Source: an uncultured Porphyromonadaceae bacterium (lineage in GTDB: Bacteria; Bacteroidota; Bacteroidia; Bacteroidales; Muribaculaceae). Taken from it: DNA of 37,580 nt. A program made the position numbers and the translations under genes. The first letter of the stretch is position 1; each line of letters begins with the position of its first letter. Under the pieces are notes generated by a model. That model saw only the letters and a list, made by a program, of their open reading frames with translations. It made no database searches and was not told where the DNA came from. The stretch covers positions 1 through 37,580 of the forward strand of contig CAMEGQ010000019.1 of NCBI GenBank assembly GCA_945916235.1, written 5' to 3'. Positions 1 through 37,580 of this stretch are shown piece by piece.

Positions 1-20
1 GTAGGTAACCGCCCCCTTCC

Positions 21-55
21 AAGCCCCGAGAAGCCCACGCTTCCCGGGGCTTTTT
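21..55 (+). terminator. Rho-independent terminator of an upstream gene
   Basis: A 12-bp stem with one mismatch (AAGCCCCGAGAA pairing with TTCCCGGGGCTT) and an 8-nt loop is followed by a run of T. It probably ends a gene lying before the window. The first 20 bases hold nothing I can identify. Confidence 0.75.
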
Positions 56-99
56 GTGCATATTATGATTCTGATCTGAACGGTATGAGGATGTAAAGC

Positions 100-116
100 G
101 TTATCTATTTGATAAC
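100..116 (+). promoter_or_regulatory. Palindrome at the presumed promoter of the first lipoprotein gene
   Basis: A perfect inverted repeat, GTTATC-TATTT-GATAAC, lies 32 nt before the ATG at 148. Its centre includes TCTATTTG, one mismatch from the Bacteroidota -7 element TAnnTTTG. It could be an operator overlapping the promoter. No convincing -33 element is visible, so the promoter call is weak; the palindrome itself is certain. Confidence 0.35.
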
Positions 117-147
117 ATTTTTAAACATTTTCTATTAGACTGCTAAA

Positions 148-765
148 ATGATGAATAAATTTGCTATAGCCCTTTGCAGCATGGCATGGGGAGCTGTGAT
201 GTTAACATCGTGTAATCCTAAAGAGCGTCTGGCTGAAGAGGTGCAGGGTTGCTGGACCGGAAATCCTGAAACGCTTCAGGATACTGGCGCCATGACGGCT
301 TCACTGGTTCGAGTTTTCCAGTTCACAAAGGGCACAACGCCTACGGAGGGAACTGTGACTATGACAGCTGTCATTACAGTGGAAAACACCATGCAGTCGA
401 ATGACTCGATTATTACTCCGCTGCAGATTTCGGCCTCTGGAACTGCTACAATAACAGGCGTCTATCAGGCCAAAGACGATGATGAACTGATTGTAAGGCT
501 CGACAATACGTCACTCAGTGTCTCGGTAGATCCCGATGGCGTACAGCTCAATTATGATGTCCTTACCGGCGACTCAGCACCTATGGCCGACCGCTTGAAA
601 CCCGGCGCAGCCGTGCTTGCCACCCAGCAGATCAACCGCGCCGCCCAGCATCTGTTCTCGAACTTCACGGAAATTGAAGATATCCATATCAATGGCGACG
701 TGATGCATTGCGAGGTGAAGGATGTCGACCTGGTAATGACGCGCTCGCCGCAAGCTACAGACTGA
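148..765 (+). CDS. Hypothetical lipoprotein, 205 aa
   Basis: The N-terminus is a lipoprotein signal: MMNK, a hydrophobic stretch, then the lipobox LTSC with the lipidated Cys at residue 22. The mature part (from NPKERLAEEVQGCW) is rich in alternating Thr/Val/Ile and predicted beta strands, with a WTG motif near its start, which suggests a small lipocalin-like or beta-sandwich domain. The C-terminus has one more Cys (MHCEVKDVDLV). It is probably anchored to the periplasmic or outer membrane face. I do not recognise the family, and no function can be given. It stands alone between a terminator and the fumarase gene. MMN offers two adjacent starts; the first is used. Confidence 0.75.
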   Translation: MMNKFAIALCSMAWGAVMLTSCNPKERLAEEVQGCWTGNPETLQDTGAMTASLVRVFQFTKGTTPTEGTVTMTAVITVENTMQSNDSIITPLQISASGTATITGVYQAKDDDELIVRLDNTSLSVSVDPDGVQLNYDVLTGDSAPMADRLKPGAAVLATQQINRAAQHLFSNFTEIEDIHINGDVMHCEVKDVDLVMTRSPQATD

Positions 766-1069
766 TCCTATTCCATCCGGATTTAGACCTCTCGTAGCTA
801 TAGACTTCGCCGGTGCCTTTCCTTCTGTGTAGATTCTATGTTGAACCCTCTATCTCAACATAAGTGTTTTGCCGCTCTGCCCCTAGGGGTGGGGCGGTCT
901 GTTTTCCAAGCACTCGGTAAATTTTAGAGCCAATTTTAGGCTCGGAAATCTACAATTTTGCCCTGACGCGGCTTTGGTTGCTAAAAATTTTGTAACTTTG
1001 TGAAACCTATGGCTTCAGCCGATGTAAATGTGTAATACGCAACAAAACAATCAAAAACATATTCGTAAT
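766..1069 (+). promoter_or_regulatory. Intergenic region with fumarase promoter (TAACTTTG at 993-1000)
   Basis: This 304-base gap holds three things. At about 871-907 there is a GC-rich imperfect hairpin (CCGC...GCCCC against GGGGCGG) followed by GTTTT, a weak candidate terminator for the lipoprotein gene. At 927-943 there is an inverted repeat GAGCC-AATTTTA-GGCTC, possibly an operator. At 973-1000 there is a Bacteroidota promoter, TTTG at 973-976 and TAACTTTG at 993-1000, which would give a leader of about 65 nt to the ATG at 1070. Confidence 0.6.
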
Positions 1070-2725
1070 ATGGCAACCAAACCGTTTCATTATCAGGAGA
1101 TGTTCCCCCTCGGCCCTGACACTACCGAGTATTACCATCTCACTTCCGACTATGTATCGACCCAGAATTGGGGCGGCCATGAGTTTCTCGTTGTTGACCC
1201 TGAGGCGCTGACAGTGCTGGCCCGTCAGGCTACTCACGACAACGCTTTCCTGCTCCGCCGCGAGCACAACGAGATGGTGGCAAAAATTCTCCATGATCCC
1301 GAAGCTTCAGCCAACGACAAGTTTGTAGCCCTCACCATGCTCCGCAATGCTGAAATAGCTGCCAAGGGTGTGCTCCCCATCTGCCAGGATACCGGTACGG
1401 CTATCATCCACGGCGAGAAGGGTCAGCTGGTCTATACAGGTTGCGACGACGCTGAGAAACTGTCAAAAGGTGTCTACGACACATATACCACCGACAATCT
1501 GCGTTATTCGCAGAATGCACCTCTGACCATGTATGAGGAGGTTAACACCGGATGCAACCTTCCCGCTCAGATCGACATCCACGCCGGCGAGGGCAACAGC
1601 GACGAGTATCACTTCGTATTCGTGGCAAAGGGTGGCGGTTCGGCCAACAAGACTTATCTTTATCAGGAGACCAAAGCCATCATCAACCCCAAGACTCTGG
1701 TGCCCTTCCTGGTTGAGAAGATGAAATCGCTCGGTACGGCAGCCTGCCCTCCTTACCATATCGCATTCGTGATCGGCGGCACATCGGCCGAGAAGAATCT
1801 AGAGACCGTAAAGAAGGCTTCCATCAAATATTACGACTCACTGCCCACCACCGGCAACGAATACGGACGCGCATTCCGCGACGTAGAGCTTGAGAAAGAA
1901 CTCAAGAAGGCTTCGGAGCAGATCGGCCTCGGCGCTCAGTTCGGCGGTAAATATCTGGCTCACGACATCCGTGTGATCCGTCTGCCGCGCCACGGAGCTT
2001 CGTGCCCCATCGGTATGGGCGTGAGCTGCTCGGCCGACCGTAATGTCAAGGCCAAGATCAACAAGCAGGGTCTCTGGATTGAGAAACTTGACACCAACCC
2101 CGGCGAACTTATCCCCGCAGAGCTTCGCGAAGCAGGCGAAGGCGACGCTGTGAAGATAGACCTCAACCGCCCCATGGCTGAAGTGCTTGCCGAGCTCGAC
2201 AAATTCCCTGTAGCTACCCGCCTGAGCCTGAACGGTACCATCATTGTGGGCCGTGACATCGCTCACGCTAAGATCAAAGAGCGTCTCGACGCCGGCGAAC
2301 CGATGCCCCAGTATCTCAAAGATCACCCCATCTACTATGCCGGTCCCGCTAAGAAACCGGCCGACCTCCCCTCGGGTTCGTTCGGCCCGACCACGGCAGG
2401 GCGTATGGACCCCTACGTTGACCAGTTCCAGAAAGCCGGCGGCTCGATGATTATGATAGCCAAGGGTAACCGCAGCCAGCAGGTGACCGATGCATGCAAG
2501 GCCAACGGCGGCTTCTATCTCGGTTCGATCGGCGGTCCGGCAGCTATTCTGGCTCTCGAATCCATCAAGAATGTCGAACTGCTCGAATATCCCGAGCTCG
2601 GCATGGAGGCTATCTGGAAAATCGAGGTAGAGAACTTCCCCGCCTTCATCCTTGTTGATAATAAAGGGAACGACTTCTTCAAGCAGCTCCCCTCGCAGTG
2701 CGCTGCCTGCAATCTCGCAAAATAA
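1070..2725 (+). CDS. fumA: Class I fumarate hydratase (iron-sulfur)
   Basis: Converts fumarate and malate in the TCA cycle; in anaerobic Bacteroidales it serves the reductive branch leading to succinate. The N-terminal alpha domain carries PICQDTGTA with Cys105. Further conserved Cys lie in TAACPPYH (Cys226) and in [15 protein letters not shown] (Cys312 and Cys320). Three of these should bind the labile [4Fe-4S] cluster, as Cys105, 224 and 318 do in E. coli FumA. The C-terminal beta domain (from about residue 385) contains TAGRMD and [13 protein letters not shown]. The length of 551 aa fits a single-chain class I enzyme. An upstream in-frame ATG at 1028 exists, but homologous sequence begins at MATKPF, and the A-rich stretch before 1070 is a normal Bacteroidota leader. 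The gpmI gene follows after 54 bp, probably in the same transcript. Confidence 0.95.
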
Positions 2726-2779
2726 GCAGGCTGACGCATGCCGATAATTTAAAATCCAAGTACAACAATTCATAACAAT

Positions 2780-4297
2780 ATGGCACATAAAGCTTTATTA
2801 ATGATTCTCGACGGCTGGGGCATCGGCGACCGCTCCAAGAGCGACGCCATCTATACGGCCCATCCCGAATTCTGGAATCATCTGATTGAAACATATCCTC
2901 ACTCCGAACTGCAGACCTCGGGCGAAAACGTCGGTCTGCCCGACGGCCAGATGGGTAACTCCGAAGTGGGTCACCTCAACATCGGAGCCGGCCGCGTGGT
3001 CTATCAGGACCTCGTGAAGATTAACAAGGCCATAGCCGACGGCTCAATTCTGGACAATCCCCAGATCAAGGATGCTTTCTCCTATGCCAAAAACAATGGC
3101 AAGGCCATCCACTTCATGGGGCTGACCTCCACCGGCGGCGTTCACTCGTCGCTTGAGCATATCTTCGCTCTCTGCGATATCGCCAAGAAGTATGAGCTTG
3201 ACAAGGTGTACCTCCACTGCTTCATGGATGGCCGCGATACCGACCCCCGTTCGGGTAAAGGCTTCATCGAGCAGCTGACGGAGCATTGCGACAAGACCAC
3301 CGGCAAAATCGCCTCTGTCATTGGACGTTACTACGCCATGGACCGCGACAAACGCTGGGACCGTGTGAAAGTGGCTTACGATCTGCTCGTTAATGGCGAA
3401 GGCAAACAGGCTACCGACATGGTCGAGGCTATGCAGCAGAGCTACGACGAGGGTGTTACCGACGAATTCGTCAAACCCATCAACAACGCTACCGTCGACG
3501 GTACGATCAAGCCCGGCGATGCCGTAATCTTCTTCAATTACCGCAACGACCGCGCAAAAGAGCTGACAATTGTTCTTACCCAGCATGATATGCCGGAAGA
3601 GGGGATGAAGACAATCCCCGGCCTGCAGTATTACTGCATGACCCCTTACGACGCTTCATTTACCGGTGTACATATCCTTTTCCCCAAGGAGAATGTAGAC
3701 AATACTCTGGCCGAATACCTCTCGAATCAGGGGAAGACCCAGCTCCACATCGCCGAGACCGAAAAATATGCCCATGTGACATTCTTCTTCAACGGTGGCC
3801 GCGAGGCAGCTTTCCCCAAAGAAGACCGTATTCTGGTGCCTTCGCCCAAGGTAGCCACTTATGACCTCAAGCCCGAAATGAGCGCTTACGAGGTGGCCGA
3901 CAAGCTCACTGAGGCTATCCGCAGCGAGAAGTACGACTTCATCGTGGTCAATTTCGCCAACGGCGACATGGTGGGTCATACCGGAGTCTATGACGCTATC
4001 GAAAAGGCAGTCAAGGCTGTGGACAAATGCGTGAAGGAAGTGGTAACTGCCGCTCTTGCAGCTGATTACGAAACCATTATCATAGCCGACCATGGCAATG
4101 CCGACCATGCAATCAATGCTGACGGCACTCCTAACACGGCTCACTCGCTCAACCCCGTGCCCTGCGTCTACGTATCGAAGGAGAAGGGCGCCACGGTAGC
4201 AAATGGCCGTCTGGCCGACGTCGCTCCTACCATCCTCCATATCATGGGGCTTCCCCAGCCTAAGGAGATGACAGGCAATGACTTGGTAAAACCCTGA
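2780..4297 (+). CDS. gpmI: 2,3-bisphosphoglycerate-independent phosphoglycerate mutase
   Basis: Interconverts 3- and 2-phosphoglycerate in glycolysis using two Mn ions and a phosphoserine intermediate. The alkaline-phosphatase-fold core is evident: [10 protein letters not shown] near the N-terminus (Asp11 metal ligand), [17 protein letters not shown] with the nucleophile Ser61, [21 protein letters not shown], and DHGNADH near the C-terminus. The length of 505 aa is usual for the family. It lies 54 bp downstream of the fumarase on the same strand and is followed by a strong hairpin at 4316-4355, so the two central-carbon genes may form a short operon. Confidence 0.97.
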
Positions 4298-4315
4298 TCG
4301 TTAGCCTAAAACAAT

Positions 4316-4355
4316 AAATTGGCGGCTTCTCTGAATCTGGAGGAGCCGCCAATTT
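4316..4355 (+). terminator. Hairpin between convergent gpmI and ligA
   Basis: A perfect 12-bp stem (AAATTGGCGGCT with AGCCGCCAATTT) lies between the two convergent genes and can work from either side. The + strand has no long T run after the stem, but the A/T-rich stem base and position support a shared terminator. Confidence 0.7.
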
Positions 4356-4456
4356 GGCGTTTATAAGCTGTAGATTTACGCTTTTCTGAAAGCAGAATGG
4401 AGCGGACTGGTCAGGTATATGCAAGAATGACTGACGCAGACCGGAGCCAGGTTTTG

Positions 4457-7041
<2,585 letters not shown>

Positions 7042-7060
7042 TGAGCAAACGGTTGATACT

Positions 7061-7092
7061 GTGTCTAAACCTAAAAATTAGTGTGTCTAAAC
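7061..7092. repeat. Short direct repeat GTGTCTAAAC x2
   Basis: The 10-mer GTGTCTAAAC occurs at 7061-7070 and 7083-7092, with starts 22 bp apart. It spans the nadD stop codon and the gap before the DUF5063 gene. It could be a recognition site or only a small local duplication. Confidence 0.5.
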
Positions 7093-7635
7093 GTATAAAT
7101 GGTGTGTGCGGATATAATCTGAAACCTCAGCGGGCACGAGATTGTTCACAGCCTCGCCGCGGCGGATGCGATTGCGTACTTCAGTGCTCGAGATGTTAAA
7201 CTGCGGCACGTCGATACATCCTTCCGCTTTGTATCCCGGCCGGGGATAGACTATGGGTCTGAAATCGCGCATAAGTTCATCAGAGGCGCGCCAGCGGTTG
7301 AAAATCAGCAGGTTGTCAGACCCTATTATAAGGCGGAACTTTTCGTCGGGATACATCTGCTCAAGCCGCCGCAGGGTGTCGATGGTGTACGACGGGCGCG
7401 GCATTGTCAGCTCTATGTCGCAGGCTTTCAGCCCTTTGTGGTCCTTGACGGCCAGTTGCAGCATAGCCATTCGGTCGGCATCGGATGCCAGCTCCCTTGA
7501 ATCTGCTTTCAGCGGATTCAAGGGCGACAGCGTAAGCCATACCTCGTCGACAATGCTCTGATCCACAATGGCTTGGGCAAGCTGTATGTGGCCGCAGTGC
7601 ACCGGGTTGAACGACCCTCCGAAGATGCCGATCAC
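7087..7635 (-). CDS. nadD: Nicotinate-nucleotide adenylyltransferase
   Basis: Transfers AMP from ATP to nicotinate mononucleotide in NAD synthesis. The N-terminal nucleotidyltransferase signature GGSFNPVHCGH (from about residue 5) contains the HxGH element. IIGSDNLLIFNRW is the conserved mid-protein motif, and the C-terminal ISSTEVRNRIRRG is the ATP-binding ISSTxxR motif. The length of 182 aa is normal for a Bacteroidota NadD. Its start overlaps the gmk stop by 4 bp (ATGA type), so the two are translationally coupled. Confidence 0.95.
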   Translation of the reverse strand: MIGIFGGSFNPVHCGHIQLAQAIVDQSIVDEVWLTLSPLNPLKADSRELASDADRMAMLQLAVKDHKGLKACDIELTMPRPSYTIDTLRRLEQMYPDEKFRLIIGSDNLLIFNRWRASDELMRDFRPIVYPRPGYKAEGCIDVPQFNISSTEVRNRIRRGEAVNNLVPAEVSDYIRTHHLYV

Positions 7636-8210
7636 TTATCCTTGGCTATAAAATCCGACATATATTTTTCTACCTGGGCGATGGCCTCGGGCAGCTGGTC
7701 GTTGACCACCACGCAGTCGTATTTATCCTGAAATCCCAGCTCGAATTCAGCGCGGGCCACACGCTGGTCGATCTCCTGAGTCAGCTCGCTGCCGCGGGCC
7801 ACGAGGCGCCGGCGCAGCTCACCGATGCTCGGCGGCGCTATGAAGATGCTGAGCGCATCGTCGCCGAATTTCTCTTTTACGTTGACTCCGCCTTTTACAT
7901 CGATATCGAGAATTACATTGTGCCCTTTTTCGATGTTGTCGCGGATTTCGCTCCAGAGCGTGCCGTAGTAACGGCCTGGATACACCTGCTCATACTCTAC
8001 GAATGCTCCTTCGGCTATGAGGTCGGAAAATTCCTGGTCGGAGAGGAAATGATAGCTTACGCCGTCCACTTCGCCCGGACGCGGCTTGCGGTTTGTGGCC
8101 GATACCGAGAATCGCAGATCAAGCTCTCCGCGGTCCATGATGTCGCCGATGATAGTCGATTTGCCGCAGCCCGAAGGCGCGGAGATTATGATGAGTTTTC
8201 CTTTTTTCAT
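7632..8210 (-). CDS. gmk: Guanylate kinase
   Basis: Phosphorylates GMP to GDP using ATP. The P-loop SAPSGCGKST lies at about residues 10-19. The GMP-binding region includes SVSATNRKPRPGEVDGVSYHF and EYEQVYPGRYYGT, with the usual Arg and Tyr contacts. ILDIDVKGGVNVK carries the conserved Asp, and RRRLVARGSE forms the lid. The full length of 192 aa matches the family. It overlaps nadD by 4 bp and follows the yicC stop after about 42 bp. Confidence 0.97.
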   Translation of the reverse strand: MKKGKLIIISAPSGCGKSTIIGDIMDRGELDLRFSVSATNRKPRPGEVDGVSYHFLSDQEFSDLIAEGAFVEYEQVYPGRYYGTLWSEIRDNIEKGHNVILDIDVKGGVNVKEKFGDDALSIFIAPPSIGELRRRLVARGSELTQEIDQRVARAEFELGFQDKYDCVVVNDQLPEAIAQVEKYMSDFIAKDK

Positions 8211-8252
8211 GACTGGAAATGGTTGAGGTTTCTTTTTATGGCGCGACGGCTG

Positions 8253-9128
8253 TTACATCGCGTTGAGCACCTGCTCCTTGATCTGCTCAAGCTCGTCTTT
8301 CATCTTCACCACGAGAATCTGCATCTCGGCGTGGTTGCTCTTGGAGCCGAGGGTATTGATCTCGCGCCCCATCTCCTGCGAGATGAATCCGAGCTTCTTG
8401 CCCTGCCCCTTGGGCCCGTGGAGCGTCTCCATGAAATAGTCGAGATGCTGGCGCAGACGCTGCTTCTCTTCGTTGATGTCGAGTTTTTCGATGTAGAATA
8501 TCATCTCCTGCTCCAGGCGTCCCTTGTCGTATTCCGCCTTGGGTATCGATGCCAGGCCGTCTTCGATGCGGGCGCGGATTTTTACCAGGCGTTCCGTCTC
8601 ATAAGGCGCCACCTGCCCCAGAAGGTCGGAGATATGGCTGATGCGCGAGGTGAAGAAGGCTTCGAGCTTCTTCCCCTCCACTTCGCGATATTCCATCAAG
8701 GCCCCGGTGGCTTTGCGCACACCCTCGAGGATGGCTGCACGCTCCTCATCGCCGATTTCGCCCGTCACGTCGCTTTTCACCGTGTCGGGGAAACGCAGAA
8801 GCACGCTGTACCAGTCGTCGGGCAGCGGTATCGACAGCGCCGCCGACATCTGCTCTATCTGCTTCTTGTAGTCGGCCATTACTGGGATGTTCAGCTGCGC
8901 GGTCGACTCGGCGGCGGTGTTTTCTACATACATGTTCATCTCCGCTTTGCCGCGCTCCAGTATGGGAGCGATTTCGTTGCGCATGTCAAGCTCCAGCGAG
9001 CGGTAGGCTGCCGGCACACGCACCGACAGGTCGAGCTGCTTGCTGTTGAGCGACTTAATCTCGAAAGTGAATTTTTTGGTCTGGTATTCCACTACGGCAC
9101 TGCCAAACCCGGTCATTGATAGTAACAT
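8253..9128 (-). CDS. yicC: YicC family endoribonuclease-like protein
   Basis: The protein starts with MTGFGSAVVE and ends with NHAEMQILVVKMKDELEQIKEQVLNAM, the characteristic ends of the YicC N-terminal and DUF1732 C-terminal domains. E. coli YicC has been described as an endoribonuclease acting on a small RNA; activity here is inferred from the family only. The conserved SLNSKQLDLSVRVP, EKLDINEEKQRL and GKKLGFISQEMGREINT motifs are intact. The length of 291 aa is normal. It opens the five-gene minus-strand run and shares an intergenic region with the divergent tsaB. The pairing yicC-gmk is widespread. Confidence 0.93.
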   Translation of the reverse strand: MLLSMTGFGSAVVEYQTKKFTFEIKSLNSKQLDLSVRVPAAYRSLELDMRNEIAPILERGKAEMNMYVENTAAESTAQLNIPVMADYKKQIEQMSAALSIPLPDDWYSVLLRFPDTVKSDVTGEIGDEERAAILEGVRKATGALMEYREVEGKKLEAFFTSRISHISDLLGQVAPYETERLVKIRARIEDGLASIPKAEYDKGRLEQEMIFYIEKLDINEEKQRLRQHLDYFMETLHGPKGQGKKLGFISQEMGREINTLGSKSNHAEMQILVVKMKDELEQIKEQVLNAM

Positions 9129-9222
9129 CGTTATATAGGATCCTTACAGTTTCTAATGCATAACGGGGCGTGAGAGAGTGGGGCCTCAAGATTATCGCCG
9201 CTTCGGGCCACATTCTTAATTG

Positions 9223-9260
9223 CAAAGATAAACAAAATTCGTTTGAAAGCCGTAACTTTG
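9223..9260. promoter_or_regulatory. Divergent promoters for yicC (-) and tsaB (+)
   Basis: On the minus strand 9223-9230 reads TATCTTTG, and on the plus strand 9253-9260 reads TAACTTTG. Both fit the Bacteroidota -7 element. They would give leaders of about 90 nt for yicC and 110 nt for tsaB. No clear -33 TTG was found for either, so the assignment rests on the -7 elements. The remainder of this 246-bp gap shows nothing else. Confidence 0.5.
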
Positions 9261-9374
9261 CAGTGGCGATTAAGGAAAAATTTTACTCCGCCCTTTTTCC
9301 GCAGTTAATTGTCAGGAGGTTGACGCCCCTGCGCGCCATAATCCCGGCTTACCGCAAACTTTTAGCCTCAGCTT

Positions 9375-10064
9375 ATGCCTACCATACTTAACATAGAGAC
9401 CTCTACAAGTGTATGCTCCGTAGCGCTCACCTCCGAAGGCGCTGTGCTTGAGCATTTTGAAGAATTTCAAGGGAAAAACCATGCCACAGTGCTCAGTGGA
9501 TTTATCAAAGGTTGCCTCGACCATCTGCGGCGCCATGAGATGAAGCTCGATGCTGTGGCCGTATCCATCGGTCCGGGCAGCTACACTGGCCTGCGTATCG
9601 GGCTGAGCGAGGCTAAAGGGCTGGCTTATGCTCTGGATGTGCCCCTCATCGGCGTGGATACGCTTAAGATAATGTCGGTCAATGTGATGTTCAACCACGA
9701 TGTCGCTCCCGATGCCCTGTTTGCTCCGATGATTGATGCGCGACGGATGGAGGTCTACACCGCCATCTACGATCTGGCGCTCAACACTCTGGTTGAACCA
9801 ACACCTCTGATACTGGAGCCGGATTCGTATGTCAAATGGCTCGAACGCGGGGAAGTGCTCTTCTTTGGCGACGGTTCCGACAAGGCCCGCGGCCTCTTTA
9901 CCTCGCCCAACGCGCATTTCATTCCCGACGTGAACCCTCTGGCGGTCGATATGCTTCCGCTTTCCGACCAGGCCTTCCGCGCCGGCCGTTTCCTCGACCT
10001 TGCTTACTCCACCCCTACATATCTTAAGGAATTCCAGGCCACAAAACCCAAACGCCTTTTCTGA
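9375..10064 (+). CDS. tsaB: tRNA threonylcarbamoyladenosine biosynthesis protein TsaB
   Basis: Part of the TsaB-TsaD-TsaE complex that makes t6A at position 37 of ANN-decoding tRNAs. It has the ASKHA start ILNIETSTSVCSVAL, then KNHATVLSGFIKGCL and the diagnostic VSIGPGSYTGLRIGLSEAKGLAYAL at about residues 65-90 (motif GPGSYTGLR). The length of 229 aa is as expected. The C-terminal half contains the usual MIDARRMEVYTA. It is monocistronic, divergent from yicC, and ends in a terminator at 10163. Confidence 0.95.
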   Translation: MPTILNIETSTSVCSVALTSEGAVLEHFEEFQGKNHATVLSGFIKGCLDHLRRHEMKLDAVAVSIGPGSYTGLRIGLSEAKGLAYALDVPLIGVDTLKIMSVNVMFNHDVAPDALFAPMIDARRMEVYTAIYDLALNTLVEPTPLILEPDSYVKWLERGEVLFFGDGSDKARGLFTSPNAHFIPDVNPLAVDMLPLSDQAFRAGRFLDLAYSTPTYLKEFQATKPKRLF

Positions 10065-10162
10065 ACCGCTTCTGCTTCTGCTTACAGTGATTGACGGATA
10101 GCTAAAGCGGTGGGGGATGCGATGGGAAACGGAAATGCGGGGAAGATGGGATGCGTAGATAC

Positions 10163-10203
10163 AAAAGAGGTTGCCCGCACACTACTTCGGACAACCTCCT
10201 TTT
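10163..10203. terminator. Bidirectional terminator between tsaB and the convergent lipoprotein gene
   Basis: AAAAGAGGTTG pairs with CAACCTCCTTTT (one bulged base), with an extra CCG/CGG pairing inside. The flanking A and T runs let it work on both strands. A second weaker inverted repeat, AGCAGC...GCTGCT, follows just downstream at about 10205-10231. Confidence 0.75.
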
Positions 10204-10253
10204 AGCAGCAGAGCCTCTCGGATCGCTGCTAAACAACTCAAATGTATGTCGTC

Positions 10254-10877
10254 TTATTCGGCAGACTCGGCTGAGTCGTCGATTACTTCGTAATCCAGAG
10301 CTACCACGTAATAGGAGCTGAGGTAGGGTTTGCCTTCTTTGGCTTCACGCTCTGCGATGCGTGCGCGATAGTCGGCAATCTGGGCTTCGTATGTCTCGAT
10401 GTTTACCTGACCCTGAGCTTTGCGCTCGGTCTCGCAACCGGAAGCAGCTACTTTCACGGTGTCGGCCACGGCCTGACCCTTCTCTTTGGCTACGTTGGCC
10501 ATGTAGGTCTTATACTGCTCTTCCATCTGGTCGACCATCTCGGGGGTGATGCGGCTTTCTGTCACTACGCCCATTACGCGCAGAGCTTTGTGGATGGTCT
10601 CCGGGGGAAAGTAGCCGCCCATTTCGGGAGTTGCGTCGCAGCGAATCATAGTGTTGTCGTCGGAGCCAAGCAGGAACGCTTTGGTGCCGCCGTGTTTGCA
10701 AAGGTGGGATACTACACCTTCAATCACGATGGTGTCGCCTTCATAGGCTGCTGCGTTGGCTACGATGGAGTCAACCGATACAAGGTGTTCAGCCTCTTCG
10801 GCATTTTCAGATTTGTTGGAGCAGGATGCGGCAAGAATCATTACTGCGGCAGCTGCAAGGAATTCTAACTTTTTCAT
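10254..10877 (-). CDS. Lipoprotein with OB-fold-like domain, 207 aa
   Basis: The signal peptide MKKLEFLAAAAVMILAASC ends in the lipobox LAASC, with Cys19 as the lipid site. Residues about 33-100 (VDSIVANAAAYEGDTIVIEG, SHLCKHGGTKAFLLG, and VMGVVTESRIT) look like the small OB-fold domain found in secreted bacterial proteins. Residues about 107-190 are highly charged and likely helical or coiled-coil. The paired residues in CKHGG could hint at metal or redox chemistry, but that is speculation. It is the last gene of the tgt-LptF/G run, 14 bp after the small membrane protein, and ends before the bidirectional terminator. The function is unknown. Confidence 0.75.
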   Translation of the reverse strand: MKKLEFLAAAAVMILAASCSNKSENAEEAEHLVSVDSIVANAAAYEGDTIVIEGVVSHLCKHGGTKAFLLGSDDNTMIRCDATPEMGGYFPPETIHKALRVMGVVTESRITPEMVDQMEEQYKTYMANVAKEKGQAVADTVKVAASGCETERKAQGQVNIETYEAQIADYRARIAEREAKEGKPYLSSYYVVALDYEVIDDSAESAE

Positions 10878-10891
10878 TGCGGGTAAATGTT

Positions 10892-11149
10892 TTATTGATT
10901 ATTGTTATTGTGTTTTCTTCTTTTGAGAGATACACCGCCGATGATAAGAGCTATTGCCGCGAGATATACCAGTGCGGCTTTGCCGCTCCAGCGGGTCAGG
11001 CGCGGGTAGGCAAGCGAGTCGGAGGTGGAAGTGAACGACAGAGTGAAGGGGAACAGCCAGTCGGCTGCTTTTGCGGCCGATGAGCGGGCGATATGATTCT
11101 CAAATTGTCCGGCAAGCCTGTAACCATCGGGTGTGCGCTTCACAGCCAT
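10892..11149 (-). CDS. Small membrane protein, 85 aa, unknown
   Basis: The reading frame fits tightly between the LptF/G-type permease (17-bp gap) and the lipoprotein (14-bp gap), so it is probably translated. It has a polar N-terminal half, one clear membrane segment at about residues 57-74 (KAALVYLAAIALIIGG) and a basic tail (SLKRRKH) ending in an Asn run. That predicts a single-pass protein with its C-terminus in the cytoplasm. I recognise no family. Its position suggests a role connected with the neighbouring lipoprotein or permease, but nothing in the sequence proves this. Confidence 0.5.
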   Translation of the reverse strand: MAVKRTPDGYRLAGQFENHIARSSAAKAADWLFPFTLSFTSTSDSLAYPRLTRWSGKAALVYLAAIALIIGGVSLKRRKHNNNNQ

Positions 11150-11166
11150 CCTTTGGAAACCGGCTC

Positions 11167-12417
11167 TTATCTGGCGGCTTTAAAATATAGGATTACCGCA
11201 ATGATGGCATACAGGATATTGGGTATCCACATGGCCACCATCGGCGAGGTGATGCCCGACACGGCAAACGATGACGTGACGGTCATAAACAGGATATAGC
11301 TGAAGCTCAGCACCAGTCCCAACCCTATGTTCATCCCCATGCCGCCTTTTACTTTCTTCGACGACAGCGACATGCCGATCACCGTCAGGATGAATGCGGC
11401 GGCACACATGGCCAGACGTTTCTCATATTCGATCTCGAAGGCCTTGATGTTGGCTACGCCGCGTTCTTTCTGGCGCGAAATGTATTCAGCCAGTTGAGGC
11501 GAGGTGAGCATCTCCTGATCGTTGCGCGAGATAAGGAAGTCGCGCGGCTCGAAGGGGATTACGGTGTCCTTTTCATACCCCTGAGTGATCCGCTCGCGGT
11601 CGCCTTCGAAATCGCGGATCATATAGTTGTAGACGCGCCATTGGTAGAGTGTGTCCCACTGGATGCTTCCGGCCGTCAGACGCGATACGAGTTTCTTATC
11701 CTTGAATTCCTCCAGCGAGAAGCGGTAGCCGGTCTTGGTGGTGTTGTCATAGCGGCTCATGAAGGCTATCTGCCCGGGTGCCACTTTCATCATGATGTTG
11801 TCGCCGTAGTCTACCCGGCGGTTGCGCACATACGTGTTGGTGTAGTCGATGCGCTTCACATTGGCCGGCGGGATTATATAGGCGCCTAACACGAAGGTGA
11901 GGGCTGCAATCACGGCGGCCGAGATCATATAGGGGCGGAGCAGACGCCTGAAGCTCATACCCGACGACAGCATGGCGATTATTTCGGAGTTGTCGGCGAG
12001 TTTCGAGGTGAAGAAGATCACGGTGATAAACGTGAACAGCGGACTGAACTGATTGGCGAAATAGGGGAGGAAATTGAGGAAATAGTCGAACACTGTAGCC
12101 TTCAGCGGCGCCTGAAGGAAGGCATCAAGTTTTTCATTGATGTCAAACATAATCACGATGGCCAGAATCAGCATGATCGAGAATACGTAGGTGCCCAGAA
12201 ATTTGCGGATGATATACATATCCAGCAAACTGATATGGGCTCCGTAGCGCATCCGGGTCAGCATCCCTTCCGGGCGCAGGCTCCCCTTTGCGGCATCTGC
12301 ACCGGCTGCCGGCCGGGCCTGAGTCGCATCCCGGCCCTGAGCCTCTTCCTCAGTTGCCTCCCTGGCCTTGGATTTCCGTCCCGGCAATCTTCGCTGTATG
12401 GCTGATCGAATCCCCAT
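11167..12417 (-). CDS. LptF/LptG (YjgP/YjgQ) family permease
   Basis: An inner-membrane component of the LptB2FG transporter that moves lipopolysaccharide toward the outer membrane. The family pattern is clear: the first helix after LLDMYIIRKFLGTYVFSIMLILAIV, FANQFSPLFTFITVIFFTSKLADNSEIIAMLSSGMSFRRLLRPY (the coupling helix region; motif NSEIIAML), a periplasmic beta-jellyroll domain at about 190-330, and three C-terminal helices with IGMSLSSKKVKGG. The first 51 residues are hydrophilic and unlike the family; an alternative start at Met52 (position 12264) would give a standard-length protein. The earlier start leaves only 43 bp after the tgt stop, which is why it is kept. The tgt-permease pairing is common in Bacteroidota. 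Confidence 0.9.
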   Translation of the reverse strand: MGIRSAIQRRLPGRKSKAREATEEEAQGRDATQARPAAGADAAKGSLRPEGMLTRMRYGAHISLLDMYIIRKFLGTYVFSIMLILAIVIMFDINEKLDAFLQAPLKATVFDYFLNFLPYFANQFSPLFTFITVIFFTSKLADNSEIIAMLSSGMSFRRLLRPYMISAAVIAALTFVLGAYIIPPANVKRIDYTNTYVRNRRVDYGDNIMMKVAPGQIAFMSRYDNTTKTGYRFSLEEFKDKKLVSRLTAGSIQWDTLYQWRVYNYMIRDFEGDRERITQGYEKDTVIPFEPRDFLISRNDQEMLTSPQLAEYISRQKERGVANIKAFEIEYEKRLAMCAAAFILTVIGMSLSSKKVKGGMGMNIGLGLVLSFSYILFMTVTSSFAVSGITSPMVAMWIPNILYAIIAVILYFKAAR

Positions 12418-12460
12418 CGTCGTGTCTGTCTGTTGGTTTATTTGTATGATCTGTGTCCGC

Positions 12461-13591
12461 CTACAGGCGCCTCATCACGCGCTCTACCATCTGCGGTTTC
12501 CATTGCGCGAAGTCGCCGGCGATGATATGCTTGCGCGCTTCGCCCACAAGCCAGAGGTAGAAGGCCAGATTGTGTATCGAGGCTATCTGCATAGCCAGCA
12601 GTTCCTGCGAGATGAAAAGATGGCGCAGGTAGGCTTTGGAATATTCCCGGTCGACGAAACATTCGCTGTCGGGCTGGATGGGGGAGAAGTCATCGGCCCA
12701 TTTCTTATTGCGCATGTTCATTATGCCGTCGGGGGTGAAGAGCATCCCGTTGCGGCCGTTGCGCGTGGGCATCACGCAGTCCATCATGTCCACTCCGCGG
12801 TCGATGGCCTCAAGGATGTTGGCTGGAGTGCCTACGCCCATGAGGTATCGCGGACGGTCGGCGGGCAGTATGTCGTTGACCACTTCTATCATCTCATACA
12901 TGGTCTCGGCGGGCTCGCCTACGGCCAGTCCGCCTATGGCGTTGCCGTCGGCTCCGAGGTCGGCCACAGCCTTGGCGGCTTCCCGCCTAAGGTCGGGATA
13001 GGTGCACCCCTGCACTATCGGGAAGAAGCTCTGCCGGTGGCCGTAGAGCGGTTCGGTGGCGTTGAAGTGATCCCATCCGCGGCGAAGCCAGCGCATGGTC
13101 AGGTCGAGCGAGCGGCGGGCGTAGGCTTTGTCGGCCGTGCCGGGCGTACATTCGTCCAGGGCCATCATGATATCCGACCCTATGGCGCGCTGTATGTCGA
13201 CGGTCTTCTCGGGGGTGAACAGATGTTTCGACCCGTCGATATGGCTGCGAAACCATGCACCCTCTTCCGTGAGCTTGCGGTTGTCGGAGAGCGAAAACAC
13301 CTGAAAACCGCCGCTGTCGGTCAGTATCGGGCGGTCCCACCCTCCGAATTTATGCAGTCCGCCGGCCTGACGGAGGATTTCCGTGCCGGGACGCAGGTAG
13401 AGGTGATATGTGTTGCCGAGGATTATCTGGGCTTTGACGTCATCGCGCATTTCGCGCATGTGGACGCCTTTGATGGCGCCACACGTGCCCACAGGCATGA
13501 ATATCGGGGTCTGAATCTGACCGTGGTCGGTCTCGATTACCCCGGCGCGCGCTGCTGTGCCCTCGGCTGTTGCTGTCAAATTGAATTTCAT
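12461..13591 (-). CDS. tgt: Queuine tRNA-ribosyltransferase (TGT)
   Basis: Exchanges guanine 34 for a queuosine precursor in GUN-anticodon tRNAs. The sequence shows TPIFMPVGTCGAIKGV near the N-terminus, DSGGFQVFSL with the nucleophilic Asp, MALDECTPG with the catalytic Asp/Glu region, QGCTYPDLRREAAK, and GGLAVGEP. ILGNTYHLYLRPG is also intact. Length from MKFNLTATAEG is 376 aa, normal for the family. The frame stays open to 13675, but the TAACTTTG promoter element at 13597-13604 lies inside that extension, so the start is put at 13591. The zinc-site Cys residues of the usual CxCxxC motif near the C-terminus are not obvious in this sequence, which is worth checking. It heads the tgt-LptF/G run. 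Confidence 0.95.
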   Translation of the reverse strand: MKFNLTATAEGTAARAGVIETDHGQIQTPIFMPVGTCGAIKGVHMREMRDDVKAQIILGNTYHLYLRPGTEILRQAGGLHKFGGWDRPILTDSGGFQVFSLSDNRKLTEEGAWFRSHIDGSKHLFTPEKTVDIQRAIGSDIMMALDECTPGTADKAYARRSLDLTMRWLRRGWDHFNATEPLYGHRQSFFPIVQGCTYPDLRREAAKAVADLGADGNAIGGLAVGEPAETMYEMIEVVNDILPADRPRYLMGVGTPANILEAIDRGVDMMDCVMPTRNGRNGMLFTPDGIMNMRNKKWADDFSPIQPDSECFVDREYSKAYLRHLFISQELLAMQIASIHNLAFYLWLVGEARKHIIAGDFAQWKPQMVERVMRRL

Positions 13592-13596
13592 AGCCG

Positions 13597-13604
13597 CAAA
13601 GTTA
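13597..13604 (-). promoter_or_regulatory. -7 element for tgt, next to the start codon
   Basis: TAACTTTG on the minus strand ends 5 nt before the tgt ATG (13591). By the usual spacing, transcription would begin at or beside the ATG, giving a leaderless or nearly leaderless mRNA. No TTG is seen at -33. Confidence 0.5.
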
Positions 13605-13694
13605 CGAATTTCCCCTGCCATTTTCCACTTCCGGCTGCCTAATTTAGATTCGTTAGCTAAAATAGGCATAGACATTTGCAGCTGACCTCATTTA

Positions 13695-13735
13695 AACGAA
13701 CTTATACGAACTTATACGAACTTATACGAAGTTAT
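13695..13735. repeat. 10-bp tandem repeat (CTTATACGAA x3)
   Basis: Three exact copies of CTTATACGAA at 13701-13730 are preceded by a related unit, TTTAAACGAA, and followed by GTTATAAG, which forms a short palindrome with the last copy. It lies between the tgt start and the tRNA-Arg terminator, upstream of the tgt promoter. It may be an iterated protein-binding site or simple repeat slippage. Confidence 0.8.
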
Positions 13736-13763
13736 AAGAGTTTATCCCACGGCCAGCGGGAAG

Positions 13764-13797
13764 CAAAAAAATTGAGGTGAGCGTTAGGGCTCACCTC
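13764..13797 (-). terminator. Terminator of tRNA-Arg
   Basis: On the minus strand, a perfect 9-bp stem (GAGGTGAGC with GCTCACCTC) and a 6-nt loop are followed by an A/T-rich run with seven consecutive T. It lies just downstream of the tRNA 3' end. Confidence 0.9.
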
Positions 13798-13820
13798 CTG
13801 ATAATGATTGGTCTTATTAG

Positions 13821-13894
13821 TGACTCGCACAGGATTCAAACCTGTAACCTTCTGATCCGTAGTCAGATGCTCTATTCAGTTGAGCTAGCGAACC
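13821..13894 (-). tRNA. tRNA-Arg (anticodon ACG)
   Basis: A 74-nt cloverleaf. The acceptor stem GGTTCGC pairs with GCGAGTC (two G-U pairs) and the discriminator is A. The anticodon stem TCTGA/TCAGA encloses CTACGGA, giving anticodon ACG, which should be edited to ICG and read CGU, CGC and CGA. The T arm ACAGG-TTTGAAT-CCTGT is intact. The 3' CCA is not encoded. Confidence 0.95.
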
Positions 13895-13990
13895 ATCCTT
13901 TTCAATCTTCCGGCCAGAGAAGCTTGTCAGCTCCATCGGCTTAAGCCTTTCCGAGGCTCTCGCGCCTCTTTTCGGCCTCAATTGCGACTG

Positions 13991-14020
13991 CAAAGTTACA
14001 ACATATTTTTGTTTCTGCAA
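13991..14020 (-). promoter_or_regulatory. Promoter of tRNA-Arg
   Basis: On the minus strand TTG (14018-14020) and TAACTTTG (13991-13998) are spaced as in the Bacteroidota -33/-7 consensus. The predicted 5' leader before the tRNA is about 90 nt. Confidence 0.75.
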
Positions 14021-14110
14021 GCATTCTTCACACTTTTTCTTCAATTTTCGCCTGAAAAATCTTCGGGAAAATCTCCGGACAGGTCCCCATCCGGCAATCT
14101 GCCTCAATAA

Positions 14111-14149
14111 GAAAAGCTCCCCGAAACCACGTAGTGGCGCCGGGGAGCG
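14111..14149 (-). terminator. Terminator downstream of the FISUMP remnant
   Basis: On the minus strand, GCTCCCCG and CGGGGAGC form a stem with a 17-nt loop containing a further hairpin (CCAC/GTGG), and TTTTCTTATT follows. It was presumably the terminator of the original full-length gene. Confidence 0.75.
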
Positions 14150-14186
14150 TTATCTTATCTGTGACTGCTGTCAAATATTTTGCTGC

Positions 14187-14600
14187 TTATTCAGCTACGG
14201 CCTGCTTCATGGCGCGGATGGAATGGCAGTATTCCAGTGAGTGGCCACCCAAAGTGCTCGATGAAATCGTTACGTTCTTGTTTTTTGTAATGCGGACATA
14301 GTCGAGGTTGTCGCCTTTGCTTAATGCGTCGTAATATTTGGTCGAGGTCCAGAATTGCAACTCAGTCGTCTGGGCCTGCCACTCCGTAGCATAGCTGAAG
14401 TTGCCTACGGGGATGGCGGAGAATCCGGTCATATTGTTGCTTTCTACGCCTGTGCCCCAGATGTCGCTGTTGAGGCGGAAGTTTGCATTAGCTGTGCCGC
14501 CGGCCGTTTTCCGATTTTTATTCTGTTTAATGTTCTTTTTTGTCCATGGAAATTTGTTTATATTTGTAGATAGATAATAGCGGGCTTGGGCATTGGCCAA
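14187..14600 (-). pseudogene. Remnant of a FISUMP-domain surface protein gene
   Basis: The last 100 residues carry the pattern of the Fibrobacter succinogenes major paralogous (FISUMP) domain end: TGFSAIPVGNFSY, then LQFWTSTKYYDAL, VRITKNKNV and a final HSIRAMK. Normal members are secreted or lipid-anchored and begin with a signal peptide and the front half of the domain (IGNQVWMAENL-type motifs). Neither is present here. The reading frame instead starts in lysine/asparagine-rich sequence (TKKNIKQNKNRKT) that overlaps the promoter of the divergent nucleotidase. The gene looks 5'-truncated, with its terminator kept. A short expressed protein cannot be excluded. Confidence 0.6.
14540..14566 (+). 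promoter_or_regulatory. Promoter of the 5'-nucleotidase gene
   Basis: TTG at 14540-14542 and TATATTTG at 14559-14566 match the Bacteroidota -33/-7 consensus with ideal spacing. The predicted leader is about 65 nt to the ATG at 14636. The promoter lies within the 5' part of the opposite-strand FISUMP remnant, supporting the view that this remnant is not an intact gene. Confidence 0.75.
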
Positions 14601-14635
14601 GATCCGCTATCGTGAATGTACATAATCCTTATACA

Positions 14636-16135
14636 ATGAAGCTTAAATATATTTTTGCGGCCGTTGCGGCCATGATGATGCAAGGCGCTGTGGCGGAGGA
14701 GTTTGTGTTCATCCATACCAATGATACCCACTCGCAGATCGACCCGACCGACAAGGGCCTCGGAGGTGTGGCGCGCCGAAAGGTGCTGGTCGACTCCATC
14801 CGGCAGGCGCATCCCAACTCGGTGCTGGTCGATGCCGGCGATGCCGTGCAAGGTACTTTGTTTTTCACGCTTTACGGCGGCGAGGTGGAGATGAAAATGA
14901 TGAATGAGCTGGGCTACGACCTGGCTGTCCTCGGCAACCATGATTTCGACAATGGTGTGGATGCCTTAGCTAAGAATTTGGCTCTCAGCGATGTGCAATG
15001 GCTGACTACGAACTATGACCTCCGGGGGTCGGAGCTACATAAATTTTTCAAACCGTATAATATTCAGCAGTTTGGCAATCGGAAGGTGGGCATCATCGGC
15101 CTCAACCTCGACCCGAAGGGGATGATTGCCGAGGGGAATTACGACGGGGTCAAATATCTTGACGCTATAAAGGCTGCCAACGCTACGGCATGGCATCTGA
15201 AACACAACGAGGGATGCGACGCTGTGGTGGCTGTCACTCACCTTGGCTACGACGGAGTCAGTCCGACCGATCAGGATCTGGCGGCGGCTTCGGAGGATAT
15301 CGACGTGATCTTGGGAGGCCATTCCCACTCGCTGATCAAGCCCGGATCGGGTAAGGAATGGCTCAAAAATGCCGTGGGCCGCGATGTGCTTGTGGCTCAG
15401 AACGCCAAGAGCGGTGCTTATATTTCGGAGGTGATTCTCGACCTCGACAGCCTCGGGGTCAAGGCGCCCGTCTATCGTCAGCATCGCGTCGATGCCCGTC
15501 TCGACAACCGTGTCTCTCACCGCTTCGACTCCATCCTGGCTCCTTACCGTCAGGGCGTAGACAGTCTGATGAACGTGAAAATCGGTCGTTCGGCCTGTGA
15601 GCTCCCCAACAGCGGCAACGCCCTGCTGAATTTCCTCTCCGATTTCGTGGCTGATCAGGCTTCTCAGCTTGGTGCCGGAAAGGTCGACCTGGCTATCACC
15701 AACAAGGGGAGCCTGCGCCGTTCCCTTCCCAAGGGGGAACTGACTCAGGGACAGATTATTATGATGCAGCCGTTCGACAACCGCCTGATTGTGGAAGACC
15801 TCAAGGGCTCTGACTTGCTGGAGGCTCTCAATGTGATGGCTTCACGCGGTGGCGATGGTGTCAGCTCGGGCGTGGATGCGGTCTTCGATCCCTCCACGGG
15901 CAAATGCGTGTCGGTAACGGTCGACGGCAAACCATTAGACCCTGAAAAGGTGTATAAGGTGGCTACCATCGACTATTTGGCCAATGGAGGCGACTATATG
16001 GAACCGCTTACCCGCGGCACACAGCTGGCCCGCAGCCAGCGCATCATGCATGCCGACCTTACCGACTATATCCGCACGAAATACAAAGGGAAGAAGGTCA
16101 ATCCGTCGGACAAAGCCCGCATGCGTCCGCTCTGA
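14636..16135 (+). CDS. Exported bifunctional metallophosphatase/5'-nucleotidase (UshA-like)
   Basis: Hydrolyses extracellular nucleotides to nucleosides and phosphate in the periplasm. The signal peptide MKLKYIFAAVAAMMMQGAVA should be cut after AVA (residue 20). The N-terminal calcineurin-like domain has FIHTNDTHSQ, GDAVQGT, LGNHDFDNG and GGHSHS, which supply the two-metal site. The C-terminal 5'-nucleotidase domain starts at about residue 310 and has ITNKGSLRR, MMQPFDNRLIVEDLKG (substrate stacking region) and YLANGGDYM. Length is 500 aa. An in-frame ATG at 14612 would put eight polar residues ahead of the signal peptide, so 14636 is preferred. It has its own promoter and is convergent with the ATP-grasp gene. 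Confidence 0.93.
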   Translation: MKLKYIFAAVAAMMMQGAVAEEFVFIHTNDTHSQIDPTDKGLGGVARRKVLVDSIRQAHPNSVLVDAGDAVQGTLFFTLYGGEVEMKMMNELGYDLAVLGNHDFDNGVDALAKNLALSDVQWLTTNYDLRGSELHKFFKPYNIQQFGNRKVGIIGLNLDPKGMIAEGNYDGVKYLDAIKAANATAWHLKHNEGCDAVVAVTHLGYDGVSPTDQDLAAASEDIDVILGGHSHSLIKPGSGKEWLKNAVGRDVLVAQNAKSGAYISEVILDLDSLGVKAPVYRQHRVDARLDNRVSHRFDSILAPYRQGVDSLMNVKIGRSACELPNSGNALLNFLSDFVADQASQLGAGKVDLAITNKGSLRRSLPKGELTQGQIIMMQPFDNRLIVEDLKGSDLLEALNVMASRGGDGVSSGVDAVFDPSTGKCVSVTVDGKPLDPEKVYKVATIDYLANGGDYMEPLTRGTQLARSQRIMHADLTDYIRTKYKGKKVNPSDKARMRPL

Positions 16136-16167
16136 TTAGATCCGGTGCGACACTATCTGTTAACGGC

Positions 16168-17370
16168 TTATTTTACGGCAATTATTCGGAAGTCCCCTAC
16201 TGGGGGCACCAGATCGAGGGATGTCGCAGGGCATCCCTCTTTTTTCGTATTCACCACACGCATCCGGCGGTAATCGGCTCCGAGCATCTGCCGCACTAGC
16301 CGCGCCACGGTGCCCATCGTCGGCCGCAGGTTCAGTTCTACGCATGGCACCAGCCGATTGGTGTCGGCCATCATGTCGATCCCCAACGGGCCTACGTATT
16401 TCCCGCCGATGATTTCTGTCAGTATCTGCTCAAGAGCTGAGCCGACGGCCTGAAGTAAGGAAGGGCCGACGTAGCGCGTTATATCGGCGACGATTTCGTT
16501 GTCGGTGGCAAGGCAATTGCCGGTGTAGACGCTCTGGCGCACGGTGGAAAATTCCGACCATCCCTGCGCTTTGACCTCTCCGTCGCCACGGGCTTCAAAC
16601 AGCATCGCGAAGTCGATGGCTTTGTCGTAGGCGGGTTCTATCATGCAGCTCCCCTGAGCATGTATCGTGGATGCTATCCGTTGGCGCATGGACTTGGGAT
16701 TGCTGTAGTCTCGTGAATCGGCCACTCCGCGTCCGCTTGACGACCATGGTGCTTTTACAAACACTCGTCCGTCCCATAGGCGCAGGGCCTCTTCGGCCTC
16801 GGCTATCGTCGCCGCTTCCACGGGAATCTCGGGCCGCAGGCTTCCCATGCTTTCAAAATCTACCATGGCGACGAGCCGTCGGTTTATGGCCGATGTAATC
16901 CGTCGGTGGCTCAGTGAGCGAAGGGTCTCAATCTGGCCGGCAGTGGGCAGAAGGGTGTCGCTAACGCCTCTTTTGCGAAGCTGCTCGACGGTATACAGGC
17001 TCCATCCCCACGGCCTGACGGCCTTCTGCGGGATGGAGGGATGCAGAGTGCTCCCGTCAGCGTCTTTGTTACCGATGGCGGTGTCAGCAAATTCTTCAGC
17101 CGTGGTGACCAGCCGTGGGAGCGATTCTGGCGGAAATCCCGTGGCGTCTGCCATTTGCTGCAGCCAACGATGCCAGATCTGTCTTTCGCTCTCGTCGGCC
17201 TCTGAAGGCATCAGTACGGCGTCGCCCGTCCCGGCCAACCACCATACGATGGCTGCGGCCTCACGACCTAACGCCACGGCATGCCGCGGCGGCGTGAAGT
17301 GCGCTCCGCCGTTAGCCAGCGCCAGATCGTTCTCCGGGCAAAACCAATATAATGTCGTCATATCGCTCAT
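16168..17370 (-). CDS. ATP-grasp-like protein of unknown function
   Basis: The protein starts MSDMTTLYWFCPENDLALANG and has about 400 aa. The ATP-grasp signature is seen in two places: GRVFVKAPWSSSGRGV at about residue 200 (ATP-binding Lys and flexible loop) and GPLGIDMM followed by VPCVELNLRPTMGTVAR at about 335-360, where Glu and Asn would bind Mg-ATP. Enzymes of this fold join a carboxylate to an amine or thiol through an acylphosphate. No signal peptide is present. The substrate cannot be inferred. The frame is open to 17484, but the family-like sequence begins at YWFCPENDLAL, so the start is put at 17370 (17361 is also possible). It seems to be a core gene bordering the AT-rich block. 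Confidence 0.7.
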   Translation of the reverse strand: MSDMTTLYWFCPENDLALANGGAHFTPPRHAVALGREAAAIVWWLAGTGDAVLMPSEADESERQIWHRWLQQMADATGFPPESLPRLVTTAEEFADTAIGNKDADGSTLHPSIPQKAVRPWGWSLYTVEQLRKRGVSDTLLPTAGQIETLRSLSHRRITSAINRRLVAMVDFESMGSLRPEIPVEAATIAEAEEALRLWDGRVFVKAPWSSSGRGVADSRDYSNPKSMRQRIASTIHAQGSCMIEPAYDKAIDFAMLFEARGDGEVKAQGWSEFSTVRQSVYTGNCLATDNEIVADITRYVGPSLLQAVGSALEQILTEIIGGKYVGPLGIDMMADTNRLVPCVELNLRPTMGTVARLVRQMLGADYRRMRVVNTKKEGCPATSLDLVPPVGDFRIIAVK

Positions 17371-17572
17371 CCAGCTGCTCTTCTGCTCCCCATCGGAATA
17401 TCCTTCTGTTCTCCCCTCGAAATACTCTTCAGCTTTCCCCCTCGAATGTAATATACGCTGCAGTTCAATCAGATATAAAGCCATGTTCCAAATATGGCAA
17501 CTCTTAAACGAATAGCCGTCAAGCTAAATCAAATAAGAAAGGAAAGACCAGCTCTTCATACTTATATCAAAC

Positions 17573-19135
17573 TCAAAACAAACTTAATTGCTTACAAACT
17601 GTCTTAGATGAAGCTTCTATATTAGCTCCTTTTTTATTCCAATATAAATCACAAAAGATACTATCTATTTTTGCTTCCAAATCATCAATTCGCTCGTCTC
17701 CATTTTTAAGCCGTTCTATGATTGTTCCAACTAATTTTTCAATCTCTTTACGGGTATCTTGATTCGCGATAATAAACGGTATCTTCTTGATATAGTTGGC
17801 TGAATTGTTTGTTGATGGGTTGATTGTATTAATCAAACTTGTACAGATTGACGAATTAAAGAACGCAAGCATATAATTAATCAACGATTCATCCTTTGGG
17901 AAAACACCTACTATTGACTGATCAAACAAACGGCCTTCTATCAATGCTCCAGTCAATCTTGAAGAACGTATCATCGGAATTCCTATACCATTACGGAAAT
18001 AAAACATAGAATTCTGAAACCTACATTTCTTACTTTGGCGGAATTCTTTTAAAGCTTGCGTTGACCAATCCATGAACCACATATCGTGTTTTACGTATTT
18101 TGTGTTGCCACCCTTGAGAATTGGAACAAAGCATTTTTCAGAATTAATTCCATTTTGTTTCTCTTCGTCTGAGAGTGGTTCAAAATGAATTGTATGCGGT
18201 TTTACTATTGTGTACTTTTTGGCGTTTTTTGCTAATATACTTATTGGATGCAAATACTCTTTGTCATTGCCGGAATAGAAACCTGTTACACAACTCGCAA
18301 TATCACCAATCTTAATTATTCTATTATCGTTTACTAATTCTGTTAGCTTGTCAGATGATTTAAACATGAATGCTGACCCCACTCCATTATAAACAGTTTC
18401 TTGCGAAACTTCTTTTGAAATACCAGTGTTGTTGTGTTTTAATTCATCAACATTAGTAAAGCCAGTTCTTATAACCATTCTGTTTTGTAGATTTCTGGAG
18501 ACATCAGAGCATTTAGAAAGGGTTATAATGCAAAGGTTTGCATAACCGAAGTTTATACCCGGAAAAAAAGAGGATGGAAAGAGAGCCAGCTCTCGAATGG
18601 AGGTTTGTGTCAATAAAAATCTTCTTACGCTGAGATGCCTGTGTAGAGATAAGAATGTATCAGGAATAATGAAACTAAGTGAACCATTCTCGTTGAGACA
18701 ATTTATACAGGCGTATAGAAACAGCGTGTAGCTTTCCTTTGTGTAAAGATCTGCGTACAGTCTATTCAGTTCACTTTTTTTTGCTTCGCCATTTCTTGCC
18801 CCATAGGGAGGATTGCCGATAATCTTATCAAATTTTTGGTGTCCCCCAATAATATCATCATCCAACAAAGTATCTGTTTCTTTAATTCTTATGTTGCTGG
18901 AGTCTTTATACTTGTTGCGTAATACTTCAATCGCAGCGGGGTTTAACTCATATATGCAGATATTCGCGACCGGGTTCTTTTCTAAAATTTTATCTACGAA
19001 CACACCGTCACCACCACATGGCTCAAAAATTGAGTCCTGAGGCTGAAAGTCTAGCATACGAGTCATATAATTTATTATAGGTGCAGACTTAGTGTAATGA
19101 GCTTGATAAATAAGAGACTCGTTCATAATCACCAT
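17573..19135 (-). CDS. Type II N6-adenine DNA methyltransferase
   Basis: Protects host DNA by methylating adenine within the restriction site. Motif X/I region: QAHYTKSAPIINYM and IFEPCGGDGVF (SAM-binding, residues about 37-46), with YELNP as the acidic motif II. The catalytic motif IV is NPPY at residues 108-111, followed by SFIIPDTFLS. This order is that of gamma-class enzymes of the TaqI/Eco57I type. The C-terminal half (about 250-480), with GFYSGND, LKGGNTKYV and the final IKKIPFI segment, resembles a TaqI-like target recognition domain. Coding sequence is much richer in A and T than neighbouring genes. It follows the nuclease gene with a 7-bp overlap if M1 is used, or a 2-bp gap from Met4. 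Confidence 0.9.
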   Translation of the reverse strand: MVIMNESLIYQAHYTKSAPIINYMTRMLDFQPQDSIFEPCGGDGVFVDKILEKNPVANICIYELNPAAIEVLRNKYKDSSNIRIKETDTLLDDDIIGGHQKFDKIIGNPPYGARNGEAKKSELNRLYADLYTKESYTLFLYACINCLNENGSLSFIIPDTFLSLHRHLSVRRFLLTQTSIRELALFPSSFFPGINFGYANLCIITLSKCSDVSRNLQNRMVIRTGFTNVDELKHNNTGISKEVSQETVYNGVGSAFMFKSSDKLTELVNDNRIIKIGDIASCVTGFYSGNDKEYLHPISILAKNAKKYTIVKPHTIHFEPLSDEEKQNGINSEKCFVPILKGGNTKYVKHDMWFMDWSTQALKEFRQSKKCRFQNSMFYFRNGIGIPMIRSSRLTGALIEGRLFDQSIVGVFPKDESLINYMLAFFNSSICTSLINTINPSTNNSANYIKKIPFIIANQDTRKEIEKLVGTIIERLKNGDERIDDLEAKIDSIFCDLYWNKKGANIEASSKTVCKQLSLF

Positions 19136-20046
19136 ATCAAATAGTTTTCTAATCCATTTCTCAATATAGACTCACGCATGTGTTGCGTGAAATCATTCAT
19201 CCAATCTATATTACTTATTATCCACTCGTGAATATCATATCCCGTAAAATCCCTTATTCTGTCATATGTGCCTACTCCACATGAGATCTCCCATACTCCA
19301 GAATTCTGAAGAGTCGTAAGATAATGATTATTGTCTGTTGAACGAACAAAAATCAAACATTTATAATTGTCGGTCTCAATATTTTGATAGATGCTTCCTA
19401 CTAACAGCAGCCTATTTGTATTGCCTTTCTCATTCGAGCCAAAACCACTTTTGAAATCAACTACGTATTTATTTGTCCCATCTGTAAAATGAAGGTCACA
19501 TTCAAGTTGAATTTCCCCAGAGGTAACAAGACCCCAAACTTTATCATAATATTTTTTTAGCTGAGCTTTCTCTTTTGTCTTTATACGCAATCCATCGATA
19601 TAATTAGATATTTCAGTGGTGAGATTTCGTTTTACGTCTTCAAACAATGGAGGGACAAATAATCTAATGTTTGTCAAAGGATATATAAAACACAATTTGC
19701 AGAATGGTTCCCATAATTCACCGACACGACGTGAGAACGCCATATACTCATACTCCCAAATAGAATTTCTCGCTTCAAGCATCACTACATTATTAGTGTA
19801 TGTTATCATCAAGACGCATTCAAGTAGCTCCTGGTTAGACCAATGCTCAGCCCTTGCACATTCGTATACGATAGTAAGCAAGTTTTCCTTGCACTGTATT
19901 ATCGCCTTGTTAAGTGCTGATGCTTTCTTTTTGAAGTCCGTTGGAGCGTAATTAAGAGCAAGTTCGCTTAATATCTCACTGGCACGACTTCTAAAATAAG
20001 TAAGGAGTCCGGCTTTATTCCTTTTTAGTTCTTTGTTGATTTCCAT
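19129..20046 (-). CDS. Putative type II restriction endonuclease (PD-(D/E)XK-like)
   Basis: The gene lies directly upstream of, and is coupled to, the adenine methyltransferase, the standard place for the partner nuclease. From MEINKELKRN the protein has 305 aa. A plausible catalytic core is at residues 178-199: GEIQLECDLHF, then KYVVDFKSG, giving acidic residue(s) E182/D184 and D197-x-K199, followed by an amphipathic segment. The N-terminal 150 residues are helical and have no motif I recognise. The frame continues 30 codons upstream to 20136, but that part looks like leader sequence. The gene is AT-rich like the methyltransferase. The endonuclease role rests on context plus the motif; the target sequence is unknown. 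Confidence 0.7.
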   Translation of the reverse strand: MEINKELKRNKAGLLTYFRSRASEILSELALNYAPTDFKKKASALNKAIIQCKENLLTIVYECARAEHWSNQELLECVLMITYTNNVVMLEARNSIWEYEYMAFSRRVGELWEPFCKLCFIYPLTNIRLFVPPLFEDVKRNLTTEISNYIDGLRIKTKEKAQLKKYYDKVWGLVTSGEIQLECDLHFTDGTNKYVVDFKSGFGSNEKGNTNRLLLVGSIYQNIETDNYKCLIFVRSTDNNHYLTTLQNSGVWEISCGVGTYDRIRDFTGYDIHEWIISNIDWMNDFTQHMRESILRNGLENYLIW

Positions 20047-20201
20047 AATTGGGTTAAGCTTATAACAATGGTTAGATGCTCTTATCCCCGAAGGATGACT
20101 AAGATGCACCTCATCGCCAATTAAGGGACGTTCCAAACATGGTGCGAATATAGCGAAAATAATTCAATTTCCATCTATCCCGACAGGAAAAATTAAAAAG
20201 G

Positions 20202-20236
20202 AAATGGAGTGTAACTCGTTGAGCTTCACTCCATTT
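20202..20236. terminator. Hairpin between tRNA-Glu and the restriction gene
   Basis: A perfect 10-bp stem (AAATGGAGTG with CACTCCATTT) has T-rich sequence on both sides. It can back up termination of the tRNA-Glu transcript on the minus strand and would insulate the restriction-modification genes from it. Confidence 0.65.
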
Positions 20237-20307
20237 TTGCTATCGTTGGTTAGTGAACTTACTTCACCCCCTCGAAATTCGGGACGGGAAATGTTCCGGT
20301 ATTATAT

Positions 20308-20344
20308 GAAAAAAGCGATGAAACGGGCATCCGAATCATCGCTT
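20308..20344 (-). terminator. Terminator of tRNA-Glu
   Basis: On the minus strand, AAGCGATGA and TCATCGCTT form a perfect 9-bp stem with a 14-nt loop, followed by a run of T. It starts five bases after the tRNA 3' end. Confidence 0.9.
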
Positions 20345-20348
20345 CGTG

Positions 20349-20421
20349 TAGCGAATCTGGGAATCGAACCCAGGTCTCCACCGTGAGAGGGTGGCGTGCT
20401 AGGCCACTACACTAAATCGCC
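20349..20421 (-). tRNA. tRNA-Glu (anticodon CTC)
   Basis: A 73-nt cloverleaf. The anticodon stem CCACC/GGTGG encloses CTCTCAC, giving anticodon CTC (codon GAG). The T arm CTGGG-TTCGATT-CCCAG is normal and the discriminator is A. The acceptor stem is imperfect: GGCGATT against ATTCGCT gives G1-U72 and a U6-U67 mismatch. CCA is not encoded. It has its own promoter and terminator. Confidence 0.93.
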
Positions 20422-20491
20422 ATTTTCCCGGTTTTTGCTCTTTCAAGCTTTTAGTTGACCCTCGCTTGGGTCATCCCCGGTTTTGACGATG

Positions 20492-20522
20492 CAAAGTTAA
20501 GCCTTTTCCCCGAATCCACCAA
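20492..20522 (-). promoter_or_regulatory. Promoter of tRNA-Glu
   Basis: On the minus strand, TTG (20520-20522) and TAACTTTG (20492-20499) fit the Bacteroidota consensus, with about 65 nt of leader before the tRNA. Confidence 0.65.
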
Positions 20523-20631
20523 ATCTTTTCCCCACATTTTCCAAAAAAATCTGCGCTATTACCCCGAATGCCATTCGGAATGTTTCCGTTTTGCATTGAT
20601 TATCAGCCTTCGAAAAGCGGATGAAGGCGGA

Positions 20632-21783
20632 TTATTCGGCGAGCAGGTAGTTCGCGCTTCGGCCGCCTTCACCGCTGTTGCGTAGCATCCCTTTGGCTAT
20701 CAGGTCGTTGATGTCGCGCAGGGCGGTGTCTTGTGAGCAACTGCAAATTTTTGCCCACTTTGACGTAGTCAGTTTCCCCTCAAAGCCATCCCACAGGCGG
20801 TTGATGATTTTGCGCTGTCGTTCGTTGATCGCTACATCCCGGAATTTGTCCCAGTAAGCGGCCTTCGCTAATGTGCGTTCGATGATGGCCGACGTTCGTG
20901 TAATCGCTTTTTCCAGACAATCGAAAAACCATAGAAGCCATTCCGTGATATCGAGCCCGCCTTTCTGTGTACGTTCAAGAATCTCGTAATACGCCTTCTT
21001 ATTACGGTTGATTTCCGCCGACATGCTGTAATACCGACCGGAATCGATGTCGAGCCGGGCAAGCATCATGTCGGCAAGTGTTCGGCTTATGCGGCCGTTA
21101 CCATCGTCAAAAGGATGTATGGTTACAAACCAGAGATGAGCCACCGCGGCCATAATAAAGGGGGAGAGGTTGGCGGTGTTGCACCAGGCAATCAGCCGCG
21201 CCATCTGAGCCGGAACATCGGCCGAAGCCGGAGCCTCATAATGCACTTTCTCATGGCCGAATGCACCGGACACCACCTGCATAGGCTCTTCTCCTTTTCG
21301 CCAGTCGGCTACGGTGATGCTGCGCATACCGCTTCTGCCCAATGGGAAAAGTGCCGCATGCCATCCGAACAGCCGGTCGGCTGTCAGTGGCGTTCTGCAA
21401 TTGTGCACGGCATCGAGCATCACATCAACCAATCCCTCCACATAGTGATCTTCGGCTATCACGCCTTCTTCCTCGATACCAAGCCGTCGGGCGATACTGC
21501 TCCTCACTGAATCGGGATTGAGGCGAACACCTTCAATCTCTGACGAACTGATCAACTCATCTGTCATTGCCGACAGCGACGAACGGCTTTTTTCATTAAA
21601 ACCGAGCATCGACATCCTGCCGTTCAGAAGTCCATGTAAATTGCTGAGACGGCTCATCGGCTCAAGCAATGCTCCTTCATCCCATCTGAAATCGGGCCAG
21701 TCGCTCTTCTGCCAGATATAGCTGCTGCTATGGTATCTGGTGAATCTCTTGTTGTTGCCGTTGTGTCTTTGTTCGTCTGTCAT
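20632..21783 (-). CDS. Fic family protein with DUF4172 and C-terminal winged helix
   Basis: Fic proteins usually transfer AMP from ATP to a hydroxyl side chain of a target protein. The active-site loop HPFDDGNGRISR (catalytic His223) is intact, so the protein should be active. The N-terminal domain (about 20-100, with YIWQKSDWPDFRWD) is DUF4172-like and contains the autoinhibitory motif SSEIEG (Ser80 to Gly85, inhibitory Glu84), which makes it a class II Fic protein. The last 55 residues (RKIINRLWDGFEGKLTTSKWAKI, then TALRDINDLIAKGML) form a winged-helix DNA-binding domain. The length of 383 aa is typical. No separate antitoxin gene is present. The promoter just before it carries a 9-bp inverted repeat, so self-regulation through the winged helix is plausible. 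Confidence 0.92.
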   Translation of the reverse strand: MTDEQRHNGNNKRFTRYHSSSYIWQKSDWPDFRWDEGALLEPMSRLSNLHGLLNGRMSMLGFNEKSRSSLSAMTDELISSSEIEGVRLNPDSVRSSIARRLGIEEEGVIAEDHYVEGLVDVMLDAVHNCRTPLTADRLFGWHAALFPLGRSGMRSITVADWRKGEEPMQVVSGAFGHEKVHYEAPASADVPAQMARLIAWCNTANLSPFIMAAVAHLWFVTIHPFDDGNGRISRTLADMMLARLDIDSGRYYSMSAEINRNKKAYYEILERTQKGGLDITEWLLWFFDCLEKAITRTSAIIERTLAKAAYWDKFRDVAINERQRKIINRLWDGFEGKLTTSKWAKICSCSQDTALRDINDLIAKGMLRNSGEGGRSANYLLAE

Positions 21784-21787
21784 GCCG

Positions 21788-21830
21788 CAAATTTAAAGAA
21801 TTGCGGTGAAAAAGCCAAATATTCACCGCA
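21788..21830 (-). promoter_or_regulatory. fic promoter with inverted-repeat operator
   Basis: On the minus strand, TTTG at 21816-21819 and TAAATTTG at 21788-21795 form a consensus promoter. A perfect inverted repeat, TGCGGTGAA (21802-21810) and TTCACCGCA (21822-21830), frames the -33 element with 11 nt between its arms. The -7 element ends 4 nt before the ATG at 21783, so the mRNA is predicted to be leaderless. A smaller palindrome (CCGCA...TGCGG) overlaps the outer arm at about 21826-21839. Confidence 0.7.
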
Positions 21831-21918
21831 TTTTTGCGGCGAATGCGCAAAGTAATCTCCGCAACCCTGCTTCCGGAGGCCTATACCCCGGCGCTAATAC
21901 ATTGTCTGTGTTTGATTT

Positions 21919-21935
21919 ATAGCCGAACCGGCTAT
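21919..21935 (-). terminator. Weak hairpin at the FNT transporter stop codon
   Basis: ATAGCCG and CGGCTAT pair around a 3-nt loop and the stem touches the stop codon. The minus strand continues without a good T run, so it may be a weak terminator or a 3'-end stabiliser. Confidence 0.4.
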
Positions 21936-22720
21936 TATTTTGATGAGCGGGCGTGGAGACGGTAGAAGAGGGCGCCGACAAGCAGGGCACCTCCGACGAT
22001 GTTGCCGAGGGTGACGGGGATGAGGTTGTGCATCAGGCCCCAAAAATCTACGTTGCCGCCTTCCATCATGCCGGCGGGGATGAAGAACATGTTGGCGATG
22101 CTGTGCTCGAATCCGAGCGCAACGAAAGTGCCTACGGGAATCAGACATGCCAGAAATTTTGACGGAAGGGTATCGACCATCAGGCATAGCCACACGGCCA
22201 GACATACACACCAGTTGGCGGCAATCCCTTTGAGGAAGGCTGTCAGCGGCGGCAGAGCTGCTTTGGCTTCAGCGATTCCCACCACAGCCGAATGATACGG
22301 CTCGGCGGCGGTCAGACCGCAGAGATACACGCACAGGTAAGTAAACACCAAGGCTCCCGCAAAATTGAACAGCCATACCAGAGTCCAGTGGACTACCATC
22401 TTGCCCGGCGTGTAGCGACGGCGGGCACAACCCGGCACGAGCGTGGCGTTGTTTCCCGTAAAGAGTTCGGCCCCGAAAGTGACAATCAGGAACAGCCCCA
22501 CCGGGAAGGTGAGCCCGCTCAGCAGGCGCTGGATGGCGGGATTGCTCTCCATTGCTCCGGCCATGCCGAATCCGGCGATTACCGACAGGATGCCGCCCAG
22601 AGCGATGAAGGCTCCGGCCATCACCGACAGCACGGCAAGCCGCTTGAGCGACATAGCGGTTTTGCCCTGACCTATGGCGTCGATTTTTTCAATAAGGTCT
22701 GCGTGAGGTGTGATAGACAT
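21935..22720 (-). CDS. Formate/nitrite transporter (FNT) family channel
   Basis: A pentameric inner-membrane channel for small monovalent anions such as formate, nitrite, acetate or lactate. The 261 aa have six predicted membrane segments. Family motifs are present: FGAELFTGNNATLV (second half of the first re-entrant region), KGIAANWCVCLAVWLC and the conserved FEHSIANMFFIP with the central pore His, then GNIVGGALLVGALF. It starts 18 bp after the butyrate kinase stop, so it is very likely in one operon with ptb and buk. That context suggests a short-chain fatty acid or formate as substrate, more likely than nitrite, but the sequence alone cannot decide. Confidence 0.9.
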   Translation of the reverse strand: MSITPHADLIEKIDAIGQGKTAMSLKRLAVLSVMAGAFIALGGILSVIAGFGMAGAMESNPAIQRLLSGLTFPVGLFLIVTFGAELFTGNNATLVPGCARRRYTPGKMVVHWTLVWLFNFAGALVFTYLCVYLCGLTAAEPYHSAVVGIAEAKAALPPLTAFLKGIAANWCVCLAVWLCLMVDTLPSKFLACLIPVGTFVALGFEHSIANMFFIPAGMMEGGNVDFWGLMHNLIPVTLGNIVGGALLVGALFYRLHARSSK

Positions 22721-22738
22721 GGCCTTGGTCGTGGGGCG

Positions 22739-23860
22739 TTAGTTCATACGCGGATTGGTGGCCTGCGATGCCGTCTTTTTCTGAGTGTAGGTCTTTACCG
22801 GGATGGTGCCGTTGAGCGCTCCGAGCGCGTTCAGAGCCAGTGCTTCGAGCTCATCCTCGCCGGGGAATACGGCTACGGGAGCGATGAAGTCTATCTTGCT
22901 TACCAGTCGGCTCGTTACATATTCCGAATGGGCGATGCCGCCGGTAATAAGCACCGCATCGACCTGACCGTGGAATACGGGCGTCAGCGCCGCTATGTTC
23001 TTGGCTATCTGATATATCATGGCGTCGAGTACCAGTTGCGCGTATTTGTCGCCGCCCTCGATGCGGGCCACGATCTCGGGAATGTGGGTGGTGCCCAGAT
23101 GGGCGGCCAGTCCGGCTTTGCCGCTTATGCGCTGGAGCAGCTCGTCTTTGCTGTAACGACCTGAATAGCAGAGGTCGATCAAGGCGCCAGAAGGGAGCGA
23201 ACCGGCGCGTTCGGGCGAGAAGGGGCCTTCGCCGTCGAAGGCGTTGTTAACGTCGACCACGCGGCCATGCTTGTGGGCTCCGACAGAGATGCCGCCGCCC
23301 ATGTGCACGATAATCAGATTCATATCCTCATAGCGCACAGGCTTTCCCGGGTGCTCTTTGCTGAGCTGAGCTGCGTATCGGCGTCCGATGGCGCGCTGGT
23401 TCAGGGCATGCCATGTGGTGATTCGCGGCATCAGCGGCGAGCCGGTCACGCGGGCCACGTCATCGAGTTCATCGACTATTCCCGGGTCGGCGATGTACGA
23501 TTTGCACCCTATCTCGTCGGCGAGATTGCGCGCGATGAGGCATCCGAGGTTGCAGGCGTGGCTGCGGCGCACTTTGTGGATGTCGGTCACCATGGCGTCG
23601 TTGACCTCGTATACTCCGCCGGGGATAGGCCGCAGCAGACCGCCGCGCCCGATTACGGCATCGAATTCCAGAGGTATGCCATTCTCGGCCAGCGCATTGA
23701 GGATCAGATGCTTGCGGTAGTCAAACTGGTCGATGACTTTCGAAAACGGTTCGAGATCCTCCACGCTGTGGCGCAGAGTGAGGTCGAACACTTTATGGTT
23801 ATCTTCGTAGACGGCCATTTTCGTTGAAGTAGATCCGGGATTTATGGCAAGTATCTTCAT
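22739..23860 (-). CDS. buk: Butyrate kinase
   Basis: Makes butyrate and ATP from butyryl phosphate (or the reverse); related enzymes accept branched-chain acyl phosphates. The ASKHA-fold acetate kinase family motifs are present: ILAINPGSTSTKMAVYE at the N-terminus, AVIGRGGLLRPIPGGVYEVN, LIIVHMGGGISVGAHKHGRVVDVNNA (phosphate-binding), GPFSPERAGSLP, and AVLITGGIAHSEYV (adenosine-binding). The length of 373 aa is slightly longer than many Buk proteins because of a lysine/threonine-rich tail. It lies between ptb (84-bp gap) and the FNT channel (18-bp gap). Specificity for butyrate rather than isobutyrate or isovalerate is not proven. Confidence 0.95.
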   Translation of the reverse strand: MKILAINPGSTSTKMAVYEDNHKVFDLTLRHSVEDLEPFSKVIDQFDYRKHLILNALAENGIPLEFDAVIGRGGLLRPIPGGVYEVNDAMVTDIHKVRRSHACNLGCLIARNLADEIGCKSYIADPGIVDELDDVARVTGSPLMPRITTWHALNQRAIGRRYAAQLSKEHPGKPVRYEDMNLIIVHMGGGISVGAHKHGRVVDVNNAFDGEGPFSPERAGSLPSGALIDLCYSGRYSKDELLQRISGKAGLAAHLGTTHIPEIVARIEGGDKYAQLVLDAMIYQIAKNIAALTPVFHGQVDAVLITGGIAHSEYVTSRLVSKIDFIAPVAVFPGEDELEALALNALGALNGTIPVKTYTQKKTASQATNPRMN

Positions 23861-23944
23861 TGTGGGTGGTTCAGGTTCAAGTTAATCGTTAGGTTAGCTC
23901 TGGCGGCAGCGTCTGCATCGTTCTGCCACCGGTCCGTGGCGCGG

Positions 23945-24859
23945 TCAGCAGCCGCGGTTGATGCAGGCAAGGGCCAGCGAGTAGAATTTCGACTCAGGGG
24001 AGTCGCTGCGCGACGACAGGAGCACGGGGACTGCCGGACCTTGCAGTATGCCGGCCACTGTGGCCGAGGCAAACTGTGTGATGGTCTTGTAGAAGGTGTT
24101 GCCTGCGTCAATGTTGGAGAAGATGAGCAGGTCGGCATTGCCGCATACTTCGCTCTTGATCCCTTTCACGGCGGCGCTGTGGGCATTGCAGGCGCATTTC
24201 ACATCCATCGGACCCCCCAACACGGCTTCTCCAAAGGCGCCCCGGGCGTTCTCGGCTACGAGTGTGGCGTAATCGGTGGAATTGGGGAATTTCGGATTTA
24301 CCTTTTCGGTGAAATGTATCAGCGCCACCATCGGCTTGCTGATGCCGAGACGATGGAGTGTGGCGATGTCGTAGCGCAACATCGCGCGGCGCTGCTCTAT
24401 GGTGGGATAGGGGATTACTGCTACATCCGAGAAGGCAAGCAGTTTGTCATACCCCGGCATCTGGGCTACGCTCAGATGGGTGAGTACATCGCCCGCAGGC
24501 AGCAGACCGTGCTCTTTGTTGAGGATAGCCTTGAGATATACGTCCGTACCGATCAGCCCCTTCATCAGGATGTCGGCGCGTCCGGCGCGAACTTCCTCCA
24601 CTGCTTTGGCCGCTGCCTCGGCTGCGTCAGCGGCTTCGACGATGCGGATAGCCCGGCTGTCGGCTCCCGCCGACTCCATGGCTGCGGCTATCCTCATGGA
24701 ATCGCCGACGAAGATAAGCTCGGCAAACCCTTCGCGCATGGCGCGTAAGGCCGCTTCGGCCGATTCTTCGTCATAAGGACATACCACTGCTATGCGATGG
24801 GTGGCGCAGCTTTGGCGCAACTTTGCCACCATCTCTTCAAATGTGCGGATCGGGGTCAT
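23945..24859 (-). CDS. ptb: Phosphate butyryltransferase (phosphotransacylase)
   Basis: Swaps CoA for phosphate on butyryl-CoA or a related acyl-CoA; with Buk this yields ATP by substrate-level phosphorylation. The PTA_PTB fold is shown by IAVVCPYDEESAEAALRA, LMKGLIGTDVYLKAILNKEHGL with the substrate loop, VIPYPTIEQR, PMDVKCACNAHSAAVKG and ADLLIFSNIDAGNTFYK. At 304 aa it has the Ptb length rather than that of full acetate-type Pta. It is the first gene of ptb-buk-FNT, and a promoter is seen at 24885-24914. No upstream butyryl-CoA synthesis genes are in the window, so the pathway feeding it is unknown. Confidence 0.93.
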   Translation of the reverse strand: MTPIRTFEEMVAKLRQSCATHRIAVVCPYDEESAEAALRAMREGFAELIFVGDSMRIAAAMESAGADSRAIRIVEAADAAEAAAKAVEEVRAGRADILMKGLIGTDVYLKAILNKEHGLLPAGDVLTHLSVAQMPGYDKLLAFSDVAVIPYPTIEQRRAMLRYDIATLHRLGISKPMVALIHFTEKVNPKFPNSTDYATLVAENARGAFGEAVLGGPMDVKCACNAHSAAVKGIKSEVCGNADLLIFSNIDAGNTFYKTITQFASATVAGILQGPAVPVLLSSRSDSPESKFYSLALACINRGC

Positions 24860-24884
24860 GATGTCGGGAAAAGGTTCGTTTCTG

Positions 24885-24914
24885 CAAATATCGCAATTTT
24901 TCAGTGATTTCCAA
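24885..24914 (-). promoter_or_regulatory. Promoter of the ptb-buk-FNT operon
   Basis: On the minus strand TTG (24912-24914) precedes GATATTTG (24885-24892), one mismatch from TAnnTTTG and correctly spaced. The predicted leader to the ptb ATG is about 20 nt. Confidence 0.6.
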
Positions 24915-25060
24915 CGTTATTCCCGATTATTTTTGCTTATCTATTTGCTCAAATTTTAACGCTGAAATTACTAAAATTAATTAAAAACTTGTATCAATAA
25001 TAAAATCAAAATTTTTTGACCAAGAATTATAAAATGTGAAATTCAAAACCGCCCCGATTG

Positions 25061-25089
25061 ATTGCACATTCAAACCTAAAATGTGCAAT
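25061..25089. repeat. Inverted repeat ATTGCACATT...AATGTGCAAT
   Basis: A perfect 10-bp inverted repeat with a 9-nt spacer lies in the AT-rich gap between ptb and the M18 peptidase gene, downstream of the proposed ncRNA terminator. There is no T run. It could be a protein-binding site or a second terminator-like hairpin. Confidence 0.7.
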
Positions 25090-25112
25090 TTCCCCAGCCC
25101 TTATGTGTGCAC

Positions 25113-25328
25113 AAAAATGGAGAAGGCTAACCGATAGTCTTCTCCACTCAATTATTAAATCAGATGAAGAGAAATTTCTTGTAATATAATCAGATGAAGA
25201 GAAATTTTTCTTTCTGATAAACCAAACAAAACTGGTAAACGAAAAACTAAGTTGAACTAATAAATCTGCATTGTGTGTAATCCAATAAGTATTAAAAATC
25301 TTAATTGTCCGCATTATCTGCGATTATG
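25113..25328 (-). ncRNA. Candidate small RNA, about 215 nt
   Basis: This part of the 659-base gap between ptb and the peptidase gene has its own minus-strand promoter (25333-25363) and a hairpin GGAGAAG...CTTCTCC (25119-25145) followed by five T on the minus strand. Between them are two copies of a 20-bp repeat, AATCAGATGAAGAGAAATTT on the plus strand. The only long frame (25314 down to 25027) runs through the terminator, and its product looks like translated low-complexity DNA. No known RNA family is recognised. Identification depends only on these signals. Confidence 0.35.
25158..25207. repeat. 20-bp direct repeat, two copies 30 bp apart
   Basis: AATCAGATGAAGAGAAATTT is found at 25158-25177 and again at 25188-25207, inside the candidate small RNA. 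Only two copies exist and the 10-nt spacer is too short for a CRISPR array. Confidence 0.85.
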
Positions 25329-25332
25329 TTTG

Positions 25333-25363
25333 CAAAGCTAAAGGTTAATTTTGATATATGCAA
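25333..25363 (-). promoter_or_regulatory. Orphan promoter in the ptb/peptidase gap
   Basis: On the minus strand, TTG (25361-25363) and TAGCTTTG (25333-25340) fit the Bacteroidota consensus. No protein gene begins nearby, which is the main argument for a small RNA here. Confidence 0.55.
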
Positions 25364-25441
25364 GCAAAATGCCGGAATATTTTCAAAAATTGTAGCAATA
25401 TGTCAAAATGCCGCTTGCTGTATATAGTTATATATATAAAT

Positions 25442-25471
25442 CATGGGCGCCCCCGGTCGGGAGCGTCCATG
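25442..25471 (-). terminator. Terminator of the M18 peptidase operon
   Basis: CATGGGCGC and GCGTCCATG form a 9-bp stem with one G-U pair and a C/G-rich inner part. The minus strand continues into ATTTATATATAT, so T-rich sequence follows. Confidence 0.7.
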
Positions 25472-25518
25472 AGATGAAGAGCCGGTTCGACAATCTATGT
25501 TAACGGCCTCAGGCCGGT

Positions 25519-26865
25519 TCAGCATGTGTAGAATTCGGTGAATGCTTTGCAGATGTAGATATGGTCGGCCACTGCGGCAGTCTCGCGACAGGAGTGCATG
25601 GCAAGCTGAGGCGCTCCCATGTCCACTCCGCGCATGTCGAGCTGGGAAGTGAGGATATTGCCCAGAGTTGACCCTCCGGCCACATCGCTATGGTTCACGA
25701 ACATCTGCACAGGCACATTGGCCCGCTGGCAGATGTCGGCAAACACGGCGGCCGAGTCGGCGTCGGTCATATATTTGCAGTTGGCGTTGATCTTGATTAC
25801 CGGACCGGAGCCGAGCACGGGATGGTTCGTCGGATCCTGCTTGCTGATATAGTTGGGATGGGTGGCGTGTCCATTGTCGGCCGAAATCATAAACGATGCC
25901 GCCACTGCGCGTGAGAAATCTTCCTCGTTGCCGCCTAAAGCAGTGCAGATGCGTTGGAGCACGCGTTTGAGGGTCGGCGAAGCCGCTCCCTGTTTGGTGT
26001 TCGATCCCGTCTCCTCGTTGTCGAAGAATGCGGCCACGCAGCTCTGGCGCATTACCTTGCGGGCTGCGGGTGTGGCCTCTCCGGCATAGTATTCATCCAC
26101 CTTCTTCCCCTCCACGGCGTTGCAGAGCGCTGTCAGGGCGCAGTGGGCCATCTCCAGATCGTCGATACGCGATGCGGAGATGAATTCGTCGTGCATACCG
26201 AAGGTGCATGCCGGTTCGGTGGCGTAGAGCGTAAGGTCGTAGTCGGCAATCTGAGCTTCGGAAATGCCGAGTTCGTCGGCTACCATGCGGGTGATGCACC
26301 CCTTGGCCTCATATTGGTCGTCGAGGATAGCCATCAGAGGCAACATGTCGCGCTGCTTCGACAGCGGATTCCCCTCGTTTACCGAGCGGTTGTAGTGAAT
26401 TGCCAGATGGGGTATGGTAAGCAGCGGACGTGAGAATTTCACCATGCGCACCTCGTGGCGGAAGGGATCTTCCGAGCGCAGCACTACGCGTCCTGAAATC
26501 GACAGCGGACGGTCAAACCAGGTGTAGAGTATCGGTCCGCCGTATACTTCCGTGTTCAGTGTGAGCATATTGCCGTCGGAGGTGATTTCGCAGTTGGGCT
26601 TCAGGCGGAATCCCGGCGAGTCGGTGTGGGAGCAGACAATGCGGAAGCCTTCATGCGCTTCCCCTTCACCAACGCGGAAGGCGAACAGAGCCGAATCGTT
26701 GATTGTGGTATAGTAATTGCCTCCGGCTTTGAGATCCCAGTGGTCGCGCAGGTCAAGGCTTTGGAATCCGCAGGCATCCAGACGCCGGCGTATGTTCTTA
26801 ACGGCAAGGAAATTGCAGGTCGACTCGTCGAGGAATGTCAGCAAGTCGCGTGTCAGGTCTTTCAT
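25519..26865 (-). CDS. M18 family aminopeptidase
   Basis: A cytoplasmic zinc peptidase of the aspartyl-aminopeptidase family, forming tetrahedral dodecamers that remove N-terminal acidic or other residues from peptides. Metal-site and catalytic motifs are intact: RIVCSHTDSPGFRLKP (His80, Asp82), FFDNEETGSNTKQGA with the Glu pair, ISADNGHATHPNY, and near the C-terminus LAMHSCRETAAVADH. The length of 448 aa is usual. The frame is open to 26973, but that part overlaps the end of the OstA-like gene; the chosen ATG lies 13 nt after that gene's stop. Last gene of the SurA-OstA-peptidase run. Confidence 0.95.
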   Translation of the reverse strand: MKDLTRDLLTFLDESTCNFLAVKNIRRRLDACGFQSLDLRDHWDLKAGGNYYTTINDSALFAFRVGEGEAHEGFRIVCSHTDSPGFRLKPNCEITSDGNMLTLNTEVYGGPILYTWFDRPLSISGRVVLRSEDPFRHEVRMVKFSRPLLTIPHLAIHYNRSVNEGNPLSKQRDMLPLMAILDDQYEAKGCITRMVADELGISEAQIADYDLTLYATEPACTFGMHDEFISASRIDDLEMAHCALTALCNAVEGKKVDEYYAGEATPAARKVMRQSCVAAFFDNEETGSNTKQGAASPTLKRVLQRICTALGGNEEDFSRAVAASFMISADNGHATHPNYISKQDPTNHPVLGSGPVIKINANCKYMTDADSAAVFADICQRANVPVQMFVNHSDVAGGSTLGNILTSQLDMRGVDMGAPQLAMHSCRETAAVADHIYICKAFTEFYTC

Positions 26866-26878
26866 ATTCAGTGTGGTA

Positions 26879-28963
26879 TTATTCTTTGTTGGCAGAGGGC
26901 TTTTCAGCGCTCTCTGCGGCTTTTGGCTCATCGGCGGCTCCGGCCTTATCAGCGGCTCCGGCGCCCTCGCCATTAGTATAAGGTTCTGCGTCTTGAGATT
27001 GTTCAGCCGGGGCGTTCTCTCCGCCAGTGTTCGTTTGGTCAGTGTTCGTTTGGTCAGTGTTCGTTTGGTCAGCGTTCGGGCCGTCAGCTTTTGTTGTCGC
27101 GGCGGGAGCGGCGGGAGCGGCAGCGGCTGCCTTGGCTTTCTTACGGCCGCCGGGGCGGCCGCCGAACGGTGGCTCTTTCATCAGTTCGAGCATCTCGAAT
27201 GAGATATTGAACACATCCTCGGGACCTGTAGGACGCAAGGGCTCGAACCAGCGGAACTGCGGCAGGAAGAACAGGCTCTTCTTGGCCAGATACAGCGGCG
27301 TCATGGTGCCGGGTGTCTCGGGCCACATCTTCAGCCGTTCGATAGTCTGCCCGTTGAAGTCGGCCGACAGGAACGAGCTCTCGAAGTTGGCGATCTTATT
27401 GTAGGTGGAGTCGTTTTCCATCGGAAGCATAATCCCCTGCACGTTGCCCTTGATATCCAGATGCTTGATGCTCTGCTTCTCGAATGTGGCATACATCTCC
27501 TTGCCGGTCAACTGGTCGTAGAATTCCTCGTCGATCCATTCGGCCATGAATCCGAAGTCGGGCAGGCGCGCCCAGTCGGCTGTGGAGTCGTTCATGTGCA
27601 CCTGGATCTCATTGCCGAAAATCTGTTTCTGCTCGTTCCAGACTACCGGGTGATAGTCCATATACATGATCGAATCTTTCTGAACTACAGTCAGCGAGTC
27701 GCAAAGCCCCTGAATGTCAGAGCGGAAGAAGCGCACATGCGGGGCCGCCACGATGTGGTGGGTGGTGTCGGCAGGGAGGGTCACCGAGTCGTTGAGCGCC
27801 TTTTCTGGAGTGATGACCATGTAGGCACGGATGGTGTCGCCATGCATGAACAGAGTATCCTTGGGCGATGAGTATTCCCTGGCGAGGGCGCGACCTGTCA
27901 CCAGAGCGCTGTCGGCCACCTCGAAATAGTAGCCGTAGTCACCCGTGAGCAATACCTTCTTGGCCGTATCGGTCAGCTCGATATTCCCGAAGGCCTCGCC
28001 GAATCCGAGGTTGCGGTCGTAGTAGAGCGTATCGCCGGTGAGGGTGTTGCCGTTTTTGGCCACTACCAGCGACCGGCGGTAGAGGTCGGCCTGCGAAGTC
28101 TCGGTGTTGTAGACTCCCGAGGTGGTGTAGATGGTGCCGTCGCCTGAGATGATAGTCGACGTGGTGTCGAGCACGGCGATATGGCTCGCCGTATTGTAGA
28201 TCATCTGCTCGGTGTATATGTCGAGGGTGTCGCTCTCCTTGAGGCTGCTAAGATGCACGTCTTCGCGAAACAGCGCATCCTTGGTTGAGGGGCTGTATTC
28301 GCCATACCATGAGTCGAGCCGGTTCTCCTTATCGGTGAGCACACCGCCCACTTCGTAATATCCCAGCTCGATGCCCAGGTCGTAGTTGAAGATGTCGGTG
28401 GTCAGTTTGGTATCGCGGTTGATAAGGCGCACTTTCTTCCCCGGGTCGGCATAAAGGATAGCCAGCTGCGTGGAGTCGGCATAGTTGAGTTCGTCACCGT
28501 AGACAAAGAGCGTGTCGCCCTGCTCCATGCGCACATTGCCGTAGGCGTTGAGCGCCCCCGGGCTGTCGTAGAAATTGGCCGAGTCGCAGTACATGTACAT
28601 ATCCCCTTTGCGGAACACCACATCGCCCACCACAATCTGATAGTCGGTGTTGGGGACGGCTCTGAGCTCGTTGGCTCGCTCGAGAAACACTCGGTTGCGC
28701 TGGTAGCGGTTGGCCTTGGGGATGGTGGGGGAGATAGGGGTGGTGTCGGGCTGATGGAGCGCCGCGGTCGGTTTTATCGTATTGCCGGCCGAGGGCTTTG
28801 CGGCCTGCGATGAGGCTATCACTGAAAGCCCCGCCAAAGCCACGGCTCCGAAGAAAGCGCCGCGCAGCCCCCTGATGCGCCCGGCTGCTGCAGCCGGCCT
28901 CCGGCCTTTAAGGCCGCTGCCCGGATGCGGGGCAGATGAGTTTATTTTCTGATTTTCAGCCAT
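26879..28963 (-). CDS. OstA-like protein (LptA/LptD N-terminal-type domain)
   Basis: A periplasmic beta-jellyroll protein related to LptA and the LptD N-terminal domain, probably taking part in lipopolysaccharide transport to the outer membrane. After a basic N-terminus and a hydrophobic signal segment (residues about 36-54, FFGAVALAGLSVIASSQA), repeated OstA motifs follow: VVFRKGDMYMYCDSANFY, GNVRMEQGDTLFVYGDEL, YGEYSPSTKDALFREDV and LTGDTLYYDRNLGFGEAFG. The length of 694 aa includes an unusual C-terminal tail of about 100 residues rich in Ala, Lys, Gly and Glu, with three DQTNT repeats (DNA 27026-27070). Its start overlaps the end of the SurA-like gene by 22 bp, suggesting coupling. Confidence 0.88.
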   Translation of the reverse strand: MAENQKINSSAPHPGSGLKGRRPAAAAGRIRGLRGAFFGAVALAGLSVIASSQAAKPSAGNTIKPTAALHQPDTTPISPTIPKANRYQRNRVFLERANELRAVPNTDYQIVVGDVVFRKGDMYMYCDSANFYDSPGALNAYGNVRMEQGDTLFVYGDELNYADSTQLAILYADPGKKVRLINRDTKLTTDIFNYDLGIELGYYEVGGVLTDKENRLDSWYGEYSPSTKDALFREDVHLSSLKESDTLDIYTEQMIYNTASHIAVLDTTSTIISGDGTIYTTSGVYNTETSQADLYRRSLVVAKNGNTLTGDTLYYDRNLGFGEAFGNIELTDTAKKVLLTGDYGYYFEVADSALVTGRALAREYSSPKDTLFMHGDTIRAYMVITPEKALNDSVTLPADTTHHIVAAPHVRFFRSDIQGLCDSLTVVQKDSIMYMDYHPVVWNEQKQIFGNEIQVHMNDSTADWARLPDFGFMAEWIDEEFYDQLTGKEMYATFEKQSIKHLDIKGNVQGIMLPMENDSTYNKIANFESSFLSADFNGQTIERLKMWPETPGTMTPLYLAKKSLFFLPQFRWFEPLRPTGPEDVFNISFEMLELMKEPPFGGRPGGRKKAKAAAAAPAAPAATTKADGPNADQTNTDQTNTDQTNTGGENAPAEQSQDAEPYTNGEGAGAADKAGAADEPKAAESAEKPSANKE
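27026..27070. repeat. 15-bp tandem repeat in the OstA-like gene (x3)
   Basis: Three identical copies of AGTGTTCGTTTGGTC (plus strand) are followed by a degenerate fourth. They code for the in-frame peptide repeat DQTNT in the C-terminal tail. Since the unit is 15 bp, gain or loss of copies keeps the frame. Confidence 0.95.
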
Positions 28964-30300
28964 CCCTGATGCTCAAATTCGCAGTTGCTCCAGTTGTCCT
29001 CGATTTTTACGTAGGTGTCGTTGATCTTCTTCTCGATCCAGTCTTTCACCATTTTGGCTTTGGCCGAGTTTTCATACATCACCTTAATGGCCTGATAGTC
29101 ATCGCTGAGGTTGGCCTTGTGGGCCGGAATGCGGGCCGTGAGTTTCACGATGGCCACGATATCGGAGTTGCGTTTGGGGTCTTTCATCACGAAGGCCTCC
29201 GACACATCGCCCACCTGCATATCGTTGATCTTCTTGGCTACCTCCTGAGGAAGCTCCGACATCTCGAAGCGAGTGGTGTTATTGGCCTGGTTGATCATGC
29301 GACCCTGATTATTGCGGGTGTCTTTATCCTGCGAGAGGGCCGTAGCCTCCTCGAAGGTGAACTTTTTGGCGAGGATGTCGCTGCGGAGCGAGTCGAGACG
29401 GTTCACGGCGTCGCGCAGGTCGGCTTCAGCCACTTTGGGGCGCAGAAGGATGTGGCGCGTGTTCACCCGGTCGCCGCGCTTCTCGATGAGCTGGATTATA
29501 TGGTAGCCGTATTGTGTCTCCACGATTTTCGACACTTTGCGCGGGTCGTTGAGGTTGAAGGCCACGGCAGCATATTCCGGTTCGAGGTGACCTTTACCCA
29601 TGAATCCGATCTCGCCGCCGCGCACACTGCTGCCGTCTTCGGAATAGAGGATAGCCAGGGTGGAGAACTCCGATTCGCCGCGGTTGACGCGGTCGGCATA
29701 GTCGCGCAGACGGGCCTTTACATCGTCAATCTCCTGCTGGGGGATTTTGGGGTTGATGGTGATAATCTCTGCCTCAACCTGCGTGGGGATGAACGGGATG
29801 GAGTCGGTGGGGAGTTTGTCGAAATATTTGCGCACATCCGAGGGTGTCGTCTTGAGGTCTTTGGAGATGTTGCTCTGCACCTGCTGCACTCGGTACTGAT
29901 TGCGCATGGCGTCGGCCATCTGTTCGCGGAATTCTACCATCGGTTTGCGGAAATATTCTTCCAGCTTTTCCTTCGATCCCAGATTGGTCACCAGATAGTT
30001 GATACGCTGCTCCACAGCCTGATTTACCATCGATTCCTGCACCTCCACGGTGTCGATATCTGCCTGATGCAGAAAGAGCTTCTCAATGGCGAGCCGCTCA
30101 GGAATCACGCAGTACGGGTCGCCCTTTATAGGCTCCTTCTCATAAAGCATCTGCTGATAGGCTTCTTCGATTTCACTTTTATAGATGGGTTGGTCGCCTA
30201 TCATCCAGGCGACTTCTTCCACAATATTGTTGTTGGCTGCCAGAGCGGCCAGGGCTGCGAGGCCGGCCATCGGCGCGAGGATTCTACGGTTGATTTTCAC
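28942..30300 (-). CDS. SurA-like periplasmic peptidyl-prolyl isomerase
   Basis: A periplasmic chaperone/isomerase that assists outer-membrane protein folding. With GTG at 30300 as start the protein begins MKINRRILAPMAGLAALAALAA, a good signal peptide. The N-terminal chaperone part has IGDQPIYKSEIEEAY and INYLVTNLGSKEKLEEYF. Two parvulin (PpiC) domains follow: the first around residues 170-275 with DGSSVRGGEIGFMGKG and YGYHIIQL, the second from about 280 with RVNTRHILLRPK and GRMINQ. Length is 453 aa. The frame is open to an ATG at 30465, but the promoter element at 30379-30386 lies inside that extension and it has no signal peptide. It heads the run SurA-like, OstA-like, M18 peptidase. Confidence 0.92.
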   Translation of the reverse strand: MKINRRILAPMAGLAALAALAANNNIVEEVAWMIGDQPIYKSEIEEAYQQMLYEKEPIKGDPYCVIPERLAIEKLFLHQADIDTVEVQESMVNQAVEQRINYLVTNLGSKEKLEEYFRKPMVEFREQMADAMRNQYRVQQVQSNISKDLKTTPSDVRKYFDKLPTDSIPFIPTQVEAEIITINPKIPQQEIDDVKARLRDYADRVNRGESEFSTLAILYSEDGSSVRGGEIGFMGKGHLEPEYAAVAFNLNDPRKVSKIVETQYGYHIIQLIEKRGDRVNTRHILLRPKVAEADLRDAVNRLDSLRSDILAKKFTFEEATALSQDKDTRNNQGRMINQANNTTRFEMSELPQEVAKKINDMQVGDVSEAFVMKDPKRNSDIVAIVKLTARIPAHKANLSDDYQAIKVMYENSAKAKMVKDWIEKKINDTYVKIEDNWSNCEFEHQGWLKIRK

Positions 30301-30378
30301 GTGATTCGGGTGTTGAAAATTCTCTGAATGAAGATGTTGCGGCAGGTCGACGCACTGGCGCGCCTGCCTATCAAATCG

Positions 30379-30386
30379 CAAATTTA
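30379..30386 (-). promoter_or_regulatory. -7 element of the SurA-like operon
   Basis: TAAATTTG on the minus strand lies about 80 nt before the GTG start. No TTG at -33 is seen. It decides against the upstream ATG at 30465. Confidence 0.5.
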
Positions 30387-30525
30387 CATAATTTTCGTGA
30401 ATATCCCTTTGCCGCCGTCCGTTAAAAAGCCAAAAATTTGCGCGAAACGTGTCTGTGTGCGTCATATTGGAAGATGTGTGGCATTGTTTGGCTCAAACGA
30501 GGCAGAGTAAATGACAAAAAATTCT

Positions 30526-30533
30526 TACCTTTG
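30526..30533 (+). promoter_or_regulatory. -7 element of the nitroreductase-DUF6377 gene
   Basis: TACCTTTG fits TAnnTTTG and gives a leader of about 20 nt to the ATG at 30559. No good -33 element is seen. Confidence 0.5.
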
Positions 30534-30558
30534 AAGTCAGTAAAGAAATCTATTTGCC

Positions 30559-32898
30559 ATGACCCTGCTCGAAGCCATATCTGCCCGCCATTCCGTGCGC
30601 CGCTATACCGACCGACCGCTTGATGCCGATGTTATAGCCCTCCTGACCGCCAAGATTGAGGAAATCAATACCGCGGGGCGGCTCCATGCGCAGCTTGTCA
30701 CCTATGAGCCGAAGGCATTCCGCGGAGGCTTCGCCTACGGTTCGTTCCGTGGTGTCACCGACTATATCATCATGGCCGGGGAGAAGGGTGCAGACCTTGA
30801 TGAAAGGATAGGGTATTATGGTCAGGAACTGGTGGTGTATGCTCAGACCCTTGGACTGAACACCTGTTGGGTCGGTCTGACGTATAATAAGGTCAGCGGT
30901 ACCTGCAATCTCGCTCCCGGAGAGAAGATCGTATGCTATATCGCTCTGGGCTACGGCGAGTCGCAGGGTTCACCGCATAAAAAGAAAAGCATAGAGCAGC
31001 TCGGAGGCGTCACCGCCGACTCTCCGGAGTGGTACCGCCGGGGGATGGAGGCGGCGGCCATGTCGCCGTCGGCCGTGAACCAGCTTAAATGGCGGTTCCG
31101 CTGCGCGGGCGTCGATGCCGGGGGCCGCGGTGTGGTAGAATGTGATCGCGGCCGCTCTCTGATAGGATATACGGCTATAGATCTGGGAATTGCGAAATAT
31201 AATTTTGAAATCGGGGCTGCTCCCGTGAAGATCGTGTTCCGTCAGCCGTCAGGATCTGAAAGGAGCCGTAAGACTTTCCTCGCTTTTGGCATAGCTTTAG
31301 GCATCGCTTTAGCCGGCCTGATGACTTCGCCGGCGGCTGAAGCCTCCGACAGCACCCCGGCCGAACTGATGCGCCGCCTGCAGGGCGGCGGCACTGTGGA
31401 GCAGGCTGATGTGCACGCTGTGCTTCACCAGCTCGACCGGGAGGTGAACCGCCGCAACGAATATCGCGCCCGACGTGTAGCCCGCATCGACTCGCTGGGC
31501 CGTCTGCGCAGAGCCACCGCCGAGCGGTCGCCGTCGTGGTTCCGACATACAATGGAGATAGGGCAGGCCTTCGGGTCGTTCAACAACGATTCTGCCTTGA
31601 AATATCTTTACGAAGGGTATGAGGCGGCACGGGCCGGAGGCAACGACTCCACAGAAATCAGTTTCCGCATCAGGTTGGCTCCGGCGCTGTCGATGGGCGG
31701 ATATGTGACCGATGCTCTGGCAGCTCTCAACGAAGTGGATACCGTCGGGCTGTCGCCGGCACTGCTGCGCAGCTACTACGCCCAGGCCCGGCAGACATAT
31801 TCCTATGTAGCTAATTATTACGACGGCCTCGGGGCGTCGCGCGACAACTGGAACACACGGATGGTGGAGTCGCAGGAGCGGCTGCTCCCGCTTCTGGAGA
31901 AGGGATCGGACGAATTTCAGCTCAATCAGGGCGAGTATCTGTTCAATACGCACCAGCTGGCCCGCAGCCGCACCATACTGCTCGACCTCGTGGGTCGTCT
32001 CGACCCGGATTCTCCCCAGTATGCCATTGCCACCCACATTCTGGCCCAGATAGCCGCCCAAAACGGGAGGCGCAACGAGCAGGTGCTTTTCCTTGCGCTT
32101 TCGGCCATGAGCGACACCCGCCGCAGCAATCTCGAGGTGATGTCGATTCAGGAGCTGGGCGGCCTGCTCTTTGAACAGGGTGATACCAAACGCGCCCACA
32201 ACTATCTGGTGATGGCCATGAACAATGCTGTCGACAGCCGGGCTTCGGTGCGTCTGTCGCAGACTTCGCAGCTGCTGACGGTGATTGAAAACGACCATCT
32301 GTTGCAGATACGCCGCTATCGGCGTATCACCACCACGGCGCTGTGCATTCTGGCCGTGTGCCTGCTGGCGATGGTGGCGGGGCTTTGGTTCCTGCGCCGT
32401 CAGCTGCACCGTCTCGACCGCCTCAAGCAGCATCTTGAGGTGTCGAACAAGGCCAAGGAGGTGTATATGAGCCGGTTCATGTCGCTGTGCTCAATATACA
32501 TGGACAAACTGAAGCAGTTCAGCAAACTTGCCAACCGTAAGATTTCAGCCGGTCAGGTCGATGAGCTGTATAAGCTCACGAAATCCGGTAAATTCGTCGA
32601 GGAGCAGAGCCGCGAGTTCTATCTGGTATTCGACGATGCCTTCCTGCATATCTATCCCGATTTTCTGGAGAAGGTCAATGCCCTGCTGCGCCCCGAAGAG
32701 CGCATTACGCTTGAGGATGGTGAGCTGCTCAACTCCGACCTGCGTATCCTGGCGTTTATGAAACTGGGTATTGATGATGCCCCGCGCATCGCCCATATCC
32801 TCAACTATAGCGTCAATACCATCTACGCCTACCGCAACAAGCTCCGCAACAAAGCCATCAACCGCGACACGTTCGAAGCTGACATCCTTGCTATCTAA
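30559..32898 (+). CDS. Nitroreductase-like domain fused to DUF6377 membrane regulator, 779 aa
   Basis: Residues 1-228 resemble a nitroreductase-family flavoprotein: the FMN-binding start ISARHSVRRYTDRPL, YYGQELVVYAQTLGLNTCWVGLTY and the end AIDLGIAKYNFEIGA. Residues 238-257 form a hydrophobic segment (FLAFGIALGIALAGLM) ending with AEA, like a signal peptide. Residues about 265-590 are a helical TPR-like sensor region with RRNEYRARRVARIDSLGRL, typical of DUF6377. A second membrane helix is at about 591-612. The C-terminal part ends in a LuxR-type helix-turn-helix, IAHILNYSVNTIYAYRNKLRNK (about 743-764; core motif VNTIYAYRNKL). The topology is consistent: flavin domain inside, sensor in the periplasm, DNA-binding domain inside. 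DUF6377 proteins normally start at their signal peptide, so this is a stop-loss fusion or a rare architecture. GTG codons at 31225 and 31234 could be internal starts for a separate regulator. Confidence 0.8.
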   Translation: MTLLEAISARHSVRRYTDRPLDADVIALLTAKIEEINTAGRLHAQLVTYEPKAFRGGFAYGSFRGVTDYIIMAGEKGADLDERIGYYGQELVVYAQTLGLNTCWVGLTYNKVSGTCNLAPGEKIVCYIALGYGESQGSPHKKKSIEQLGGVTADSPEWYRRGMEAAAMSPSAVNQLKWRFRCAGVDAGGRGVVECDRGRSLIGYTAIDLGIAKYNFEIGAAPVKIVFRQPSGSERSRKTFLAFGIALGIALAGLMTSPAAEASDSTPAELMRRLQGGGTVEQADVHAVLHQLDREVNRRNEYRARRVARIDSLGRLRRATAERSPSWFRHTMEIGQAFGSFNNDSALKYLYEGYEAARAGGNDSTEISFRIRLAPALSMGGYVTDALAALNEVDTVGLSPALLRSYYAQARQTYSYVANYYDGLGASRDNWNTRMVESQERLLPLLEKGSDEFQLNQGEYLFNTHQLARSRTILLDLVGRLDPDSPQYAIATHILAQIAAQNGRRNEQVLFLALSAMSDTRRSNLEVMSIQELGGLLFEQGDTKRAHNYLVMAMNNAVDSRASVRLSQTSQLLTVIENDHLLQIRRYRRITTTALCILAVCLLAMVAGLWFLRRQLHRLDRLKQHLEVSNKAKEVYMSRFMSLCSIYMDKLKQFSKLANRKISAGQVDELYKLTKSGKFVEEQSREFYLVFDDAFLHIYPDFLEKVNALLRPEERITLEDGELLNSDLRILAFMKLGIDDAPRIAHILNYSVNTIYAYRNKLRNKAINRDTFEADILAI

Positions 32899-32970
32899 CC
32901 CCGTAGCGCAGATTCACAAACGAAGTGCAAAAATTCCAGGCCTCGGGGGAGGAAATATTGTAAAATTTGT

Positions 32971-32978
32971 TAACTTTG
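32971..32978 (+). promoter_or_regulatory. -7 element of the HU/SPOR gene
   Basis: TAACTTTG gives a leader of about 100 nt. The leader holds a GC-rich hairpin at 33010-33036 (CTGC-GCGGCTT paired with AAGCCGC-GCAG, one bulged G) and then a purine-rich GGGGGAGGAGGA, but the ATG is 45 nt further on, so the hairpin is not a simple ribosome-site block. Confidence 0.5.
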
Positions 32979-33084
32979 CAGATTACTGGCAGAGCGTTCC
33001 GACGCTTACCTGCGGCGGCTTTCCGTAAGCCGCGCAGGGGGAGGAGGACTGTTGGCCTGGTAATATATTAGTAAACAAAGAATT

Positions 33085-34236
33085 ATGAATAGTATAGCTT
33101 CCCATGTTGAGTATCTGCTCCGCAAACATGACTGCGTAGTGCTTCCGGGCCTCGGCGCTTTGCTCTGCCGCTATGTCCCGGCCTCGTTTGCCGATGAGGA
33201 TGGTGTCACACTCAACCCTCCGGGTCGCTTTATGGCCTTCAACGGGATGCTTACCGAATCGGACGGCATGCTCGCCTCATCGGTAGCCCGCCAGAGCGGA
33301 GTCACGTTCGAGGCTGCCACGCGCAGCGTGGAAGCTGAAGTGGCTCAGATGCGCGCGCAGCTGGCGCTCCATGGCGAACTGCAGCTGGGCCGACTGGGCA
33401 AATTCATCAGTTCGGCCGATGGGCTTATCTCGTTTGAACCCGACGAAATCGCCGGCATCAACGGCTATTTCTTCGGTCTGCGTCCTATCTCGCTGCGCCC
33501 GCTTGCCATGCTCCACAGTCCGGCTGTGGCCAAAGTGGCCGAACCGGTGCTCCCCGTATATCAGCCCGAACCGCGCTCGCGCCACTCATGGCGAGCCTAC
33601 GCTGCCGGTATCGCCGCCTCACTGGCCCTGCTCTTCACGGTGGGATTGTATTGCCTGTCGCCGATGAGCATAAATACGCCTACCGATACGGCTTCGCTGG
33701 CACCTGCCGTGCAGGTGAAGAAGTCCACGCAGACCAAGCCGATCACCATCAAAAAAAATCAGCAGCTTCAGGTGCGCCCGCAAATCAAGGGTGTCCCGGT
33801 CCGCAGGGCTGTGTCGACGGATTCTGTGCGTATGATCAAAGGCGGGCAGAAGGTTACACCGGGTCAGCCTGTCAAGAATAGTCAGAATGTCAAACCGGTA
33901 AAACCCAATGGCGCTGTCAAGGCCGGTAAAGCCGAGATTGTAGAACTTCCCAAACAGCTTGACTACAAGGCCAAGCAGGTCGGAACCAAGGTGAAGCCAA
34001 CCTCGTCGGTTCAACCGCGCCTGTCGGCCTCCGACCGTTACTGTGTGATTGTGGCTTCGTTTGCAACGCGTTCGCAGGCAGAGGTTTATGTGGCTCAGAA
34101 TGGTGGAAGCAACCTCGGCATTCTGGAGAAAGACGATAAATTCCGGGTATATGGTGCCACAGGGTCGACTCGCGACGAGGCTAACGCCCAGCGTGCCCTC
34201 ACCGGCAAAGCCGATGCCTGGGTCTGCGCCCGCTGA
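33085..34236 (+). CDS. HU/CCDC81-type and SPOR domain membrane protein
   Basis: The N-terminus (1-60, SIASHVEYLLRKHDCVVLPGLGALLCRYVPA) matches the bacterial CCDC81-type HU-like domain, followed by a second small HU-like part with LQLGRLGKFIS (about 95-135). One membrane helix is at about 173-193 (AYAAGIAASLALLFTVGLY). A basic, Pro/Lys-rich periplasmic linker runs from 200 to 310. The C-terminal SPOR domain (about 313-383: DRYCVIVASFATRSQAEVYV) should bind denuded peptidoglycan at the division septum. The protein may therefore link DNA or a cytoplasmic structure with septal cell wall. The family occurs widely in Bacteroidota, usually near cell-envelope genes. Its length (383 aa) is normal and it has its own promoter. 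Confidence 0.88.
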   Translation: MNSIASHVEYLLRKHDCVVLPGLGALLCRYVPASFADEDGVTLNPPGRFMAFNGMLTESDGMLASSVARQSGVTFEAATRSVEAEVAQMRAQLALHGELQLGRLGKFISSADGLISFEPDEIAGINGYFFGLRPISLRPLAMLHSPAVAKVAEPVLPVYQPEPRSRHSWRAYAAGIAASLALLFTVGLYCLSPMSINTPTDTASLAPAVQVKKSTQTKPITIKKNQQLQVRPQIKGVPVRRAVSTDSVRMIKGGQKVTPGQPVKNSQNVKPVKPNGAVKAGKAEIVELPKQLDYKAKQVGTKVKPTSSVQPRLSASDRYCVIVASFATRSQAEVYVAQNGGSNLGILEKDDKFRVYGATGSTRDEANAQRALTGKADAWVCAR

Positions 34237-34357
34237 TCAATCAAAATTAGCTGCAGAAGCGTTATATCTGTGTAGCGCCGGGCGCTCATCAGCTGAGATA
34301 TGCGCCGGAATGTCTGCAATATTGTCGTAACTATCTTTCTCTCAACCTTTTTTTGAT

Positions 34358-34888
34358 ATGATGGAGAATCTTCACGAACTTCTGATAAACCGCCGAAGCA
34401 TCCGCCGCTATACCAATGCGCCGGTTGATGCCGACGATGTACGCCTGATACTGGAGGCCGGACTGATGGCCCCGACTTCGAAAAATGCCCGCAGCTGGCA
34501 ATTTGTCGTAGTGGAGGAACCGGAAATGCTGGCGCTTCTGGGTCAGTGCAAGCCTAATTATGCCACCTCAGTGGCCAATGCTCCTTTAGCTATCGTGGTC
34601 ACGGCCGACATGACCAAGTCGGAGGCCTGGATAGAAGACGCCTCGGTGGCTGCTTCGTTTATGATGCTTCAGGCCGCCGACCTCGGACTCGGCAGCTGCT
34701 GGGTAGAGGTGCGCGACCGCTACCGCGAAGACGGAGAGCCCTCGGAGGAATATGTTCGTAATCTGCTCGGTATTCCCGAAGAGATGGCTGTGGTATGTAT
34801 CCTTTCGGTAGGCTACAAGGACGAAACCCGCCGCCCGATCGATACCACCAAGCTGCTTTGGGAGAAGGTTCACGCCGGAAAATGGTAA
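34358..34888 (+). CDS. Nitroreductase family protein, 176 aa
   Basis: A small FMN-dependent oxidoreductase. Motifs: ELLINRRSIRRYTNAPVD at the N-terminus (FMN phosphate contacts), LMAPTSKNARSWQFVVVE, ANAPLAIVVTAD, WIEDASVAASFMMLQAADLGLGSCW, and VCILSVGYKDE near the C-terminus. It is the compact form seen in Bacteroidota, roughly 170-180 aa. The substrate is unknown. It probably starts an operon with DUF2520, kdsC and maf. Met1 and Met2 are adjacent and either may be used. It is only distantly similar to the nitroreductase half of the fusion gene upstream. Its stop codon falls within a 19-bp duplication. Confidence 0.92.
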   Translation: MMENLHELLINRRSIRRYTNAPVDADDVRLILEAGLMAPTSKNARSWQFVVVEEPEMLALLGQCKPNYATSVANAPLAIVVTADMTKSEAWIEDASVAASFMMLQAADLGLGSCWVEVRDRYREDGEPSEEYVRNLLGIPEEMAVVCILSVGYKDETRRPIDTTKLLWEKVHAGKW

Positions 34889-34913
34889 TGCAGTCGGAAA
34901 ATGGTAATGCAGT
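34876..34913 (+). repeat. 19-bp tandem duplication at a gene junction
   Basis: CGGAAAATGGTAATGCAGT occurs twice in perfect tandem (34876-34894 and 34895-34913). The first copy holds the nitroreductase stop overlapping an ATG (TAATG), the second holds the in-frame ATGs of the DUF2520 gene. Confidence 0.97.
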
Positions 34914-35725
34914 CGGAATCGGCAACAGAAATCCAAGACGAAAAGCGCCCCAAAATTGTAGTGTTCGGAGCGGGCAATGTGGCCTCACATCTTGCTCCGG
35001 CTCTGGCTCGTGTAGCCCGTGTGGTTCAGATAGTCAGCCGGCATAAGGAGTCTGCCGCTGCGCTTGCGGCGGCGATTGGCGCTGATTGTAAGGGCATTAC
35101 GTCGGTTGACGACATCGATCCCACCGCAGATTTCTACATCATTGCGGTAAATGACGATGCTGTGGCCCGTGTGGTCGAGTCTACCCCGGCCTTTGAGGGC
35201 ATCTGGGCTCACACTTCTGGCAGTGTCCCTGCCGACGTGTTCCGAGGACAAAAAGCCCGCTACGGGGTGTTCTACCCGCTGCAGACCTTCACGCGCTCGG
35301 TAGAGGTGGATGTCAGCCGTGTGCCGTTTTTTATTGAAGGTTCTGACCCTGCGACGGAAAAGAGTCTGGTGAATCTTGCCTCGAAGATTTCGTCAAGAGT
35401 GGAGATAGCCGACTCATCGCGGAGAAGCCTGCTACATGTGGCGGCAGTGTTCGCCTGCAATTTCGCCAACCTGATGTGGATGGAAGCTGACAAGATTCTG
35501 CGTCCTCACGGGTTGGAAGTAGGGGTGATGATGCCGCTATTGCAGGCCACACTTGAAAAATTGAACAGCGTATCGCCTCGCGATGCCATGACCGGGCCTG
35601 CCCGACGCGGCGACCTTCACGTAATCGCATCCCATCTTGACCGGCTTCCTGAAGATCAGGCGGAAATCTACCGTCTGCTCTCCCAGACTATCCTCAATGA
35701 ATTTCATTCCGACTTGAAAATTTAG
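34901..35725 (+). CDS. DUF2520 Rossmann-like protein
   Basis: A two-domain protein like F420/NADP oxidoreductases and ProC-type reductases. The N-terminal Rossmann fold has KIVVFGAGNVASHLAPAL (GxGNVA motif, residues about 19-30) and FYIIAVNDDAV. The DUF2520 C-terminal domain (from about 150) has RSLLHVAAVFACNFANLM and the conserved AMTGPARRGD. The exact reaction is unknown. Starts are ATG 34901 or, more likely by ancestry, ATG 34907 (MQSESATE). The ORF that starts at the other copy's ATG (34888) is out of frame and stops at about 35046. It is followed by kdsC after 37 bp. Confidence 0.9.
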   Translation: MVMQSESATEIQDEKRPKIVVFGAGNVASHLAPALARVARVVQIVSRHKESAAALAAAIGADCKGITSVDDIDPTADFYIIAVNDDAVARVVESTPAFEGIWAHTSGSVPADVFRGQKARYGVFYPLQTFTRSVEVDVSRVPFFIEGSDPATEKSLVNLASKISSRVEIADSSRRSLLHVAAVFACNFANLMWMEADKILRPHGLEVGVMMPLLQATLEKLNSVSPRDAMTGPARRGDLHVIASHLDRLPEDQAEIYRLLSQTILNEFHSDLKI

Positions 35726-35762
35726 ACCTTACCTCGTTAATTTTCAGCTATTTAACCTCACC

Positions 35763-36287
35763 ATGAGCAAAATTCCTTACGATCTTACCAAAATCCGCGG
35801 CATAGCTTTTGATGTCGATGGAGTGCTTTCTCCCAACTGTATTCCGCTTGGAACCGACGGGATACCGCGCCGTATGGCTAACATCAAAGATGGCTACGCG
35901 CTCCAACTTGCGGTGCGCAAGGGGCTGAAAATAGTGGTGATAAGCGGTGCTGTCTCTGACGGACTGATTGAACGGTTCGCAATACTCGGTATCAAAGATG
36001 TATACCTTGGCGCCGGAATGAAGAGTGAGGTATTCGCCGACTGGATGGAGCGCGAAGGGCTTCAGCCTGAGGAGGTTGCATTTGTGGGTGACGATGTGCC
36101 CGACCTCGACTGCCTGAAGGCGGCCGGACTGGCCGTGGTTCCCGCCGATGCATCGTTTGATGCTCTACAGGTGGCCAAATACGTTTCGCCTGCCTGTGGC
36201 GGCCAAGGCGTGGCCCGCGATCTGCTTGAGGAAATTCTTAGGGCTCAGGGGCTTTGGCCCGTGACCGATAAGGCCTGGGGATGGTAA
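35763..36287 (+). CDS. kdsC: HAD family phosphatase, KdsC-like
   Basis: Probably removes phosphate from 3-deoxy-D-manno-octulosonate 8-phosphate, supplying Kdo for lipopolysaccharide. The HAD motifs are in place: FDVDGVLSPN with nucleophile Asp17 and Asp19, VISGA (motif II Ser), the Lys in AGMKSEVF, and FVGDDVPDLD (motif III-IV). There is no cap domain, and the short chain (174 aa) and IKDGYALQLAVRKGLK segment fit the KdsC subfamily. It lies between DUF2520 and maf, a common Bacteroidales order. Confidence 0.88.
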   Translation: MSKIPYDLTKIRGIAFDVDGVLSPNCIPLGTDGIPRRMANIKDGYALQLAVRKGLKIVVISGAVSDGLIERFAILGIKDVYLGAGMKSEVFADWMEREGLQPEEVAFVGDDVPDLDCLKAAGLAVVPADASFDALQVAKYVSPACGGQGVARDLLEEILRAQGLWPVTDKAWGW

Positions 36288-36353
36288 GAGCCTGAATGGC
36301 AGATATTATTGGCCTTATAGCTTCCCGGGGTGCGGATAAATTATTGAATAGCA

Positions 36354-36953
36354 ATGGAAAATAAAGAATTTGAATTTCTAAAGGGAAAAACGCTGCTACT
36401 GGCCAGCGCGTCGCCGCGTCGCCGCGAACTGCTTGGTAATCTGGGAATTCCGGTAGAATTGGCTACCCTTCACGATGTGGACGAAAGTTATCCCGATACG
36501 CTCGCTCTTGAGGACGTGGCTCCATACGTATCAAAGAAGAAGGCTGCGGCATACAAAAGCGAATTTGCTGATGGCCAGGTGCTTGTGGCGGCTGATACGG
36601 TAGTAATCAGCGATGGAAAAGTGCTTGGCAAACCGCACAGTGAGGACGAGGCTCGCCGGATGCTCAGGCAACTCTCAGGATCGACCCATCGGGTAGTCAC
36701 CGGCGTGACCTTGGTGTCCGGAAGCAAGACGCTGACCTTTGCCGAACACACCGATGTGACATTCGACGAACTGACAGATGATGAGATAGACTATTACGTG
36801 GACCGATTCCGCCCGCTCGACAAGGCCGGTGCCTACGGAATCCAGGAATGGATAGGGTACATCGGTATTTCCGGCATTTCCGGCGACTACTACAATGTGG
36901 TAGGGCTTCCTCTGCGTTCACTCTACCGTCACCTCCGCGCGCTCCTGGCCTGA
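36354..36953 (+). CDS. maf: Maf family nucleotide pyrophosphatase
   Basis: Hydrolyses non-canonical or modified nucleoside triphosphates such as dTTP/UTP or methylated forms. Family motifs: LLLASASPRRRELLGNLG at the N-terminus, ADTVVISDGKVLGKP (with the catalytic Asp), and GSTHRVVTGVTLV, then DKAGAYGIQEW and NVVGLPL at the C-terminus. The motif GAYGIQEW places it nearer the YhdE-type dTTP/UTP pyrophosphatases. The length of 199 aa is normal. It is the last gene of the operon and ends before the strong terminator at 36977. Confidence 0.94.
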   Translation: MENKEFEFLKGKTLLLASASPRRRELLGNLGIPVELATLHDVDESYPDTLALEDVAPYVSKKKAAAYKSEFADGQVLVAADTVVISDGKVLGKPHSEDEARRMLRQLSGSTHRVVTGVTLVSGSKTLTFAEHTDVTFDELTDDEIDYYVDRFRPLDKAGAYGIQEWIGYIGISGISGDYYNVVGLPLRSLYRHLRALLA

Positions 36954-36976
36954 GTTTTCCCAAATGAGTATATACG

Positions 36977-37025
36977 ACCGACGGTGGACTGCCCGGAAGG
37001 GGGGCGGTCCACCGTCGGTGGTTTT
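36977..37025. terminator. Strong bidirectional terminator between maf and efp
   Basis: A perfect 13-bp stem (ACCGACGGTGGAC with GTCCACCGTCGGT), extended by inner GCC/GGC pairing, is followed by GGTTTT on the plus strand. It separates the convergent maf and efp genes. Confidence 0.9.
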
Positions 37026-37052
37026 CGTTGTGACGAATCTCAGAGCGGAGCG

Positions 37053-37580
37053 TTAAGCTTTCACACGTTCGAGATAGTTGCCTGTGCGGGTGTCAACGCG
37101 CACCTTGTCGCCAATGTTGCAGAAGAGCGGCACGCGGATTTCGGCGCCGGTCTCGACAGTGGCGGGTTTGAGAGTGTTGGTGGCGGTATCGCCCTTGATG
37201 CCGGGTTCGGTGTAGGTGATTTCCAGAACTACGTTAGCGGGGAGCTCGCAGGTGAGTATGGTGTCGGAAGCGGCGTGAACCATAGCTTCTACGATATCGC
37301 CTTCTTTGAGGAATTCCACGCCCTCGATGCTTTCGCCGGGGAGAGCCATCTGCTCGAAAGTCTCGGTGTGCATGAAGTTGTAGCCCATATCGTCCTTGTA
37401 AAGATACTGATAGGGACGGCGTTCGATGCGGACTTCATTCACTTTCACGCCAGAGTTCCAGGTCTTGTCAAGGATGCGACCGGTTTTTACATTGCGGAGT
37501 TTGGTGCGCACGAAAGCCGGACCTTTGCCGGGTTTAACGTGAAGGAATTCAACGATGAAGAAGTAGTTGCCGTCGATATC
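37053..37580 (-). CDS. efp: Translation elongation factor P (5' end cut by the window)
   Basis: EF-P helps ribosomes through polyproline stretches. The reading frame continues to the window edge: the bases before 37511 encode a sequence ending [11 protein letters not shown], so the first part (about a dozen residues) lies outside the window. The KOW-like N-terminal domain has the loop PGKGPAF whose Lys is the equivalent of modified Lys34 in E. coli, and TKLRNVKTG follows. The central OB domain contains YMGYN-like [11 protein letters not shown], and the C-terminal OB domain has [18 protein letters not shown] and ends NYLERVKA. The family is certain; the partner that modifies the Lys is not in the window. 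Confidence 0.95.

Follow-up and report, generated by a model that had tools for sequence, protein, structure and literature searches.

A nitroreductase joined in frame to a SusR-like membrane regulator, probably in one species of Muribaculaceae

The window analysed here, a 37,580-nucleotide stretch of DNA from an uncultured Porphyromonadaceae bacterium (Muribaculaceae in the GTDB lineage; assembly GCA_945916235.1, contig CAMEGQ010000019.1), contains a single reading frame that passes from a flavin-type nitroreductase directly into a membrane-bound regulator. This raises the question of whether the two are truly one gene with one product and, if so, how a regulator came to carry an enzyme at its N-terminus. 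The features on which the answer depends are as follows.

28942..30465, minus strand: SurA-type PPIC isomerase ORF, the divergent neighbour; extent as in the ORF list.
30526..30533, plus strand: TACCTTTG, a Bacteroidota-type -7 element (TANNTTTG) found by pattern search, 25 nt before the nitroreductase ATG.
30559..32898, plus strand: fused ORF with an ATG start, 779 aa, from the ORF list and its translation.
30559..31242, plus strand: TM1586-type nitroreductase domain, residues 1-228 (Pfam 3-220), compared with stand-alone relatives.
31200..31207, plus strand: TAATTTTG, a possible internal promoter of the regulator, found by pattern search within the end of the nitroreductase frame.
31225..31236, plus strand: GTG 31225 and GTG 31234, in-frame candidate starts.
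31264..31344, plus strand: signal-peptide-like segment, residues 236-262, ending in AEA; identified by hydropathy and aligning with the signal peptides that relatives have at their N-termini.
31345..32898, plus strand: SusR-like DUF6377 regulator, with a TPR-like region, a hydrophobic helix at 587-612 and a C-terminal putative DNA-binding region.

A first-pass annotation of this DNA had described one uninterrupted frame in which a nitroreductase domain is followed by a DUF6377 protein, and both points hold. The frame is open over all 779 codons, without an internal stop, and the Pfam scan places PF14512 (TM1586_NiRdase) at residues 3-220 (222.1 bits against a gathering cut-off of 27), PF00881 at residues 83-132 (34 bits against 23.5) and PF19904 (DUF6377) at residues 519-745 (profile positions 1-247 of 247, 227.8 bits against 36.7). 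Since the two main matches lie far above their cut-offs, the domain content is more than chance. The open frame on its own is no proof of selection, because two frames brought together by an insertion would be in register in about one case in three by our estimate. In the NCBIfam scan, the sole match of the fused protein is SusR_regulator (NF058541) over residues 287-779, which at 385.6 bits misses the equivalog cut-off of 480, so that the regulator half can be read as SusR-like rather than as SusR. The LuxR-type helix-turn-helix formerly assigned to its C-terminal end is not confirmed, as the Pfam scan finds no GerE/LuxR family in the fused protein at E<=0.1 and the profile match points to a SusR-like protein instead. 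Hydrophobic 19-residue windows begin at residues 236-245 and 587-598 and mark two candidate membrane helices, in keeping with the signal-like helix and second membrane helix proposed earlier and with the topology reasoned from them. The signal-peptide-like helix spans residues 236-254, and the AEA expected at about residue 262 is found at residues 260-262.

With SusR-like regulators (NF058541; PF19904), the window protein shares the TPR-like region, one membrane helix and the C-terminal putative DNA-binding end, together with a signal peptide in its orthologues. It differs from them in adjoining SurA/OstA genes and in its additional N-terminal enzyme domain. SusR genes often, though not always, have SusC/SusD or glycan genes as neighbours. 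According to the excerpted text of PMC3878776, three of the five SusR-like genes of B. thetaiotaomicron adjoin susC/susD-like genes; ten proteins of the window, including seven nearest neighbours, were scanned, and no SusC or SusD occurs among them. A structure model computed from the window protein and seven orthologues (alignment A1, seven of eight loci, with L035 left out) has a mean pLDDT of 62.8 and a pTM of 0.48. It predicts a helical region at residues 267-560, mostly at pLDDT 74-94, followed by a long helix at 563-663 that includes the second hydrophobic segment and by a C-terminal end at moderate confidence; the best Foldseek matches are TPR proteins. The nitroreductase half is not resolved in the model, because no other alignment row covers it. 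Among solved structures, the regulator profile matches none at E<=0.1 and the single-protein search yields none at E<=0.001, while the nitroreductase profile (A2, 11 sequences matched) finds 1vkw as its best relative (E 5.5e-12).

The two halves have different histories in the genus, which was sampled as 14 genomes including the window's own. Orthologues of the regulator at 48-59% identity occur in 11 of the 13 other genomes (L031-L034, judged to be copies of four of these genomes, are not counted again); G002 has a match of 31% only, and G011, which is 71% complete, has none. Each of the 11 is a frame of its own, 530-628 aa long from stop to stop. In eight of these loci (L002-L009), SurA lies divergently next to the regulator at 77-88% SurA identity, the SurA match and the regulator ORF being 105-297 nt apart, with no match to any window gene in the gap; at L010-L012, SurA is not found within the available flank. 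None of the 11 loci has a nitroreductase beside the regulator in flanks of up to 1.5 kb. Similarity between the window and the genus at the DNA level ends inside SurA at about 30231-30262 and returns within the regulator at 31549 or later, which indicates that the nitroreductase occupies a region that is otherwise intergenic. The true start of SurA is probably inside the listed ORF, as the alignment with relatives begins only at about residue 78.

The nitroreductase, on the other hand, has only weak matches within the genus, in nine of the 13 other genomes (E 1e-8 to 1.7e-4, frames up to 334 aa), and no match in the other four. The family sample contains it in 277 of 397 genomes (own included, E<=0.001), the best matches being 59-60% identical and the longest other frame 327 aa among the matches listed. 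At the level of the order, it is present at E<=1e-40 in 11 of 344 sampled genomes (own included), with 367 aa as the longest other frame, and in the phylum sample the one match among 247 at E<=1e-25 is the window itself. Weak matches within the genus and identities of up to 60% in other genera and families together suggest that this domain is a newcomer to the genus. In a tree of 41 rows, its end branch is 1.06 compared with a median of 0.1, a length equalled by L090, and no starred group contains it, so the tree does not place a donor.

The junction itself was expected at the point where a nitroreductase would normally stop, and this is where it falls: nitroreductase similarity reaches about residue 220 and the stand-alone relatives end about eight residues further on, so the join coincides with the end of the domain. 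Relatives typically end in ...KYHFEIGAGKENFDWA followed by a stop, where the window reads ...KYNFEIGAAPVKIVFRQPSGSERSRKTFLAF. A tryptophan at or near the C-terminus is present in all 40 stand-alone relatives (L025, L049-L077, L081-L090) and absent from the window; it is a feature of close relatives and lies outside the Pfam definition of PF14512. The window thus resembles TM1586-type nitroreductases (PF14512; 1vkw), to whose stand-alone members it is up to 60% identical, but differs from those listed in that its last residues, the tryptophan included, are replaced by a run into the signal peptide. On the other side of the junction, the genus regulators start ahead of a short signal peptide with ATG in 10 of 11 cases and TTG in one, the start codons having been chosen by the analyst; examples are MKFIVAFLFAVISFSACHASA in L006 and MRKLVALIIILPFF in L005. 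The window has SRKTFLAFGIALG at this position, and no ATG occurs in any frame within 31141-31320. GTG 31225 and GTG 31234, already named as alternative starts in the first-pass annotation, are the only in-frame ATG, GTG or TTG codons between residues 193 and 254, and the next in-frame start codon is ATG 31321 (residue 255), where the signal-like helix ends. With neither a stop for the nitroreductase nor an ATG for the regulator, one base error would hardly account for the fused frame. The regulator may nevertheless be able to start at a GTG.

Genome searches place this fusion in one species rather than in a conserved family. Of the 397 genomes from the family, 211 contain the regulator half at E<=1e-60, as do 56 of the 344 from the order at E<=1e-30; these samples overlap and take one genome per species, and so represent a sample and not a census. 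Among the matches listed from both sets, there is no second nitroreductase-DUF6377 fusion, which is consistent with the earlier remark that no named family with this order is known and answers, for the 397 Muribaculaceae genomes, the check for further fusions suggested at that time. Apart from the window, the only regulator frame longer than 628 aa among the matches listed is that of G273 (852 aa), a DUF6377 homologue that was considered as a second N-terminal fusion and rejected, as its open frame overlaps mutL in another frame. The homologues in G045, G239 and G001, with frames of 604-628 aa, have no added domain by eye. In flanks mostly of up to 1.5 kb, DUF6377 is near none of 49 other nitroreductase loci (L025, L040-L077, L081-L090), and this nitroreductase is near none of 39 regulator loci. 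Viral contigs and plasmids (near mode) gave no match; in the literature searched, neither DUF6377 nor SusR together with a nitroreductase was found. It had also been supposed that homologues which are always two genes would speak against the fusion. Every relative seen does have two genes, which rules out a conserved fusion family but not a fusion in a single genome, and the fusion in this genome stands.

The reading that we favour, and hold to be fairly probable, is that a foreign nitroreductase gene was inserted between SurA and a resident SusR-like regulator and joined to the latter in frame, with a single 779-residue product likely. The fusion is probably real and confined to one species. 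In this sequence of events, a nitroreductase gene foreign to the genus would have entered the gap between the divergent SurA and DUF6377 genes, and the join would have cost the nitroreductase its stop and the regulator its ATG. The -7 consensus of Bacteroidota promoters is TANNTTTG, and TACCTTTG at 30526..30533 is likely the promoter of the fused gene. Transcription from about 30526 would then yield as the main product, most likely, a single inner-membrane protein, in which a cytoplasmic flavin-type domain precedes the former signal peptide, now a signal-anchor or else cut at AEA, followed by a TPR-like sensor in the periplasm, then a membrane helix and, back in the cytoplasm, the DNA-binding end. 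Without cleavage of the signal-like helix, both the enzyme domain and the DNA-binding end would be cytoplasmic; cleavage by signal peptidase at AEA would instead leave a normal regulator and a nitroreductase carrying a hydrophobic tail. Membrane one-component regulators such as CadC and ToxR also have a cytoplasmic N-terminal domain, followed by a membrane helix and then by a sensor in the periplasm, but in them it is the N-terminal domain that binds DNA, unlike in the window protein, and no homology is claimed. In the excerpted text of PMC3878776, SusR is described as a membrane protein whose sensor lies in the periplasm and whose DNA-binding domain, in the cytoplasm, activates starch genes, and by homology the window regulator should act likewise: a periplasmic ligand would most likely switch on transcription in the cytoplasm. 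For the nitroreductase half, the likeliest role is that of a tethered enzyme or of a passenger. In PMC6739599, nitroreductase and TM1586_NiRdase domains are enriched among homomers with multi-chain binding sites, and a tethered copy might accordingly need to pair.

The closest competitor, a real possibility though one we would not put first, is that two products are made, the fused protein plus (or mainly) the regulator alone, the latter from TAATTTTG at 31200-31207 and GTG 31225 or 31234. The regulator alone would be an ordinary signal-peptide protein with a longer n-region, and its synthesis is compatible with the fusion. TAATTTTG ends 17 nt ahead of GTG 31225 and might allow the regulator to be produced by itself from that codon. 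It arises from the AAT codon of Asn215, a residue that is His in 38 of 40 relatives, and none of the 40 stand-alone nitroreductases has TANNTTTG at this position; among the eight relatives with SurA next door, seven carry it within -87 to +47 of the start of the listed regulator ORF. The consensus is enriched in the whole window (26 copies against 12.8 expected, a count reached by none of 100 shuffles), but several further copies also lie inside listed ORFs, so TAATTTTG may be there by chance, and no -33 element is seen by eye for it. The start contexts are divided. In the 15 nt ahead of GTG 31225 the fraction of A is 0.07, lower than at any of the 20 starts hand-picked from the ORF list for comparison (0.13-0.60, mean 0.33), whereas that of GTG 31234 (0.20) is inside their range. 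The stretch around the GTG starts folds at -19.1 kcal/mol compared with -8.3 and -6.0 at two other starts, though no better than its own shuffles. Whatever the internal element does, the fusion will still be made by any ribosome that begins at the ATG of the nitroreductase.

Rather unlikely, in our judgement, is a fusion that is real but accidental, with the nitroreductase a decaying passenger and the regulator unchanged. The long branch, the loss of the C-terminal tryptophan and the lack of a second species with the fusion among the listed matches would fit this reading, as would the changes at 11 of 65 otherwise invariant columns of the nitroreductase half, compared with 0-2 in each of the 29 rows L049-L077 (31 nitroreductase rows and 12 regulator rows were counted). 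The regulator half is changed at nine of 141 columns invariant in the others, compared with 0-10 in each of the other 11 orthologues. However, L025, which belongs to another family, is changed at 10 of 64 columns, and this equal divergence suggests that the nitroreductase changes may reflect distance and not decay. The RHSVR and P-x-A-x-NQ motifs of the relatives have a role in flavin binding. R10, H11, S12, V13, R14, P170, A172, N174 and Q175 are invariant throughout A2, an alignment of 11 out of 31 nitroreductase rows with L076 left out, and are kept by the window; retention of R10, S12, R14, N174 and Q175 in a domain that is open over 228 codons argues against simple decay. The nitroreductase half may be active, changed or decaying.

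An assembly error that hides an ordinary two-gene arrangement is improbable. The source is one draft genome of 170 contigs with a contamination estimate of 3.78%, and the two genes are separate in every relative listed. Out-of-frame stops lie close by (TGA 31226, TGA 31257, TAA 31269), and the in-frame GTGs, or out-of-frame TTGs at 31190, 31205 and 31286, offer possible starts. One error could thus give a stop, but it would not restore the ATG that is wanting in every frame. Moreover, genus-like DNA lies on both sides of the nitroreductase, so a chimeric contig would need two misjoins. No repeat of 10 nt or longer brackets the nitroreductase in the region 30250-31400; the one direct repeat found (14 nt, at 31050 and 31384) does not do so. 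More doubtful still is a dual-input regulator, in which a cytoplasmic flavin domain (redox or nitro/quinone) and periplasmic TPR ligand sensing would feed one DNA-binding end and the internal promoter would give an enzyme-free version. The redox- or flavin-linked transcription factor put forward in the first-pass annotation is suggested by the joining of the two domains in one protein.

What is seen at this locus is a regulator resident beside SurA in the genus, a newcomer nitroreductase, the disappearance of the regulator's ATG and a promoter-like element at the junction. Sister species still show the older arrangement, and the fusion looks like a clean natural case in which a new enzyme gene became fused in frame to a membrane regulator already in place. 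Should the flavin domain influence the regulator, a cytoplasmic redox input would have been added to the SusR-like class, for which the excerpted text of PMC3878776 describes periplasmic sensing only; if it has no effect, the locus would represent an accidental fusion with a possible promoter rescue.

The surroundings of the regulator vary. In the window, it is followed on its 3' side by an HU-CCDC81 protein (32898-34236), unlike in L002 and L004, where homologues of window 148-765 and of the fumarase at 1028-2725 come after the regulator; the fumarase homologue in L004 is cut by the contig end, and window 148-2725 lies at the opposite end of the window contig. In some loci outside the genus, the regulator homologue adjoins mutL, directly downstream in L020 and L035-L038, and in L017 mutL is on the other strand past the 3' end of the homologue. 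The regulator's neighbour therefore changes while the gene is kept. Three regulator homologues in the family contain in-frame stops (TAG in G140, TAA in G309, TAG and TAA in G318) and are perhaps pseudogenes. A second nitroreductase is encoded in the window at 34358-34888 (PF00881, 97.7 bits), about 1.5 kb downstream of the fusion.
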